Below, in pieces: positions 1 through 64,000 of a DNA stretch of 64,000 nucleotides. Source of the stretch: Erwinia sp. JUb26 (GTDB lineage: Bacteria > Pseudomonadota > Gammaproteobacteria > Enterobacterales > Enterobacteriaceae); assembly GCF_003751505.1 (NCBI RefSeq), contig NZ_RJVB01000005.1:310001-374000 (forward strand), in the 5' to 3' direction. How positions within the stretch are numbered: position 1 is the stretch's first letter; each line of letters begins with the position of its first letter. Below the pieces are notes generated by a model. It ran no database searches, was not told the origin of the DNA, and saw nothing but the letters and a program-made list of their open reading frames with translations. Both the position numbers and the translations under genes were made by a program.

Positions 1-1
1 G

Positions 2-217
2 CGTGGCATGGTAGGCCACGGTTTTGGTTTTGCCGTGCTGGTGACCCGTCCGAGCGGCCAGTTCAGCTACGACGGTAAGCCGCTATCCCTGGTGGAGCTG
101 AAAGATGAGGTGGAAGGATCCGGGCTGGCTGCCGCCTGGCTGGCGGGCGATCGGTTAACCAAGCCCGCCGAGCTGTTCGTGGAATACTGCAAGGCCGAGC
201 TGTCTGGCATGCTGTGA
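2..217 (+). CDS. LysR-type transcriptional regulator, C-terminal fragment (5' end outside window)
   Basis: The frame is open from the window edge and ends in TGA at 215-217, leaving 71 codons. The visible part has the pattern RGMVGHGFGFAVLV, then a short loop and GLAAAWL. This looks like the end of a LysR substrate-binding domain, where a glycine-rich turn is followed by the last strand and helix. The DNA-binding N-terminus is missing, so the assignment rests on about a quarter of the protein. It faces the leftward operon at 237-3940 tail to tail and may or may not regulate it. A different periplasmic-binding-like fold cannot be excluded. Confidence 0.6.
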   Translation, partial: RGMVGHGFGFAVLVTRPSGQFSYDGKPLSLVELKDEVEGSGLAAAWLAGDRLTKPAELFVEYCKAELSGML

Positions 218-236
218 AATTAAGCCCGCGCGCCGT

Positions 237-1400
237 TCAGGCGCGCAGCCAGCGCGTCAGATTACCCAACATATTCATACAGGCATCGAGCTGATCCACG
301 CTGATGAACTCATCCGGCTTATGCCCCTGTTCCATACTCCCCGGACCGCAGACCAGCGTGGTGATACCCGCCTGATGAAACAATCCGCCTTCGGTGCCGA
401 AGGCAACGGTGCTGAAACTGTCGCTGCCGCACCATTCGGCCAGCAGGCGGGAAAACCGGCAACGCGGATCGGTCAGCAGGCCGGGATACTGGCTGAGCGG
501 CTGAAAAGTGATGCTGCAGTCATCAGCTTTTTGCCGCATCGCGGGCAGCAGTTCGTTTTGCGCATACTGCCCGATCCGCTCAATCACCGCGTCGGCGGGC
601 GCATCGGGCAGGTGGCGGATCTCAAAGTCAAACTGGCAGGACTGAGGCACGATATTTAACGCGGCGCCGCCGGAAATCATACCCACCTGCAGGGTGCTGA
701 ACGCCGGATCGAAGCGGCTGTCCTGCACTTCAGCCAGCCGTTCGCCCTCATCCATCAATCGGGCAATCAGCCTGCTGGCATACTCAATCGCATTCACTCC
801 CTGCGGCGCATAGGCGGAATGGCAGGCGTGACCACGCACGTTACAGCGCATCGCCACTTTACCTTTATGGCCGTAAACCGGCCGCATCTGCGTGGGTTCG
901 CCGATAATACATAGCGCCGGTCTATCCGCCGCATCGGCCAGCATTTCGGTCAGGCTACGCACGCCGAGGCAGCCGACCTCTTCATCGTAGGAAAACGCCA
1001 GATGCAGCGGCTGGCGCAGAGGCTGGGCGATAAAATCGGGGACTGAAGCCAGCACGCAGGCGAGGAAACCCTTCATATCGGTGCTGCCTCGGCCGTAGTA
1101 GCGACCGTCCTGCTCCGTCAGCGCAAATGGCGGCACGCTCCACGTTTGGCCATCGACCGGCACCACGTCGGTATGGCCAGATAACATCACGCCGCCCGCG
1201 CCGTCCGGCCCGATGCGGGCATACAGATTCGCCTTGCTGCCGCTGTCGTTGTGCAGCAGCCGGGCCTCCACGCCGTGTTCTCTCAGCCAGCCCTGAACAA
1301 AGTGGATCAGCGCCAGATTAGATTCGCGGCTGGTGGTATCAAACGCCAGCAGCTGCGCCAGCAGATCGCGCACCGGGCTACTCATCGCCGGGTACGCCAT
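237..1400 (-). CDS. ArgE-like M20 amidohydrolase (acetylornithine deacetylase family)
   Basis: The protein has 387 residues, close to ArgE and other M20 metallopeptidases. Expected metal and catalytic motifs are present: HTDVVPV near residue 77, GRGSTDMKG with the bridging Asp, YDEEVGCLG with the catalytic Glu pair, then GEPT and HKG. Such enzymes use two zinc ions to cleave the amide of N-acyl amino acids. It is the last gene of a leftward operon and its start overlaps the DUF1028 gene by 23 bases. A second in-frame ATG at 1385 would shorten it by five residues. The operon partners (RidA-like, DUF1028, NCS1 transporter) suggest catabolism of an imported N-substituted compound and not arginine synthesis. 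It is therefore not called argE. Confidence 0.8.
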   Translation of the reverse strand: MAYPAMSSPVRDLLAQLLAFDTTSRESNLALIHFVQGWLREHGVEARLLHNDSGSKANLYARIGPDGAGGVMLSGHTDVVPVDGQTWSVPPFALTEQDGRYYGRGSTDMKGFLACVLASVPDFIAQPLRQPLHLAFSYDEEVGCLGVRSLTEMLADAADRPALCIIGEPTQMRPVYGHKGKVAMRCNVRGHACHSAYAPQGVNAIEYASRLIARLMDEGERLAEVQDSRFDPAFSTLQVGMISGGAALNIVPQSCQFDFEIRHLPDAPADAVIERIGQYAQNELLPAMRQKADDCSITFQPLSQYPGLLTDPRCRFSRLLAEWCGSDSFSTVAFGTEGGLFHQAGITTLVCGPGSMEQGHKPDEFISVDQLDACMNMLGNLTRWLRA

Positions 1401-2052
1401 AGCCGGGCGCCAGGCGCGGATCGAGGGCTCGCGTCAGATAGTCCTGCGCCTGCGGCTCCCAGGCCTGCCAGAGTGCGGCCAGCCGGGCAAGCGGGGTCTC
1501 ATCGGACCAGTCAACCCGGAGATCGACCAGCGGCCAGCTGCGATCGCCCACCACTTTCAGCGCGGCAGAATGCACTGGCCCGGCTTCTCCTCCCTGCGCC
1601 AGCCCCGCCTCCATCGCAAGGATCAGTCGCTGTGCCAGCGGGCCCCGACTGTTCTCAAAGGCGCTGACCATGGCGACGATCACCGGTTTCCCCGCCAGCA
1701 TATTCCCGGCGGCCACGCAGTCTCTGCCCTGCACGGCATGATGCACTCCCAGCGTCCGTGCGCCGCTGAAGGCGGCGGTGCGGCCATCACGGCCAATGAC
1801 CGTCACCTGGCGATACTGGCGGTGTTCGTCACGGTCCAGCGCGGCATCTAATGCCCCCTGTACGCTGGCACCGTGATGCAGCGCTGAAAGGATTTCCGGG
1901 CCGAGGGCTGGCAGGGTGATGTTCTGGCTGGATACGGCACCGGCACCGCTCAGCACCCACGGGCAGCGGGCGCCCACCGCCATGCTGGATGAACTGACGG
2001 CAACGCCAAACTGGCCGGTTTCACTACAGCGTGCAGCGATTGAAAAGGTCAT
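1378..2052 (-). CDS. DUF1028 family protein (putative Ntn-hydrolase fold)
   Basis: This 224-residue protein begins MTFSIAARCSETGQFGVAV and continues with the SSSMAVGARCPW and GAVSSQN segments typical of DUF1028 (PF06267). Members adopt an Ntn-hydrolase-like fold, so amide-bond hydrolysis is likely, but I know of no firm substrate. Its start overlaps the stop of the RidA-like gene by four bases, and its 3' end overlaps the ArgE-like start, so the three genes are translationally coupled. No signal peptide or membrane segment is visible, so it should be cytoplasmic. The family is confident; the function is inferred only from the neighbours. Confidence 0.8.
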   Translation of the reverse strand: MTFSIAARCSETGQFGVAVSSSSMAVGARCPWVLSGAGAVSSQNITLPALGPEILSALHHGASVQGALDAALDRDEHRQYRQVTVIGRDGRTAAFSGARTLGVHHAVQGRDCVAAGNMLAGKPVIVAMVSAFENSRGPLAQRLILAMEAGLAQGGEAGPVHSAALKVVGDRSWPLVDLRVDWSDETPLARLAALWQAWEPQAQDYLTRALDPRLAPGYGVPGDE

Positions 2053-2477
2053 AGCGCCTCCTCGTCCGGGATCACGGCAATCACATCAATTTCCATCAGC
2101 CACTGCGGCTGCGCCAGCCCCGACACCACCAGACCGGTGGAGATAGGGAACACGCCCTTCAGCCATTTTCCCACTTCCTGGTAGACCGGTTCGCGGTAGC
2201 GCGGATCGGTAAGATAGGTGGTGGTTTTGACAATGTGCGACAGGTCGCTGCCCGCCTCTTCCAGCAGCTGCTTCACGTTTTTCATCGCCTGCTCCGCCTG
2301 CGCGCGCGGATCGCCCAGTCCCACCAGCGCACCGGAAAAGTCAGTGCCAACCTGGCCACGTACGTAAACGGTATTGCCCGCCCGCACCGCCTGGCACAGA
2401 TCGTTATCCAGGCTCTGATTCGGGTAGGTCGCTTTGGTGTTAAACATGCGAATGCGGGTATGCGTTGGTTTGCTCAT
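2049..2477 (-). CDS. RidA/YjgF-family protein, atypical active site
   Basis: The 142-residue protein has the Rid fold signature: an N-terminal strand with AVRAGNTVYVRGQVG, the helix QAEQAMKNVKQLLEEAG, then HIVKTTTYLTDPRYREPV. Classical RidA deaminates reactive enamines and imines and uses an arginine in an A-R-(S/T) motif near residue 105. Here the matching stretch reads PISTGLVVSG, without that arginine. It therefore belongs with the Rid subgroups of different or unknown chemistry. It is second in the leftward operon, 56 bases after the transporter, and overlaps the DUF1028 gene by four bases. Operon context suggests it handles an intermediate of the same pathway. Confidence 0.82.
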   Translation of the reverse strand: MSKPTHTRIRMFNTKATYPNQSLDNDLCQAVRAGNTVYVRGQVGTDFSGALVGLGDPRAQAEQAMKNVKQLLEEAGSDLSHIVKTTTYLTDPRYREPVYQEVGKWLKGVFPISTGLVVSGLAQPQWLMEIDVIAVIPDEEAL

Positions 2478-2533
2478 CGATTAACTCCTGTAAAACGGGT
2501 CAGGAAGGCCGCTCTCGGCGGCCGACGGAAAAT

Positions 2534-3940
2534 TCAGGCAGGACGGCAGTCGCTCTGCTGCCTGCGGCGGTACGCGCTGTTGCGGCTGGCCAGCCAGTAG
2601 TAAAGCGGTGACGTCACCAGCAGACCAACCAGCCAGGAGAGGTCCGCGCCGTTAATCCAGGCGGAAACCGGGCCCACGTAAAGCGGGGTGTTCATAAAGG
2701 GGATCTGCACCACAATGCCGATGCCGTAGGCCAGCAGCGCCTGCGGGTTATAGCGACCATAGATCCCGCCATTTACCTGAAAAATGGAGTGGATATCGTA
2801 GTGACCTTTGTGGATGGCATAAAAGTCGATCAGATTGATTGCGGTCCAGGGAACCAGCACCACCAGCAGCGCCAGCACCAGATCCACAAAGTGGCTGATG
2901 AAGTCCGCCGAGGCAAAAATCGCCGCCACCGAGCAGAGTACCAGCGCGATGACCGACAGCACCGATCGGCTCCTGCTGCCGGGGATCCAGCGCCAGAAAA
3001 AGGTCTGCACCAGGGTGATTAACGACATCACCGCGCCGTACAGATTCAGGGCGTTATGGCTGATCACGCTGAGCATAAACAGCACCAGCATCAGCGGGCC
3101 AATCGCGCCGGTGGCGATCCTGACGGCATCCATGGTCTGCAGCCCCGGCGGGGTCGCGAGTACCGCCACCGCACCAAAAATAAACGACAGGCTGGAGCCG
3201 AGCGTCGACCCCCAATAGGTGGCCCAGAAGGTGCCCGCCACGGAAACATCCTCCGGCAGATAGCGGGAGTAATCGGAAACGTAGGGTGCAAAGGCGATCT
3301 GCCACAGCGCGGCCAGCGACACCGTCGCCAGCCAGCCGTAAAGTGAAAAGCCACCGCGCGTCAGGAAATCTGCGGTGTGGATATGGCTAAAGATATAGCC
3401 GAAGCCCAGCACGATGCCGATCCCCAGCACCCAGGTCCCGATGCGGTTCAGCACGTGGATAAACCGATAGCCGATAATGCCGATAATCCCGGATCCCACG
3501 GCCCCGATAACAATCCCCACCGGCAGCGGTATGCTGGGTGCAATGCCGTGCAGCGATTCACCGGCCAGCACGATATTCGAGGTAAAAAAGCCCACGTACA
3601 TCACGCCGGCAATCGCCACCACCAGCAGTGAACCCAGCGAACCAAACTGGGCGCGGCTTTGTATCATTTGTGGAATACCCATCTGCGGGCCCTGCGCGGA
3701 GTGCAGCGCCATCAGCGCGCCGCCCGCCAGATGGCCGACCAGAATGGCCACCACGCCCCACAGTAAGTTCAGATGGAACAGCTGCACGGCCAGCGCTCCG
3801 GTGACGATCGGCAGCGGGGCGATATTTCCGCCAAACCACAGGGTAAACAGATCGCGGGTTTTGCCGTGACGATCGGCGGGAGGAACGTAGCCAATGGTGT
3901 GTTTCTCAATCAGCGGCGGTGAAGTTTCTGTTGGCGACAT
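2534..3940 (-). CDS. NCS1-family (cytosine/purine/hydantoin-type) permease
   Basis: An inner-membrane protein of 468 residues with about twelve hydrophobic segments. The opening IEKHTIGYVPPADRHGKTRDLFTLWFGGN is cut here to its key part, DRHG-x8-WFGGN, typical of NCS1 permeases such as CodB and PucI. SDYSRYLP in the middle is another family hallmark. NCS1 proteins import nucleobases, hydantoins, allantoin or thiamine by cation symport. The ATG at 3938-3940 is chosen because GGAG lies six bases upstream, better than the TTG at 3952. It is the first gene of the leftward operon with RidA-like, DUF1028 and ArgE-like genes, so it probably supplies their substrate. The exact ligand cannot be read from sequence. 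Confidence 0.85.
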   Translation of the reverse strand: MSPTETSPPLIEKHTIGYVPPADRHGKTRDLFTLWFGGNIAPLPIVTGALAVQLFHLNLLWGVVAILVGHLAGGALMALHSAQGPQMGIPQMIQSRAQFGSLGSLLVVAIAGVMYVGFFTSNIVLAGESLHGIAPSIPLPVGIVIGAVGSGIIGIIGYRFIHVLNRIGTWVLGIGIVLGFGYIFSHIHTADFLTRGGFSLYGWLATVSLAALWQIAFAPYVSDYSRYLPEDVSVAGTFWATYWGSTLGSSLSFIFGAVAVLATPPGLQTMDAVRIATGAIGPLMLVLFMLSVISHNALNLYGAVMSLITLVQTFFWRWIPGSRSRSVLSVIALVLCSVAAIFASADFISHFVDLVLALLVVLVPWTAINLIDFYAIHKGHYDIHSIFQVNGGIYGRYNPQALLAYGIGIVVQIPFMNTPLYVGPVSAWINGADLSWLVGLLVTSPLYYWLASRNSAYRRRQQSDCRPA

Positions 3941-3952
3941 AGCAGGCTCCAA

Positions 3953-4264
3953 AGTCAGAAAGTACAGGGGTGTCGAGGCGTTGGCGCATCGTTTTTATAT
4001 TGAGGCGATAATGCGCTCTCTTTTTTCGACGGGTAAATAAGTATGTTTATGGTCAGAAAGAATGAAAAAACTGTGCAGGACAATCCAGTAGTGATTTAAC
4101 GAAAATGCAACATTTGAGATAAGCAGGGAGAATTGCAGCGGCGGCAGACGAATTTTTATTGCATCGTTAATTTATCGTCAGTGATGAACTTAATAATATT
4201 TTACCGTATCTGATTCGCTCCTTAGGCTGCATTTGACGATTCAATAAGCCCTGAGGACAGAGAA
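3953..4264. promoter_or_regulatory. Divergent intergenic region between NCS1 permease and flavin monooxygenase
   Basis: About 310 bases separate two divergently read genes and must carry both promoters. The stretch is AT-rich compared with the flanking genes. A GAGGACAGAG ribosome site precedes the monooxygenase ATG at 4265. I see no operator or sigma-54 site that I would defend. Confidence 0.5.
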
Positions 4265-5539
4265 ATGACGCCAGAAATAACCTTCATTGATACGCTGGTT
4301 GTCGGTGCCGGTCAGGCCGGTGTGGCGATGAGCGAACACCTGACGCGGCTGGACATCCCCCACATCGTGTTAGAAAAAAATCGTATTGCTGAAGCCTGGC
4401 GCACCGGGCGATGGGATTCGCTGGTGGCGAACGGCCCCGCCTGGCACGACCGCTTTCCCGGCATGGCGTTTTCCGACATCAGCCCGGACGGTTTTGTGCC
4501 GAAAGAGCGCGTGGCCGACTACATGGAGACCTATGCCCGCCGCTTCGATGCCCCCATCCGCACCGGCGTTGAGGTGCGACGGGTCGATCGCAATACCGGC
4601 AAGCCCGGCTTTCGCGTTGAAACCTCAGTCGGCGTTTTTGAGGCCCGCCACCTGGTGGTGGCCACCGGTCCTTTCCAGTGCCCGGCCATTCCTGCCGTCG
4701 CACCACAAACCGCAGAACTGACGCAGCTGCATTCGGCACACTATCGTAACCCCGCGCAGCTTCCCGCCGGGGCGGTGATGATCGTCGGTGCCGGTTCATC
4801 CGGCGTGCAAATCGCCGAGGAGCTTAACCGCGCCGGAAAAGAAGTGTATCTCTCCGTTGGCCCGCACGACCGCCCGCCACGCAGCTATCGCGGGCGCGAT
4901 TTTTGCTGGTGGCTGGGCGTGCTGGGGCTGTGGGATAAAGCGACCACGGAACCGGGGAAAGAACACGTGACGATCGCCGTCAGCGGTGCCAACGGCGGCC
5001 ATACGGTTGATTTCCGCAAACTGGCGGAGGAAGGCGTCAGGCTGGTGGGCCGCACGAAGCATTTTACCAACGGCGTGGCGGAGTTTGAAAACGACCTGGC
5101 GCAGAACATCGAGCGCGGGGATGAGAACTATCTGTCGCTGCTGGACGCTGCCGATGCATGGGTGACCCGCAACGGCGAGGACCTTCCGGAGGAGCCTCAG
5201 GCGCGAGTAATTCGCCCGGCACCGGCCTGTATGACGTCACCGGAGCTGCGGCTTGATCTGGCCGATAGCAATATCACCGCCATTATCTGGGCAACGGGCT
5301 TTACCACCGATTATCGCTGGCTGAACGTTGACGCCTTCGATGCGCAGGGTAAGCCCCAGCATCAACGCGGCGTGTCATCGGAATCCGGGGTCTATTTTCT
5401 CGGCTTACCGTGGCAGTCACGCCGAGGTTCGTCATTTATCTGGGGAGTCTGGCACGACGCGAAATACATCGCCGATCAGATCGCCATTCAGCGCAACTAC
5501 CTCGCCTGGCAGCAGGCGCCGTCATCGCGAAAGGAATAA
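4265..5539 (+). CDS. Flavin-containing monooxygenase / FAD-NAD(P)H oxidoreductase
   Basis: The 424-residue protein carries two dinucleotide-binding motifs: VVGAGQAGVAMSEHL near residue 13 for FAD and IVGAGSSGVQIAEEL near residue 175 for NADPH. Between them is the ATGPFQCP motif seen in class B flavin monooxygenases, and IIWATGFTTDYRW near the C-terminus matches the conserved ATG closing motif. Enzymes of this type oxidise soft nucleophiles (N or S) or perform Baeyer-Villiger reactions. It has no signal peptide, so it is cytoplasmic. It is read divergently from the NCS1 operon and may act in the same catabolic route, but only position supports this. The substrate is unknown. Confidence 0.8.
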   Translation: MTPEITFIDTLVVGAGQAGVAMSEHLTRLDIPHIVLEKNRIAEAWRTGRWDSLVANGPAWHDRFPGMAFSDISPDGFVPKERVADYMETYARRFDAPIRTGVEVRRVDRNTGKPGFRVETSVGVFEARHLVVATGPFQCPAIPAVAPQTAELTQLHSAHYRNPAQLPAGAVMIVGAGSSGVQIAEELNRAGKEVYLSVGPHDRPPRSYRGRDFCWWLGVLGLWDKATTEPGKEHVTIAVSGANGGHTVDFRKLAEEGVRLVGRTKHFTNGVAEFENDLAQNIERGDENYLSLLDAADAWVTRNGEDLPEEPQARVIRPAPACMTSPELRLDLADSNITAIIWATGFTTDYRWLNVDAFDAQGKPQHQRGVSSESGVYFLGLPWQSRRGSSFIWGVWHDAKYIADQIAIQRNYLAWQQAPSSRKE

Positions 5540-5627
5540 CGTCAAAAAACGACGGAGAGGTAAGAACGCGGCCGGAAAGGGGACAGATCCGCTTTCCGCG
5601 CCGTGACAAATCCGCTTTCCGGCCGTG

Positions 5628-7064
5628 TTAGCCTGCGGCTTTCTCGGCAGAACGGGTTTTCTGCACAGCCTGCAAAATCACCGGCTCCAGCAGCCGGGCC
5701 ACGGCGGCAAAGGCGGGCACCACCACCGAATTACCAAACTGGCGGTAGGACTGGGTATCCGACACCGGAATACGAAACGTCTTTTCGCCCGGTTTTTCGA
5801 AGCCCATCAGGCGGGCGCACTCACGCGGCGTCAGCCTGCGCGGACGGTGTTCGAGGTTAGCCGCATCGTGGAACGATTTTTCGCCCAGCGCCTTGTCCCA
5901 TCCCCGGTCGATCAGGATCTCGGAACCATCCTTGTGGTAGCGCGCGGACAGGGTGCGCGACACCACATGACGATCCGCGGGTGACACCAGCCCGTAGCCA
6001 AAACCGTTACCCTTCGCCTGGTGCTTCCTGGCGTAGTTGTAGAGGTACTCCCACAGTTTTACCGTCAGGATATATTTGCTCTCAACCTGCTTATCCAGCA
6101 GATCGGCGAAGGCGGGGCGCTGCGGCGGATAGAACTTCGCAACATCGCGCAGGGTAAAATCTTTCGCGAGGTCAAGATCGCGGCGGAAGCCCACCAGCAC
6201 GATGCGCTCGCGGTGCTGAGGCAGGAAATGCTTGCCGTCGATAATTTTTGGATCGGCGGCACCGTTAACGTCGGTATCGGCCACGTCGTAGCCGAGTTCG
6301 TCCAGCGTCTGCTGGATCACCCGGAACGTTTTGCCTTTATCGTGGCTTTTCAGATTTTTTACGTTCTCCAGCACGAAAATCGCCGGTTTTTTGACGGCAA
6401 TAATCCGCGCCACGTCAAAGAACAGCGTCCCCTGCGTATCGCATTCAAAACCGTGCGCCCGGCCAAGGGAATTCTTTTTGCTGACGCCCGCCAGGCTGAA
6501 CGGCTGGCAGGGAAAGCCCGCCAGCAGCACATCGTGCTGGGGGATCTGCCTGTCGATATGGGTATAGGCTTCCGCTTCAGCCACCTCGGGCTTATCGCTC
6601 AGCGTCACCTTGCGAATATCGGTATTAAACGTGTGCGCGCGCTCATCGTTATACCAGTTAGCCCGATAGGTTCTGACCGCGTAGGGGTTCCATTCGCTGG
6701 TGAACACGCACTGACCGCCAATCGCTTCAAAGCCGCTGCGAATGCCGCCGATGCCCGCGAAGAGATCGATAAAGCGGAAGGGATAGTGAGGATGATGCGC
6801 CGGTGGCTGCGGCAGCATCGCTTCAAGCGCGCTGACTTCCGCTGCGGTTAATGCCTGTGGGGCGGACTTACCGTTCATCCAGCGGCTCAGCGACTCGCGC
6901 GTCCAGCCGTCGCCGCCGACTGACTGCAGGCGTTCGGCAACGGTACGTCGATCGTAAATTTCCAACACCCGCAGCAGCAGTGCGAGATCCTCGTCGAGGC
7001 GGGCCTGTAATCCTTCACGGGAACCGGCCATCAGCGGCTGCAAGGCGGGCGGTAATTCTTTCAT
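5628..7064 (-). CDS. dcm: DNA (cytosine-5-)-methyltransferase, Dcm-like
   Basis: The 478-residue length is close to E. coli Dcm. An N-terminal helical segment (about 1-90) with [13 protein letters not shown] resembles the Dcm N-terminus. C5-methylase motifs follow in order: DLFAGIGG at about 100 (AdoMet binding), GFPCQPFS with catalytic Cys186, ENVKNL at about 233, QHRERI, and QFGNSVVVP at the C-terminus. E. coli Dcm methylates the second C of CCWGG; the same target is inferred here. In E. coli the mismatch endonuclease gene vsr overlaps the 3' end of dcm. Here only about 90 bases separate the stop from the convergent monooxygenase gene, so vsr is not adjacent. There is no restriction enzyme gene nearby. 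Confidence 0.88.
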
Positions 7065-7120
7065 GACGATAATATTCCGGATTAATTTCGTGACAGGCTA
7101 TCACATAATTGCCCCAGGTT

Positions 7121-8101
7121 TTACAGGCGGCTCTCGCTATCCGCCTCCTGCGGCTGCTCGCGGTGATTTAACGGCAGGATCCGGCTGATTTCGCCACCGA
7201 AGCCGACGATCGTCAGCCGGGTTCCGCTCAGTTCGGCGACGGCAAAAGGCACGTTATCCGGTCCGTCGAGCATCCCTTTCAGGGTAATAAAATCGGTATT
7301 CTCACACCGATAGTAGCCGCCGCGATGGTCGTGGCCGGCAAAGTAGGCGCGGACCTGATAGCGGCACAGCAGATCCGCCACGGCTTCACCGTTCCACAAA
7401 ATGTGCTTTTTCAACGGTGCCAGCGGGTAGTGGCCAAAGACGATCACCGTTTCCCCCAGTGCCTGCGCCTGCTGCAGATTCTGCTCAATCCATGCCAGCT
7501 GCTGCTCGCCGACCGCGCCGTTCCAGCGCTGGGCCTGAGGCTGCTGCTGCGCCAGCAGTTCATCCAGCTGTGCGCGCGCCTGCTGCAGGTCGTCGCCGTT
7601 GCCCGCATTGCAGTAGAGGCTGATATCGTTACCGTCGATCACCAGAAAGCGATAGCCGCTGAGGCGGAAGTGGTAATAGCTTTTTGGCAGACCCAGCGGC
7701 GGGGTAAACGTCGCCAGATGCTCGGAGATCACCTGCGCATCGTGATTACCGATAATCGCCGCATGCGGGTGGCGCAGCGCATCATAGCGCGGTAGCAGTT
7801 CGCTGTAGCCAGACCAGTGGCGATCGACCAGATCGCCCAGCGTCGCAACAAAATCGAGCGGCAGATCGTTGAGGGTACTAATCGCCGAAGAAAGCTTGTG
7901 CAGTCCGTGACGGTAGTAGAGGTTGTTTTCCAGATCGGGATCGGCATCCGCATACTGCGGATCGGCAATCAGACCAAATCGCAGGATGCCGTCGGCCGGA
8001 TTCGGTGAGCGTAACGTCGGGGGCTGGTAAAGAATACCGGCCTCGCCCAGCGCCAGCCGCTGCGGCGGAGAAAGGGGATGAGGCAGCGCTTTGAAGGTCA
8101 T
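7121..8101 (-). CDS. Calcineurin-like metallophosphoesterase (ADP-ribose/CDP-alcohol pyrophosphatase type)
   Basis: The 326-residue protein shows the binuclear metallophosphoesterase motifs in order: LIADPQY (D-x-Q/H), TLGDLVDR (GDxxDR), IIGNHD (GNHD), FGHYP (GH) and YFAGHDHRGGYY (GHxH). The ADPQY variant at the first motif is typical of the ADPRibase-Mn subgroup, which cleaves ADP-ribose, CDP-alcohols and related diphosphates. No signal peptide is visible. It is read in the same direction as dcm and the LLM monooxygenase but with separate gaps, so an operon is not certain. The family is secure; the substrate is an inference. Confidence 0.8.
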   Translation of the reverse strand: MTFKALPHPLSPPQRLALGEAGILYQPPTLRSPNPADGILRFGLIADPQYADADPDLENNLYYRHGLHKLSSAISTLNDLPLDFVATLGDLVDRHWSGYSELLPRYDALRHPHAAIIGNHDAQVISEHLATFTPPLGLPKSYYHFRLSGYRFLVIDGNDISLYCNAGNGDDLQQARAQLDELLAQQQPQAQRWNGAVGEQQLAWIEQNLQQAQALGETVIVFGHYPLAPLKKHILWNGEAVADLLCRYQVRAYFAGHDHRGGYYRCENTDFITLKGMLDGPDNVPFAVAELSGTRLTIVGFGGEISRILPLNHREQPQEADSESRL

Positions 8102-8228
8102 CGTGCAGCGGATCCTGACAATAGAAACAGAGCCATATCCTGGCGGGCGGGAATGACGTTTTTATTGCCGGAACGTGACGTTTATACGACAGGACTTGGG
8201 CTGCCGGAGAGCGGCAGCCCGACAACAC

Positions 8229-9533
8229 TCAGCGGATCCCAAGGTGCCCGGCCAGCGTTGTGGATGAATACTCGCTGCGCAGCAGGCCCTCTTCAGTGAG
8301 GCGCGGCATCAGCTGGCTGAGGGTGAGATCCATGCAGCCCGGCGAACCGCCCGGAATGGCGATAATGCCGTCCAGCGCGCCCGCCTCAAAGCGTTCGCGG
8401 ATCTCGCGCACCGCATCTTCTACCGTTCCGATGACCTGCCAGTAGGCGGATCCCACCACTTCCGGTCGCGTCATCAGATCGCGCAGCAGCGGCTGTTCGC
8501 GCTCAATCAGCCTGCGCAGCAGATTGGCGTGAGTCTGGCTGAAGACTTTACCCGGCGGCGGCAGCATCTCCGGCGTAACGCGGGTATCCGGCGACAGCTC
8601 GCGGAGGTTAATGCCGAGCAGCTCGCTGGCGCGAGCGAATTTGCGCTCCGGGTCCAGCCCCTCCTGCGTGGCGCGATACAGTTCGCGTGCCTCTTCCCGG
8701 GTATTGCCCAGATACAGACTGACGCCCGGCATCAGACGAATATCATCGGCGCTGCGTCCGTGTGCAACGGCCCGGCGGCGCAGATCGCTGCGCAGTTCCA
8801 CGCCCGCCGCGATATCCGGGGTAGCCGCAAAGATGGCATCGGCGGTGCGGGCAGCAAAGTCACGGCCGGAATCGGACGCTCCCGCCTGGAACAGCGGAAT
8901 GCGCGGCCCGTCCCACTCGGGTACGTTAAGCGGCCCCTGCACGTTGAAGTGTTCTCCCTGATGATCGATCGGCACAACTTTATCAAAGTCGGCATACACG
9001 CCCGCTTCGCGATCGATGCGCAGCGCCTCTGCCGGGTAGCTGCGCCACAGTTTGCGCACCACGTCAGTAAACTCCAGCGCCTGCGCATAGCGCTGCGCCG
9101 ACGGAGGCATTTCGCTGAGGCCAAAATTCAGATTCCCGGCCAGCGAGGTCACCACATTCCAGCCTGCACGGCCGCGACTGAGCTGGTTCAGCGACTGGAA
9201 CTGACGCGCCACCACGTACGGCGGCATAAAGGTGGTGGAAGCGGTAGACACTAGCCCGATGCGCTGGGTATGCGCGGCAATGGACGCCATCAGCAGCGTA
9301 GGATCAACGCTGCTGAAGGCCGGAGATTCGACTACCGCCTGGCGCGACAGCCACATCGCATCGGGGCGGAACAGGAAATCCAGCTTTGCTGCTTCGGCGC
9401 GGCGGGCAATATCAACATAAAATTCGCTTGAGTAAATATCCTCAACCTTGCTGTCACCTCGGCGCCATCCGTTGCCGGTAAGCCAGGTTACAGCAAGCGA
9501 TAATCCGACGCAGAGCTGCCTGTTACTGTTCAT
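8229..9533 (-). CDS. FMN-dependent LLM-class monooxygenase (NtaA/SnaA/DszA family)
   Basis: This flavin-dependent TIM-barrel monooxygenase has 434 residues. Family features include LDFLFRPDA near the N-terminus, the SRGRAGWNVVTS motif, FNVQGPLNVP, PLFQAGASDSGRDFAAR and the GSP/IPGG segments. Relatives need reduced FMN from a partner reductase and oxidise aminopolycarboxylates, dibenzothiophene sulfone or dimethyl sulfide. No reductase gene is nearby. The start at 9531-9533 is chosen because AAGGAG lies about six bases upstream; an ATG eight codons earlier lacks a site. It is read divergently from the siderophore transport genes across 139 bases. A role in sulfur scavenging is common in this family but not shown here. 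Confidence 0.8.
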   Translation of the reverse strand: MNSNRQLCVGLSLAVTWLTGNGWRRGDSKVEDIYSSEFYVDIARRAEAAKLDFLFRPDAMWLSRQAVVESPAFSSVDPTLLMASIAAHTQRIGLVSTASTTFMPPYVVARQFQSLNQLSRGRAGWNVVTSLAGNLNFGLSEMPPSAQRYAQALEFTDVVRKLWRSYPAEALRIDREAGVYADFDKVVPIDHQGEHFNVQGPLNVPEWDGPRIPLFQAGASDSGRDFAARTADAIFAATPDIAAGVELRSDLRRRAVAHGRSADDIRLMPGVSLYLGNTREEARELYRATQEGLDPERKFARASELLGINLRELSPDTRVTPEMLPPPGKVFSQTHANLLRRLIEREQPLLRDLMTRPEVVGSAYWQVIGTVEDAVREIRERFEAGALDGIIAIPGGSPGCMDLTLSQLMPRLTEEGLLRSEYSSTTLAGHLGIR

Positions 9534-9672
9534 TCCATTCTCCTTATATCCTTGCATTTACTGATGTTGTTGTCGGTGTGCGTGCGGAATATACTGCCCG
9601 TCGTTTGACGATTACGCAATGGCGCAGGGCAGCGTGTACTGCGCAAAGTAGTCCTTATAAATGAAGGGATAT

Positions 9673-10638
9673 ATGAACAATATTAATATAATTTTGCGAT
9701 ATTGCTTACCTCTGATGCTGTTGATGGCGGCTTTTTCCAGCCAGGCTGAAGGCGAAAAAGGCTGGCCGCGCCAGTTCCACAATGCGGACGGCACCACCAC
9801 CACCATTCCGGCGAAACCGAAACGCATTCTTTCGACCTCGGTCACCGTGACCGGCACGCTGCTGGCGATTGACGCGCCGCTGGCGGGCAGCGCCACCGGC
9901 GTGAACGGCGACTGGTACGCGCAGTGGCAGTCCGTTGCGGCACAGCGCAAGCTGGAAAAACTATGGTCGGCAGGTACCGTCGATCTGGAACAGGCGTATG
10001 CGGCAGCCCCGGACCTGATTGTGGTTTCCACCGGAGGGGCGGATTCTGCGAAGGCGCAGCTGGCGGACTTCCGTCAAATCGCACCGACGATCGTCGTCGA
10101 CTACGGCGGACAAACCTGGCAGGAGCTGGCGACGCTGCTGGGTGATGCGGGCGGGCTGGAAAAAGAAGCCAGCGCGCGTATTAACGAGTTCGATCGCCTC
10201 GTCCAGCAGGCGCGGGAAAAAATCACCGTGCCGCCGGGCCATGCCAATATCATCAGCTATAACGGCCCCGGTATTCCTAACCCGATCGCCACGGCCAGAG
10301 GCGTGCACAGCAGCCTGCTGGCATCGCTCGGCTTTACAATGGAAGATCCAAACCCGGCCTGGCAAACCACCGTCAAAGCGCAGAACGATTTTGTCTGGGC
10401 AACCTACGAAAACCTGACTCAGATAACCGCAGCGACGACTTTCCTGCTGCGCGCGCCGCAGGAGCGTGTCGATGCCTTCCTGCACGATCCGATGCTGGCG
10501 AATTTGCCGTCGGTGAAAGCGAAGCGGGTTTACAGCCTGGGAATTAACTCCTTCCGCATTGATTATTACAGCGCCAGCGAGATCGTGCGCGACGTGGTGA
10601 AAAACTTCGCCAAAGCACCGGCAGCCAGCGGGCAATGA
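9673..10638 (+). CDS. Iron-siderophore ABC transporter, periplasmic binding protein (FepB-like)
   Basis: This 321-residue protein has a signal peptide (MNNINIILRYCLPLMLLMAAF, cleaved near SSQAEG). A class III binding-protein fold follows: WPRQFHNADGTTTTIPAKPKR, cut here to PAKPKRILSTSVT, then PDLIVVSTGG, APTIVVDY, and VYSLGINSFRIDYYSA at the end. The last element matches the FepB C-terminus well (FRxDYYSA). The ATG at 9673 is preferred over 9661 because GAAGGGAT lies just upstream. The stop overlaps the first permease ATG by four bases. It should capture a ferric siderophore in the periplasm. Which siderophore is unknown, and catecholate binding as in FepB is only an inference. Confidence 0.82.
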   Translation: MNNINIILRYCLPLMLLMAAFSSQAEGEKGWPRQFHNADGTTTTIPAKPKRILSTSVTVTGTLLAIDAPLAGSATGVNGDWYAQWQSVAAQRKLEKLWSAGTVDLEQAYAAAPDLIVVSTGGADSAKAQLADFRQIAPTIVVDYGGQTWQELATLLGDAGGLEKEASARINEFDRLVQQAREKITVPPGHANIISYNGPGIPNPIATARGVHSSLLASLGFTMEDPNPAWQTTVKAQNDFVWATYENLTQITAATTFLLRAPQERVDAFLHDPMLANLPSVKAKRVYSLGINSFRIDYYSASEIVRDVVKNFAKAPAASGQ

Positions 10639-11645
10639 ATCAGATTTTCAGCCCGGCATTTCGCCGCAGCGGTTTGCTCTGGGGCATGCTGCTGCTGATT
10701 TTGCTGACCATCAGCAGCGTGTTTATCGGCACCCGTTCGATTTCGGTAGCGACCACCTGGCAGGCGCTGGTCAATTTTGACCCACGCAACAGCGAGCATC
10801 TGCTGGTGCACTATCTGCGGCTGCCACGCACGCTGCTCGGGCTGGTTGTTGGCGTGGCGCTGGGCGCGGCCGGGGCAGTGATGCAGGCGCTGACCCGCAA
10901 TCCGCTGGCCGATCCGGGGATCCTCGGCGTGAATGCCGGGGCTACGCTCGCCAGCGTCATGGCGATCGCCTTTCTCGGGTTGGCCGATATCAATCAGTAC
11001 ATCTGGTTTGCGCTGGGCGGGGCGGCGCTGACCGGCGGCGCGGTATGCGCGCTGGGCGGTCTGCACGGCAATAACCCGGTGCGAATGGTGCTGGCCGGTG
11101 CCGCACTGTCGATAGTCATGCTGGCGCTAACGCAGCTGATCACCGTTAACAGCGATGAGGCGGTGTTTGACCAGTTCCGCCACTGGGTTGTCGGCTCGCT
11201 ACAGGGGCGCGGTTATGCGGTGCTGCTGCCGGTCTCGCTGCTGGTGCTGGCGGGCGTGGTGCTGGCGCTGATCCTGGCGACGGCGCTGGATACGCTGGCT
11301 CTCGGCCTCGATCTGGGTAAATCACTTGGGGTAAATCCACTGCGCATCTGGCTGCTGGCGGCCCTGTCAATTGTACTGCTGGCAGGATCGGCAACCGCCG
11401 CCGCCGGGCCAATCGGGTTTATCGGGCTGACCGCACCGCACTTCGCCCGGGCATTTTCCGGCGCGGACCACCGCTGGCTGCTGCCGTGGTCGATGCTGAT
11501 TTCGGCCATTCTGGTGATGGCAGCGGATACGCTTGGCCGGCTGGTGGGTTACCCCGGAGAGATCAGCGTGGGCATTATGGTGGCGCTGCTCGGCGGGCCG
11601 GTATTTATCTGGCTGGTCAGGCACTGGAAGAGGGTGCAGGCATGA
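10635..11645 (+). CDS. Iron-siderophore ABC transporter permease (FepD-like)
   Basis: The 336-residue integral membrane protein of the FecCD/BtuC permease family has about nine or ten membrane segments. Typical stretches are LRLPRTLLGLVVGVALGAAGAVMQALTRNPLADPGILGVNAGA near the N-terminus (key part RLPRTL...GxVMQxxxRNPLAxP..LG) and AGPIGFIGLTAPHFAR later. The first is the conserved RNPLA coupling region. Its start overlaps the binding-protein stop, and its own stop overlaps the next permease start by four bases. It should form half of the heterodimeric channel with the following gene product. The ATPase that would power it is not encoded in this cluster. Confidence 0.87.
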   Translation: MNQIFSPAFRRSGLLWGMLLLILLTISSVFIGTRSISVATTWQALVNFDPRNSEHLLVHYLRLPRTLLGLVVGVALGAAGAVMQALTRNPLADPGILGVNAGATLASVMAIAFLGLADINQYIWFALGGAALTGGAVCALGGLHGNNPVRMVLAGAALSIVMLALTQLITVNSDEAVFDQFRHWVVGSLQGRGYAVLLPVSLLVLAGVVLALILATALDTLALGLDLGKSLGVNPLRIWLLAALSIVLLAGSATAAAGPIGFIGLTAPHFARAFSGADHRWLLPWSMLISAILVMAADTLGRLVGYPGEISVGIMVALLGGPVFIWLVRHWKRVQA

Positions 11646-12691
11646 AAAATCAGGATTTTCCGGTTTCCGGCCGCGTCTGGCAGTGGCGGCAGTTTTCGCT
11701 GCGTTATTCGCTGCGCAATCTGGCGGTCTGTTGCTGCTTACTGCTCTTAGCGCTAGCGCTGGGCTGCTATGCCATGACCGTGGGCCGCCTGCCGATTGGC
11801 GTTCCCCAGGTGCTGGCCGCGCTCTCCGGCAGCGGCGAGGAGGAGATTTTCGGCCACGTTATCCGCAATATCCGCCTGCCCAGAGTGCTGGTGGCGCTGT
11901 TTGTCGGTGCCGCACTCGGTGTTTCCGGCGCGATTTTTCAGTCGATCTCACGCAACGTGCTGGGTTCGCCTGACATTATCGGATTTACCACCGGCGCAGC
12001 CAGCGGTGCCATCATGCAGATCGTCCTGTTTGATGGCGGTACGCTACAGGTGGTGATGTGGTCGCTAGCGGGCGGCCTGCTGACCGCACTGCTGGTCTAC
12101 CTGCTGGCACGACAGGGCGGCGCGGTACGGGGTTACCGGCTGATCCTTACCGGCATCGGCATCGGTGCCATCCTCAGCGCATTCAACGGCTTACTGCTGG
12201 TGAAAGGCGATCTCGACAATTCCATCATGGCCAATCTGTGGCTTTCCGGCACCACCGCCGCGCGCAGCTGGGATCACGCCATTCCGGTGATCGTCGGTGT
12301 TGCCGTGCTGCTGCCGCTGGTCCTGCTGGGTGCCCATCGCCTGAACTTAATGGAAATGGGCGATGACCTGGCCCGTCAGTTGGGGATCCCGGTTGAACGT
12401 ATGCGTGTGCTGATGCTGTTTGCCGGGGTGATGCTGGCGGCGGTGGCAACCAGCGCCACCGGGCCGATCGCCTTTGTTGCCCTCGCTGCGCCGCAGCTGG
12501 TCGTCAGGCTAACCGGTGGAAAGGGAGTCCCGGTGATGGGGGCAGCATTGATGGGCGCCTGCCTGCTGATGCTGGCCGATCTATTCACCCAGCTAATGCC
12601 TGTAGGGATCACCGTGCCCGTTGGACGCATGACCGGAATTATTGGCGGGCTCTATCTGCTCTGGTTGCTGACCCGTACCCGGCAAATTTAA
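11642..12691 (+). CDS. Iron-siderophore ABC transporter permease (FepG-like)
   Basis: Second FecCD-family permease, 349 residues. The ATG at 11642 overlaps the preceding stop as ATGA; an upstream extension of the open frame runs through the fepD-like gene and is rejected. Family motifs include IRLPRVLVALFVGAALGVSGAIFQ (key part RLPR..GxxxGxSGxxFQ), SRNVLGSPDIIGFTTGA and TGPIAFVALAAPQLVVRLTG. It should pair with the upstream permease. No ATPase gene follows: the next 370 bases are non-coding and then a receptor gene begins, so the usual binding protein/permease/permease/ATPase set is incomplete here. Confidence 0.87.
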   Translation: MKNQDFPVSGRVWQWRQFSLRYSLRNLAVCCCLLLLALALGCYAMTVGRLPIGVPQVLAALSGSGEEEIFGHVIRNIRLPRVLVALFVGAALGVSGAIFQSISRNVLGSPDIIGFTTGAASGAIMQIVLFDGGTLQVVMWSLAGGLLTALLVYLLARQGGAVRGYRLILTGIGIGAILSAFNGLLLVKGDLDNSIMANLWLSGTTAARSWDHAIPVIVGVAVLLPLVLLGAHRLNLMEMGDDLARQLGIPVERMRVLMLFAGVMLAAVATSATGPIAFVALAAPQLVVRLTGGKGVPVMGAALMGACLLMLADLFTQLMPVGITVPVGRMTGIIGGLYLLWLLTRTRQI

Positions 12692-12766
12692 ACCCGAACC
12701 AGTATAAATAACTGAAAATAATCCTTTCACTGAAACATAAAACCAAAATTTACTTTTGTTACATTT

Positions 12767-12801
12767 GATAATGATTTGCATTAACATATGCAAATCATTA
12801 T
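12767..12801. promoter_or_regulatory. Putative Fur operator with perfect 14-bp inverted repeat
   Basis: Arms 12768-12781 (ATAATGATTTGCAT) and 12788-12801 are exact reverse complements around a 6-base spacer. The left part, GATAATGATTTGCATTAAC, matches 15 of 19 positions of the classical Fur box. It lies about 260 bases before the TonB-dependent receptor gene. Iron-dependent repression of the receptor is inferred. The rest of the 12692-13062 gap shows an AGGAGA ribosome site before 13063 and little else. Confidence 0.6.
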
Positions 12802-13062
12802 TATTTTTGACGATTTTTGCGCGCATATTTACTCACCGCATTTTGGAAACTTTTAAGCCAGACAGCATGATGGCGCGTTAACATCATGGTTAAAAGGAAT
12901 AATTTACCCATGTGATTATTGTTTTCGCAGAAAATCAGCGTAGGTAATGCATAACTACAAGCCAGGAAGGCAGACAAATCCATTAATAATGTGAATGTTA
13001 TTGTCGTTTCACCCTCGTAAAAACAATAAAAGCAGTGCGCATCTGGGAAAGGAGATAGACAC

Positions 13063-15171
13063 ATGGCCGAGCAGACTCAGGCTCAACACCAGCTCGTGGC
13101 AGGACGGGTTTTCAAACGGACATTTTCATCGCTGTTAATTGGCTTATGCGTATTAAGCGCAGGGCAAGCCGCCGCAGCGGAAGAAAAAGTGGCTGATGAT
13201 AACGTCGCCGAAGACAAACAAAAAGCAGCCGAAACGCCCGTTGATAATACGATGATCGTGACCGGTGAGAAGACCAACCGCTCGATCTATGACACCGGTT
13301 CCAGCGTCAAAGTCTACGACAAAGACGCAATCGATTCCCTGCCGCATGCGGTGGAAATTCGCGACATCATGCAGATGATTCCGAACATTACCGATGTCGG
13401 CCCGGGTAACGATCTGCCCACCATTCGTGGCTTAGACGGTTCCGGCCCGGCAACCGGCGCAACCGCGTTTTTCACCGGTTCACGCCCGCGTATCAACATG
13501 TCCGTCGATGGCCGTTCACTGAGCTACAACGAAATGGCGTTCGGCAGCCAGTCGCTGTGGGATGTGGACCGTACCGAAGTCTTCCTCGGCCCGCAGAGTT
13601 ATGTGCAGGGACGTAACGCCATTGCCGGTGCGGTGGTGATGACCACCCGTGACCCGTCGTTTGAATGGGAAAGCGCGGTGAAAGGCGGTATCGGTAACCA
13701 GCACGCCTCGCAAACGGCAGCGATGGTTTCCGGTCCGCTGATCGAAGATGAACTGGCCTTCCGCGTCAGCCTTGACCGCCAGCGCCGTCAGAGTACCGTC
13801 GACCTGATTGATTACGATCCCTATCCGGGCAAAGTGAAGCAGGTTGAAACCAATACCGCGCGTATGAAGCTGCTGTATAACCCGTCATCGCTACGCGAAC
13901 TGAGCACCAAGCTGACGGTGAACCACTTTGACAGCATCGCGCCACAGAACGAAGCGCTCAGCCCGGAAACTAACACCGTTGCCCGCTACGATCGTCGTCG
14001 CCCGGTCTTCCAGAACCAGTACAACAGCACGATCTGGGATATCTCGTGGGATCAGTCAGAGCAGTTGCGCCTGTCAAACAAAGCGTTGTATACCGCCTTC
14101 AACCAGCATCGCCATACCTACGCCAGCAACGTCAGTGCGAACGTAGATGGTCATGAATTCCAGATGTCACCACTGGTAAACTTTGCCACTGAAGACAACG
14201 TCTGGCGCGGTCTGGCCGGACTGAACTACTTCACCGCCAGCCAGGATGAGGATGTGTTCCTGTACGGTGGCAGCTTCTTCAAAGATGAAACCAAAACCTC
14301 ATCGGCCTTTGCCGAGCTGACCTATGCACTGACCGAAGAGGTTGATGTCACCGCTTCCAGCCGTCTGGAACGTGAGCATCGCCGTCGCGTTGGCAGCGGC
14401 GGCGCTTCTGCGGTGAACTTCGATGAAACCTACAACGTCTTCCTGCCGAAGCTGGACGTGGCGTGGAAACCGATTGAAGGCCAGACTTTCGGTGCCAAAA
14501 TCGCCCGCGGTTATAATGCCGGTGGCGCAGGTATCACCTTCGCAACGCCTGTGGTGACCTACACCTACGATCCGGAATACGTCTGGAACTATGAGCTGTA
14601 TACCCGTCACCATATTGATGCGGCCGACCTGGATCTGACCAGTAACGTTTTCTACAACGACTATAAAAATATGCAGCTGCCGTACACGCTGTCATCAGGC
14701 TCATCAATTATCGATAATGCGGATAAAGTGGTGACCTACGGTGCAGAATTTGGCGCCATCTGGAAACCGACAATTGATTTCGAATTAAATTCTTCTGTAG
14801 GCCTGCTGAAAACAAAGATCAAAGAGTTTAACGGCAGCACCAACGAAGGCAATGTACTGCCTCGGGCACCGGGCTATACGGCTAACGTAGGCGCGAAATA
14901 TATGCTGCTGCCGGGCGTTGAGCTCAGCGGTAACGTGAAATTCAGCGGCTCTTATTACTCGGCCTATGATAATGATAATCGTGGCCGTATTTCTCCGTAC
15001 TGGGTTTCCAATGCGCAACTGGCCTACACCTTTAAATATGGTCGTGCAACGCTATATGCGCAGAATTTATTTGATAACGATCATAGTTTAAGTATTAGTT
15101 CAAATGACAGAAACACCCCAATTACGCTCCGCGAACGTGCAATTGGAACGACGCTTGAACTGAACTTCTAA
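13063..15171 (+). CDS. TonB-dependent siderophore receptor
   Basis: An outer-membrane receptor of 702 residues. The N-terminus is a signal peptide ending near GQAAAAEE. A charged linker and a TonB-box-like DNTMIVTG follow. The plug domain comes next, with SSVKVYDKDAIDSLP, NDLPTIRGLDG and QSLWDVDRTEVFLGPQS (the conserved VERVEVLRGP-type element). The rest is a 22-strand barrel ending in TTLELNF with a terminal aromatic residue. AGGAGATAG precedes the ATG. It is 370 bases downstream of the FepBDG-like genes, behind its own Fur-like site. It probably imports the same ferric siderophore. I could not identify the ligand: it does not match FepA or IroN closely by eye. Confidence 0.87.
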   Translation: MAEQTQAQHQLVAGRVFKRTFSSLLIGLCVLSAGQAAAAEEKVADDNVAEDKQKAAETPVDNTMIVTGEKTNRSIYDTGSSVKVYDKDAIDSLPHAVEIRDIMQMIPNITDVGPGNDLPTIRGLDGSGPATGATAFFTGSRPRINMSVDGRSLSYNEMAFGSQSLWDVDRTEVFLGPQSYVQGRNAIAGAVVMTTRDPSFEWESAVKGGIGNQHASQTAAMVSGPLIEDELAFRVSLDRQRRQSTVDLIDYDPYPGKVKQVETNTARMKLLYNPSSLRELSTKLTVNHFDSIAPQNEALSPETNTVARYDRRRPVFQNQYNSTIWDISWDQSEQLRLSNKALYTAFNQHRHTYASNVSANVDGHEFQMSPLVNFATEDNVWRGLAGLNYFTASQDEDVFLYGGSFFKDETKTSSAFAELTYALTEEVDVTASSRLEREHRRRVGSGGASAVNFDETYNVFLPKLDVAWKPIEGQTFGAKIARGYNAGGAGITFATPVVTYTYDPEYVWNYELYTRHHIDAADLDLTSNVFYNDYKNMQLPYTLSSGSSIIDNADKVVTYGAEFGAIWKPTIDFELNSSVGLLKTKIKEFNGSTNEGNVLPRAPGYTANVGAKYMLLPGVELSGNVKFSGSYYSAYDNDNRGRISPYWVSNAQLAYTFKYGRATLYAQNLFDNDHSLSISSNDRNTPITLRERAIGTTLELNF

Positions 15172-15193
15172 TAAATTCATATAATATTAACCC

Positions 15194-15225
15194 GTCGGAG
15201 AGTTAACAACTCTCCGACATTTTTA
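15194..15225 (+). terminator. Rho-independent terminator of the receptor gene
   Basis: An 11-bp perfect stem (GTCGGAGAGTT at 15194-15204 and its complement at 15208-15218) with a 3-base loop, followed by ATTTTTAG. It starts 22 bases after the receptor stop codon. Confidence 0.9.
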
Positions 15226-15751
15226 GTTATTTATTTCAATCAAAAAAACCCAACCCCCCTATATAAACCCATCAAAAATCCGCTTATCTCTCCGAAAAAA
15301 AATTCATCACTCGCATAATATCCATAAATTCCCACTAAATAGATTGCGACAAATAAACACAAAAAATAATCAAATGCGATATTTTATTTATATTTATCAT
15401 TAATGTTTAGAGTTAAATACTTTTCTCATGGTTATTTTCTGACTAAAGATTTCATTTAAAATTTTTCATACCATTCAAAACTTATCTTCAACAAGAAATT
15501 CTTATCAAGTTGATTACTTTTTTTTGCTTTACAGTTATTAGCTGCAATCAACACGATTTGTAATATTCAGCTGATTTTCATGGAGGATGACCTGAAGGGA
15601 CTTGCCTTCTTCCGAGTTAAATATTTAATTGGTTTCTCGCTGAGATAATATTTATTTCTGGCGTAGGGTTTTATGCTTAAAAATTAATGTAAGAAAACAG
15701 AGGCCAGTGAGGCGAACTGTTTAATTGTTTATTATAAAAGGAATTGCAGTG
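15226..15751. other. AT-rich non-coding region upstream of autotransporter
   Basis: More than 500 bases of strongly AT-rich DNA with many A and T runs and no credible gene on either strand. It contrasts with the GC-rich flanks and probably holds the autotransporter promoter. Such base composition is typical of H-NS-bound, horizontally acquired DNA; that is an inference. I see no clear operator. Confidence 0.5.
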
Positions 15752-18700
15752 ATGAGAAAAAACAGTTTCAAGCTGAGTGTTCTGGCGGCTTCAGTCATCG
15801 TCAGCCTTAGTGCCCCAGCATTTTCCGCCACCACGTCATCTTCCGTCGCAGTGAAAGACAAGTCGGCATTGAGCCATGACGCCCAGGGGCAATATAACGG
15901 CGGTGGTGCCGTATTTATCGGTGGAAGCGACCTTCCTGTTGTCAATAATACCCAGACCGGAAGTGAATGGGATGCGATTAACACGGACACTCAGGGTTTC
16001 AACGCACTGGTCAACAGCAGCGGTTATAAAGACTATTTAAACTCGACCGCTCCAAGCCTACCAGGCGATGCTAACTACCTTATTTACGAAGATTATCAGC
16101 GTGCGGTTCACGGTGAACGTCAGGCAAGATCGACTGCCTCTGACGGTTATTCTGTGCCGGTTGGTGTGGTTGACGGCCTGAAAATGGGCACCGAAAATAA
16201 TCGCTATCAAAAAAAGCAGAGCGTGACGCTTTATCAACGTGACGCCAGCGGCGCGATTCAATATCAGAAGAAATCCGACGGCACCTTTGTTCTTGATACT
16301 GCAGGACACAAAATCCCTCTGAAAGTCAGTAAAGAGGTTACCCTCGATCAGAATGCTGACGTTTATATCCGCCCCGTCGATCGCACCGGCGGTGACTTTG
16401 GTCTGCAAAACGCAAAAATTTATTCTCAGGTAAAAAGCCTGAAGCAAAGCGTCGGTGCGGTTACCGTTGATGGTAATCTGCAGGAAACCGCCACGCACGA
16501 TCGCGCTCGCGATGTTTTAGTGATTAAAGACACCACTATTGATAACACGCTGAATACTGACTCTGTGCCGGTTTATCCATCAGGGAATGAGTCGGGTGAA
16601 GAGCATGCCTACACCATGCGTCCTTCAGCGACCGGTTTAAGTATTAACAGCAACAGCGTGAATTACGCTACCGACGGCAACGGCAATCATATTGGCACTA
16701 AAAAAACGCTGACCCATCAGGTCGCCAAAACGCCAAACGTTATTTTAGATAACGCCCAGATTACCGCCAAAAACACCGCCGCGGTGCGCGAAGACGATAA
16801 CTACGATGGTAGCCACAAAAATAACGGTAATTACAGTCGCGATGCCGATAAAAAATCCACTGCAGTAGATATCTCCGGCTCTGGCTTATATGTCTCTGTG
16901 AAGAACAACTCGACGCTGACCGGGGGAGTAAACAACGCGGGTTCCGCACTCAACGTGTCCGGTCACGCTAATCGTGTGGACGTGAACAGCTCGACGCTGA
17001 ATGGCAACGTTAATATTACCCACGATGGCTATAAGCCAACGATCAATGTCAACGTAGTACGGGATACGAAGACCGGTGAATATGTTGCAAACGATGCCAG
17101 CATAACCAATCCACAGGTCATGGATCGTGAACATAACGGCACCACGCTGAATCTGACCAACAATACCGTAGTCAACGGCGACATTACCGCTGGCGGCTCT
17201 ACTGGCTTTGATGTTCAACTGACCGATGTCACCGATCCGAAGGCTCCGGCCGTTATGGGACAGGATGCCATTGATGGTTCGTCGTCTGCCTCTTCCATCT
17301 ATAAAAACACCGTCAACAGCGTCAGCAACACCCTACGCACCAATGACAAGAATGCGTGGACAGCGGTTACCGTTAACCTGAACCACAGCACGTTGAATGG
17401 TAAAGTCGGCGGTATCACTAACACTTCCCGTCCTGACGATACCCTGGTTTCTTCCTGGAACCCGGACATGAATGTGAAAGACGGCGCGGTGTGGAATGCT
17501 GCCGCAACGGCTGATGGCGGTCTGGCGATCAGCGACGTACATGATATGAACCTGTCTAACTCTTCATTGAATTTGATCAATCAGGAAGACAATACCGCAA
17601 CCCTGGGGGATCGCGGTCGCTATGAAGACCTCGGGGCTGCTCGCGTTGTCGTTCATGGCAACCTGAACCAGGACAAAGACAGTAACGGCCACTATCAGAC
17701 ATCGGATATCACCGTGGGTAAAAGCGTCGTCGACCCACTGCTCAACCTTGGCGGTAATTACACCTATGGTTCAGTTCAGGTCAAAGGTACAGCGAAAGGT
17801 GAGTACCATCTGAAAATCGCTAACTCTGGCGTAGAACCCTATGTCAAAGACGGCTACGTTGCCGATCGCGATCGTGTTAACGGCGTGAATCCACACAGCT
17901 TCGTTAATTATCTGGATAAAGGTAGCGATGCACACTTCACTGGACGTACCGAGCTGGGTGTTTACCAGTATGACGTTCACGATACCCTTAATGACAAAGT
18001 GCATGACGAGCGTAACGTTTACTTTAAAAATAACGGTCACTTGTCAAACAGCGCAGCAACGGCATTAAGCATGGCAGCAGCGCAGGTGAATGTTGCCAGC
18101 ATGGAGTCCGATGCACTTAACCAACATATGACCGCTTCACGCCACGCCAGGGATGATGGTGGTGTATGGATCTCTTACTTTGGTGGAGAAAATCACAATA
18201 CAACGTCAGCCGGCGCTGGGTATAAGTTAAATACCAACGGTGTCATGCTGGGCGTTGATAACCTGTTCGATGCGAAAAATGGCGGCAGCTGGTTGGCCGG
18301 TCTGGCATTCTCGTCAGCGCGTTCTGACCTTGATGTAATGAACAGCAGTGGCGATCTAGACAGCTACGGTGCGCAGTTCTATCTGTCACGTCGCTTCGAA
18401 AACGGCATTTTTGTTGATACGTCTGGGCAGTACAACCACTTCAGCAACAGCGGCGACGCCAGAACTCTGGATGGTCAACGTTCACGTTCTGACTTCTCTA
18501 CCAATGGCTACGGCCTGGGTATGAAACTGGGTTACACCTGGGAAGACAGCGGGTACTTTGCTGAACCGTATGTTCAAGCGACCGGCCGTGTTATTGACGG
18601 CGCACACTACACCATGAATAACGGCATGGTTGTTAATGGCGACGATTTCAAATCAATGGTGGGTGAAATCGGTACCGATGTGGGTTATACATTCGACCTG

Positions 18701-18946
18701 AATGAAGGTTATATTAAACCTTATCTGCATATGGCCGCGCTCAACGAATTTGCTGATAGCAATGAAACAAGACTGAACAACATTAATATGAATAACAGCA
18801 TCGATGGTGCTGCATTCCAAATCGGCGGCGGTGCAGAAGTCCAGCTGATGAAGAATGTCGGCGGTTATGCCAGCTTCAATTACACCACTGGCGATAACCT
18901 TGAACGTCCATGGCAGGCAAACGTAGGCGTTAATTACTCCTGGTAA
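15752..18946 (+). CDS. Type Va autotransporter (AidA/pertactin-like passenger with beta-barrel)
   Basis: A 1064-residue secreted protein. The ATG at 15752 is preferred over one nine codons earlier because AAAGGAATT lies upstream and the signal peptide then begins MRKNSFKLSVLAAS, cleaved near APAFSA. The passenger (about 30-790) is rich in Asn, Asp and Thr. It has repeated turns such as STLNGNVNI, STLTGGVNN and STLNGKVGG, as in right-handed beta-helix adhesins. From about residue 800 (GGVWISYFGG) to the end is an autotransporter beta-domain ending in NYSW, a terminal aromatic assembly signal. It probably displays an adhesin or aggregation factor. No catalytic protease or lipase motif is visible. 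The surrounding DNA is AT-rich, and a CaiF/GrlA-type regulator gene follows. Confidence 0.88.
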   Translation: MRKNSFKLSVLAASVIVSLSAPAFSATTSSSVAVKDKSALSHDAQGQYNGGGAVFIGGSDLPVVNNTQTGSEWDAINTDTQGFNALVNSSGYKDYLNSTAPSLPGDANYLIYEDYQRAVHGERQARSTASDGYSVPVGVVDGLKMGTENNRYQKKQSVTLYQRDASGAIQYQKKSDGTFVLDTAGHKIPLKVSKEVTLDQNADVYIRPVDRTGGDFGLQNAKIYSQVKSLKQSVGAVTVDGNLQETATHDRARDVLVIKDTTIDNTLNTDSVPVYPSGNESGEEHAYTMRPSATGLSINSNSVNYATDGNGNHIGTKKTLTHQVAKTPNVILDNAQITAKNTAAVREDDNYDGSHKNNGNYSRDADKKSTAVDISGSGLYVSVKNNSTLTGGVNNAGSALNVSGHANRVDVNSSTLNGNVNITHDGYKPTINVNVVRDTKTGEYVANDASITNPQVMDREHNGTTLNLTNNTVVNGDITAGGSTGFDVQLTDVTDPKAPAVMGQDAIDGSSSASSIYKNTVNSVSNTLRTNDKNAWTAVTVNLNHSTLNGKVGGITNTSRPDDTLVSSWNPDMNVKDGAVWNAAATADGGLAISDVHDMNLSNSSLNLINQEDNTATLGDRGRYEDLGAARVVVHGNLNQDKDSNGHYQTSDITVGKSVVDPLLNLGGNYTYGSVQVKGTAKGEYHLKIANSGVEPYVKDGYVADRDRVNGVNPHSFVNYLDKGSDAHFTGRTELGVYQYDVHDTLNDKVHDERNVYFKNNGHLSNSAATALSMAAAQVNVASMESDALNQHMTASRHARDDGGVWISYFGGENHNTTSAGAGYKLNTNGVMLGVDNLFDAKNGGSWLAGLAFSSARSDLDVMNSSGDLDSYGAQFYLSRRFENGIFVDTSGQYNHFSNSGDARTLDGQRSRSDFSTNGYGLGMKLGYTWEDSGYFAEPYVQATGRVIDGAHYTMNNGMVVNGDDFKSMVGEIGTDVGYTFDLNEGYIKPYLHMAALNEFADSNETRLNNINMNNSIDGAAFQIGGGAEVQLMKNVGGYASFNYTTGDNLERPWQANVGVNYSW

Positions 18947-18951
18947 GCCTC

Positions 18952-18988
18952 TTCCCCATTGCTACTTTAGCAATGGGGAAATATTTTT
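18952..18988 (+). terminator. Rho-independent terminator of the autotransporter gene
   Basis: A 12-bp perfect stem (18952-18963 with 18969-18980, TTCCCCATTGCT and its complement) around ACTTT, followed by ATATTTTTAG. It starts six bases after the stop codon. Confidence 0.92.
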
Positions 18989-19025
18989 AGCTGCGTTTCG
19001 CTATTTTTTCTGTGTCACTGCGGGT

Positions 19026-19052
19026 TGGGCAAATACTCTTTGCCCATTTTTC
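19026..19052 (+). terminator. Second rho-independent terminator in tandem
   Basis: An 8-bp stem, TGGGCAAA (19026-19033) with TTTGCCCA (19039-19046), loop TACTC, then TTTTTCCC. It lies 45 bases after the first terminator and would insulate the regulator gene from autotransporter transcription. Confidence 0.8.
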
Positions 19053-19128
19053 CCATTTTCACGTAAAAAAATGAGCCTTGAATCTCATCGGAAGTGTACA
19101 TTTCTTATCACACAGGGAAGGCATGATT

Positions 19129-19575
19129 ATGAGTAAAGACAAAAACGTTACATCTCCTCATAAGGGAACAGCAATGGTTGTTAAACAAAGCAATCATGAT
19201 GGAGGCCGTGTACCTGAAGAATTGAATGAGTATGCTGACCAGCCTTTATATGTTCTTATCGCATTGTGGGGGCTGATGCAGAAAAAGTGGATTGGGCACA
19301 AACAAGTCTCTACCGTCTTTGCCATCACCGAACGCCGGGCATCCTTTCAGCTATCTTATATTTTACGTAAGACCGATGTCATTAATTGCCAGACCAGAAA
19401 GGTGAAATCTCAGGGCACGCGACGTTTATGCCATCAGATCAAGGTTGAGAATGTTATACTCCCTGGAACACCTGGAACCCCCCCCAAATTAGCGACTCAT
19501 GCGGGTACATTTAAGAAACATAAAGATAATTGCACTGAAAATACGCTTCATCTGTCAACACGACCAATAACTTAA
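19129..19575 (+). CDS. CaiF/GrlA-family transcriptional regulator
   Basis: The start at 19129 gives 148 residues; ATG codons at 19078 and 19123 are alternatives, but CAGGGAAG at 19113-19120 is best spaced for 19129. The core YADQPLYVLIALWGLMQKKWIGHKQVSTVFAI, here reduced to PLYxLIALWGLMQKKWI plus RRASFQLSYI, matches the CaiF/GrlA domain. This is a helix-turn-helix family that includes the carnitine activator CaiF and the virulence activator GrlA. The C-terminal third is basic, low in complexity and not conserved. Codon use is AT-rich like the upstream autotransporter gene. The pair probably arrived together, and the regulator may control the autotransporter. That link is inference. Confidence 0.75.
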   Translation: MSKDKNVTSPHKGTAMVVKQSNHDGGRVPEELNEYADQPLYVLIALWGLMQKKWIGHKQVSTVFAITERRASFQLSYILRKTDVINCQTRKVKSQGTRRLCHQIKVENVILPGTPGTPPKLATHAGTFKKHKDNCTENTLHLSTRPIT

Positions 19576-19754
19576 ATTATATTTCGATTAATTATTAAGC
19601 GCAAATCTTAGCATTTTTATTCATGAACCTCTGAGTCCTGCCATTTTTATGGGATTACAGGATAATTCTACTCACTACGTCTATTAAGCATTGATCGCAC
19701 ACATCTCAGATAGCATGTTTAAATAATAACCTGATGGCGCGATCAATATATCTT

Positions 19755-20363
19755 CTACTTCTTTTTACTCGGCATTAAATATCCCAGAGTCGCAAACAGA
19801 CAAAGGGTATAACCCAACAGTTCGCTACCTTCTTCAGCCATGTTTTTCACCGTACGATGATAATCACCCGGCATTAGATGCTGCCATAATTCATTCATGC
19901 CAAACAGGCGGGAAAAAACCAGGATGGTTAGCATGCCCGCCGTCATCATCCCCCAGGCGGGGTGACGCATGAAATCGGCCAGGCCCGAAACCAGAAAGCG
20001 GGGATGGCGCAGCGCAGCAATCATCGAGACACCCGCCACTGCCAGAGCAAACCAGAACCAGCTGCCATGGCTGATCTTATCAAACAGAAAATCCAGTTCA
20101 CGGATCAGCATGCAGCAAAAAAAACCCGCAACCAAAATCCGTATCGGACGCTGCTCTGGCGATTTTCTGGCGTGGTAGATAAACAGGGCTGCAATCACGG
20201 CCAGTAGTAATTCCTGCGTGATTTCCGTAAACGAGGCTTCATGTAACTCATCACTCATCCAGACAACATCAACAAACACCAAACCCATCATTGCGCTAAG
20301 AAATGCTGCAAAGAGGAGAAAAATACTAACTTTATTTCTAATTGTAAGTAGATCTTCAGACAT
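19755..20363 (-). CDS. Integral membrane protein of unknown function
   Basis: The ATG at 20361-20363 gives 202 residues (MSEDLLTIRNKVSIFLLF...). A longer frame starting at 20471 has no ribosome site and crosses an inverted repeat. Five or six hydrophobic segments are visible, with acidic residues between or near them (FTEITQELLL, IRELDFLFDKI, NMAEEGSELLGY). The recurring Glu motifs beside membrane segments are the most distinctive feature. I do not recognise the family. It converges on the CaiF/GrlA-type gene and is read in the same direction as the HD-hydrolase gene, whose stop lies 150 bases upstream of its start. Confidence 0.7.
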   Translation of the reverse strand: MSEDLLTIRNKVSIFLLFAAFLSAMMGLVFVDVVWMSDELHEASFTEITQELLLAVIAALFIYHARKSPEQRPIRILVAGFFCCMLIRELDFLFDKISHGSWFWFALAVAGVSMIAALRHPRFLVSGLADFMRHPAWGMMTAGMLTILVFSRLFGMNELWQHLMPGDYHRTVKNMAEEGSELLGYTLCLFATLGYLMPSKKK

Positions 20364-20418
20364 TATTGCCCCCGGTAGACTCATCAGCGGGCAATTATAG
20401 GGATATGAAATTGGGATT

Positions 20419-20464
20419 CCTGGCATTCTATGCCGTGGACCATACAATCGCACAGAATGCCAGG
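20419..20464. repeat. 11-bp perfect inverted repeat between membrane protein and HD-hydrolase genes
   Basis: CCTGGCATTCT at 20419-20429 is exactly complementary to 20454-20464 across a 24-base spacer. It lies just after the stop of the HD-hydrolase gene and upstream of the membrane protein gene. It lacks a T-tract, so it is a poor intrinsic terminator. It could be an mRNA-stabilising hairpin or an operator. Confidence 0.55.
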
Positions 20465-20512
20465 GTAGCAATCTGCCGAAATTGAGGGTGAGTCAGAGCG
20501 GATGATCAATCC

Positions 20513-21094
20513 TTATCTATACTTCGCTTCCTGAAGCGTAAACCAGTCATCCGGTACGCTGTAAGGGGGCTGGCCAAGCTGATGGATACCCTGCTCAATA
20601 ATACGATCGGCAAGCTGCCATAGTGTCTTATTCCCGGCGGTAAGCAGCGTAATCTGCACACGCTTCTCGATCAGATAGATACGGGCAAAATGCGGATCGA
20701 AATGAATAATCGAGCGGGTATTGTCGATGATATCAGCCAGCTTAATCGTCTGAGCATCGGGCGACGCTGCGGCCGTGTGGCGAAAGTGTGCGACTTTGCG
20801 CGCGGTGCGGTTTTGACCGGGAAGATTGCCGCTATTGGTCAGCATTGCAACCAGAGAAGCGACGCGTGGGCCAAAGCGTTGTTCAAGATCATCGAGTGTG
20901 CCGGGTGTATCCTCAACGGTATCATGCAGCCAGGCGGCAGCCAGCATTTCCTCGTCGTCGCTGACGCTGCGAACCAGTTCCACCACCGCAGCAGGGTGGA
21001 CGATGTAAGGTTCATCGGTATACTTGCGTCGTTGTCCCGCTGCGGCATGTGCTTTAGTGGCATAGCGTCGGGCACGTTCTTCGAGTGTGTACAT
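20513..21094 (-). CDS. HD-domain hydrolase, small alarmone hydrolase (MESH1/SpoT-like) candidate
   Basis: A 193-residue single-domain protein whose first 130 residues match the hydrolase domain of RelA/SpoT proteins. It has AHAAAGQRRKYTDEPYIVHP (key residues H, R and the YIxHP motif), AAAWLHDTVEDT with the HD and ED pairs, FGPRVASLV, and IKLADIIDNTRSI carrying the late Asp and Asn. All metal and catalytic positions of the family seem present. There is no synthetase, TGS or ACT domain, so it could only hydrolyse. MESH1-type enzymes remove the 3' diphosphate of ppGpp and some also dephosphorylate NADPH; either is possible. It is a separate gene read away from eptB. Confidence 0.72.
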   Translation of the reverse strand: MYTLEERARRYATKAHAAAGQRRKYTDEPYIVHPAAVVELVRSVSDDEEMLAAAWLHDTVEDTPGTLDDLEQRFGPRVASLVAMLTNSGNLPGQNRTARKVAHFRHTAAASPDAQTIKLADIIDNTRSIIHFDPHFARIYLIEKRVQITLLTAGNKTLWQLADRIIEQGIHQLGQPPYSVPDDWFTLQEAKYR

Positions 21095-21351
21095 TATGAT
21101 GTGCTCCTGATTGCGGCCAACTGTGACAATAATGCTGATAGTACAGTGAGTTAACCGGTCGCTGCTGGTTTATGTGGTTAACTGGCGGCGATGATCGAAT
21201 AGCTCTACATCTTTTCTGTAATAATAGCTTGTTTATAAAAGGGAATTTAGGTTTATCGGTTTTTTCCGAACTCTAAGGCGGCCCCAGGGTCTGATAAATG
21301 TTCGGAATGTGTATAGATATTGTTTAGGTTACGCCAGGACTAAAGGGCCCA

Positions 21352-23052
21352 ATGAATTATATTAAAATGCTTACCCAGCAGAAGTTATCTCTGATGCTGG
21401 CCGTTTATATCGGTATTTTCCTCAACCTCTCAGTATTTTACCGACGTTTTGAACCGGTTTTCTCCAGCTTTAAACCTATGCCCTGGCTTTCCGCCCTGGC
21501 CGAAGTGACAGCGGCGATCATGCTCACCTTCTTCCTGATGCGCCTGCTGTCGCTCGGTGGAAAATGGTTTTACCGCGTTACGGCAACCCTGCTGGTGCTA
21601 ATTTCTGTGTCGGCCAGCTATTACATGACCTTCTTCAATGTGGTGATCGGCTACGGGATTGTGGCATCGGTGATGACCACCGATGTCGATTTGTCGAAGG
21701 AAGTGGTGGGCTATCACTTTATTCTGTGGATGGTGCTGGTGAGCATCGTACCGCTGGTGCTGATCTGGACCAATAAACAGCGTATGACGCTGCTGGAACA
21801 GCTAAAAACGCCTGGCCAGCGCATTAAACCGCTGCTGACGCTGTTGCTGGCCGTGGCCCTGGTCTGGCTGCCCATTCGCTATTTCGACAAGTTACAGAGT
21901 GCCAATGAGAAGCTGACCAACATCGACCTGCCGAGCTACGGTGGCGTAGTGGCTCACTCTTATCTGCCGTCAAACTGGCTCTCGGCGCTGGGGCTGTTTG
22001 CCTACACCAGCTACGATGAAAAGATGGAGCACGATGACCTGCTCGATCCGGCAAAGAAGTTTAGCTACGTAGCGCCATCTGCTGGCCTTGACGACACCTA
22101 CGTGGTGTTCGTGATTGGCGAAACCACGCGCTGGGACCATATGGGCCTGTTGGGCTATGAGCGCGACACCACACCGAAGCTCTCGCGTGAAAAAAACCTG
22201 GTCGCCTTCCGCGGGGAATCCTGTGATACCGCGACCAAGCTCTCTCTGCGCTGCATGTTCGTTCGCGAGGGCGGCACGATGGACAACCCGGGACGGACGC
22301 TGAAAGAGCAAAACGTCTTCGCCGTGCTGAAAGAGTTAGGCTTCAGCTCCGAGCTGTTCGCGATGCAGAGTGAGGTCTGGTTCTACAACAATACCGACGC
22401 CGATAACTATGTTTTCCGCGAGCAGATTGGCTCCGAGCAGCGCAATCAGGGCAAATCGGTGGACGATATGCTGCTGATCCCGGAGCTGAAGGCATCGATC
22501 GATCGCCACCCGCAGGGGAAACATCTGGTCGTGCTGCACACCAAAGGCTCCCATTATCTTTACTCGCAGCGCTATCCGCGTGAATACGCGCGCTATCAGC
22601 CGGAATGCATGGGGGTGGACGACACCTGCAGTAAAGCCATGTTAATTAACGCTTTCGATAACTCGGTTCTGTACACCGATACGGTGCTTGACAGCGTATT
22701 CGATCAGCTGCGTGATAAGAAAGCCATCGTCTTCTACGCGGCGGACCACGGTGAATCGATCAGCGACAATATGCATCTGCACGGCACCCCGCGCAATATG
22801 GCCCCGCCGGAGCAGTTCCGCGTGCCGATGATTGTCTGGGCGTCGGACAAGTATCTGGCTGATGCCAACAATAAAAGTGCATTTGAACGCCTGCAGGAGC
22901 AGCAACGCGCGGGTAAAACGCATCGCCACGTAGAGCTATTCGATACCATTATGGGTTGCCTGGGCTATACCTCACCCAACGGCGGTATCAAGCAGTCGAA
23001 TAACTGGTGCGCGGATCCGAAACTGGCAGCCGAGAGCGGCACGGCGAACTAA
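21352..23052 (+). CDS. eptB: Kdo2-lipid A phosphoethanolamine 7''-transferase EptB
   Basis: The 566-residue protein aligns by eye with E. coli EptB along its length, beginning MNYIKMLTQQKLSLMLAVYI. Five N-terminal membrane segments (to about residue 185) are followed by a periplasmic sulfatase-fold domain. That domain has FVIGETTRWDHMG (metal and substrate Glu), SCDTATKLSLRCMF (nucleophile Thr), and FYAADHGESI and LHGTP (metal Asp and His residues). It transfers phosphoethanolamine from phosphatidylethanolamine to the outer Kdo of lipopolysaccharide, which lowers negative charge and peptide sensitivity. The gene also neighbours dpp in E. coli. There eptB is repressed by the Hfq-dependent sRNA MgrR; I did not look for that target here. 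Confidence 0.93.
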   Translation: MNYIKMLTQQKLSLMLAVYIGIFLNLSVFYRRFEPVFSSFKPMPWLSALAEVTAAIMLTFFLMRLLSLGGKWFYRVTATLLVLISVSASYYMTFFNVVIGYGIVASVMTTDVDLSKEVVGYHFILWMVLVSIVPLVLIWTNKQRMTLLEQLKTPGQRIKPLLTLLLAVALVWLPIRYFDKLQSANEKLTNIDLPSYGGVVAHSYLPSNWLSALGLFAYTSYDEKMEHDDLLDPAKKFSYVAPSAGLDDTYVVFVIGETTRWDHMGLLGYERDTTPKLSREKNLVAFRGESCDTATKLSLRCMFVREGGTMDNPGRTLKEQNVFAVLKELGFSSELFAMQSEVWFYNNTDADNYVFREQIGSEQRNQGKSVDDMLLIPELKASIDRHPQGKHLVVLHTKGSHYLYSQRYPREYARYQPECMGVDDTCSKAMLINAFDNSVLYTDTVLDSVFDQLRDKKAIVFYAADHGESISDNMHLHGTPRNMAPPEQFRVPMIVWASDKYLADANNKSAFERLQEQQRAGKTHRHVELFDTIMGCLGYTSPNGGIKQSNNWCADPKLAAESGTAN

Positions 23053-23084
23053 GCCACTCTGGCTTAGCTATCCCATGCTTAATC

Positions 23085-23104
23085 ACGCCGATGGACCGGC
23101 GTGG
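23085..23104 (+). other. Stem-loop after eptB
   Basis: CACGCCG and CGGCGTG form a 7-bp stem around six bases, 32 bases after the eptB stop. There is no T-tract. It may protect the eptB mRNA 3' end. Confidence 0.45.
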
Positions 23105-23132
23105 CGCAGACTTAAATTGATTTACCGCCTAA

Positions 23133-23159
23133 ACGGGCAGGAGCAACCATCCTGCCCGT
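23133..23159 (+). terminator. Strong stem-loop, probable eptB terminator
   Basis: ACGGGCAGGA (23133-23142) pairs perfectly with 23150-23159 around a 7-base loop. The tail is CCCTCTTCTCC, pyrimidine-rich but with few consecutive T, so termination may be partial. Confidence 0.6.
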
Positions 23160-23232
23160 CCCTCTTCTCCGTTATACCTATCCCGTTAAATATCCTACCG
23201 GCTTTTAAGTCAGACAACGCATAACCACACGA

Positions 23233-23436
23233 GCGGGCGGGATCCGGCTCTGAACGGGCAATCCACAGCGCGGAACGGAGAGAGGAAGCCAGGATTTGGC
23301 CGCACGGACGCGGCCAGAAGCCGCAGTCGGGCCAGGACGGCCCGTCTGCGGCGGTCCGACAGGCTGACGAACGGAGTGAGGGCACCACGCAGCGCGTGGC
23401 GCGAGGACCAGCCGATCAGAGCCGGAACCCGCCCGC
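23233..23436. repeat. Structured intergenic element bounded by 21-bp inverted repeats
   Basis: Ends 23233-23253 and 23416-23436 are reverse complements at 20 of 21 positions (GCGGGCGGG-A/T-TCCGGCTCTGA). Inside are two further hairpins: GGCCGC/GCGGCC at 23298-23315, and a two-step stem at 23320-23352 (GCCGCAG/CTGCGGC with GGGCC/GGCCC nested). The element is GC-rich beside AT-rich DNA. It has no coding potential that I accept. It could be a non-autonomous mobile element or a dispersed palindromic unit. In E. coli the tRNA gene proK lies in this interval, but no tRNA is visible here. Confidence 0.65.
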
Positions 23437-24053
23437 GAAAACCACCAACGTTACAGGCAACAACTCACCGACAATTTCCCCACCCCCAACATAAAACTCT
23501 GCTGTTGCAAAATTATACGCCGTTCTAAATCACGTTAGAAACCACGAATTAACAACCTAACATCCTGTTATACATGTAAATAAAATCTTAATTCGCGATG
23601 AATTCCATTAATGGCCGATTAACGTGTGATCGCTATTTTTCACCCCGCTGTTGCAGCATTTTTATCTATAAGTTAGCCGTATGGATAATTTTATCGCGTA
23701 ACAGGTAGGGTAATTCGGTTTATTTAAAAGGTTTTTTCTCAACGCGATCCGCTGGATTGATGTGGTATTTTTAGCGATTAATCTTGTTTTGTGACCTTAC
23801 CATAAGTTTTTAATCCATAAAAAAGGACTAATTGTTTTTTTAATATTTGCATGCGGTTTCTCACACTCTGCGTAAATACACTACGATTGTATTGACGTTC
23901 CCTGAAACTGTTGACAAATTGAAACCCCAGTACAAAAGGTAAGGAGATTTGTCTGAGCGTTTCTCTGCAGGCAAAGCAACACAAACTCCACTCCCGCGAC
24001 TGACGCCGCAAGGCATTACGCCAGACCACACAAAAAAATTATCGGTCGGCACG
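23437..24053. promoter_or_regulatory. AT-rich region upstream of dppA
   Basis: About 600 bases without a gene. It should contain the dppA promoter, but several TTGAC-like hexamers near 23890-23915 lack a convincing -10 partner, so I do not name one. The last 150 bases become the dppA leader. Confidence 0.4.
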
Positions 24054-24074
24054 CAACACACAACATCACATCAC
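24054..24074 (+). promoter_or_regulatory. CA-rich leader segment, probable GcvB sRNA target
   Basis: The dppA leader contains CAACACACAACATCACATCA immediately before the TTGGAGC ribosome site. GcvB represses dppA in E. coli and Salmonella by pairing its G/U-rich R1 region with a CA-rich leader, and this segment fits that pattern. The pairing partner is not in this window. Confidence 0.55.
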
Positions 24075-24088
24075 TATTGGAGCTAAGC

Positions 24089-25699
24089 ATGAGTATTTCC
24101 CTGACAAAATCCGGGATGCTGAAGGTCGGTTTCAGCGCTATCGCACTACTGATGGCCGCCAGCGTACAGGCGAAAACCCTGGTTTATTGTTCTGAAGGCT
24201 CGCCGGAAGGATTTAACCCACAGCTGTTCACTTCCGGCACCACCTACGATGCCAGCTCGCGTCAGATTTATAACCGCCTGGTGGAATTCACCATCGGTAC
24301 CACGGAACTGCATCCGGCTCTGGCGGAAAAATGGGACGTCAGCGAAGACGGTAAAACCTACACCTTCCACCTGCGCAAAGGCGTGAAGTGGCAAACCACC
24401 AAAGACTTTAAGCCGACGCGTGACTTTAACGCCGACGATGTGGTCTTCACCTTCGAACGTCAGCTGGATAAAAACAACAAGTATCACGGCGTTTCCGGCG
24501 GCAGCTACGAATACTTTGAAGGCATGGACATGCCTAACCTGATCAGCAAAATTGAGAAGGTTGATGACAACACCGTACGCTTCGTACTGACCCGTCCTGA
24601 ATCACCGTTCCTCGCCGACCTGGGAATGGACTTTGCCTCCATTCTGTCTGCGGAATATGCCGACAACATGCTGAAAGCGGGCACGCCGGAAAAAGTCGAT
24701 CTGAATCCGGTCGGTACCGGTCCGTTCCAGCTGCAGCAGTACCAGAAAGATTCACGCATCCTCTACAAAGCCAACGCCAACTACTGGGGCGAGAAGCCTA
24801 AGATTGACCGTCTGGTCTTCTCCATCACGCCTGATGCCTCCGTGCGCTACGCCAAGCTGCAGAAAGGCGAATGCCAGGTGATGCCGTATCCGAACCCGGC
24901 TGATATCGCCAGCATGAAGAAAGACACCAAAATCAATCTGATGGAGCAGCCGGGTCTGAACGTCGGCTACCTGTCGTTTAACGTTGAGAAGAAGCCGCTG
25001 GATAACCTGAAGGTGCGCCAGGCGCTGACCATGGCGGTGAACAAGCAGGCGATCATCGACGCGGTTTACCAGGGTGCAGGCCAGGCGGCGAAAAACCTGA
25101 TCCCACCAACCATGTGGGGCTACAACGACGCGGTGCAGGACTACGCCTATGACCCGGAAAAAGCCAAAGCGCTGCTGAAAGAAGCCGGCATGGCGGATGG
25201 TTTTGCTATCGACCTGTGGGCGATGCCGGTTCAGCGTCCGTATAACCCGAATGCCCGCCGCATGGCGGAAATGATCCAGAGCGACTGGGCGAAAATCGGC
25301 GTGAAGGCCAAGGTTGTCACCTATGAGTGGGGCGAGTATCTGAAGCGTGCTAAAGCCGGTGAACACCAGACCGTGATGATGGGCTGGACCGGTGATAATG
25401 GGGATCCGGATAACTTCTTCGCCACCCTGTTCAGCTGCGCAGCAGCCAAAGATGGCTCCAACTACTCACGCTGGTGTGACAAGTCGTTTGAAGATCTGAT
25501 CCAGCCAGCCCGTGCGACGGACGATCACAACAAACGTATCGAACTGTACAAACAGGCTCAGGTGGTGATGCATGACCAGGCTCCGGCGCTGATCATTGCC
25601 CACTCAACCGTGTATGAGCCAGTGAGCAAAAAAGTATCCAACTACGTGGTTGATCCACTGGGCGGACACTACTTTGCCCAAGTTGATATCGCCGAGTAA
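24089..25699 (+). CDS. dppA: Periplasmic dipeptide-binding protein DppA
   Basis: The protein has 536 residues from the ATG at 24089, which follows TTGGAGC. The signal peptide is MSISLTKSGMLKVGFSAIAL, cleaved near VQAKTL. The mature protein is a class II (SBP type 5) binding protein, and stretches such as LVYCSEGSPEGFNPQ, FTSGTTYDAS and NARRMAEMIQSDW are nearly identical to E. coli DppA. It binds dipeptides, and in E. coli also haem, and delivers them to DppBCDF. It also serves in peptide taxis through Tap in E. coli. It is the first gene of the operon, separated from dppB by 196 bases with a stem-loop, which usually gives more DppA than transporter subunits. Confidence 0.95.
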   Translation: MSISLTKSGMLKVGFSAIALLMAASVQAKTLVYCSEGSPEGFNPQLFTSGTTYDASSRQIYNRLVEFTIGTTELHPALAEKWDVSEDGKTYTFHLRKGVKWQTTKDFKPTRDFNADDVVFTFERQLDKNNKYHGVSGGSYEYFEGMDMPNLISKIEKVDDNTVRFVLTRPESPFLADLGMDFASILSAEYADNMLKAGTPEKVDLNPVGTGPFQLQQYQKDSRILYKANANYWGEKPKIDRLVFSITPDASVRYAKLQKGECQVMPYPNPADIASMKKDTKINLMEQPGLNVGYLSFNVEKKPLDNLKVRQALTMAVNKQAIIDAVYQGAGQAAKNLIPPTMWGYNDAVQDYAYDPEKAKALLKEAGMADGFAIDLWAMPVQRPYNPNARRMAEMIQSDWAKIGVKAKVVTYEWGEYLKRAKAGEHQTVMMGWTGDNGDPDNFFATLFSCAAAKDGSNYSRWCDKSFEDLIQPARATDDHNKRIELYKQAQVVMHDQAPALIIAHSTVYEPVSKKVSNYVVDPLGGHYFAQVDIAE

Positions 25700-25709
25700 C
25701 GAACCCGAT

Positions 25710-25749
25710 AAGGGGTTGGACAGCCGTAACCTGGCCTGTTCAACCCCTT
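25710..25749 (+). terminator. Stem-loop in the dppA-dppB gap, partial terminator or mRNA stabiliser
   Basis: AAGGGGTTG (25710-25718) pairs with CAACCCCTT (25741-25749) across a 22-base loop, followed by TCGATGTTTCG. It begins ten bases after the dppA stop. There is no long T-tract. It would raise dppA mRNA over dppBCDF. Confidence 0.6.
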
Positions 25750-25895
25750 TCGATGTTTCGAAGCCCGCTTAATCCTTGTTTATTCAGGTCAAGGCGCAGT
25801 TCGCTGCGTCGTGGCCGGGTCTACCCGGCTGCAAGATGTGAGCAATAATAATCCCGCAGGCTAAGACCGGCGGGAAACAGAAGAGAGTACGGAAT

Positions 25896-26915
25896 ATGCT
25901 GCAGTTCATACTCCGACGGCTGGGACTTGTTATCCCAACGTTTATTGGTATCACCCTGTTAACTTTCGCGTTTGTCCACATGATCCCCGGCGACCCGGTG
26001 CTGATCATGGCGGGTGAACGCGGCATCTCCGCTGAACGTCACGCTCAGCTGCTGGCCCAGCTTGGTCTGGATAAGCCACTCTGGCAGCAATACTTCACCT
26101 ATGTCTGGAACGTGCTGCACGGCGATTTAGGTATATCGCTGAAAAGCCGCGTGCCGGTATGGGACGAATTTGTTCCACGCTTCAAGGCAACGATGGAACT
26201 GGGCATCTGCGCCATGCTGTTTGCGGTGATCGTCGGTATCCCCGTTGGCGTGCTGGCCGCGGTCAAACGCGGGTCGATTTTCGATCACACCGCCGTCGGC
26301 ATCTCCCTGACCGGTTACTCGATGCCGATTTTTTGGTGGGGCATGATGCTGATCATGCTGGTGTCCGTGCAGCTCAACCTGACCCCGGTGTCCGGGCGCA
26401 TCAGCGATACGGTCTTCCTCGACGACACGCTGCCGCTGACCGGCTTTATGCTGATCGACACGCTGATCTGGGGCGAACCGGGCGACTTCATCGATGCCGT
26501 GATGCATATGGTTCTGCCTGCCGTGGTGCTGGGCACCATTCCGCTGGCGGTGATCGTGCGTATGACCCGCTCGGCGATGCTGGAAGTACTGGGCGAGGAT
26601 TATATTCGTACCGCACGCGCCAAAGGGCTGACCCCGATGCGGGTGATTGTCGTCCACGCCCTGCGCAATGCGATGCTGCCGGTGGTCACGGTGATCGGCC
26701 TGCAGGTCGGCACGCTGCTGGCCGGGGCGATCCTGACCGAAACCATCTTCTCCTGGCCTGGCCTGGGTCGCTGGTTGATCGATGCACTGCAGCGCCGTGA
26801 TTACCCGGTCGTTCAGGGCGGCGTGCTGATGGTTGCCACGCTGATTATCCTCGTTAACCTGCTGGTCGACGTGCTTTATGGCGTGGTCAACCCACGCATA
26901 CGCCACAAGAAATAA
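25896..26915 (+). CDS. dppB: Dipeptide ABC transporter permease DppB
   Basis: The 339-residue protein is the usual DppB length. It starts MLQFILRRLGLVIPTFIGITLLTFAF, shortened here to MLQFILRRLGLVIPTF, the typical type-1 peptide permease N-terminus. Six membrane segments are visible. The EAA coupling loop reads EDYIRTARAKGL, with the conserved Gly, and contacts the ATPases. It forms the channel with DppC, nine bases downstream. Confidence 0.95.
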   Translation: MLQFILRRLGLVIPTFIGITLLTFAFVHMIPGDPVLIMAGERGISAERHAQLLAQLGLDKPLWQQYFTYVWNVLHGDLGISLKSRVPVWDEFVPRFKATMELGICAMLFAVIVGIPVGVLAAVKRGSIFDHTAVGISLTGYSMPIFWWGMMLIMLVSVQLNLTPVSGRISDTVFLDDTLPLTGFMLIDTLIWGEPGDFIDAVMHMVLPAVVLGTIPLAVIVRMTRSAMLEVLGEDYIRTARAKGLTPMRVIVVHALRNAMLPVVTVIGLQVGTLLAGAILTETIFSWPGLGRWLIDALQRRDYPVVQGGVLMVATLIILVNLLVDVLYGVVNPRIRHKK

Positions 26916-26924
26916 GGGGCCACT

Positions 26925-27827
26925 ATGTCTGTTATAGATCCGGGCAGCGTCCCTGCTGCACCCAAGCCGATGACCCCATTACAGGAATTCTGGCACTACT
27001 TTAAGCGTAACAAAGGCGCGGTGATCGGCCTGGTTTACGTCGTTGTCATGATTGTCATCGCTATTTTTGCCAACGTTCTGGCACCGCATGCACCGGCAGA
27101 GCAGTTCCGCGACGCGCTGTTGCGCCCACCGGTCTGGCATGAGAACGGTAGCTGGCAGTACCTTCTCGGTACGGATGATATCGGCCGCGATGTCCTTTCC
27201 CGCCTGATGTATGGCGCGCGCCTGTCGCTGCTGGTCGGCTGTCTGGTGGTGGTTCTGTCGCTGATTATGGGCGTGGTCTTCGGCCTGATCGCCGGCTACG
27301 TTGGCGGCGCGGTTGATGCCGCGATTATGCGTCTGGTCGACATTATGCTGGCGTTGCCGAGCCTGCTGCTGGCGCTGGTGCTGGTGGCGATCTTTGGCCC
27401 GTCGATTGTGAACGCCTCGCTGGCGCTGACCTTTGTTGCTCTGCCGCACTACATCCGTTTGACCCGCGCGGCGGTGCTGGTGGAAGTGACCCGCGACTAC
27501 GTCACCGCTTCGCGCGTGGCGGGGGCAGGGGCGATGCGTCAGATGTTTATCAATATCTTACCAAACTGCCTGGCACCGCTGATCGTGCAGGCTTCTCTTG
27601 GCTTTTCCAACGCGATCCTCGATATGGCCGCGCTGGGTTTCCTGGGTATGGGCGCGCAGCCGCCTACGCCGGAGTGGGGCACCATGCTCTCCGACGTACT
27701 GCAGTATGCGCAAAGTGCCTGGTGGGTGGTCACCTTCCCCGGTGTTGCCATTCTGCTGACGGTACTGGCATTCAACCTGATGGGCGACGGTTTACGCGAC
27801 GCTCTTGACCCGAAACTCAAACAGTAG
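26925..27827 (+). CDS. dppC: Dipeptide ABC transporter permease DppC
   Basis: The 300-residue protein has an N-terminal cytoplasmic segment ([19 protein letters not shown]), one membrane segment, a periplasmic loop with [20 protein letters not shown], and five further membrane segments. The LGTDxxGRDxxSR motif is the hallmark of OppC/DppC permeases. The EAA loop is [12 protein letters not shown]. It pairs with DppB, and the gene is followed after eight bases by dppD. Confidence 0.95.
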
Positions 27828-27835
27828 GCAGCGAG

Positions 27836-28822
27836 ATGGCACTATTAACTGTAGATAAACTCTCGGTGCATTTCGGTGACGAAAAAGCACCGTTCCGCGC
27901 CGTAGACCGCATCAGCTACCAGGTTGAACAGGGCCAGGTGGTCGGCATCGTCGGCGAGTCCGGCTCCGGTAAATCCGTCAGCTCGCTGGCAATCATGGGG
28001 TTGATCGATTATCCCGGCAAGGTGATGGCGGATCAGCTGGTCTTCGATCAGCGCAACCTGCAGCAGATCTCCGAGAAAGAGCGCCGCCAACTGGTGGGCT
28101 CAGAGGTCGCGATGATCTTCCAGGACCCGATGACCAGCCTGAACCCCTGCTACACCGTGGGCTACCAGATTATGGAAGCCATTAAGGTGCATCAGGGCGG
28201 CAATCGCCGTACCCGACGTCAGCGCGCGATCGACCTGCTAAACCAGGTGGGCATCCCCGATCCGGCCTCAAGGCTGGATGTCTATCCGCATCAGCTGTCG
28301 GGCGGTATGAGCCAGCGCGTGATGATCGCGATGGCGATTGCCTGTCGTCCCAAGCTGCTGATAGCCGATGAACCGACCACCGCGCTGGACGTGACCATTC
28401 AGGCGCAGATTATTGAGCTGCTGCTGGATCTGCAGCGCCAGGAAAATATGGCGCTGATCCTGATAACCCACGATCTGGCGCTGGTCGCGGAAGCCGCGCA
28501 GCACATTATTGTGATGTATGCCGGGCAGGTGGTCGAAACCGGTAAAGCGGTGGATATCTTTAAAGCGCCGCGCCATCCCTACACCCAGGCTCTGCTGCGC
28601 GCGCTGCCGGAATTTTCCACCGACAAGGCGCGTCTGGCTTCGCTGCCGGGCGTGGTACCGGGTAAATATGACCGCCCCAACGGCTGTCTGCTAAATCCGC
28701 GCTGCCCGTACGCCACCAACCGCTGCCGATCGGAAGAACCGCCGCTGCGCGATCTTGCAGGGCGTCAGTCCAAATGCCATTTCCCACTGGATGATGCCGG
28801 GAGACCCACTTATGAAGCCTGA
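27836..28822 (+). CDS. dppD: Dipeptide ABC transporter ATP-binding protein DppD
   Basis: The 328-residue ATPase has Walker A GESGSGKS (about residue 40), Q-loop [10 protein letters not shown], signature LSGGMSQRV, Walker [13 protein letters not shown] and H-loop THDL. The C-terminal extension has the cysteine-rich [14 protein letters not shown] pattern; in E. coli DppD and relatives these Cys bind an iron-sulfur cluster. It forms a heterodimer with DppF. Its stop overlaps the dppF start by 11 bases. Confidence 0.95.
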
Positions 28823-29816
28823 AGGAACGAATCCGACCCTGCTGATGCAGGCGATCGATCTGAAGAAACACTATCCGGTTAAAAAAGGCCTGTTCGGCCA
28901 GGAACGACTGGTGAAAGCGCTGGACGGCGTATCGTTTAACCTCGAACGCGGCAAAACGCTGGCGGTGGTGGGGGAGTCCGGCTGCGGAAAATCCACCCTC
29001 GGCCGCCTGCTGACGATGATCGAAACGCCCACCGAAGGCCAGCTGTTTTATCAGGGGCAGGACCTGCTGAAACACGATCCGCAGGCGCAGCAGATGCGGC
29101 GTCAGAAGATTCAGATTGTCTTCCAGAACCCGTATGGCTCGCTGAACCCGCGTAAAAAAGTCAGTCAGATCCTCGAAGAGCCGCTGGTCATCAATACCAA
29201 CCTGACCAAAGCCGAACGTCGGGAAAAAACTCTGGCGATGATGGCGAAGGTGGGATTGAAAACGGAGCACTACGATCGCTATCCGCATATGTTCTCCGGC
29301 GGCCAGCGCCAACGCATTGCTATTGCGCGTGGCCTGATGCTCGACCCGGACGTACTGATTGCCGATGAGCCGGTTTCCGCGCTGGACGTGTCGGTGCGGG
29401 CACAGGTACTGAACCTGATGATGGATCTGCAGCAGGAGCTGGGACTTTCCTACATCTTTATCTCGCACGATCTGTCGGTGGTGGAGCACATTGCCGATGA
29501 AGTGATGGTGATGTATTTGGGGCGCTGCGTAGAGAAGGGGACGAAAGAAGAGATTTTCGCTAATCCTCGTCACCCTTATACCCAGGCGCTGCTTTCCGCC
29601 ACGCCGCGTCTTAACCCGGACGATCGACGCGAACGTATCAAACTCACCGGCGAGCTACCCAGCCCGCTGAATCCGCCGCCGGGATGCGCGTTTAACGCCC
29701 GCTGCCGTCGTCGGCTCGGCACCTGTACACAGCTACAGCCGCAGCTAAAATCCTGGGGCGGGCAGCAGGTCGCCTGCTTTGCTGTAGAACAGGATGAGAG
29801 CGAACCGGCAGCCTGA
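28812..29816 (+). CDS. dppF: Dipeptide ABC transporter ATP-binding protein DppF
   Basis: The chosen ATG at 28812 gives 334 residues, the E. coli length; an upstream in-frame ATG lies deep in dppD and is rejected. It has Walker [10 protein letters not shown]-loop [10 protein letters not shown], signature FSGGQRQRI, Walker [13 protein letters not shown] and H-loop SHDL. The C-terminal [14 protein letters not shown] motif supplies cluster-type cysteines. It is the last gene of the operon and is followed by a clear terminator. Confidence 0.95.
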
Positions 29817-29832
29817 AGACGGTCGTGATGCA

Positions 29833-29863
29833 AAAGCGGAGATTAGCTCCGCTTTATTTTTTA
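29833..29863 (+). terminator. Rho-independent terminator of dppABCDF
   Basis: AAAGCGGAG (29833-29841) and CTCCGCTTT (29847-29855) form a 9-bp stem with loop ATTAG, followed by ATTTTTTA. It starts 16 bases after the dppF stop. Confidence 0.93.
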
Positions 29864-30241
29864 CCGGACCGAAACCGTACCCGTCTTAAACACTTAAGAG
29901 AAGTAACAGGGTTGTTTTTACGAAAAAATGGATTTTTCCCAGCAACGAGAACGAGTTAACCGATAACCTTAATCATTTGAAGGAAAATTAAGGAAAGGAA
30001 GTTAATAACTATTTTTAAGCTATTCCAGGTTTGTGAATTGAAAGCCTTTAATCCGGTAAAATTATCCAATTTATTAACATAGTCACTATTACGATAAATA
30101 ACGTCTGCAATAAATAATTTTGCTAGTAACCCATTAATTTACTGATTGAAAATCAGCAAACTGCGCACTGAGATTAATCTGACGATTTTAAAAAGAGTGT
30201 GCTATATTGCCGTAAAATCCTCCTCCTGCGCGATCGCTTCT
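29864..30241 (+). promoter_or_regulatory. AT-rich upstream region of the bcs operon with a candidate promoter
   Basis: Nearly 380 AT-rich bases precede bcsO. An extended -10 element TGCTATATT has its hexamer at 30203-30208, and a weak -35 CTGACG lies at 30179-30184 with 18-base spacing. A transcript from there would have a leader of only about 27 bases. No purine-rich ribosome site precedes the ATG at 30242, which is unusual. The bcsEFG genes that lie divergently upstream of bcs in E. coli are absent. Confidence 0.45.
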
Positions 30242-31282
30242 ATGAAAAGTTATGATGACTTGCAGCGTTTTAAAGAAAAAACGCAAACAAACCACATCGA
30301 ATTCAAAGATATGTCCGAGCAGTCACTCCATTCTGACAGCTCAAACTGGGCCATTATCAAGCAGTTGCTCAGTGATGGCACCGACCCGGTGCTGGATAAG
30401 AGTCAGAGGATTGATGTCGTTGCACCTCAGCCTATCGATCCGTCGGTGCTGCTAGCTCCGCAGGTAGCCGCGGCGCCCGCTCAGCCTTTGCCGTCATTTT
30501 CCGCGCAGGACCACACGCCTTCAGTGGGTGCGTCGCTATTTGACAGCATTTCATCATCGCTGAAGCCGGACACGCAGCCACAGGCCTCCGCAGCGGTGAC
30601 ACCACAGCCGGAAGCTGCACCGGTGAAACCGACGGTCCAGCTGACCAAAGTCGCCGATCTGCGTCCGGAGTCCGTCGCGCAGGCGTCGGGTTCGCTGTTC
30701 GATCAGCTGGCGAAGTCGCAGCCAAATGCGCCTCAGGTGCAGCAGGAGACGCCGGTTCAGCAGCCCGCTGCGCCGCAGCTTAACGCGCTGTTACAGCAAC
30801 CGGAACCTGCACTGCCGAACGCGCAGCCTTTATTGCAGTCCGGTTTCCCGCTGCCGCCTCAGCCAGTGCAACCGCAGCTGAATACGCTGCTGCAGTCACC
30901 GCCGGTCACACCGCCGCCTCAGCAGGTTGTCGCGCCGCAGTATCAGCCGCAGCAGAACGTGCAGCAGCCCTACTCCGCTTCCCAGCAGGTTTCGCAGCAG
31001 CCGTTGTACCCGCCACAGCAGGTGGCTCCGCTGTATCAATCGCAGCCTCAGCCGGGTTATCCACAGCAGCAGGCCGCACCGCTTTATCAGTCACAGCCAC
31101 CGGTAGCCGCACCGCTTTTCGCGAGCAGACCGGCGGCACAGCCTCAGGCGCAGTCTGCGGCAACATCTTCAAATATCAGCTATAAACAGTTATTCAGCCC
31201 GGCCCATGGCTCGGCTGAGCAGATCGTTTCTAAAGAGATGCCATTACAATCCCTGCTGGAGAAAATTGCCTCATGCCGTTAG
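30242..31282 (+). CDS. bcsO: Proline/glutamine-rich cellulose biosynthesis protein BcsO
   Basis: The 346-residue protein begins MKSYDDLQRFKEKTQ with a helical N-terminal segment and SNWAIIKQLLSDG. A long low-complexity tail (about 60-310) rich in Pro, Gln and Ala follows, with repeats of PxYQSQP type. The N-terminus and position first in a bcsQABCDZ operon match BcsO of other enterobacteria. No enzymatic motif is present. It may act as a disordered scaffold for the synthase, but its role is not settled. The start lacks a ribosome site; an ATG at 30311 is an alternative. Its 3' end overlaps bcsQ by ten bases. Confidence 0.75.
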   Translation: MKSYDDLQRFKEKTQTNHIEFKDMSEQSLHSDSSNWAIIKQLLSDGTDPVLDKSQRIDVVAPQPIDPSVLLAPQVAAAPAQPLPSFSAQDHTPSVGASLFDSISSSLKPDTQPQASAAVTPQPEAAPVKPTVQLTKVADLRPESVAQASGSLFDQLAKSQPNAPQVQQETPVQQPAAPQLNALLQQPEPALPNAQPLLQSGFPLPPQPVQPQLNTLLQSPPVTPPPQQVVAPQYQPQQNVQQPYSASQQVSQQPLYPPQQVAPLYQSQPQPGYPQQQAAPLYQSQPPVAAPLFASRPAAQPQAQSAATSSNISYKQLFSPAHGSAEQIVSKEMPLQSLLEKIASCR

Positions 31283-32070
31283 TTTGCGTCTGTTCCCCTA
31301 AAGGCGGTGTGGGTAAAACCACCATGGCAGCCAACCTTGCACACGCGCTTGCCCGCAGCGGCAGCAAAGTGCTGGCGATCGATTTTGATGTACAGAATGC
31401 GCTGCGCCTGCACTTTGGCGTACCGCTGTCGGACGGGCGCGGCTTTGTTGCCAAATCCGCCGAATCTTCCGACTGGAGCCAGTCCATTCTCACCACCGGC
31501 GGTAATATTTTCGTTCTGCCCTACGGTGACGTCACGGAACAGCAGCGGATGCAGTTCGAAGATAATCTGACCCACGATCCGAACTTCATTATCCGCGGTC
31601 TGAACACCGTGCTGAACTATCCCGGCCTGGTGATTGTTGCTGATTTCCCTCCGGGTCCTGGCCCGGCGCTGAAGGCGATGGCAGCACTGGCCGATATGCA
31701 CCTGGTGGTTATGCTTGCCGACACGGCTTCGCTGTCGCTGCTGCCACAGGTGGAAAATGAAAAACTGATCGGCAGCGCGCTGAACCATCGCAACGGCCAC
31801 TATTTTGTGCTGAACCAGAGCGACAGCCGCCGCAATATCAGCCGCGACGTCACGCTGTTTATGCAGCAGCGCCTCGGTGACCGGTTAATTGGCGTGGTGA
31901 ATCGTGACGAAAGCGTGGCCGAAGCTAATGCCTCCCAGCAGTCTATTTTTGATTTCAGTCCTGTCTCCGCTGCCGCGTTCGATATCGAACTGATCGCAAA
32001 ACGCCTTTCCGCGCTGCTTGATATCAAGGTCGGCGACGGCGAGATGCATGCGCCGCTTCAGTCGCGCTAG
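31273..32070 (+). CDS. bcsQ: Cellulose biosynthesis MinD/ParA-like ATPase BcsQ
   Basis: The 265-residue ParA/MinD-type ATPase starts MPLVCVCSPKGGVGKTT with the deviant Walker A (KGGVGKT). It continues with VLAIDFDVQNALRLHFG (switch I) and LVIVADFPPGPG (Walker B region, Asp-Phe-Pro-Pro). BcsQ supports polar assembly of the cellulose secretion complex in E. coli. There it works with BcsR and BcsE, neither of which is encoded here, so its partner is probably BcsO. It is followed by an 88-base gap before bcsA. Confidence 0.9.
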   Translation: MPLVCVCSPKGGVGKTTMAANLAHALARSGSKVLAIDFDVQNALRLHFGVPLSDGRGFVAKSAESSDWSQSILTTGGNIFVLPYGDVTEQQRMQFEDNLTHDPNFIIRGLNTVLNYPGLVIVADFPPGPGPALKAMAALADMHLVVMLADTASLSLLPQVENEKLIGSALNHRNGHYFVLNQSDSRRNISRDVTLFMQQRLGDRLIGVVNRDESVAEANASQQSIFDFSPVSAAAFDIELIAKRLSALLDIKVGDGEMHAPLQSR

Positions 32071-32158
32071 CGGGTTACAGGAACCTGGCACGGATGCCTG
32101 AAGACGCGTGGTGAAGTGAGCCACGAAGAATTATACCCACACGTGTTCAGGATGACTT

Positions 32159-34258
32159 ATGAATAAAGTCCTGTTTTACCTGCTCTTACTCATTTTACTG
32201 CCCGTTGCGGCGGTAATCATCATCACTCCGATGGACAGCCAGAAACAATATACCTTTGGTCTGATTTCCATTGGTATTGTGTTCCTGCTGGGCTTTATTA
32301 AAAGCAAGCCGGTCTCGCTGATCATGGTATTTCTTTCCGCGATCATGTCGACCCGCTATATATACTGGCGCGCCACTGAAACCCTGCACTTCAATTCCGA
32401 AGTGGAGGCGATCCTGGGTATCGGCCTGTTTATCGCCGAACTTTACGTCTGGCTGATTTTAATTCTCGGCTATCTGCAGACGTCCTGGCCGCTAAAACGT
32501 ACGATTGAACCTCTGCCCGATGATATTTCACTCTGGCCGACGGTGGACGTTTACGTTCCCAGCTATAACGAAAGCCTGGATGTGGTCCGCGACACCGTGC
32601 TGGCCGCGCAGTGCATCGACTACCCGCGCGAAAAATTAAAAATCTACCTGCTGGATGACGGCAAACGCAGCGAGTTTGCCCGCTTTGCCGCCGATGTCGG
32701 CGTGGGCTATATCACCCGCGACGATAACCGCCACGCCAAGGCCGGTAACCTGAACCACGCGATGAAAATCACCAAGGGCGAACTGATTACCGTCTTTGAC
32801 TGTGACCACGTGGCCACACGCACCTTCCTGCAGGCTACCGTCGGCGCCTTCCTGAAAGATGAGAAACTGGCGCTGCTGCAAACGCCACACTATTTCTACT
32901 CGCCGGACCCGTTTGAACGCAACCTGAAAGCCGCGCGTGAAATCCCTAACGAAGGCGCACTGTTCTACGGCCCGGTACAGCAGGGTAACGATAACTGGAA
33001 CGCGACGTTCTTCTGCGGCTCCTGCGCCGTTATTCGCCGTTCCGCGCTGGAAGAGATCAATGGTTTTGCGGTAGAAACCGTTACCGAAGATGCACACACC
33101 GCCTTAAAAATGCAGCGTCTGGGCTGGGGTTCCGCGTTTCTGGCGATCCCGCTGGCTGCCGGTCTGGCTACCGAGCGTCTGGGCCTGCACATCGTTCAGC
33201 GTACCCGCTGGGCGCGCGGCATGACGCAGATTTTCCGCGTCGACAACCCGCTGCTGGGCCGTGGTCTGAAATGGCAGCAGCGCCTGTGCTACCTCAACGC
33301 CATGCTGCACTTCCAGTTCGGTCTGCCGCGCGTGGTGTTCCTGACGGCACCGCTGGCTTACCTGCTGTTTAACCTGAATATTATTCATTCATCGGCCAGC
33401 CTGATTTTCGCCTACGTGCTGCCGCACCTGGTGCTGTCGCTGTACGTCAACTCCCGCATGAATGGCCGTTTCCGCGCCACCTTCTGGGGTGAAATTTACG
33501 AAACGGTGATGGCCTTCCACCTGGTTATTCCTACGCTGCTGACGATGATTTCGCCGAAGCACGGTAAGTTTAACGTGACGGATAAAGGCGGCCTGCTGGA
33601 CGTGGGCTTCTTCGACTTCAACATCGTTCGTCCGCACGTGATCTGCGCCCTGCTGCTGGCAGCCGGGGTGATCAGCGGTATCGTGCGCGCCACCGCTCAC
33701 GACTACTTCGGCGTGGACCCGTACGTTATTGCGCTGAACGTCGGCTGGGCCACCTTCAGCCTGATTATTCTGATGGCGGCGATTGCCGTGGCGCGTGAAA
33801 CCAAACAGGTCCGTAAAACCATTCGTATCGATGTGAATATCCCGGCGATTGTCCACTATGCCAGCGGGATCTCCTCACGCTGCCATACCATCAACCTGTC
33901 GATGGGTGGCGCGCAGTTGACCGCACCGGACCAGCGCTATGAAAACGATGAAATTGAAGCGATTGAGCTGATGCTGCACTCCGGTGCGATCTCAATTCCG
34001 GTACAGCTGATCAGCGCCGACTCCGGCGTGCTGCGCTTCCAGTTCAAGGATATCCCCCTGTCGCGCCGCCGCGAGCTGGTGCGCGTGGTGCTGTCCCGTG
34101 CCGATGCCTGGCTGAAGCCGGAAGGGCCGAAAGATAACCCACTGCGCTCGCTGGTGAATATCATTCGTACGGTATTTGAACTGTTCTGGCTGACCTGGAA
34201 AGATCGTCGCGCGAATAAAAAGCGCCGTATGCGTGCTGAGAAGGATGGAGTGGCATGA
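32159..34258 (+). CDS. bcsA: Cellulose synthase catalytic subunit BcsA
   Basis: The 699-residue inner-membrane family 2 glycosyltransferase polymerises UDP-glucose into beta-1,4-glucan and extrudes it. Membrane segments occupy about 1-115. The catalytic domain shows YVPSYNES near 130, LLDDG near 163, FDCDH (DxD) near 213, TEDAHT near 308 and QRTRW near 346. More membrane segments follow. A PilZ domain from about 555 has RKTIRIDVN and NLSMGGAQL, the arginine and D/NxSxxG elements that bind c-di-GMP. It is shorter than E. coli BcsA (872), lacking that protein's N-terminal extension. Its stop overlaps bcsB by four bases. AGGATGA precedes the ATG. Confidence 0.95.
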   Translation: MNKVLFYLLLLILLPVAAVIIITPMDSQKQYTFGLISIGIVFLLGFIKSKPVSLIMVFLSAIMSTRYIYWRATETLHFNSEVEAILGIGLFIAELYVWLILILGYLQTSWPLKRTIEPLPDDISLWPTVDVYVPSYNESLDVVRDTVLAAQCIDYPREKLKIYLLDDGKRSEFARFAADVGVGYITRDDNRHAKAGNLNHAMKITKGELITVFDCDHVATRTFLQATVGAFLKDEKLALLQTPHYFYSPDPFERNLKAAREIPNEGALFYGPVQQGNDNWNATFFCGSCAVIRRSALEEINGFAVETVTEDAHTALKMQRLGWGSAFLAIPLAAGLATERLGLHIVQRTRWARGMTQIFRVDNPLLGRGLKWQQRLCYLNAMLHFQFGLPRVVFLTAPLAYLLFNLNIIHSSASLIFAYVLPHLVLSLYVNSRMNGRFRATFWGEIYETVMAFHLVIPTLLTMISPKHGKFNVTDKGGLLDVGFFDFNIVRPHVICALLLAAGVISGIVRATAHDYFGVDPYVIALNVGWATFSLIILMAAIAVARETKQVRKTIRIDVNIPAIVHYASGISSRCHTINLSMGGAQLTAPDQRYENDEIEAIELMLHSGAISIPVQLISADSGVLRFQFKDIPLSRRRELVRVVLSRADAWLKPEGPKDNPLRSLVNIIRTVFELFWLTWKDRRANKKRRMRAEKDGVA

Positions 34259-36744
34259 AGCAATTACTACTTCGCGCACTGTGCCTGAGTACGGCGCTGA
34301 CGCTAAGCAATCTGAACGCCGCCGATACGGCAAACAACAATTCGCAGGTTGGCAGCTTATTAAATAACTTTATGCCGGCGAATCAGGGTAACGAGGCAGA
34401 AGAGAACGATCAGCCGGCGGCGGCATCAGAAAATGATGCCCCTGGTTCGGGCACAGATAACGGCCTGCCTGCGGGTAACGAACCGGCGCTGCCGCCGGGG
34501 TCGGTGGCCGAGCTGCCTGGCCTGCCTCCGCTGCCTGCACCGCCCGCTGACACCGCGCCTGCGATGGTGTCCCTGAATCAGCCGCTCTCCAGTACGGTGA
34601 CCGTGGCGCAGATGGGGCAACCGCAGGGCGTGCTGCTGACCGGTGGTCAGCTGCAGTCAGGCATCACCTTTACGCTGCCGAGCGATGAAGTGATCACCAA
34701 TGCGCGTATGAATCTGTCGTTGAAGGTCTCTTCCGCGCTGGCCGCGCGCAATACCTCGCTGCAGTTGATGATGAACGGTCAGCCTCTGGGTACGCTGCCG
34801 CTGAGCGCGTCGGATAAAGAAAGTGAAGATTATCAGCTGGATATTCCGGCGGCGATGGTGGTTTCCAGCAACAACCTGAGCTTCAAAATCAACGATGCCG
34901 ACCAGCTCCTGTGCGAGCGCGACAGCGAAGATCAGTATCAGGTGACCATCCTGCCAACGACCACGCTGTCGCTGGAAGGCCAGCAGCTGAATATCGGTAC
35001 CAGCCTGAGCAATTTCCCACGGCCGTTCCTCGACCCGCTGCGGATGAATTCTTCCAGCGTCACCATGGCGTTTGGTGAGAATATTCAGCCGGGCGAGGTC
35101 AGCGCGGCCGCAATCCTGGCCTCGTGGCTGGGGATTCAGGCAGACTACCGCGGGATTACCTTCCCGGTGCTGCGCGGCCAGCTGCCGGAGAAAAACGGCG
35201 TGGTGTTCGGCCATCCGGGTGAAGTGATCTCCAGCCTGACGCTGCCGGAAACCAGCGTACCGCTGTTGAAAATCGTCGATAACCCGGATAACCCGGTCTA
35301 CAAGCTGCTGCTGGTGGTCGGTAAAGACGATCTGCAGCTGCGCCAGGCGGCAACCCGCCTGTTACAGCCAATGAAGGTCGACAACGCCCAGCTCGAAGTC
35401 GGGCAGCAGACGCTGCCGCTGCGTAAACCTTATGACGCACCGCGCTGGATCAACACCGAACGCCCGGTTCGCCTCAGCGAGTTGCTGCGCCAGGATCAGA
35501 ACCTGACCGCTAACGGCATCTGGCATGACGCCCTGCGGGTTAACTTCCGTGCGGCACCGGATCTGTTCCTGTGGGACGGCGATACGCTGCCGCTGCAGCT
35601 GAACTATCGTTTCCCGTCTGAAAACTGGATTGATGAAGATAACTCCGTCCTCAACGTCACCCTGAACGGCACCTTCCTGCGTAACCTGACGGTGAATAAG
35701 CTCGGACTGCTGGAAAATGTCTGGCACCGCCTGGGCGGCGACGCGCGTCAGGAGAAATACACCCTGAAGCTGGATCCGTATCTGATTTATGGTGATAACC
35801 AGCTGCAGCTCTATTTCAACATCAAACCGAAGGCCAGCGCGCCCTGCAGCGTCCTGACCAACAATAATATCAAGAGCCGGATCGAAGAAGACTCCTCTAT
35901 CGACCTGAGCCACACGCGTCACTTCTCGATGCTGCCGAATCTGTCCTACTTCGTCGGCGCCTCGTTCCCGTTCTCGCGTCTGGCTGACTATTCTCAGACC
36001 GTGCTGATGCTGCCTGAGAAGCCGGCCAATGCTGAAATTAGCACGCTGCTGAACATGGCAGGACGTTCCGGTAATGCGACCGGCGTCGCGCTGGCCTACA
36101 ACAACGTGGTGTTCGGCGTACCGGGTGGCGGCGCCATGCGCGAACGTCTGGAAAACAGCGACGTGCTGGCGGTCTCCACGCTCGGTCAGACTGCGTTCAA
36201 CGAGTCGATTCTGGCCGCTTCACCGTATGAAGTTCACGGTCATACGCTGGGCGTGAAAGTGCAGGGGACGGTGGAAAAACTGCGCAGCTGGCTGACCGGT
36301 GACTGGTCACGGCAGTCGCTGGATGCCGACCGTTATCTGTCTTCTAACGAAGACTGGCGCGGCTTCGTCAGCTATCGCTCGCCGTGGAACGGCAGCCGTC
36401 TGGTGGTGATGACCATCGCCACCGACGACGATCAGCTGGCCCGACTGAGCAACGATTTAACCCTGCAGCGCATCAACGCCGGTATTCGTGGCGATACGGC
36501 TATCATTACCGATGAAACCGGCGTTCGCAGCTTCCGCGTCGGCGCTCAGTTCCCGAGCGGGCAAATGCCGTGGTACATGATGGTGGTGTGGTATGCCAAC
36601 CAGCACTCCGTTCTGATGGCCCTGGTAGCGCTGCTGTGTTCGACATTAGTGGGATTAAGTACCTATGTGCTGCTGAAGCGCCACTCATGGCGTCGTCTGC
36701 ATCCGCCGAAACCGTCCCGTTCCTCTGGCGAGAAAAAAGAATGA
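34255..36744 (+). CDS. bcsB: Cellulose synthase periplasmic subunit BcsB
   Basis: An 829-residue periplasmic subunit anchored by a C-terminal membrane helix (WYMMVVWYANQHSVLMAL onward, about 778-815). After the signal peptide comes a Pro/Glu/Asn-rich linker (about 30-100), then two repeats of carbohydrate-binding jelly-roll plus alpha/beta domain. The second repeat begins near PDLFLWDGDTLPLQLNYRFP (key residues FLWDGD). BcsB guides the emerging glucan through the periplasm and is required for BcsA activity. Start and stop both overlap the neighbouring genes by four bases, indicating translational coupling. Confidence 0.93.
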   Translation: MKQLLLRALCLSTALTLSNLNAADTANNNSQVGSLLNNFMPANQGNEAEENDQPAAASENDAPGSGTDNGLPAGNEPALPPGSVAELPGLPPLPAPPADTAPAMVSLNQPLSSTVTVAQMGQPQGVLLTGGQLQSGITFTLPSDEVITNARMNLSLKVSSALAARNTSLQLMMNGQPLGTLPLSASDKESEDYQLDIPAAMVVSSNNLSFKINDADQLLCERDSEDQYQVTILPTTTLSLEGQQLNIGTSLSNFPRPFLDPLRMNSSSVTMAFGENIQPGEVSAAAILASWLGIQADYRGITFPVLRGQLPEKNGVVFGHPGEVISSLTLPETSVPLLKIVDNPDNPVYKLLLVVGKDDLQLRQAATRLLQPMKVDNAQLEVGQQTLPLRKPYDAPRWINTERPVRLSELLRQDQNLTANGIWHDALRVNFRAAPDLFLWDGDTLPLQLNYRFPSENWIDEDNSVLNVTLNGTFLRNLTVNKLGLLENVWHRLGGDARQEKYTLKLDPYLIYGDNQLQLYFNIKPKASAPCSVLTNNNIKSRIEEDSSIDLSHTRHFSMLPNLSYFVGASFPFSRLADYSQTVLMLPEKPANAEISTLLNMAGRSGNATGVALAYNNVVFGVPGGGAMRERLENSDVLAVSTLGQTAFNESILAASPYEVHGHTLGVKVQGTVEKLRSWLTGDWSRQSLDADRYLSSNEDWRGFVSYRSPWNGSRLVVMTIATDDDQLARLSNDLTLQRINAGIRGDTAIITDETGVRSFRVGAQFPSGQMPWYMMVVWYANQHSVLMALVALLCSTLVGLSTYVLLKRHSWRRLHPPKPSRSSGEKKE

Positions 36745-39700
36745 TGAAAACACAACTCACACAGTTAAGCGCCAGAATTCGCCATAGCTGGATGATCGGC
36801 GGCAGCCTTGTGCTGTCGGCGATGTCCTTCCCGCTGATGGCGGCTGATAACAACCCGGCCGTTCAGGCGCTTTTTGACCAGGCAAACTACTGGCATCAGA
36901 AATCGCATGACAATCTGGCGCGTGAAGCGTTACAGAAAGTGCTGATGGTGGACGGCAATAACACCCAGGCCATGTATCTGATGGCGCTGTGGTCGCAGCA
37001 GAACGGCGACACCGCAGGCATGACCAAATGGCGCACCCGGCTGAGCGAAGTGTCGCCACAGGATCCGCGTCTGGTCGAGCTGGACAACGCTCGCCAGATG
37101 CAGTCAATTCCGGCAGCACAGCTGTCGCTGGCCCGCCAGCAGGCGCGCACCGGCAACACCGCCGCCGCGCTGCAAACCTGGCGCAACACCTTCAGCGGCA
37201 ACCAACCGCCTGCCAGCGTGGCGGCGGAATACTATCTGACGATGGCCGGTGACCGTAACATGCTGCCGCAGGCGATCGATAACCTGCGCCAGTTCAGCGC
37301 CCAAAATCCACAGGACAACGCCGCGAAGCTGGCGCTGGCCAAGGCACTGACCTACCAGGAATCTACCCGTCGTGAAGGCCTGCAGTCGCTGGAAGGGATG
37401 GCTCCGGCCAACCCGGACGCCGACCGCTCGCTGCGCCAGGCGCTGCTGTGGCTGGGCCCAAAACCGACCGACGATGCGCTGTATCAGAACTACCAGCAGC
37501 GCCATCCGCAGGATACGGCGGTGATGGCCTATTACCGTAAAAACGTCGGTGGCGAAACCAAGGGTCAGGGCTTTAACGCGCTGAACAGCGGTGACGTTTC
37601 CAGCGCGCAAAACGCCTTCGACCAGGTGCTGCAGGTTAACCCGGAAGACGCGGATGCGCTGGCCGGCCTGGGCTACGTTGCCCAGCGCAACGGCAATTAT
37701 ACGCAGGCCGCCGACTACCTTGAACGTGCGGCCAAACTGGGCGGCAACAACAGCCAGCAGCGCCAGCAGCAGGCGGAAGATGCCCGTTTCTACGGCCAGC
37801 TCGCCACCGCGCAGCAGGCGCTGAAATCCGGTAATACCGCCCAGGCGCTCGCGCTCAGTGAGCCACTGACTCAGGCCGCCGGTGAAAAAGGCGTCTCCGC
37901 CAAACTGTTCCGTGGCGACGTGCTGCGCCGCAGCAATCAGCTCGATCAGGCAGAGCAGACCTTCCGCAGCGTGCTGGCAACCGATGCAGACAACCGCCCT
38001 GCCAAAGAAGGGTTGTTCTACGTGCTGCGTCAGCAGAATCGGACGGCGGAAGCCAATACGCTATTGGCTTCGCTGCCTGCCAGCGTGCGCGCCGCGGTCA
38101 CTCCGCGTCCGGTCGCCACCAGCGATCCGGTACGTAACGAAGCGAAACAGGCGCTGGCGGCGGGTAACCCGCAGCGCGCGGTGTCGATCCTGCAGCAGGG
38201 GATGCAGCGCTTCCCGTCGGATCCGTGGCTGCGCCTCGATCTGGCACGAATTTATCAGCAGCAGGGCAATGCGGCTCAGGCCGCTGGCGTGATGCAACCC
38301 GCCTATCGCAACGGCGCCTCCAGCAATGAAGTTTACGCCGCCGCGCTGTTCGCCAGCGAAACGGGATCCTGGGCGCAGGCCAACAGCCTGCTGTCGCGTA
38401 TTCCGGCCCGCAGCCAGAACGCCGATATGCGCACGCTGGCACAGCGCGCCAGCTTTAATCAGCAGATGGATGTAGCGAAGCAGTACCTGGCACAGGGCAA
38501 CAGTGCGGCTGCGGCCAACACGCTGAAAGTGCTGGCGGCGAATCCACCGTCCAGTCCGTCCGACGCCGGTAATCTGGCGAAAGCGCTGGCCCAGGCAGGC
38601 GATATGAGCACCGCCGTATCGGTCGTGCGCGGCAACATGCGCCGTGGCGTGCAGGGTAACGCCGGTGACTATGCTGCCCAGGCATCCGTGCTTGAGCAGG
38701 CGGGGCTTGGCGCCGAAGCACAAAGCTTCCTCAGCAGCCCGGAAATCCAGTCGCGCAGTACGCCAACTCAGCTGGCCGGGATCCGTAACGGTGGCGTAAT
38801 CAATGAAGTTGACCGCCTGCGCGAGCAGAAACAGTACGCGGCCGCCTACGACAAATTGATTACCGCCCTGCAGAAAGATCCGCAGAACACCGACCTGATG
38901 TTCGCGATGGCGCGGCTCTATCAGTCCGGCAAAATGAACAAAGAAGCGGGCGTGGTCTACGACTACCTGATGACGCGCGATACGCCGAATCAGGACGCGC
39001 GTGAAGGTGCCATCAACGTGGCGCTGGCCTTGAACGACGTGCCACGTGCGCGCTCGCTGAGTACCGGCCTGCGCGGACAGCAGTCGCCGGAGCGCCTGCT
39101 GCTGCTGGCACGCGTGGCGAATGCCGACGGCGACCACAACGAAGCGCTGAGCTACCTGCGCACGGCGCGCGGCAAGGTGATCGGTCTTTCGGGTGCAGAC
39201 ACCGGCAGCAGCGCGGGGATCGGCGGGCTGGCAATGTCAGATAACCCGTTTATCAACCGCACCACACTCTCGCCGCGTCCTTCACCGTCAACCTACGGCA
39301 AAACCATGCCGTGGCAGCTGTCGCCGACCTATCGTGATTACCGCGATATTCCGGGCGCCACTTTCACCATGGGCAATGCCCCGCTGGTGCGTGAGAACCA
39401 GACGCTGGCCCAGATTGATACCATGATGGCCGATCTGGAAAAAGACACGGGAACCTGGATGCAGGCTGGGGTACAGATCCGCAGCCGCGACGGTGAAAAT
39501 GGCCTCAGTAAACTGACCGAAGCCAAAGCGCCGCTGACCTGGACCAGTTCACCGCTGGGCGACGCGCACTTTGACTTTACCGTTACGCCGATTAATCTCA
39601 GCGCAGGCAGCGCCACCGGCGATGCCTATCGCCGCCTGGGTTCGGGCGCAACCGAACAGGCTATCGGAAACCTGGTCAGTACCATCGAAAGCGAGCAGAC

Positions 39701-40787
39701 CTACCTCAGCGGCTTGAACGCGACCGATCTGGCGACCTTCAACACCACCAATCCGGGGGTAGCGACCGCGCTGACCGCGCTGGACGGTATTAGCTTTGAA
39801 GATTTAAACCCGCTGACCGCCACCGGGTTGAAAAACCTCACCAGCCTGAACAACAACACGGCGCTGAAAAACTATCTGGTCGCCTCCACGCGTAAGCCAA
39901 GCGTCGACAGTGCCAGTGCCGGCACCAGCGACTCACAGAGTGCCAGCGGCGTTGAGCTGAACCTGGCGCTGACCGGGACCAGCTACAAGATCGACCTCGG
40001 TAGCACGCCGTTGGGTCAGGACTTGAGCACCATGGTCGGTGGCGTGAAGTGGGCACCGAAGCTGACCGATTACCTGACGCTGATCCTCACCGGCGAACGT
40101 CGTGCGGTGACCGACAGCCTGCTCTCCTACGTCGGCGTGCAGGATAAGCTCTCCGGCAGCAACTGGGGCCGGGTGACCAAGAACGGCGGTAACGCCCTGC
40201 TGAGCTATGATGACGGCGATGCCGGATTCTACGTCGGCGCGGGCGCGTACAGCTATCTGGGTGAGAACGTGGCAAGCAACCAGAGCCTGGTCGCTAACGC
40301 GGGTGCCTACGTGCGTCCGTACCACTACGACGACCGCGAACTGAAAACCGGTATCAGCCTGAGCTGGATGGACTTCAAAAAGAACCTCAGCTACTACAGC
40401 TACGGTCAGGGCGGCTACTTCAGCCCGCAAAACTTCGTCAGCGTGGCATTCCCGATCGACTATTCGCAGAGCTATGACGACCTGAGCGTACGCATCGGCG
40501 GATCGGCAGGTTATCAGGCCTACACGCAGGATCGCAGCGCCTATTATCCGAACAATCCTGAGTGGCAATCCGCGCTGGAATCGGCAGTTACTGCTGGTTT
40601 TGCGAAAGAAGCCTACTATTCCGGCGGCAGCAAGAGCGGAATTGGCTATAATCTGCATGCGGGTGCGGATTACAAGATTAATAAAAACATCACCGTTGGT
40701 GGTCAGCTGGGTTATGACACCTTCGGTGAATATAACGAAAGCACGGCGCAACTTTATTTCCGTTACATGCTGGGAGGTAGTCAATAA
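36741..40787 (+). CDS. bcsC: Cellulose synthase outer-membrane/TPR subunit BcsC
   Basis: The 1348-residue protein starts at the ATG overlapping the bcsB stop (ATGATGA; the second ATG at 36744 is equally possible). An upstream frame extension lies inside bcsB and is rejected. The signal peptide ends near PLMAADNN. About 16-20 tetratricopeptide-like repeats occupy residues 35-900, for example DADALAGLGYVAQRNGNYTQA (cut to ALAGLGYVAQRNGNY). They form a periplasmic scaffold. From about 1000 to the end is a beta-barrel exporter ending in LYFRYML. It carries cellulose across the outer membrane. It is longer than E. coli BcsC (1157), as is common in bcsD-type operons. Confidence 0.93.
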   Translation: MMKTQLTQLSARIRHSWMIGGSLVLSAMSFPLMAADNNPAVQALFDQANYWHQKSHDNLAREALQKVLMVDGNNTQAMYLMALWSQQNGDTAGMTKWRTRLSEVSPQDPRLVELDNARQMQSIPAAQLSLARQQARTGNTAAALQTWRNTFSGNQPPASVAAEYYLTMAGDRNMLPQAIDNLRQFSAQNPQDNAAKLALAKALTYQESTRREGLQSLEGMAPANPDADRSLRQALLWLGPKPTDDALYQNYQQRHPQDTAVMAYYRKNVGGETKGQGFNALNSGDVSSAQNAFDQVLQVNPEDADALAGLGYVAQRNGNYTQAADYLERAAKLGGNNSQQRQQQAEDARFYGQLATAQQALKSGNTAQALALSEPLTQAAGEKGVSAKLFRGDVLRRSNQLDQAEQTFRSVLATDADNRPAKEGLFYVLRQQNRTAEANTLLASLPASVRAAVTPRPVATSDPVRNEAKQALAAGNPQRAVSILQQGMQRFPSDPWLRLDLARIYQQQGNAAQAAGVMQPAYRNGASSNEVYAAALFASETGSWAQANSLLSRIPARSQNADMRTLAQRASFNQQMDVAKQYLAQGNSAAAANTLKVLAANPPSSPSDAGNLAKALAQAGDMSTAVSVVRGNMRRGVQGNAGDYAAQASVLEQAGLGAEAQSFLSSPEIQSRSTPTQLAGIRNGGVINEVDRLREQKQYAAAYDKLITALQKDPQNTDLMFAMARLYQSGKMNKEAGVVYDYLMTRDTPNQDAREGAINVALALNDVPRARSLSTGLRGQQSPERLLLLARVANADGDHNEALSYLRTARGKVIGLSGADTGSSAGIGGLAMSDNPFINRTTLSPRPSPSTYGKTMPWQLSPTYRDYRDIPGATFTMGNAPLVRENQTLAQIDTMMADLEKDTGTWMQAGVQIRSRDGENGLSKLTEAKAPLTWTSSPLGDAHFDFTVTPINLSAGSATGDAYRRLGSGATEQAIGNLVSTIESEQTYLSGLNATDLATFNTTNPGVATALTALDGISFEDLNPLTATGLKNLTSLNNNTALKNYLVASTRKPSVDSASAGTSDSQSASGVELNLALTGTSYKIDLGSTPLGQDLSTMVGGVKWAPKLTDYLTLILTGERRAVTDSLLSYVGVQDKLSGSNWGRVTKNGGNALLSYDDGDAGFYVGAGAYSYLGENVASNQSLVANAGAYVRPYHYDDRELKTGISLSWMDFKKNLSYYSYGQGGYFSPQNFVSVAFPIDYSQSYDDLSVRIGGSAGYQAYTQDRSAYYPNNPEWQSALESAVTAGFAKEAYYSGGSKSGIGYNLHAGADYKINKNITVGGQLGYDTFGEYNESTAQLYFRYMLGGSQ

Positions 40788-40789
40788 GC

Positions 40790-41254
40790 ATGAGCCAGTT
40801 ACAGGATCGTACCCTGCAATATTATCGTCAGCAGCAGTGTCAGCCAGGCTGGTTTGACCTGCTCAGCGTGATGATCGGCGGCATGATGGGCAATGCTGGC
40901 GAGCGTGAAAGCCAGGCTTTCCTGCAGCAGATGGGTGACAGCCTTGCGGGTCGTTACCCACTGGCTAAAGCGGCGACCGTTGGTGATTTGGAAACGCAGA
41001 TTAACCAGGTACTGGCACGGTTTAACTGGGGCTTTATCGACATTCAGCCTTCCGACAGCGCAATGGTCATCGAGCATCTGGCGCTGCCTGTGGCCGATGC
41101 CGCACTGCCGCTGCATCAGTGGCATCTGGCCCTGAGCGCCGTTCTGACCGGATTGTACGCCCGCTGGCTGCGCGAGCAGGGTGGATACGACCGCGTTTCG
41201 CTGAGTGCGGAAGCGACCGGCGATGCGTCACTCCGCTTCCGCTATAAGGCCTGA
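40790..41254 (+). CDS. bcsD: Cellulose synthase subunit BcsD
   Basis: The 154-residue protein begins two bases after the bcsC stop. Length and pattern ([40 protein letters not shown]) match BcsD of Komagataeibacter and related bacteria. There it forms octameric rings in the periplasm or cytosol that help bundle glucan chains into ordered fibrils. No signal peptide is visible. E. coli lacks this gene. Its presence defines the operon as the bcsD-containing type I and predicts more crystalline cellulose than in E. coli. Confidence 0.9.
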
Positions 41255-41262
41255 GTGAAACG

Positions 41263-42270
41263 ATGATTGCGATGTTGAGGGCGACTGTATTAATGCTGAC
41301 ACTGGCGCTGGGATGTACCCAGGCCATGGCTGCTGACGGCTGGGGCAGTTTTAAAACGCGCTTTATGACCAGCGATGGTCGCATTCAGGACACCGGTAAT
41401 AAAAACGTCAGCCATACGGAAGGGCAGGGCTATGCCATGCTGATGGCTGTGCAATACAACGACCGCACCAGTTTCGACAAGCTGTGGAACTGGACGCAAA
41501 ACACGCTGAAAAACCCGAGTAACGGCCTGTTCTACTGGCGTTATATCCCGACTCAGGCCGATCCGGTGGCGGACAAAAACAACGCCTCCGATGGCGATGT
41601 GCTAATCGCCTGGGCGCTACAGCAGGCCGGGGAAAAATGGCACGTGCAGTCGTATCTGAAGGCGTCAGATGCTATCCAGCGGGCCATTCTGGCAGAAAAC
41701 GTGGTGCCGTTTGGCGGCTATACGGTAATGCTGCCGGGTGCTCAGGGATTTAATAAGAACAGCTACGTTATCCTGAATCCTTCCTATTTTGTCTTCCCCG
41801 CCTGGCGTGACTTTGCCCGGCGCAGCCATCTGCAGGTGTGGAATCAGCTGATTAGTGACGGAATGGAGCTGCTGGCGCAGATGCACTTTGGCGACACGAA
41901 CCTGCCGCTGGACTGGGTAGCGCTCAACGCCGACGGCACCTTTGCTCCGGCCGCCGCCTGGCCGCCGCGCTTCAGCTACGATGCGATCCGCATCCCGCTG
42001 TATCTGCACTGGTACGACGCGCAGAACCCTCAGCTGGTCCCGTTCCAGCGTTTCTGGGGCGGCTATTCGCGCCTGCAGACGCCGGCATGGATAGATGTAT
42101 TAAGCGGCGAAAAGGCCCCGTACAATATGGCCGGTGGCCTGCTGTCGGTGCGCGATCTGACGCTGAATGAAACCGGCTATCTTAACGATGCGCTGAGCAG
42201 TAACGAAGATTACTACTCATCCAGCCTGCATCTGCTGACCTGGCTGGCGTTTCTGCAACAGTCCCCGTAG
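41263..42270 (+). CDS. bcsZ: Periplasmic endo-1,4-beta-glucanase BcsZ (GH8)
   Basis: The 335-residue secreted glucanase has a signal peptide ending near AMAADGW. Glycoside hydrolase family 8 features are the acid Glu in [23 protein letters not shown], and the base Asp in [12 protein letters not shown]. It cleaves nascent or mislaid cellulose during export and tunes polymer amount. It is the last bcs gene, and no strong terminator follows before hmsP. In E. coli bcsZ lies between bcsB and bcsC, so the order here differs. Confidence 0.93.
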
Positions 42271-42446
42271 CGGGCTCTACGGAGCCCGTCCCCCGTCTTG
42301 CCGACGGCAAGGAAAACGATCGGAAAACGCTTAAACCAAGAGTCGCAGAGCGTCATAGCTTAACAAGCGGTTGCCATAGGATATACTCAGGGCAGTTTTT
42401 GCCTTATGCGCCATGAATCCGGGGATTCAGGCTTTGGAGAACAGGC

Positions 42447-44471
42447 TTGCGCGTCAGTCGTTCACTCACGATTAAGCAAATGGCGACGGTGTCGGGCGTT
42501 GCGGTCGTCACCATCTGCATCTTTATCGTTATTCAGCTTTTCCACTTTGTGCAGCAGCGCAGAATCGACTACGCCCAGCAAATGGAGAATGTTGCCCATA
42601 CGGTGCGCCAGCCGCTGTCTCAGGCGGTGCTGAAGGCGGACATTCCGCAGGCTGAATTCATCCTGAACTCTCTGCGCCCGGCCGGGATCCTGGCGCGGGC
42701 CGAAGTGGTGCTGCCTAACGGCCTGCAGGCGCTGCATACCGATTTCGAGCCGGAAAAGCCGGTGCCGAAGTTTATTGCCACCCTGTTTGAACTGCCGGTA
42801 CAGATCACCGTACCGCTCTATTCCATAGAACCCGCCAACCCTAAGCCGCTGGCGCTGCTGATCCTGCAGGCCGATTCCTGGCGGGTATACCAGTTTATCC
42901 TCAGCGCCGTTTCCACCATGGTGACCACCTTCCTGCTGCTGGCGCTGATCCTTTCTATCGCCATCAGCTGGTGCATCAACCGGCTGATCGTCCGCCCGGT
43001 GCGTAAAATCGCCCAGGATTTGCAGGACCTCGCGCCGCAGGAACTGCTGAACCATCAGCTGGCGCTGCCGCGCTACCACCGCAATGATGAAATTGGCCTG
43101 CTGATCCGCAATTACAACCGCAATCAGCTGACGCTGGGCGCGATGAACGAGGATATCAGCCGCCTCAGCACACATTACTTGCTGACCGATCTGCCGAATA
43201 AAACCCTGTTCCTGGCGCTGCTGGAACAGCATTTGCGCACGGTGAAAGGCGGCGGCGTCTTCACGGTGCTGGTGCTGCGTATTGAGACGCTGCTGGATGC
43301 CAACGGCATCGTCAGCGACAGCGAGCGTGATGCGTTAACGCTGACGCTGGTGGAGAAAATCCGCGGCTGCATCGATGAACAAACGGTGCTGGCGCAGCTG
43401 TCCAACTGCGACTTCGCGCTGCTGGTCAGGCAGGCCGATAACCCGTTCCGCGCGCTGCGGCTGGCAAATACCCTGCTGCAGACGCTCAATCAGCCGGTCA
43501 GCCTGCAGCATATGCAGCTACGGCCAACGGTCAGCATCGGTATGGCACAGCGTGCGGAAGGCCAGCAGAACGCCGCTGAGCTGCTGGCGCGTGCCGTCTC
43601 CGCGATGATGTCCGCCCGCCATGAGGGCAAAAATCAAATTCTGTTCTTCGACTCGGAGCTGGCCGAAAAAGCCGAGAAGCGCCTGACCCAGGAGTTCGAC
43701 ATTCTGCAGGGCATCGAAGAGGGGAAATTTGCCCTCTGGCTGCAGCCGCAGGTGGATATGCGCAGTGGAGAGGTCATCGGTGCGGAAGCCCTGCTGCGCA
43801 TGCAGCAGCCGGACGGCAGCTGGTGCCTGCCGAGCGACCTGATTGTGAATGCCGAAGAGATCGGCGTGATTAACGCCCTGGGGCGCTGGGTCTTCGAAGA
43901 GTCCTGCCGCCTGCTGGCAGACTGGCAGCAGCGCGGGATTGCGCTGACGCTGAGCGTCAATCTGTCACCGATTCAGCTGCGCGATGCCGATATGGTCACC
44001 CATCTGCGTGAACATATCGATCGGCATAACATTACGCCCGGCAGCCTGGTGCTGGAAATTACCGAGACGGCCCAGGTGGGTGAGTCCGATCGTGCGCTGC
44101 ACCTGCTTCAGGCGCTGCACGAGGCGGGAATTTCCGTGGCGCTGGACGACTTCGGCATGGGCTATGCCAACCTGAACTGGCTTAACCAGTTTAAGTCCCT
44201 GCCGATCAGCAAGATTAAAATAGACCGCAGCTTTGTTTCTGCGCTGCCGGATGATGACACCATGGTGCTCATTGTGGCCTCGATAGCCGCGATAAGTAAA
44301 CTGGACGTGGTGGCGGAAGGGATAGAAACCGAGGCGCAGCGCGACTGGCTTCTGGCGCGGGATATCTATATTGGCCAGGGCTATCTCTATTCAGAACCCT
44401 TACCGCGGGACCGGTTTGATCGCTATTATTTTTCCCTCGGAAATGCGCTAAATGAGCGTGAAGAATGTTAA
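42447..44471 (+). CDS. hmsP: Membrane c-di-GMP phosphodiesterase HmsP (PdeK/YhjK-like)
   Basis: The 674-residue protein starts at a TTG. MRVSRSLTIKQM is the same N-terminus as E. coli YhjK, and GGAGA lies seven bases upstream. Two membrane segments (about 12-35 and 150-180) flank a periplasmic sensor. A HAMP segment (RPVRKIAQDLQDL) follows, then a degenerate GGDEF domain (SNCDFALLV in place of GGDEF), then an EAL domain. The EAL domain keeps EALLR, DDFGMGYANL, KIDRSFV and AEGIE, so it should hydrolyse c-di-GMP. HmsP lowers biofilm polysaccharide. Its position after bcsZ makes it a likely local brake on the PilZ-controlled synthase. Confidence 0.9.
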   Translation: MRVSRSLTIKQMATVSGVAVVTICIFIVIQLFHFVQQRRIDYAQQMENVAHTVRQPLSQAVLKADIPQAEFILNSLRPAGILARAEVVLPNGLQALHTDFEPEKPVPKFIATLFELPVQITVPLYSIEPANPKPLALLILQADSWRVYQFILSAVSTMVTTFLLLALILSIAISWCINRLIVRPVRKIAQDLQDLAPQELLNHQLALPRYHRNDEIGLLIRNYNRNQLTLGAMNEDISRLSTHYLLTDLPNKTLFLALLEQHLRTVKGGGVFTVLVLRIETLLDANGIVSDSERDALTLTLVEKIRGCIDEQTVLAQLSNCDFALLVRQADNPFRALRLANTLLQTLNQPVSLQHMQLRPTVSIGMAQRAEGQQNAAELLARAVSAMMSARHEGKNQILFFDSELAEKAEKRLTQEFDILQGIEEGKFALWLQPQVDMRSGEVIGAEALLRMQQPDGSWCLPSDLIVNAEEIGVINALGRWVFEESCRLLADWQQRGIALTLSVNLSPIQLRDADMVTHLREHIDRHNITPGSLVLEITETAQVGESDRALHLLQALHEAGISVALDDFGMGYANLNWLNQFKSLPISKIKIDRSFVSALPDDDTMVLIVASIAAISKLDVVAEGIETEAQRDWLLARDIYIGQGYLYSEPLPRDRFDRYYFSLGNALNEREEC

Positions 44472-44503
44472 TTTACCTGTGGTTATAGGAATTTTCTGCT
44501 GAA

Positions 44504-44519
44504 GTGATTCAGTTCATAA
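44504..44519 (+). promoter_or_regulatory. Candidate CRP site upstream of dctA
   Basis: AGTGATTCAGTTCATA fits TGTGA-N6-TCACA with one mismatch in each half. It lies about 100 bases before the dctA ATG. E. coli dctA is activated by cAMP-CRP and DcuSR. Confidence 0.4.
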
Positions 44520-44620
44520 ATTTGCGTTATGGCTGACCCCGTATTCCCTCTGGTTATATCAATCCCGTTACCCGGATGTTATTTTCGCGCTATCGATTCC
44601 CCGCCGTGAACGGATATTTT

Positions 44621-45907
44621 ATGAAACTTTCCCTGTTTAAGAGCCTGTATTTTCAGGTGCTGACCGCCATCGCTATTGGCGTACTGCTGGGCCACTTCTA
44701 CCCGGAACTGGGCGCGCAGATGAAACCGCTGGGCGACGGCTTCGTTAAGCTGATCAAAATGATTATTGCCCCGGTAATCTTCTGTACCGTGGTCACCGGT
44801 ATTGCCGGTATGGAGAGCATGAAGGCCGTCGGACGCACCGGCGCGGTGGCGCTTCTCTATTTTGAAGTGGTCAGCACGATTGCGCTAATTATCGGTCTGA
44901 TTGTGGTCAACGTGCTGCAGCCCGGGGCGGGAATGAACGTCGACCCCGCGACGCTGGATGCCAAAGCCGTGGCGATTTATGCCCAGCAGGCCGAACAACA
45001 GGGCATTGTTGCCTTCCTGCTCGATGTCATCCCCGGCAGCGTGATCGGGGCCTTTGCCAGCGGTAATATTCTGCAGGTGCTGCTGTTCGCCGTACTGTTT
45101 GGTTTTGCCCTGCATCGCCTCGGCGATAAAGGCACGCTGATCTTCAACTTTATTGACAGCTTCTCACGGGTGATTTTCGGCATCATCAATATGATTATGC
45201 GCCTGGCACCGATTGGCGCATTCGGCGCCATGGCCTTTACGATCGGTAAATATGGCGTCGGTTCACTGGTGCAGCTCGGCCAGCTGATCGTGTGTTTCTA
45301 TATCACCTGCGTGCTGTTCGTGGTGGTCGTGCTGGGATTAATTGCCCGCGTGGTCGGCTTCAATATCTTTAAGTTTATTGCCTACATCAAAGAAGAACTG
45401 CTGATCGTGCTGGGCACCTCCTCATCTGAATCCGCGCTGCCGCGCATGCTGGATAAAATGGAGAAGCTCGGCTGTAAAAAATCCGTGGTCGGGCTGGTGA
45501 TCCCCACCGGCTACTCGTTCAATCTGGACGGAACGTCGATTTATCTGACCATGGCCGCGGTATTTATTGCCCAGGCGACGAACAGCCACATGGATATTTT
45601 CCACCAGATCACCCTGCTGGTGGTACTGCTGCTTTCCTCCAAAGGCGCGGCGGGTGTGACCGGCAGTGGCTTTATTGTGCTGGCGGCAACGCTCTCCGCC
45701 GTGGGACACCTGCCGGTTGCCGGCCTGGCGCTGATCCTCGGTATTGACCGCTTTATGTCAGAAGCCCGCGCGTTAACCAACCTGGTGGGCAACGGCGTGG
45801 CCACCGTGGTCGTCGCGAAGTGGGTCGGCCAGCTGGATGAAAACCAGCTAAAATCGACGCTGAATGCCGGAAAAAACCAAAAAAAGCTCTCTGATAGCGC
45901 GCATTAA
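44621..45907 (+). CDS. dctA: C4-dicarboxylate transporter DctA
   Basis: The 428-residue length is identical to E. coli DctA, with near-identical stretches such as [35 protein letters not shown] and [19 protein letters not shown] (cut to [12 protein letters not shown]). It is a sodium/proton symporter of the DAACS family for succinate, fumarate, malate and orotate, with eight membrane helices and two re-entrant loops. The ATG at 44621 matches the E. coli start; an earlier in-frame ATG at 44576 is rejected. The order hmsP-dctA-yhjJ is as in E. coli. Confidence 0.95.
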
Positions 45908-45933
45908 GCACTTAATTCATTAAAATTGCACAG

Positions 45934-45975
45934 AAATGCCCGCCGCGACTTGCCCTCGCGGCGGGCATTTGCATA
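45934..45975 (+). terminator. Strong rho-independent terminator of dctA
   Basis: A perfect 15-bp stem (45934-45948 with 45956-45970, AAATGCCCGCCGCGA and its complement) and a 7-base loop. The T run is part of the stem end (ATTTGC). Confidence 0.85.
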
Positions 45976-46162
45976 ATAACATCCAACACTTTTTAATGAT
46001 TTTTTACTCCGCTGTGTGACATCCTCGCCGATGCGTGGTCTAACAAGCTGTTCCTTTAAAATACAGCGGCTTCCCAGGGTTTTTGACCGGCTGAAATGTC
46101 GCGGGCAGCAGGTAACAGATCACCAGTGATTCTTTTTGGTTTGTGATTGAGTAGGGGTTCAC

Positions 46163-47653
46163 ATGCAGGGCACCAGAATTCGTCTTTTGATTGGTGGGGT
46201 AGTACTGGCAGCGGCCAGCTGCACGGTACAGGCTGAAACCCTCCAACCCGATCCTGCCTGGCAGCAGGGAAAACTGGATAACGGTTTCAGCTGGCAGCTG
46301 TTAACCACACCCCAGCGACCGAGCGACCGCATTGAAGTTCGCCTGTTGGTGAATACCGGATCGCTGGTCGAAAGCGCTCAGCAGATCGGCTACAGCCATC
46401 TTTTACCGCGCCTGGCGCTGGTGCACAACGCCGCGCTCGAACCCGCGCAGCAGCGTTCACTCTGGCAGCAGAGCATCGACCCGCAGCATCCGCTGCCTCC
46501 CGCGATCACCTCCTATAACTACACGGTCTATAACCTGAGTCTGCCCAACAACCGCCCGGAAGTGGTCAAAGAAGCCCTGACCTGGCTGGCGGCGACCGTG
46601 GATAAAATGACCATCAACACCGAGGTGGTCAACACGGCGCTCAACGCCGACGACCCCATCGGTACCTGGCCCGGCAATACTCAGGATGTCTGGTGGCGCT
46701 ACCGGCTGAAAGGCTCGACGCTGCTTGGCCACGACCCGGCCTCTGCGGTGAAGGTGCCGGTCGACCTGGCACAGCTCAACGCCTTTTATAAACAGTGGTA
46801 CACGCCTGATGCGATGACCCTGTTTGTCGTCGGCAACGTCGACAGCCGCAGCCTGGCCGAGCAGATCAACAAAGTCTTCTCGCCGCTGGAAGGCAAGCGC
46901 GAACAGCCTGCGCCGGTGCCCACCCTATCACCGCTGCCACCGCAGCCGGTAAACCTGGTGAATCCGGCACTCGGCCAGGACCGTCTTGCGCTGGTCTGGG
47001 ACAACCCCTGGATGCCGATCCGCGAATCACAAAATCTGCAGCGCTACTGGCAGGGCGATCTGGCGCGCGAAGCGCTGTTCTGGCACGTTCAGCGCGTGCT
47101 GAGCGAGAATAAAGCCCAGGGCGTACAGGTTGGCTTTGACTGCCGCGTGCTGTATCAGCGCGCCCAGTGTGCCATCAATATTGATTCGGACAACGCGGCG
47201 CTCAGCGCCAACCTGGATCTGATCGCGAAAGAGATGGCCAGCGTGCGCGACAAGGGCCTGACACAGCAGGAATTTGATACGCTGATGGCGCAGAAAAATA
47301 CCGAGCTGAACAAGCTGTTTGCCACCTATGCCCGTACCGATACCGACGTGCTGATGAGCCAGCGCCTGCGTTCGCAGCAGAATGCGGTGGTGGATATCGC
47401 TCCGGAACAGTACCAGAAGCTGCGCCAGGCGTTTCTTTCCGGCCTGACGCTGGACATGCTGAACCAGGAGCTGCGCCAGCAGCTGACCCAGGATATCACC
47501 ATGATGCTGATGCAGCCGCAGGGCGAGCCGGAAATTAACGCCGGGCAGCTGCAGGCAAGCTGGGAGAAAATTATGAAGCCGGTTGAAGCCGCGCCACAGG
47601 CTCCCGCCACCCCGGCCGACCCGGCGGTAGCAACGGATGCGCCAGCGCAGTAA
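46163..47653 (+). CDS. yhjJ: YhjJ-like periplasmic M16 family protein, predicted inactive
   Basis: The 496-residue protein has a signal peptide (MQGTRIRLLIGGVVLAAASC, then TVQAETL). It has the fold features of pitrilysin/insulinase peptidases: DNGFSWQLLTTPQRPSDRIEVRLLV at the start, and a second half with FYKQWYTPDAMTLFVVGNV. The catalytic HxxEH is replaced: the expected place reads QIGYSHLLPRLALVHN. E. coli YhjJ has the same loss, so it is a conserved pseudo-peptidase, not a local mutation. Its role is unknown. A terminator follows five bases after the stop. Confidence 0.85.
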   Translation: MQGTRIRLLIGGVVLAAASCTVQAETLQPDPAWQQGKLDNGFSWQLLTTPQRPSDRIEVRLLVNTGSLVESAQQIGYSHLLPRLALVHNAALEPAQQRSLWQQSIDPQHPLPPAITSYNYTVYNLSLPNNRPEVVKEALTWLAATVDKMTINTEVVNTALNADDPIGTWPGNTQDVWWRYRLKGSTLLGHDPASAVKVPVDLAQLNAFYKQWYTPDAMTLFVVGNVDSRSLAEQINKVFSPLEGKREQPAPVPTLSPLPPQPVNLVNPALGQDRLALVWDNPWMPIRESQNLQRYWQGDLAREALFWHVQRVLSENKAQGVQVGFDCRVLYQRAQCAINIDSDNAALSANLDLIAKEMASVRDKGLTQQEFDTLMAQKNTELNKLFATYARTDTDVLMSQRLRSQQNAVVDIAPEQYQKLRQAFLSGLTLDMLNQELRQQLTQDITMMLMQPQGEPEINAGQLQASWEKIMKPVEAAPQAPATPADPAVATDAPAQ

Positions 47654-48938
47654 ACGCAGGGCGGCCTTTCGGGGCCGCCCTTCTTCTTTCAGCAGGGTGA
47701 TTCCCTTCCTGCTGCTGATCCTCTCAGCCTTCTCTCCCGCGCTTTACGCGCAGGATTATGCTTTCCTCAACGCCAGCGACCTGACACTGAACCGCCAGCG
47801 CCTGACGCAGCAGCAGGCACCGGAACTGACGCTTGCCGCCTGGCAGACGCTGCATCGTGCAGCGGATAAAACCCTGAAGCAGCCGCTGCTCAGCGTCACC
47901 GATAAAGGGATGACCCCGCCCGGCGGTTCAAAACATGACTACCTCAGCCTCAGCGCCTACTGGTGGCCCGACAGCCATCAACCGGACGGCTTACCGTGGG
48001 TGAAGCGCGACGGTCACGTTAATCCGGCAAGCAAAAATAACCAAAGCGACGGCGTGCGCCTGGCGTCGTTTACCGCCAACGTTCAAACGTTAACCCTCGC
48101 CTGGTATTTCTCCGGCGACCGGCGCTATGCGGATAAAGCCATCGCGCTAATCCGTCACTGGTTTATCAACCCGGCCACACGCATGAACCCCAACCTGAAG
48201 TATGCCCAGGGCGTGCCGGGCATTGCCGACGGGCGGCATACCGGCGTGCTGGACGGCCGCTACTTTGCCACCCGCGTTGTCGACTCGCTGGTGATGCTGC
48301 GACAGGCGCCGGGATGGCGGGCGGAGGACGAACAGCAGATGCAGCAGTGGATGAAGGACTATCTGGCGTGGCTGCTGACCAGCCGTGAAGGTAAGGGTGA
48401 GGCCGCCGCGAAGAATAACCACGGCAGCTGGTACAGCGCGCAGGTGGCGGGGATTGCCTGGTACGTTCAGCGCCCCGAGGTTATCCACCAGATGCTGCAG
48501 CAGGCGCAGCGGCGGATGGCGGGTCAGCTGACCGCCGATGGCCGCCAGCCGCTGGAGCTGGCGCGAACCCGTTCGTTTCACTACAGCTGGTTTAACCTAC
48601 AGGCGCTGACTGCGCTGGCGACGGTTGTTGGCCACAGCGGAAAAGGGGATTTATGGCATTTCCGAACGCCGCAGGGTGCCGGGCTGTTAACCGCGCTGGA
48701 CTTTATGGCACCCTGGAGCGACGGCGCGAAGCGCTGGCCTTACCCCAGCCTCGACCATGTTGGCGTCAGGCTGATTCCCTTGCTGGTGCAGGCCGACAAC
48801 CAGCTGAAGAGCCAGCGCTACCGGCAGAAAATCGAACGGGCCGACTGGACGCTACCCGAGGCCGGATCTGCTCGCGGCGCCACGCTTGATGCGCAGCGCG
48901 CCAGCTGGCTGCTGACGGTGCCGATCTACAGCCGCTGA
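47637..48938 (+). CDS. Secreted polysaccharide lyase (alginate lyase family, PL5/PL38-like)
   Basis: The ATG start gives 433 residues. A GTG at 47697 gives 413 and places the start after the yhjJ terminator with AGCAGG just upstream, so it may be the true start. A signal peptide core IPFLLLILSAFSPALYA is cleaved before QDYAF. The (alpha/alpha) toroid lyase domain shows SLSAYWWPDS, the catalytic-type NNHGSWY (NNHxxW as in AlgL) and FHYSWFNLQALTALA. Enzymes of this group cleave alginate or glucuronan by beta-elimination. It is absent from this position in E. coli and lies beside kdgK, which could finish uronate catabolism. The substrate is not determined. Confidence 0.8.
   Translation: MRQRSKRRAAFRGRPSSFSRVIPFLLLILSAFSPALYAQDYAFLNASDLTLNRQRLTQQQAPELTLAAWQTLHRAADKTLKQPLLSVTDKGMTPPGGSKHDYLSLSAYWWPDSHQPDGLPWVKRDGHVNPASKNNQSDGVRLASFTANVQTLTLAWYFSGDRRYADKAIALIRHWFINPATRMNPNLKYAQGVPGIADGRHTGVLDGRYFATRVVDSLVMLRQAPGWRAEDEQQMQQWMKDYLAWLLTSREGKGEAAAKNNHGSWYSAQVAGIAWYVQRPEVIHQMLQQAQRRMAGQLTADGRQPLELARTRSFHYSWFNLQALTALATVVGHSGKGDLWHFRTPQGAGLLTALDFMAPWSDGAKRWPYPSLDHVGVRLIPLLVQADNQLKSQRYRQKIERADWTLPEAGSARGATLDAQRASWLLTVPIYSR
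47658..47690 (+). terminator. Rho-independent terminator after yhjJ
   Basis: AGGGCGGCC (47658-47666) pairs with GGCCGCCCT (47673-47681) around TTTCGG, followed by TCTTCTTTC. If the lyase gene starts at 47637 this hairpin lies inside its coding region. Confidence 0.75.
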
Positions 48939-49050
48939 CAGGCTTCGCTGCAATCGAGATCGCCTTCCACACCCGACTGTTCAGGTGATAACCCCGTCGA
49001 TATTGCCCGCTTAATGGTGGGCAGCCGGTTTAGTTAATTACCCTGCGGTC

Positions 49051-49983
49051 CTATACCGGCATTGCCTCACGCGGAATAATCGCGCCGCGATGCTGGATCA
49101 CCGTGCTGGCCGTCAGATGCCCGCGCTTTGCGGCCTCTTCCGCGCTGCCGCCGGTCAGGCGCACCGCCAGATAGCCCGCGCTGAACGAATCCCCGGCGGC
49201 GGTGGTATCCACCACGCTGTCGGCAGACAGCCGTATAGCCGGGATCTCCAGCAGCGGCTCCGCGCCCGTATCCACCAGGCAGGCATCGGCCCCGCGTTTA
49301 ATCACGATTTCCTGCACTCCGGCCGCGCGCGTACGGCGAATCACCTCGGCACTCTCGGCTTCGCCCCACAGCAGCGTTTCGTCGTCCAGCGTCAGGAAGG
49401 CGATATCGGTATAGCCCAGCATCGCCTGATAGGCCGACTGCGCCTCTTCACGGCTTGGCCAGAGGCGCGGACGATAGTTGTTATCAAAGATGATTTTTCC
49501 GCCGTTAGCGCGGCAGGCGGCCAGCAGGGTGTACAGCTTTTCGCGGCTCTGCGGGCTGAGGATCGCCAGACTGATGCCGCTCAGGTACAGATAGTCGTAG
49601 TGCGCCAGCTGCTGGCAGATCGCCTCAGCCTGCTCGCCATCCAGCCAGAAGCGGGCGGCGGCATCGTTGCGCCAGTACCAGAAGGTGCGCTCGCCCCTGG
49701 CATCGGTTTCAATCACGTACAGGCCCGGCAGCTTGTTTTCCAGCCGCTGGATCAGATCGGTGTGCAGCCCTTCACTCTGCCAGGCGCTAATCATCTCGTT
49801 GCTGAAGCTGTCTTTGCCTAACGCGGTGACGTAATCCACGCGCAGCGCCTCCGGCTGTACCTGGCGAGCGACATAAACTGCCGTATTCAGCGTATCGCCG
49901 CCGAAACCCCGGCTCATATCGCTGCCGCGTTGGGAAAGTTCGATCATGCATTCGCCTATTACGGCAATTTTCTGTTGCGTCAT
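49051..49983 (-). CDS. kdgK: 2-keto-3-deoxygluconate kinase KdgK
   Basis: The 310-residue PfkB-family sugar kinase has an N-terminus (KIAVIGECMIELS) and C-terminus (GAIIPREAMP) that match E. coli KdgK. RGFGGDTLNTAVY binds substrate and DTTAAGDSFSAGYL holds the anion hole and catalytic Asp. It phosphorylates KDG from pectin, alginate or hexuronate breakdown to KDPG for the Entner-Doudoroff aldolase. The start at 49981-49983 is chosen by homology; a frame extension upstream to 50043 is rejected. A KdgR-like operator lies 65 bases upstream. Confidence 0.95.
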   Translation of the reverse strand: MTQQKIAVIGECMIELSQRGSDMSRGFGGDTLNTAVYVARQVQPEALRVDYVTALGKDSFSNEMISAWQSEGLHTDLIQRLENKLPGLYVIETDARGERTFWYWRNDAAARFWLDGEQAEAICQQLAHYDYLYLSGISLAILSPQSREKLYTLLAACRANGGKIIFDNNYRPRLWPSREEAQSAYQAMLGYTDIAFLTLDDETLLWGEAESAEVIRRTRAAGVQEIVIKRGADACLVDTGAEPLLEIPAIRLSADSVVDTTAAGDSFSAGYLAVRLTGGSAEEAAKRGHLTASTVIQHRGAIIPREAMPV

Positions 49984-50047
49984 TTTTCTCGGCCCGTGGG
50001 AAATTTTTTTCACCAGTCTCGCCGCCCGGCGGTGCCCAGTCAATATT

Positions 50048-50062
50048 TAAAACGATGTTTTA
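50048..50062. promoter_or_regulatory. Candidate KdgR operator upstream of kdgK
   Basis: TAAAACGATGTTTTA is a perfect palindrome around GAT and has the form of the KdgR box (TGAAAC-N3-GTTTCA) with one symmetric change in each half. It lies in the kdgK promoter zone. KdgR represses kdgK in Dickeya and E. coli. Confidence 0.55.
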
Positions 50063-50179
50063 TTTTTATCGTGATGTCAGTTCACTTATTACGTAAGCGG
50101 ATGCCGCCGCCTTTACGGATGCCAGATCCTCCCCCCTGGACTATCTTTACATAAGCGTAAAAAGGGTAAGGAGAAGCGA

Positions 50180-52237
50180 ATGTCGCGTACCGGGAAAACA
50201 ATCAGCTGGACCATCGGTGTGTTGGTGCTGCTGCTGGTGGCTTTGGTGGTGCTGATTGCCACGTTCGACTGGAACCGTTTAAAGCCGACGATCAACCGCA
50301 AGGTTTCGCAGGAAATTAACCGTCCGTTTGCCATCCGTGGCGATCTGGGCGTGGCCTGGGAACGTAACCGCAGCGAGCCGGGCTGGCGCAGCTGGGTGCC
50401 GTGGCCGCACATTCATGCTCAGGACATTATGCTGGGCAACCCGCCGGAGATCCCCGATCTGACCATGGCGCACCTTGAGCGCGTGGATGCCTCGATTTCG
50501 CCGTTGGCGCTGCTGGGCAAAGAAGTGTGGTTGCCGTGGATTAAGCTACAGCAGCCGCAGGCGAAGCTGGTACAAACCGCCGATGGCAAAAACAACTGGA
50601 CCTTTAATCTGGCCGGTAGCGAAAGCAAAGACCCCAATCAGCCGCCTTCCGCCTGGTCATTCCGCCTGGACAATATCGTCTTTGACCAGGGGACGATTGG
50701 TTACCGCGACGCGATTAATAAGGCCGATGTGAAGGTAACGGTCGACCCGCTGGGTAAACCGGTGCCCTATGCCCAGCTGGCGGGGGGCGATGATAAACAG
50801 AAGGGCGCGGCTGATTTTGTCTTTGGCTGGCAGGCCAGCGGCACCTATAACAAAGAAAAACTGACCGGCGAAGGCAAGATCGGCGGCATGCTCTCCCTTC
50901 GCAGCCAGACCACGCCGTTCCCTGTGCAGGCCGACGTGCGCAGCGGAACCACCCGGGTTCGACTGGCGGGGACCATCCAGAACCCGATGGATCCCGGCGG
51001 CGTTGACCTGAGGCTGCGTTTTTCCGGCGACACGCTGGCCAACCTCTACGGCCTGACCGGCGTGCTGCTGCCGGATACCCCGCCGTATGAAACCGACGGC
51101 CATCTCAGCGCCCGCTTCCGCGAGACCGGGGGCGCGGTGTTCCGCTATCAGAACTTTAACGGCCATATTGGCGACAGCGATATTCGCGGCTCCCTGACCT
51201 ACAGCCAGACAAAACCCCGGCCAAAACTGGAGGGCGAGCTGGAATCGCGCCAGCTGCGGATGGCCGACCTCGGTCCGTTGATCGGCGTGAACTCGGGTAA
51301 AGGCAGTGAGAAGACAGAGCAGGCGAAGAAGAAACGCGGAGACGCCTCCACGCAGCCCGCCGATCGCGTTCTGCCGCATGATAAGTTCGACAGTAAAAGC
51401 TGGAGCGTGATGGATGCGGACGTGCGCTTTAGCGGCAAACGCATCGAACACGGCAGCTCTCTGCCGCTGAGCGACCTTTCCACCCATCTTAAGCTGAAAA
51501 ACGGCGACCTGCGCCTCGATCCGCTGCGCTTCGGCATGGCGGGCGGCACGATAAATTCGACGATCCATCTGGAAGGGGATAAAACGCCGCTACAGGGGCG
51601 GGCCGATGTACACGCACGCAGCCTCAAGCTACGCCAGCTGTTCCCGGACGTGCAGGCGATGCAAAGCGCGCTGGGGCAGCTGAACGGCGATGCCACGCTG
51701 AGCGGGCGCGGAAATTCGGTGGCCGACCTGCTGGCCACCAGCAACGGCGACCTGAAGCTGCTGATGAACGACGGGCTGATCAGCCGCAGCCTGATGGAAA
51801 TCGTCGGGCTTAACGTGGGCAACTACGTGGTGGGCAAACTGTTCGGCGACGATGAGGTGAAAATCAACTGCGCGGCGGCGAATTTGCAGGTCAAAAACGG
51901 GCTGGCCTCATCGCGGCTGTTTGTCTTCGATACGGAAAATGCGGTGATCAATATTACCGGCACCACCAACTTCGCTAACGAACGCCTGGACCTGTCAATT
52001 GACCCGGAAAGCAAAGGCATTCGTATTATCACCCTGCGCTCGCCGCTGTACGTTCGCGGCACCTTTAAAAACCCCGATGCAGGGGTGAAAGCCGGCCCGC
52101 TGATTGCCCGCGGTGCGGCGGCGGTGGCTCTGGGTGCGGTGGTCGCTCCGGCTGCTGCCCTGCTGGCGCTGATTTCCCCCAGCGAAAATGACCAGAATCA
52201 GTGTACGAAGATTCTGGGACAGATGAAGGGGAAATAG
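50180..52237 (+). CDS. yhjG: AsmA-family protein YhjG
   Basis: The 685-residue protein has an N-terminal membrane anchor (WTIGVLVLLLVALVVLIATF) and a long periplasmic AsmA-like domain beginning DWNRLKPTINRKVSQEINRP, cut here to NRLKPTINRKVSQE. The C-terminal DUF3971/AsmA_2 region has LSIDPESKGIRIITLRSPL followed by a Gly/Ala-rich end. AsmA-like proteins form hydrophobic grooves thought to move phospholipids to the outer membrane. It is read divergently from kdgK across 196 bases. In E. coli pdeH lies near here; it is missing. GGAGAAGCG precedes the ATG. Confidence 0.88.
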   Translation: MSRTGKTISWTIGVLVLLLVALVVLIATFDWNRLKPTINRKVSQEINRPFAIRGDLGVAWERNRSEPGWRSWVPWPHIHAQDIMLGNPPEIPDLTMAHLERVDASISPLALLGKEVWLPWIKLQQPQAKLVQTADGKNNWTFNLAGSESKDPNQPPSAWSFRLDNIVFDQGTIGYRDAINKADVKVTVDPLGKPVPYAQLAGGDDKQKGAADFVFGWQASGTYNKEKLTGEGKIGGMLSLRSQTTPFPVQADVRSGTTRVRLAGTIQNPMDPGGVDLRLRFSGDTLANLYGLTGVLLPDTPPYETDGHLSARFRETGGAVFRYQNFNGHIGDSDIRGSLTYSQTKPRPKLEGELESRQLRMADLGPLIGVNSGKGSEKTEQAKKKRGDASTQPADRVLPHDKFDSKSWSVMDADVRFSGKRIEHGSSLPLSDLSTHLKLKNGDLRLDPLRFGMAGGTINSTIHLEGDKTPLQGRADVHARSLKLRQLFPDVQAMQSALGQLNGDATLSGRGNSVADLLATSNGDLKLLMNDGLISRSLMEIVGLNVGNYVVGKLFGDDEVKINCAAANLQVKNGLASSRLFVFDTENAVINITGTTNFANERLDLSIDPESKGIRIITLRSPLYVRGTFKNPDAGVKAGPLIARGAAAVALGAVVAPAAALLALISPSENDQNQCTKILGQMKGK

Positions 52238-52293
52238 CCAATGAAACGTGGCACGTTTTGATGGGTGGAAATGCGGAGCGTGCGGACTCAAAA

Positions 52294-52329
52294 CTAAAAA
52301 AAATCGCCGCCACAGACATGTGGCGGCGA
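52294..52329 (-). terminator. Rho-independent terminator of yhjE
   Basis: Arms 52304-52314 (TCGCCGCCACA) and 52319-52329 are perfectly complementary with loop GACA. On the minus strand the stem is followed by eight T. It lies 44 bases after the yhjE stop. Confidence 0.9.
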
Positions 52330-52372
52330 AGAGGGTTAATGCGTGCTTCAGGCGGCATGGCCGCCTGAATAA

Positions 52373-53698
52373 TTAATCAAACAGTGACTCGTGACGGGTT
52401 TCGCGGCATTTAATCAGCGCGAGCAGCGTCAGGAACGCCATTGAAGCCAGGTAGACGCCGACGTAGAACAGGCCGTAAGTGTGCGCTAACCAGGTGGCGA
52501 TATATGGTGCCACGGACGCGCCCAGAATCGACGACAGATTGTAGGAGAACGAGGCACCGGTATAGCGCACCTCGGTCGGAAACAGCTCTGGCAGCAGCGC
52601 ACCCATCGGGCCAAAGGTCAGGCCCATAATGCTCAGCCCGCACAGCAGGAACGCCATCACCAGCGCCTGATTGCCTGAACCCAGCATGGAGGGGAAGATC
52701 AGCGCAAAGGCAATAATCATCAGGGTGATGACAATCATCGTTTTACGACGACCAAAGCGGTCAGCCAGCATGCCGGCAATCGGCACCATCACGCCAAAAC
52801 CGATTACCGCCACCATCAGCATCCACAGGAAAGTATTGCGTGGAATGCCCAGCCCGTTGGGTGCCGCGGTCGTTCCGAAGGTCATGGAGTAGACGGTCAT
52901 AATGTAGAACAGGGTGTAGGTCGCCAGCATGATAAAGGTACCGAGCACCGTGGCACCCAGATGCTTGCTGAGCAGCGTACCAATCGGCACCTTAACCTGT
53001 TTTTTCTCTTTCTGGACTTTGGCAAACACCGGTGACTCGTGCAGCGAGACGCGAACGTACAGACCAATCAGCACCAGCACCGCAGACAGCACGAACGGTA
53101 CGCGCCAGCCCCAGTTCATAAACTGCTCATCGGTCAGCAGCCAGGAGAGCAGCAGGAAGGTGCCGTTAGCAAAGAAGAAGCCGATCGGCGCGCCGAGCTG
53201 CGGGAAGGAACCGTAAAGCGCGCGTTTCTTCGCGGGCGCATTTTCGGTTGCCAGCAGAGCAGCACCGCCCCATTCGCCGCCCAGACCCAGGCCCTGACCG
53301 AAACGGGCCAGCGCCAGCAGCATCGGAGCAAACACGCCAATGCTGTTATAGCTCGGCAGCAGGCCGATGATCACGGTCGAGATCCCCATGGTCAGCAGCG
53401 AAGCCACCAGCGTGGCTTTACGGCCAACGCGGTCGCCAAAGTGACCGAAGAGCGCAGAGCCGATCGGGCGGGCCACAAAGGCGATAGCAAAGGTCGCCAG
53501 TGACTGTAGCGTGGCGACGGTGGCATCACCCTGCGGGAAGAAAATATGCGGGAAAACGATCACTGCCGCAGTAGCATAAATATAGAAATCGAAGAATTCG
53601 ATAGCCGTACCGACCAGAGAAGCAACCACCACTTTACTACGGGAGTTTACGGGTGCAGCGTCTTCAGCGGCGATAGATGGAGCGATGGAGGCTTGCAT
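52373..53698 (-). CDS. yhjE: MFS metabolite:H+ symporter YhjE
   Basis: The 441-residue transporter has twelve membrane segments, nearly identical in long stretches to E. coli YhjE (GTAIEFFDFYIYATAAVIVF, GHFGDRVGRKATLVASLL, LGGEWGGAALLATENAP). The GDRxGRK loop is the MFS signature between helices 2 and 3. It belongs to the metabolite:H+ symporter group with ShiA and ProP. The substrate is unknown. The gene is isolated and has its own terminator. Confidence 0.93.
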   Translation of the reverse strand: MQASIAPSIAAEDAAPVNSRSKVVVASLVGTAIEFFDFYIYATAAVIVFPHIFFPQGDATVATLQSLATFAIAFVARPIGSALFGHFGDRVGRKATLVASLLTMGISTVIIGLLPSYNSIGVFAPMLLALARFGQGLGLGGEWGGAALLATENAPAKKRALYGSFPQLGAPIGFFFANGTFLLLSWLLTDEQFMNWGWRVPFVLSAVLVLIGLYVRVSLHESPVFAKVQKEKKQVKVPIGTLLSKHLGATVLGTFIMLATYTLFYIMTVYSMTFGTTAAPNGLGIPRNTFLWMLMVAVIGFGVMVPIAGMLADRFGRRKTMIVITLMIIAFALIFPSMLGSGNQALVMAFLLCGLSIMGLTFGPMGALLPELFPTEVRYTGASFSYNLSSILGASVAPYIATWLAHTYGLFYVGVYLASMAFLTLLALIKCRETRHESLFD

Positions 53699-54110
53699 AA
53701 TTGTTTCTTTATTCTAATAAACGAAAAAGAATCTTACGCAGAGGTTTAATCGCATTCAATGGCGAAAGTGCGGACTGTTTTTAAGGATTCCTCTGGAAAA
53801 GTGGATAATTTTTAATATGTGATATTTGCGAGAACATGGCAGGGAAAACGAAGCGTTTTTTGGAGTTAATCACTAAAAAATGGAAAATAAAAGTTAGGAG
53901 TCGGTGATAAATGCCGATCTTTGGTTAAAGAGTAACCCACAACCAGGGTTTTTAACTACTTTCCACCTTTCAACCGTCTTTTTTCCGCCACGCAGGCAAT
54001 TTATTTATAATATGAATCAATTAATGCCGATGTTTTTTTAATTAAAATACCCTCTCAGAAGACATCAAAAATTAGTCGTAAATATCAAAAATCACCAGGG
54101 AAAGGTTATT
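53699..54110. other. AT-rich intergenic region between yhjE and the lipase gene
   Basis: About 410 AT-rich bases between divergent genes. A short hairpin AAAACG-AAG-CGTTTT at 53846-53860 is followed by T. GGGAAAGG before 54111 serves as ribosome site. No further feature is clear. Confidence 0.4.
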
Positions 54111-55634
54111 ATGGATACAATGACTCACAGTGATAAAACCGTCCTATTTGAGAATAATTCCGCCAGCGGCGATATCTCCCGTAACAGGGTACTATCGATT
54201 GGAATTTTTTTTGACGGCAGCGGCAACAACGCCAATAACACACTGAAACGTCTTGAAATGTGCTGTTCAGGTGAAAAAGGACGCGATCGTCTTTCGGACA
54301 GCGCTGACGCGGCCAGGCCCGGCGATATTTCCCGCTGTAGTTACGATAAGCATTACACCAATATTTACCGGCTGTTCACGCTTTATCGTGCGGAAGAGGG
54401 GAACTGGAATCCATTCCAGCGGGGATTATATATCAGCGGCGTTGGCACGCATTCCGGCCAGGCGGACAGTATTAGCGGTTTTGCCATCGGCGAAGGAAAG
54501 AGTGGCATTATTGCCAAAACGGACGAGGCGATTGCCGCGCTGCCCGCAATCCTACGGCAGGTTATCCGTCAGATGAATGGTGAAGGGCAGATTACCCGGC
54601 TGGCATTCGACCTTTTCGGCTTCAGCCGCGGCGCAGCGGCAGCACGCCACTTTGCTAATCGTCTTTTCGCGCAAGACCCCGCGCTGGCAGCCGCGATTGC
54701 AGAGGGATTTCAGGAAGCAACCTATCGCGATATGCCGACGATCGGCACCCGCTTTCTCGGACTGTTCGACGGCGTGGCGGGCATTGCGAATATGACCAAC
54801 AGATTCGATCCCCACTCCCCGCACGGCAGCGGCCTGCATCTGTCATTACCATCTGGCATTGCGCGCCGGGTCTTTCAAATTGCCGCAGCACACGAGTATC
54901 GCTATAACTTCTGCCTGCAAAGCGTTGCCCCCGATTATCCCGAACTGGTTCTGCCCGGCGCGCACTCGGATATCGGCGGCGGCTACAATCCGCAGGAAGA
55001 CGAATATCTGTTCCTCAGCCAGCCGCAGTTCACCTACGCGTCCGACGATACCCCGGACGAAATGACGGAGATCGTACGCCAGGCCCATGAACAGAGGCGA
55101 GTTCTGCAGAACAATCCGGCCCTGGAACCACTGCTGAACAGTGGTGAGCTGAAGGTTGAGAGCTGGCATGACGACTGGCTGCCGCCCAGCCAGGAAGGGC
55201 TTGCACGCAAACGCGTCGGGGCAGCAGTGGTATTTCGCCGTAGCCTGAACAACGACTGGGCGAAGATTGCGCTGCGGGTGATGGTGGACGCCGCGCAGGA
55301 GGCCGGCGTGATGCTGGCGAAAATCGATGAGGGCAGCCCTGAGTTCAGCCTGCCACCGGAACTGGCGCCGCTGTGCGACTTTGCCCGCGAACAGGGGAGA
55401 CGGCTGCGCAGCGGCAATACGCCACAGCCCTTCAGCCAGGACGATCTGCACATTGCCGGCCGCTACCTGCATTTTTCAGCCAGCTGGAGTGCGGTGCAGG
55501 AAGCGTTTGTCTGGCGCGATGGTAACTGGCTGACCACCGTTTCAAAGTCGGTCAGGCGAGAAACGTTTCTCAGCTATCCCGATCGTCCGGACGAGGGCTG
55601 GACGCGGACGATTTACCCCTTAGCGAAGCCGTAA
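54111..55634 (+). CDS. DUF2235 alpha/beta hydrolase, Tle1-like phospholipase effector candidate
   Basis: The 507-residue protein has GIFFDGSGNNANNT near residue 30, the DUF2235 N-terminal motif. The nucleophile elbow is FGFSRGAAAARHFANRL near 173 (GxSRG), then FLGLFDGVAGI with the likely acid and GAHSDIGGGY with the catalytic His. This is the catalytic layout of Tle1 phospholipases delivered by type VI secretion. There is no signal peptide, as expected for such cargo. No vgrG, PAAR or hcp gene is nearby, and no immunity gene follows. It may be an orphan effector delivered by a remote machine, or a housekeeping lipase. Confidence 0.75.
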   Translation: MDTMTHSDKTVLFENNSASGDISRNRVLSIGIFFDGSGNNANNTLKRLEMCCSGEKGRDRLSDSADAARPGDISRCSYDKHYTNIYRLFTLYRAEEGNWNPFQRGLYISGVGTHSGQADSISGFAIGEGKSGIIAKTDEAIAALPAILRQVIRQMNGEGQITRLAFDLFGFSRGAAAARHFANRLFAQDPALAAAIAEGFQEATYRDMPTIGTRFLGLFDGVAGIANMTNRFDPHSPHGSGLHLSLPSGIARRVFQIAAAHEYRYNFCLQSVAPDYPELVLPGAHSDIGGGYNPQEDEYLFLSQPQFTYASDDTPDEMTEIVRQAHEQRRVLQNNPALEPLLNSGELKVESWHDDWLPPSQEGLARKRVGAAVVFRRSLNNDWAKIALRVMVDAAQEAGVMLAKIDEGSPEFSLPPELAPLCDFAREQGRRLRSGNTPQPFSQDDLHIAGRYLHFSASWSAVQEAFVWRDGNWLTTVSKSVRRETFLSYPDRPDEGWTRTIYPLAKP

Positions 55635-55652
55635 ACGGACGTTTTGCACATC

Positions 55653-55669
55653 CGTTGATAAACAGTTTA
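55653..55669 (+). promoter_or_regulatory. Weak PhoP-box candidate in the mgtA upstream region
   Basis: CGTTGA-N5-AGTTTA has the spacing of a PhoP box, (T/G)GTTTA-N5-(T/G)GTTTA, but matches only four and five of six positions. No good -10 lies at the usual distance. It is listed because mgtA is a classical PhoP target. Confidence 0.25.
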
Positions 55670-55771
55670 GGAAAGGATTCTCGACATTTTTAACAGCGAT
55701 TGGAAGTTTTTGCATTAAAATCAACTACTTATTTTTATAATATTTATTACTTCCCGTCATTAATCTCCGGG

Positions 55772-55800
55772 TTTACATTGCGTAGCCCGGCGATTAGAAT
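55772..55800 (+). promoter_or_regulatory. Candidate sigma-70 promoter for mgtA
   Basis: TTTACA (55772-55777) and TAGAAT (55795-55800) each match consensus at five of six positions with 17-base spacing. A start near 55807 would give a leader of about 440 bases, in keeping with the long regulatory mgtA leader. A GGTTTA PhoP half-site overlaps the -35. Confidence 0.5.
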
Positions 55801-55866
55801 CTCGGCAAATTACTAACGGAGCCTGCATTTCATTGGACAGTCACCCTTTACCTGAACATTACTGAA

Positions 55867-55910
55867 GGCAGGTCCACTCCGTTTATTGTGTGCCTGCCGT
55901 AAAAAACGGC
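55867..55910 (+). promoter_or_regulatory. Overlapping hairpins in the mgtA leader
   Basis: GGCAGG (55867-55872) can pair with CCTGCC (55893-55898), while GCCGT (55896-55900) can pair with ACGGC (55906-55910). The two stems share bases and cannot both form. Such switches are typical of the magnesium-sensing mgtA leader, but the geometry here is read by eye only. Confidence 0.4.
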
Positions 55911-56068
55911 GGGCCATGCTGCAACTCTCTTCCGAGCTGTTTCATCCCGTAAATCAATTTCATTCGATCTGGTCTTCGCCAGCGGCGCTGCTGCATGGCC
56001 GGGCATCAGAGCATCCCTCTGCTGTCGGGCGATTTTTGCTGCGCGCCAGCATCACTAAGGAGCACACG

Positions 56069-56131
56069 ATGAAAGAACCTCCGTCACGAGAGAGGCGATG
56101 GCAGGATGAACCCGGGAGGATAACGCACTAA
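56069..56131 (+). CDS. mgtA leader peptide, MgtL-like
   Basis: A 20-codon frame with a perfect ribosome site (AAGGAG, eight bases before the ATG) begins MKEPPSRERRW and ends 117 bases before mgtA. In E. coli and Salmonella the mgtA leader encodes MgtL, a 17-residue peptide starting Met-Glu-Pro-Asp-Pro. Its acidic/proline start destabilises ribosomes when magnesium is low and so permits mgtA transcription. Here Glu-Pro-Pro sits at codons 3-5 and a basic run follows, as in MgtL. Sequence identity is otherwise low. The assignment rests on position, ribosome site and codon content. Confidence 0.65.
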   Translation: MKEPPSRERRWQDEPGRITH

Positions 56132-56197
56132 CGTTTCACGTCCTTTCCGTCTGCCTGCCACGCCTCCTTCCCTGAATTTACTGAAAAAACCTCGTTT

Positions 56198-56241
56198 GCA
56201 GGAGCCGTTCTCCTGCGCGTAAAAAAACTTCATTCAAGGAG
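56198..56241 (+). promoter_or_regulatory. Hairpin before mgtA able to compete with its ribosome site
   Basis: GCAGGAG (56198-56204) and CTCCTGC (56210-56216) form a 7-bp stem with loop CCGTT. The 3' arm could instead pair, through CTCCT, with the mgtA ribosome site AGGAG at 56237-56241. The sequence after the stem is A-rich, so it is not a standard terminator. Opening and closing of this stem could control translation. Confidence 0.45.
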
Positions 56242-56248
56242 CAGGCAG

Positions 56249-58924
56249 ATGAAAATGCATCACGCTAACCTGAAAAAGGCGCGCGAACTGGCGATCGCCA
56301 GCGCAGCCACACGGAGCCAGGAACACACCCTCGCTCAGCTGAATACTCAACGCCACGGGCTGACTTTTGAAGATGCCGCTGAGCGCCTGGAACACTACGG
56401 CACCAACCAGGTCGCCAGCGAAAAAGCACCGGCGGCCGCGGTACAGCTGCTTCAGGCGTTTAATAACCCGTTTATCTGGGTGCTGACCGCACTGGCGGCC
56501 ATCAGTTTTGTTACCGATTACCTGCTGCCGTTGAAGCGCGGTGAGGAGACCGATCTGACCGGCGTGATTATCGTCATGATCATGGTCAGCCTGAGCGGTT
56601 TACTGCGTTTCTGGCAGGAATATCGCACCAACAAAGCGGCGGAAGCGCTGAAATCACTGGTGCGTACTACCGCCACGGTCATACGCCGCAGCCACACGCA
56701 CAGTGAAGCGATGGAGATGGAAATCCCGCTGCAGCAGGTCGTGCCGGGCGATATCGTGCGGCTGTCGGCGGGGGATATGATCCCGGCGGACGTGCGTCTG
56801 CTGGCCTCGCGCGATCTGTTTGTCAGCCAGGCAGCCCTGAGCGGTGAAGCGCTGCCGATCGAAAAATATGACACGCAAAGCAGCCCAAATGTTGCCGGGC
56901 CAGTCAGCGAACAGGAGCTGCTCAGCCTGCCGGGTATCTGCCTGATGGGCACCAGCGTTGCCAGCGGCAGCGCGACGGCAGTGGTGGTGGCAACCGGTGG
57001 CCACACCTGGTTCGGCTCACTGGCCACCTCACTGCTGGGTAAGCGCCCGCAGACGGCGTTCGATCGCGGCGTGAACAGCGTCAGCTGGCTGCTGATCCGC
57101 TTTATGCTGGTGATGGTGCCGATCGTTCTGCTGCTCAACGGCTACAGCAAAGGCGACTGGAGCGATGCGCTACTGTTTGCGCTGGCGGTCGCGGTGGGGC
57201 TGACCCCGGAAATGCTGCCGATGATCGTCAGCTCCAACCTCGCGAAGGGTGCGATTGCCCTGTCGCGGCGGAAAGTGGTGGTGAAAAGGCTCAATGCCAT
57301 TCAGAACTTCGGCGCGATGGACGTGCTGTGCAGCGATAAAACCGGCACGCTGACTCAGGATCGCATCATTCTGTCTCACCACCTAGATTTGCACGACCGC
57401 AGCGACGAACGCGTACTGCAGCTGGCCTGGCTGAACAGCCGCCATCAGACCGGCGTGAAGAATCTGATGGATAAAGCCGTACTGGCCTTCAGCCAGGGCA
57501 ATATGGCGGTCAACGATCTGTGGCGTTATCGCAAAATTGACGAACTGCCTTTTGACTTTGAGCGCCGCCGTCTGTCAATTCTGCTGGCGGACCAGAACCA
57601 GCAGCAGATGCTGGTCTGCAAAGGGGCGGTGGACGAAATGCTGGCGGTTTCCCGCTTCTGGCGCGATGGCGATGAGATCCGCCCACTGGATGATGCCGCG
57701 CGTCAGCGTCTGCGTGAGCAGGCAGAGAGCTACAACCAGCAGGGATTCCGCGTGCTGGTTGTGGGCTGGCGGGATCTCGAGGCCAGCCCGCTCTCGCTGC
57801 CGCTGAGCATTCATGACGAGCGTGAACTGATTATCAGCGGCGTGCTGACCTTCCTCGATCCGCCGAAGGAGAGCGCGGCAGAGGCGATAGCGGCCCTGCA
57901 TGAAAACGGCGTCACGGTAAAAGTCCTGACCGGCGACAACGCGATTATTACCGCCAAAGTGTGCCGCGACGTGGGCCTGGAGCCGGGTGAACCGCTGTGC
58001 GGCAGTGCAATCGCGCAGCTTAGTGACGACGAACTCCGCCTGCTGGTTGAGCAGCGCACGCTGTTCTGCCGCCTGACGCCGCAGCAAAAAACCCGCGTGT
58101 TGCAGGCATTGCAGCACAACGGACATACGGTCGGCTTCCTCGGCGACGGCATTAACGATGCACCGGCGCTGCGCGCGGCGGACATTGGCATCTCCGTTGA
58201 TAGCGCTACGGATATCGCTAAAGAATCCGCGGATATCATCCTGCTGGAAAAAAGCCTGCTGGTGCTGGAGCAGGGCGTGATGACCGGGCGCGAAACCTTC
58301 GGCAATATAATCAAGTATCTGAACATGACCGCCAGCTCTAACTTCGGCAACGTCTTTTCGGTGCTGGTGGCCAGCGCGTTTATTCCGTTTTTACCGATGA
58401 TGGCGATCCATCTGCTGTTGCAAAACCTGATGTATGACCTGTCCCAGCTGGCGCTGCCGTGGGACAAAATGGACAAAGAGTTTCTGCGCAAACCGCGCCG
58501 CTGGGATGCGAAGAACATCGGGCGCTTTATGCTGTGGATTGGCCCCACATCGTCCATTTTCGATATCACCACCTTCTGGCTGATGTGGACGGTATTCGCC
58601 GCCAACAGCGTGGAAAGCCAGGCGCTGTTCCAGTCCGGCTGGTTTGTGGAAGGATTGCTGTCGCAGACGCTGGTGGTGCATATGCTGCGCACCCGCAAGA
58701 TTCCGTTTATTCAGAGCCGCGCCGCGCTGCCGGTGATGCTGGCAACCGGGCTGGTGATGATTGCCGGAATTCTAATCCCGTTCTCGCCGCTGGGCCACGC
58801 CGTCGGGCTGGTGCCGCTGCCGTGGAGCTACTTCCCGTGGCTGCTGGCAACGCTGCTCGGCTACTGCCTGGTTGCACAGGGCATGAAGCGTCTTTATATC
58901 CGCCGTTTCGGCCAGTGGTTCTGA
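56249..58924 (+). CDS. mgtA: Magnesium-transporting P-type ATPase MgtA
   Basis: The 891-residue P3B-type ATPase is close to E. coli MgtA (898). It has an N-terminal basic tail, membrane helix pairs, the actuator motif SGEALPIEKYD, the phosphorylation site CSDKTGTLTQDR with Asp near residue 364, KGAVDEML in the nucleotide domain, TGDNAIITAKV and GDGINDAPALRAADIGISVDSATDIAKE (hinge, cut to GDGINDAPALR). A C-terminal membrane bundle completes it. It imports Mg2+ down its gradient at ATP cost when Mg2+ is scarce. It sits between a leader with a MgtL-like peptide and a small MgtS-like protein. Confidence 0.93.
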   Translation: MKMHHANLKKARELAIASAATRSQEHTLAQLNTQRHGLTFEDAAERLEHYGTNQVASEKAPAAAVQLLQAFNNPFIWVLTALAAISFVTDYLLPLKRGEETDLTGVIIVMIMVSLSGLLRFWQEYRTNKAAEALKSLVRTTATVIRRSHTHSEAMEMEIPLQQVVPGDIVRLSAGDMIPADVRLLASRDLFVSQAALSGEALPIEKYDTQSSPNVAGPVSEQELLSLPGICLMGTSVASGSATAVVVATGGHTWFGSLATSLLGKRPQTAFDRGVNSVSWLLIRFMLVMVPIVLLLNGYSKGDWSDALLFALAVAVGLTPEMLPMIVSSNLAKGAIALSRRKVVVKRLNAIQNFGAMDVLCSDKTGTLTQDRIILSHHLDLHDRSDERVLQLAWLNSRHQTGVKNLMDKAVLAFSQGNMAVNDLWRYRKIDELPFDFERRRLSILLADQNQQQMLVCKGAVDEMLAVSRFWRDGDEIRPLDDAARQRLREQAESYNQQGFRVLVVGWRDLEASPLSLPLSIHDERELIISGVLTFLDPPKESAAEAIAALHENGVTVKVLTGDNAIITAKVCRDVGLEPGEPLCGSAIAQLSDDELRLLVEQRTLFCRLTPQQKTRVLQALQHNGHTVGFLGDGINDAPALRAADIGISVDSATDIAKESADIILLEKSLLVLEQGVMTGRETFGNIIKYLNMTASSNFGNVFSVLVASAFIPFLPMMAIHLLLQNLMYDLSQLALPWDKMDKEFLRKPRRWDAKNIGRFMLWIGPTSSIFDITTFWLMWTVFAANSVESQALFQSGWFVEGLLSQTLVVHMLRTRKIPFIQSRAALPVMLATGLVMIAGILIPFSPLGHAVGLVPLPWSYFPWLLATLLGYCLVAQGMKRLYIRRFGQWF

Positions 58925-58934
58925 GGGGGATAAG

Positions 58935-59027
58935 ATGAAGAAGGATAATTCAGCGATAGCGATCGTGTTGTTTTTTGTCGGGGTGGTGATTTTTTCCGGG
59001 GCGATACTGATGATATTTAGCGAATAG
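58935..59027 (+). CDS. 30-residue single-pass membrane protein, MgtS-like candidate
   Basis: An ATG ten bases after the mgtA stop, with GAGGGGGA upstream, opens a 30-codon frame. It starts MKKDNSAIAIVLFF and contains one hydrophobic span. Its end, FSGAILMIFSE, shares spacing with E. coli MgtS (FSG, five residues, FS) as I recall that 31-residue protein. MgtS binds MgtA and protects it from FtsH in low Mg2+. Salmonella MgtR and MgtU are other small proteins beside Mg2+ ATPase genes. E. coli mgtS is not next to mgtA, so linkage here would be new. Chance similarity in so short a hydrophobic peptide is possible. Confidence 0.6.
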   Translation: MKKDNSAIAIVLFFVGVVIFSGAILMIFSE

Positions 59028-59069
59028 GGGGTGGGGAAACGGGTTGCGGGTGGGTTCGGGTTGCTGCAC

Positions 59070-59201
59070 GTTTAAGTGACTGGCTTATCGGGGCTATCCG
59101 GAACACGGACCCGCTGCCACGTCCATGTTCGCTCGGCCTCGCACCTCCCTGTGCTCGGACGGTCCGTTAACCCGTCCATCCCCGATTGCCCGTAAACTAA
59201 G
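59070..59201. repeat. GC-rich hairpin-forming intergenic sequence
   Basis: The ends are imperfectly complementary: GGCTTATCGGGG near 59083-59094 against CCCCGATTGCCC near 59182-59193. Inside, GGACGG pairs with CCGTCC (about 59156-59178). No reading frame is credible. It resembles a dispersed palindromic unit. Confidence 0.4.
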
Positions 59202-59389
59202 GTGTTGCTGTTTTTAAAATCCGTCTCTTCCGGCTTCACACTCTTGTTTACCGGATTGAAATTGCTCAGGGGTCACTCGCAATAAAATGGGCTGATAGAA
59301 GGAAGTCCATAGATTAGAGAAAGTGAGTGCTGAACTCTAAAGCGACGAAGCGAATGCAATGAGAAGCTGCGGCACCACTTTAAAGTCTT

Positions 59390-59491
59390 AACGGTAAACG
59401 TGACGAGAAAGCAGTAACACCAAAGCCTGAACGGTGTACGTGACGAGGAAGCAGCGATCAATTCGCTTGAAAGGTGAACGTTACGGGGCAG
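59390..59491. repeat. Three repeat ends spaced exactly 40 bases apart
   Basis: Related 22-25 base units start at 59390 (AACGGTAAACGTGACGAGAA), 59430 (AACGGTGTACGTGACGAGGA) and 59470 (AAAGGTGAACGTTACGGGGC). The third is the left end of the longer repeat copy 1. This looks like tandem multiplication of one repeat terminus. Confidence 0.65.
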
Positions 59492-59626
59492 ATAAGCCGG
59501 GTGTCTGCCGCAGGGATGCGGCAGCCAAGCCCCCAGGGACCGGGTTCACGGCGACCCGGCGTTCTGCCCGTAACGGTCGCCCCGTTTCGCAGATCCCACC
59601 GCGACCTGCCCCGTAAAGGTCACCCC
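59469..59626. repeat. Long structured repeat, copy 1
   Basis: About 158 bases with complementary ends (GTTACGGGGCAG at 59480-59491 against CTGCCCCGTAAA at 59606-59617). An internal hairpin CTGCCGCA-GGGA-TGCGGCAG lies at 59505-59524. A second copy begins about 230 bases downstream and is nearly identical over some 120 bases. Confidence 0.8.
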
Positions 59627-59701
59627 GCTCACAGCCCCTGCCGCGAATAATCTCTGAACGACCAGATTAACGATCGTTATCTGGCCGCAACGCAATGAAT
59701 T

Positions 59702-59863
59702 GAAAGGGGAACCGTTACGGGACAGGTTAGCCGGGTGTCTGCGGCAGGGATGCCGCAGCCAAGCCCCCAGGGACCGGGTTCACGGCGACCCGGCGTTCTG
59801 CCCGTAACGGTCGCCCCTTTTCGCAGATCCCACCGCGACCTGCCCCATAACGCTTTAGAAAGG
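59702..59863. repeat. Long structured repeat, copy 2
   Basis: Direct copy of 59469-59626. The internal hairpin at 59739-59758 reads CTGCGGCA-GGGA-TGCCGCAG, so both arms changed together relative to copy 1 and the 8-bp stem is kept. Other differences are few. It ends one base before the stop codon of the leftward DUF4432 gene, so that transcript would carry it. Confidence 0.8.
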
Positions 59864-59864
59864 A

Positions 59865-61073
59865 TTACTCCTTCGCAATCGGTGTCTCACTAACCGCCAC
59901 GGTTTCATTACCCTGGATTTTCTGCACCCGTTGCTCAACCTGCTGCACCGCGCTGGCATCCTTCAGCAGGGAATAAGTCAGCGTAAACTCGGTGCTCTTC
60001 CCCGGCTGGAGCTGCTTAACGCGACCCTGTTCTTTCTCAATGGTCACCGGGTAGGCATAGTTCGTGCCTGGCTCAATCCCGGTCACGTAACCCTGCTTCT
60101 GCGTATCGGTATTTTTCCACATGGTCAGCAGCGGCAGCTGTTTGATATCGAACTCAATTGATGCGCCTTTGTCGCCCTTGCTGTTGATCACCGCGGCCAC
60201 AGTTTTACCGTTTTCATCGGCTTTCGGCGTGAGGTTAAACACCATCTCGTCGAAATCTTTAGTCGGCGCGCCGTAAACATTCCAGTCGTTCAGGCCTTTC
60301 TTCGCGTAATCGTTAAATGGTGAAACCGACTTCAGCGGCGCGATAAAGCGCGCGTCTTTTTCAAGGATCGGCGTACCGAAGTTGCTGTGATAGATAATCT
60401 GGTAATCGTGCGGATAGTCCGCGTGGTTGGTCAGCACATCGTGCACGGTAAAGGAGTCAGAGCCAGGCACGTAGCGCAGCTCGGTCCAGGTTTCGAGCTT
60501 CGCTTTTTTGAAGGTGGTTTCTTTCAGCAGGCCGCGAATACGGATTTCATGCGGCGCTTTTTCATCGACGATGACTTCCACTTTCGACGCTGGGGTATTG
60601 CCCGCTTTGCCGTGCAGCGTGTAAATCACGCCGTCTTTGGTCACCGGATGGCCGGTCCACTCAAAGCCGCAGCGCACCATCATTTCGTTAAAACCTTCCA
60701 GCCAGCCAAGGCCATTGCGGCTTTCCAGATTGATGTAAGCCGGATTGACGACCTCATCGACCGGAGAATCCCAGCCAAGTCGCACGCCGTGGCCGTTAAC
60801 ATGCAGCAGATCCATGCCTCGCGTTGGGCTAAGGGCGATGGTCAGGCCGTTTTTACTGGTGATGGTCAGCACTTTCGAGCCTTCCTGCTTACCACCGTGC
60901 AGAACCTTTTGCTGAATGCTGAAGTTCTCACCGGAAAGCTTCAGCTGCTGGCTGTTTACCTGCCAGTTTCCCTTTTCCACACTGGTTTCAGCATCCGTCA
61001 GCAGCCAGCTTTGCGCCGATGCCTGACCACAAATGAATGCCGTAATTAACCCTGCCAGAAGTCTTTTTTTCAT
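59865..61073 (-). CDS. Periplasmic DUF4432 / aldose-1-epimerase-like protein
   Basis: The ATG at 61071-61073 gives 402 residues with a signal peptide (MKKRLLAGLITAFICGQASA). AAAGGGA precedes it; a longer frame to 61118 is rejected. The mature part has the galactose-mutarotase fold features of DUF4432: SPTRGMDLLHVNGHGVRLGWDSP (key SPTRGMDL), GFNEMMVRCGFEWTGHP, and YHSNFGTPILEKDARF. These proteins bind sugars and may interconvert anomers. A periplasmic site is unusual for mutarotases. The gene is isolated and has a CRP-like site upstream. The substrate is unknown. Confidence 0.8.
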   Translation of the reverse strand: MKKRLLAGLITAFICGQASAQSWLLTDAETSVEKGNWQVNSQQLKLSGENFSIQQKVLHGGKQEGSKVLTITSKNGLTIALSPTRGMDLLHVNGHGVRLGWDSPVDEVVNPAYINLESRNGLGWLEGFNEMMVRCGFEWTGHPVTKDGVIYTLHGKAGNTPASKVEVIVDEKAPHEIRIRGLLKETTFKKAKLETWTELRYVPGSDSFTVHDVLTNHADYPHDYQIIYHSNFGTPILEKDARFIAPLKSVSPFNDYAKKGLNDWNVYGAPTKDFDEMVFNLTPKADENGKTVAAVINSKGDKGASIEFDIKQLPLLTMWKNTDTQKQGYVTGIEPGTNYAYPVTIEKEQGRVKQLQPGKSTEFTLTYSLLKDASAVQQVEQRVQKIQGNETVAVSETPIAKE

Positions 61074-61436
61074 CACACTATCCCTTTTGCTGAATTGATT
61101 TAGCTTTAACGGCATCAAGACTACAAATCAGCACGGGATAAAAATGTGACAGTCATCACCGGATGAACTTTTGGCCATTTTTAGTCTGATAAACGTGCTA
61201 TTACTCACTAAAAAATGCATATAACGATCGGTTTCTCATTTTTAATGAGATACAGAGCAGATTACCCATCACCGCAGACTTAACGATTCAGCTATTTTTA
61301 TCAGGACCAGTGAAAAATCATGATTGCCAGGCAGGCTATCCCACTCGCGTGCGTTCCCGGGTGCACGAAGATTGCATCACACCGGAGCCAGCGTTAAGGT
61401 GGTCACCCTCAGTGAATAACAAGTGATTAACAGGGT
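61074..61436. promoter_or_regulatory. Divergent promoter region between DUF4432 gene and avtA
   Basis: About 360 bases separate two outward-facing genes. A CRP-like site is at 61145-61160, and a 7-bp hairpin TCTCATT-TTT-AATGAGA lies at 61234-61250. The avtA side has no recognised operator. Confidence 0.45.
61145..61160 (-). promoter_or_regulatory. Candidate CRP site for the DUF4432 gene
   Basis: TGTGACAGTCATCACC has a perfect TGTGA half, six-base spacing and a TCACC half with one mismatch. It is preceded by AAA as in the consensus. It lies 72-87 bases before the DUF4432 start. Confidence 0.5.
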
Positions 61437-62687
61437 ATGAGCTTCTCGGCTTTCGGTGACAAATTTACGCGCCACTCGGGCATTACGCGCCTGATGGAAG
61501 ATATGGGTGAGGGTTTACGCACGCCGGGTACGGTGATGTTAGGCGGCGGTAATCCGGCGCAGATCCCCGCAATGAATGACTATTTCCATCAGCTTTTGCA
61601 GCAGATGCACGACGAAGGCAAGCTGACGGATGCGCTTTGCAACTACGACGGCCCGCAGGGTAAAAGCACGCTGCTGAACTCCCTGGCGGAGCTGCTGAGT
61701 AAAGAGCAGGGCTGGCAGATTTCGCCGAAGAATATTGCCCTGACCAACGGCAGCCAGAGCGCCTTTTTCTACCTGTTTAACCTGTATGCCGGGCATCGCG
61801 CTGACGGTCAGAAAAAGCGCGTACTTTTCCCGCTGGCTCCAGAATATCTTGGCTATGCCGATGCCGGGCTGGATGAAGATCTGTTTGTCTCCACCCGACC
61901 GAATATCGAAATGCTGCCGGAAGGCCAGTTCAAGTATCACGTGGACTTTGAGCATCTGCATATCGGCGAAGATACCGGCCTGATCTGCGTCTCCCGACCA
62001 ACCAACCCCACCGGCAACGTCATCACCGATGATGAACTGCTGAAGCTGGACGCGCTGGCGCAGCAGCACGAGATTCCTCTGCTGATTGATAATGCTTACG
62101 GCGTTCCCTTCCCGGGCATTATTTTTAGCGAGGCGCGCCCGCTGTGGAATCCGAACATCATTCTGTGCATGAGCCTGTCCAAGCTGGGGCTGCCCGGCTC
62201 ACGCTGCGGCATCATCATCGCCGATGAAAAGGTGATTTCGGCCATCAGCAATATGAACGGCATCATCAGCCTCGCTCCCGGCAGTATCGGCCCGGCCATC
62301 GCCCATGAAATGATCCAGCGTGGCGATCTGCTACGGCTGTCGGAAGAGGTGATCAAGCCGTTTTATCAGGAACGCGTTAAACAGACGATTGCGGTTATTC
62401 GCCGCTATCTGCCGGAAGATCGCTGCCTGATCCACAAACCAGAAGGCGCGATTTTCCTCTGGCTGTGGTTTAAGGACCTGCCGGTTTCCACGGAAATTCT
62501 CTACCAGCGGCTGAAGCAGCGCGGCGTGCTGATGGTGCCGGGGCATTTCTTCTTCCCGGGACTGGAGGCAGAGTGGCCGCATACGCATCAGTGCATGCGC
62601 ATGAACTATGTTCCGGACAGTGAAGTGATCGAACGGGGTGTGGCGATTCTGGCAGAAGAGTTAGAGCGGGCACGAAGCGAAGGATAA
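61437..62687 (+). CDS. avtA: Valine-pyruvate aminotransferase AvtA
   Basis: The 416-residue PLP-dependent aminotransferase matches E. coli AvtA (417) throughout, for example GDKFTRHSGITRLMEDMG, CNYDGPQGK and SRPTNPTGNVITDDEL. The PLP lysine is in SLSKLGLPGSRCG near residue 247, and NAYGVPFPG carries the PLP-contacting Asn/Tyr region. It makes alanine and 2-oxoisovalerate from valine and pyruvate, or the reverse. Here it is convergent with ibpA across a shared terminator. Confidence 0.95.
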   Translation: MSFSAFGDKFTRHSGITRLMEDMGEGLRTPGTVMLGGGNPAQIPAMNDYFHQLLQQMHDEGKLTDALCNYDGPQGKSTLLNSLAELLSKEQGWQISPKNIALTNGSQSAFFYLFNLYAGHRADGQKKRVLFPLAPEYLGYADAGLDEDLFVSTRPNIEMLPEGQFKYHVDFEHLHIGEDTGLICVSRPTNPTGNVITDDELLKLDALAQQHEIPLLIDNAYGVPFPGIIFSEARPLWNPNIILCMSLSKLGLPGSRCGIIIADEKVISAISNMNGIISLAPGSIGPAIAHEMIQRGDLLRLSEEVIKPFYQERVKQTIAVIRRYLPEDRCLIHKPEGAIFLWLWFKDLPVSTEILYQRLKQRGVLMVPGHFFFPGLEAEWPHTHQCMRMNYVPDSEVIERGVAILAEELERARSEG

Positions 62688-62691
62688 ACAA

Positions 62692-62718
62692 CAGGGGCCG
62701 CTTAGCGGCGGCCCCTGC
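62692..62718. terminator. Bidirectional terminator between avtA and ibpA
   Basis: CAGGGGCC (62692-62699) pairs with GGCCCCTG (62710-62717) around a short inner GC stem and TTAGC. It sits four bases after the avtA stop and eight bases beyond the ibpA stop. T-tracts on both sides are weak. Confidence 0.7.
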
Positions 62719-62725
62719 ATAAACA

Positions 62726-63145
62726 TTATTTCAGGATTTCAATGCGGCGCGGCTTATTGGCTTCCGGCACCACGCGTTCCAGGTCGATGTACAGCAGACC
62801 ATTTTCCAGGCGAGCATCGCGTACGTGGACGTGCTCTGCCAGCTGGAATTTACGCTCAAAGTTACGTTCCGCGATGCCCTGATACAGATAGGTGCGCTGC
62901 TCCTGATCTTCAGGATGCGAGCCGCGAACGGTCAGCAAATTGTCGTGGGAGGTAATTTCCAGTTCGCTTTCTGCAAAACCGGCCACGGCAATTGTAATAC
63001 GATAATGGTTTTCAGCCACCAGCTCCACGTTGTACGGTGGGTAGCCGCCGTTGTTCCCCTGGCCCTGATTAGATTCCAGCAGGTTGATCAGACGGTCAAA
63101 GCCAATGGATGAACGATACAGTGGGGCAAGGTCGAAATTACGCAT
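62726..63145 (-). CDS. ibpA: Small heat shock protein IbpA
   Basis: The 139-residue protein starts [19 protein letters not shown], identical in pattern to E. coli IbpA. The alpha-crystallin domain (about 37-125) has [15 protein letters not shown], cut to PPYNVEL, and [14 protein letters not shown]. It ends with the RRIEI partner of the IxI motif. It binds unfolding proteins during heat stress and passes them to DnaK/ClpB. The ATG at 63143-63145 follows AGGAGC; a longer open frame upstream is non-coding leader. No ibpB follows; the next gene is avtA on the other strand. Confidence 0.95.
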
Positions 63146-63152
63146 TATTAAG

Positions 63153-63169
63153 CTCCTGATATTCAGCGA
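63153..63169 (-). promoter_or_regulatory. ROSE-like RNA thermometer of ibpA
   Basis: Read on the minus strand, UCGCU, seven loop bases and AGGAG face each other just before the ibpA start. UCGCU fits the ROSE motif U(U/C)GCU, which pairs loosely with the ribosome site and melts on heating. A second hairpin, CGACU/AGUCG, lies upstream in the leader, as in other ROSE elements. E. coli ibpA has a thermometer of this type. Confidence 0.65.
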
Positions 63170-63260
63170 GTTATTAGGATATCGACTCTCCACAATGGAC
63201 GAGTCGCTGGCGCAGTAGGTGCTGCCCTGTCGGCACAGGCACCTTACTGACCGTAGTAGT

Positions 63261-63289
63261 AAAATGGTGACAGCAGTGGCGCTTTCAAG
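63261..63289 (-). promoter_or_regulatory. Sigma-32 heat shock promoter of ibpA
   Basis: On the minus strand CTTGAAA (63283-63289) is followed after 13 bases by CACCATTTT (63261-63269). This matches the sigma-32 consensus CTTGAAA and CCCCATnT with suitable spacing. It lies about 120 bases before ibpA. Confidence 0.75.
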
Positions 63290-63443
63290 GGTAAATTGTG
63301 ATTTTTTTAACCCGATCGCACTGAATGTCATACACTCAGGGATGAGTTCGTCGGCCTTAGTGCCAGCCACCGTAGAGTGGGCCGGGATTTTTCCGCGTTT
63401 GACGACAGATCTCAGCAGGCTGCAACGACTGAAGGGATAGTAA

Positions 63444-63806
63444 ATGATGAAGGCATTAAAGAAGTATACCGCTGCAGGATTACTCACCTGCGCCTCACTT
63501 GGCGCAACCAGCGGCTGCTCAAGCGTTATGACCCATACCGGCCCCAGTCAGGGCTATTATCCAGGCACGCGCGCCAGCGCCAGCGTGCTGACCGATGAAA
63601 ACAGCAGCTGGGCGATGAAACCGCTGGCGGCGATTGATTTACCGTTCTCGGCGGTGATGGATACGCTGCTGCTGCCGTGGGATTACTATCGCACCGATGA
63701 TACAGACTCGCCACGCGAGCGCGTACGCCGTAGCGAGCAGCAAAACCGGACCGCCGACGGACTGTCGCAGGCGGCGCCGATGGCCGCTAATTCACCGACG
63801 CCATAA
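63444..63806 (+). CDS. yidQ: YidQ-like lipoprotein (DUF1375/YceK family)
   Basis: The 120-residue protein has an N-terminal signal ending in a possible lipobox (LGATSGC, Cys25). [35 protein letters not shown] follows, cut here to the key [17 protein letters not shown], the hallmark of YceK/YidQ proteins. It is an outer- or inner-membrane lipoprotein of unknown role. Position after ibpA and before yidR is as in E. coli. A second ATG at 63447 is possible. Its 3' end overlaps yidR, on the other strand, by 20 bases. Confidence 0.88.
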
Positions 63807-64000
63807 AAATCTGCTGATAGCCGTCACGGCTGCGCAGGTAGGCCACGTGCTGGCCATCGGGGGAAAAGACCACCGCATCCGCTGAGGGGGCGGTTTCACT
63901 GCGTGGGGTAATGCGGCGCAGTTTTCCCGTCTCCAGGGTACAGAGGGTCACGCTGTTGTCGCAGATAAACGCCAGGCTGCCGCCGTCAGGATGCCAGCTG
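63787..64000 (-). CDS. yidR: YidR (DUF3748, TolB-like propeller), C-terminal part
   Basis: The minus strand is open from the window edge to a TAG at 63787-63789, giving 70 codons. It reads SWHPDGGSLAFICDNSV at the edge and VVFSPDGQHVAYLRSRDGY later, ending FMASVN. These are TolB/WD40-like beta-propeller blades (SPDGxxVAY). With yidQ upstream this fits E. coli YidR. The frame is too short after truncation to carry a start codon here. It overlaps the yidQ end tail to tail. Confidence 0.8.
   Translation of the reverse strand, partial: SWHPDGGSLAFICDNSVTLCTLETGKLRRITPRSETAPSADAVVFSPDGQHVAYLRSRDGYQQIFMASVN

What the first reader, a model, noticed from the sequence alone, without database searches (positions are those of the whole stretch)
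58935..59027. MgtS-like microprotein encoded directly behind mgtA
A 30-codon frame with a good ribosome site starts ten bases after mgtA and encodes one membrane span. Its C-terminal FSG-x5-FS spacing matches E. coli MgtS, which binds and stabilises MgtA. In E. coli mgtS is at another locus, while Salmonella has unrelated small proteins beside mgtB. Physical coupling of an MgtS-type protein to mgtA would be a neat and possibly undescribed arrangement. It is small enough to be missed by routine annotation.
Basis: partly seen in the sequence, partly recalled or inferred. Interest (0 to 1): 0.82.

Follow-up and report, generated by a model that had tools for sequence, protein, structure and literature searches.

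The report
MgtR-like microprotein behind an MgtB transporter
A real 30-residue membrane protein is encoded right behind a magnesium pump gene in an Erwinia relative, but it looks more like a diverged version of Salmonella's MgtR peptide, which helps destroy its partners, than like E. coli MgtS, which protects its partner.

Summary
A 30-codon frame with a strong ribosome site starts ten bases after the Mg2+ ATPase stop. It lies behind the ATPase in 22 of 30 same-genus loci and is under purifying selection (pN/pS 0.28, 11 disjoint pairs). The interpretation largely fails. The ATPase is MgtB-type, not MgtA (tree support 100/100). The MgtS family is not detected in the window genome, and FSG-x5-FS occurs in only 4 of 21 genus sequences. 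The frame sits in the slot of Salmonella mgtR: five same-genus genomes still read mgtC-mgtB-frame, and the window's leader looks like such an operon after loss of mgtC. The genus peptides keep MgtR's length and the three small residues of its Ala-coil in register; peptides of other genera keep two of the three. No sampled genome has both this type and clear MgtR. Two genomes of another genus carry it behind mgtC instead. Best reading: a diverged MgtR-type regulatory peptide, here probably serving MgtB by steering it to FtsH. Sequence similarity to MgtR is weak and rests on the motif columns, it fails the NCBIfam MgtR cut-off, and its effect on MgtB is inferred, not shown.

The parts
58935..59027 (+). 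MgtR-like single-span microprotein (30 aa), called 'E-type' in this report
58925..58929 (+). Shine-Dalgarno-like GGGGG directly behind the mgtB stop; purine-rich at this place in the 22 genus loci
56249..58924 (+). MgtB-type Mg2+ P-type ATPase (891 aa), the only Mg2+-type one found in this genome
   Evidence: NF011702 1643 bits; tree
56057..56260 (+). DNA homologous to the mgtC-mgtB intergenic region of Erwinia aphidicola locus L054, running into the start of mgtB
   Evidence: 76% over 213 columns
55832..55952 (+). DNA homologous to the stretch upstream of mgtC in L054; together with the piece above it suggests that mgtC was lost here
   Evidence: 81% over 122 columns
56069..56131 (+). 20-codon upstream ORF MKEPPSRERRWQDEPGRITH with an AAGGAG site, in the intergenic piece, where mgtQ lies in Salmonella; possible leader peptide of that kind
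   Evidence: mgtQ described in PMC8092293, passages only

Best explanation
The frame encodes a diverged MgtR-type membrane peptide, probably translated from the mgtB mRNA by ribosomes that finish mgtB (the Shine-Dalgarno-like site abuts the stop). Shown here: it is coding and conserved, it occupies the mgtR slot of an mgtC-mgtB-peptide operon that some relatives still have, and in the genus it keeps small residues at the three heptad places of MgtR's Ala-coil (A9, G16, A23 here; A10, S17, A24 in MgtR). Inferred: it inserts as one helix, packs through that face against a transmembrane helix of MgtB (and of MgtC where present), and hands its partner to FtsH, so that transporter level falls when it is not needed. 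In the window genome, which has no mgtC beside mgtB and no detected MgtS, MgtB is the likeliest partner.
For: Slot and operon: behind mgtB in 22 of 30 genus loci; mgtC directly upstream in 5 of those 22; the Salmonella-type locus L107 reads mgtC-mgtB-mgtR-mgtU and its MgtR ORF is letter-identical to the published S. Typhimurium MgtR. Leader homology suggests that the window lost mgtC. Tree: E-type and MgtR carriers sit in neighbouring parts of one MgtB clade, and L077 (E-type, mgtC upstream) lies on the MgtR side. Motif: the three Ala-coil columns are small (A, G, S or C) in 18, 21 and 21 of 21 genus peptides and in 10, 11 and 11 of 11 MgtR peptides; 8 of 530 natural TM segments have small residues at these three places. 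hhalign E-type against MgtR is gapless in register, 89-90%. Partners: both g69 genomes seen carry it behind mgtC, with the ATPase on another contig. Exclusion: none of the 11 genomes over the MgtR cut-off is among the 9 with a strong E-type hit, in 392 family genomes. Retention: 17 of 22 carriers lack intact mgtC, and 8 disjoint pairs without it still give pN/pS 0.29.
Against: It has no hit to the NCBIfam MgtR model (cut-off 35 bits). With the three motif columns masked only 3 of 21 genus peptides exceed the background 95th percentile on an MgtR profile, so similarity beyond the motif is weak. The window peptide scores only 6.5 bits on MgtR (4 of 530 background segments and 4.2% of shuffles as high). 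In six E-type peptides of other genera the first Ala-coil place is small in 0 of 6 (second 6, third 5 of 6). The WQI end of most MgtR is absent. Two of the 11 sequences in my MgtR set (L109, L126) are themselves below or without the family hit. Only 17 of 66 further MgtB-class loci showed an E-type or MgtR frame in the slot (my count), so the slot is often empty. The effect on MgtB is untested and the literature seen disagrees: no effect on MgtB stability (PMC6813294 section 3) against degradation (passages). In G019 the frame is intact although mgtC and mgtB are decayed.
Confidence: 0.6

Rival explanations
1. It is an MgtS-type stabiliser beside the ATPase: it binds the transporter and shields it from FtsH.
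For: FSG-x5-FS is shared with E. coli MgtS; the window peptide scores 4.5 bits on an MgtS profile (3 of 530 background segments and 3.65% of shuffles as high). No MgtU-like frame was seen behind the genus ATPases, so a protector could be useful.
Against: No PF22865 hit. A genus consensus scores 0.3 bits. The pattern is in 4 of 21 genus sequences and 0 of 7 from other genera. hhalign gives 15% over 16 columns. MgtS is reported to act on MgtA (passages), whereas this neighbour is MgtB-type.
Confidence: 0.07
2. It is an unrelated peptide in the same operon slot as MgtR: same kind of partner, different origin, possibly with a protective, MgtU-like or activity-tuning role.
For: Similarity largely vanishes when the motif columns are masked. 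51 of 530 natural TM segments have some heptad triple of small residues. The first motif place is not kept in other genera (0 of 6). MgtU, reported as a protector (passages), is encoded in the same operon elsewhere.
Against: Same slot, same length, motif register from the start codon, neighbouring tree position, no overlap with MgtR genomes, link to mgtC. MgtR-side sequences L126 and L197 have glycine at the second and third motif places like the E-type.
Confidence: 0.28
3. The frame is translated only to tune the mgtB mRNA (coupling or mRNA stability), and the peptide itself does nothing.
For: It abuts mgtB and is short; no terminator-like site was listed just behind it.
Against: Amino-acid level constraint, conserved small-residue columns, and occurrence behind mgtC in another genus.
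Confidence: 0.05

Closest known systems
MgtR of Salmonella (30 aa; mgtCBR/mgtCBRU operon; NCBIfam NF033229)
   Same: First ORF behind mgtB, 30 aa, one TM helix, polar N-terminus, small residues at the Ala-coil places, links to mgtC and mgtB.
   Different: No hit to the family model; no WQI end; mostly without mgtC in the genus; no MgtU-like frame behind it there (no genome-wide MgtU search was run); target untested.
MgtU of Salmonella (28 aa; NF040924)
   Same: Tiny single-span peptide encoded behind mgtB.
   Different: Second slot in the Salmonella-type loci; hhalign 1.7% over 5 columns; ends in arginine; reported to protect MgtB from FtsH (passages; one passage words it differently).
MgtS of E. 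coli (31 aa; PF22865)
   Same: Size, one span, FSG-x5-FS in the window's subclade.
   Different: In E. coli it lies at another locus (from the finding and recall; one search shows nothing annotated in the 179 bases fetched behind mgtA); reported to act on MgtA; no profile match; not detected in the window genome.

Membership tests
MgtR | Encoded directly behind mgtB in an mgtC-mgtB operon | tested here: met
   Fully in 5 genus genomes with mgtC; in the window behind mgtB, with no mgtC beside it
MgtR | About 30 aa with one TM helix | tested here: met
   Sequence and hydropathy
MgtR | Score above the NCBIfam NF033229 cut-off (35 bits) | tested here: not met
   No hit for the window peptide nor for a genus consensus that I wrote; genome search gives none in G000. 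It is therefore filed as MgtR-like, not as a member of NF033229
MgtR | Ala-coil: three heptad-spaced small residues | tested here: met
   A9/G16/A23 in the register of A10/S17/A24. The motif is described in PMC6813294 section 3, which names S17; the places 10 and 24 are my reading. In other genera the first place fails (0 of 6)
MgtR | Binds MgtC and promotes its FtsH-dependent degradation | not testable with these tools
   Bench test needed
MgtS | PF22865 match above 27 bits | tested here: not met
MgtS | Partner is MgtA | tested here: not met
   Neighbour is MgtB-type and no second Mg2+-type ATPase was found in the genome; binding itself was not tested
MgtU | NF040924 match above 33 bits | tested here: not met
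   No hit; cut-off seen
MgtB (for the ATPase) | Groups with Salmonella-type MgtB apart from MgtA | tested here: met
   MgtA branch 100/100, MgtB branch 100/100; NF011702 1643 bits against cut-off 975

The most novel reading that the evidence does not exclude
E-type peptides are a split MgtR lineage that changed clients: kept with MgtB after mgtC was lost in most Erwinia carriers, and with MgtC alone in another genus. They would be natural single-client versions of a two-client FtsH adaptor, in which client choice could be read from a 30-residue helix.
Probability: 0.35. Interest if true: 0.65.

Novelty: new variant of a known kind. Interest (0 to 1): 0.5.

Why it matters
Whether MgtR acts on MgtB, on MgtC or on both is reported differently in the papers seen here. 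Lineages that kept such a peptide with mgtB only, or with mgtC only, are natural experiments on that question. The case also shows how small proteins below family cut-offs can be recovered by slot, selection and motif register, and it turns a stabiliser reading into a probable degradation-adaptor reading that can be tested.

Tried and rejected
Rejected: MgtS kinship; MgtU kinship; weak DUF423 and NADH-oxidoreductase J hits, both below cut-off and taken as hydrophobic look-alikes. Tried without result: Rfam on 55500-59900, nothing at gathering score; terminator behind the ORF, counts no higher than in shuffles; mgtC remnants upstream in the window, nothing convincing; E-type remnants in the 8 genus loci without the frame, nothing convincing (first attempts read no files); order-level search of 394 genomes, 3 hits, one of them new, weak and with a stop. 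Not run: the peptide against PDB, a predicted fold, and genome-wide MgtU or genus-wide MgtS searches.

Rows left out. One search prints 114 MgtB-class rows (my count): 30 came with loci, 40 more were fetched, G034 was already held, 43 were not fetched (for G048 the contig ends 237 bases behind the gene). The MgtS profile rests on 12 loci with 4 distinct sequences, the MgtR profiles on 10 to 12 sequences, so these comparisons are coarse. The first pN/pS figures (0.259; 0.224 for seven hand-picked pairs) used ungapped ATPase comparison to choose pairs; one search repeats them on codon alignments and replaces them.

Full report
What is there. The frame at 58935-59027 is as described: ATG ten bases after the ATPase stop, a G-rich ribosome site, 30 codons, one hydrophobic stretch. 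The window lies on contig C5 of a 5.37 Mb genome. Named relatives of the frame are Erwinia and Pantoea: L051 (uncultured Erwinia) and L052 (Pantoea coffeiphila) have ATPases 95% and 97% identical to the window's.

Is it a gene. 37 genomes of the genus were searched. 30 have a match to the ATPase at E 1e-200 or better, and 22 of these carry the frame directly behind it, intact, 30 or 31 codons long. A profile search gives 23 of 37 genomes with a strong hit, the extra one being G019. The 8 ATPase loci without it are L023, L025, L031 and L032 (about 78-80% identical ATPase) and L034-L037 (66-68% identical, a separate branch); no convincing remnant was found. Over 11 disjoint nearest pairs, with ATPases aligned by codon, there are 91.8 synonymous changes on 228.5 sites and 82.2 non-synonymous on 728.5 (ratio 0.281, p 1.6e-20); the ATPase gives 0.139 in the same pairs. 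It is a protein-coding gene, under looser constraint than its neighbour.

The neighbour is mgtB-type, not mgtA. The best NCBIfam model is NF011702 at 1643 bits. In the family-wide search the scores fall into two classes; E. coli MgtA is 54% identical. A maximum-likelihood tree of 43 ATPases puts nine MgtA sequences, E. coli's among them, on one side and 34 MgtB-class sequences on the other, both branches 100/100; the window is in the second. The genome search with this ATPase gave no second Mg2+-type one, only weak partial matches. The naming trap is common: the annotated Enterobacter soli plasmid L177 calls its ATPase mgtA while the next genes are mgtR and mgtU.

What sits behind mgtB elsewhere. 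66 further MgtB-class loci, of 114 such rows printed, were read downstream. 17 of the 66 show an E-type (5) or MgtR-type (12) frame in the first slot by my count; many have no hydrophobic small frame there at all. In Salmonella-type loci a 30-aa ORF is followed by a 28-aa ORF; NCBIfam names them MgtR (77.8 bits) and MgtU (64.5 bits), and the first is identical to the published MgtR. E-type frames lie behind mgtB in three other genera (L061; L077; L104 and L127) and, more loosely, in L062. In both g69 genomes seen (L044, L046) the frame follows mgtC, about ten bases behind it from the ATG or overlapping it from a GTG, while the MgtB-class ATPase is on another contig.

Operon history. Five genus genomes (G003, G004, G016, G020, G032) read mgtC-mgtB-peptide, the order of Salmonella mgtC-mgtB-mgtR. 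L018 keeps a decayed mgtC. The window's 614-base leader matches L054 in two separate blocks, one upstream of mgtC and one between mgtC and mgtB, with nothing of mgtC between them; loss of mgtC is the simplest reading. 17 of 22 carriers lack intact mgtC (at least 85% identity to the L054 query); three of them (G001, G022, G031) have no hit to that query at 1e-20, and the other 14 have a fragment or remote MgtC-domain proteins, so a residual MgtC-type partner is not excluded. Eight disjoint pairs without intact mgtC give pN/pS 0.29. In G019 mgtC and mgtB are fragments and the frame is intact, which may be a recent loss.

Relation to MgtR, MgtS and MgtU. hhalign aligns the E-type family to MgtR without gaps over 27 columns (89-90%), to MgtS over 16 columns (15%), to MgtU over 5 (1.7%). 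Against 530 natural transmembrane segments, a genus consensus reaches 10.4 bits on MgtR (0 of 530 as high; 0.6% of 2000 shuffles) and 0.3 bits on MgtS (40% of background as high). The window sequence itself scores 6.5 on MgtR and 4.5 on MgtS, each near the top of background; its MgtS score goes with the FSG that only its subclade has (4 of 21 genus sequences, 0 of 7 others). MgtR binds MgtC through an Ala-coil of three heptad-spaced small residues, and S17I abolishes this for the endogenous peptide (PMC6813294 section 3). The matching E-type columns 9, 16 and 23 are small in 18, 21 and 21 of 21 genus sequences; in six peptides of other genera they are small in 0, 6 and 5. The MgtR set used (11 sequences) includes L109 and L126, which do not reach the family cut-off. 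With the three columns masked, similarity to MgtR largely disappears (3 of 21 over the background 95th percentile). Kinship thus rests on slot, operon history, tree, exclusion and motif register, not on bulk sequence.

Mutual exclusion. MgtR above cut-off occurs in 11 of 392 family genomes and strong E-type hits in 9 of 392; none has both. G187 has a weak hit of each kind at different places; its mgtB-linked peptide L126 scores 26.1 bits on MgtR. G181 has an MgtR-like frame (25.5 bits) followed by an MgtU-like frame (judged by eye), with no mgtC hit in the stretch and its MgtB-class ATPase on another contig. L126 and L197 have S, G, G at the three motif places (sequences).

Mechanism. Shown: coding, conserved, adjacent to mgtB, same operon order as mgtCBR in some relatives, small-residue face kept in the genus. 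Inferred: membrane helix that binds MgtB (and MgtC where present) and promotes FtsH degradation, as stated for MgtR in passages of papers seen. One source says MgtR has no effect on MgtB, so the sign is open. The upstream ORF at 56069 falls where mgtQ lies in Salmonella; mgtQ orthologues are described for Erwinia tasmaniensis (PMC8092293, passages).

Literature. Searching mgtR with Erwinia found one paper, whose Erwinia passages concern mgtQ; mgtCBR with Pantoea found one paper on another organism (listing only). In the listings and the passages read I saw no description of this peptide. The two primary papers on MgtU and MgtS are not held and were not read.

Noticed in passing
window 59498-59595 and 59732-59829 (- strand): Two copies of a roughly 100-base element resembling Rfam Ysr224 below its gathering score (28.6 and 29.7 bits against 70).
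   Followed up: no
window 59043-59093: A 51-base stretch behind the ORF that recurs at 86% identity elsewhere in the genome (G000:C8:235961-236011).
   Followed up: no
L149 (G019), about 1498-2278, - strand: mgtC and mgtB reduced to fragments while the peptide frame stays intact.
   Followed up: partly
L197 (G181), about 1864-2056, + strand: An MgtR-like frame followed by an MgtU-like frame, with no mgtC hit in the 3.5 kb fetched and the MgtB-class ATPase on another contig: an apparently orphan pair.
   Followed up: partly
L063, L064, L066 (genus g151): A different 30-residue hydrophobic frame (MKPSRHTFLVVIFFLTLISLINVTMLLTII or a near copy) behind mgtB, 48 bases after the stop in L063 and L066; one of them was scanned and met no Pfam or NCBIfam cut-off.
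   Followed up: partly
L189-L192 (G034, G033, G010, G005): Four genus genomes have an intact mgtC far from a more distant MgtB-class ATPase and no such peptide behind either.
   Followed up: partly
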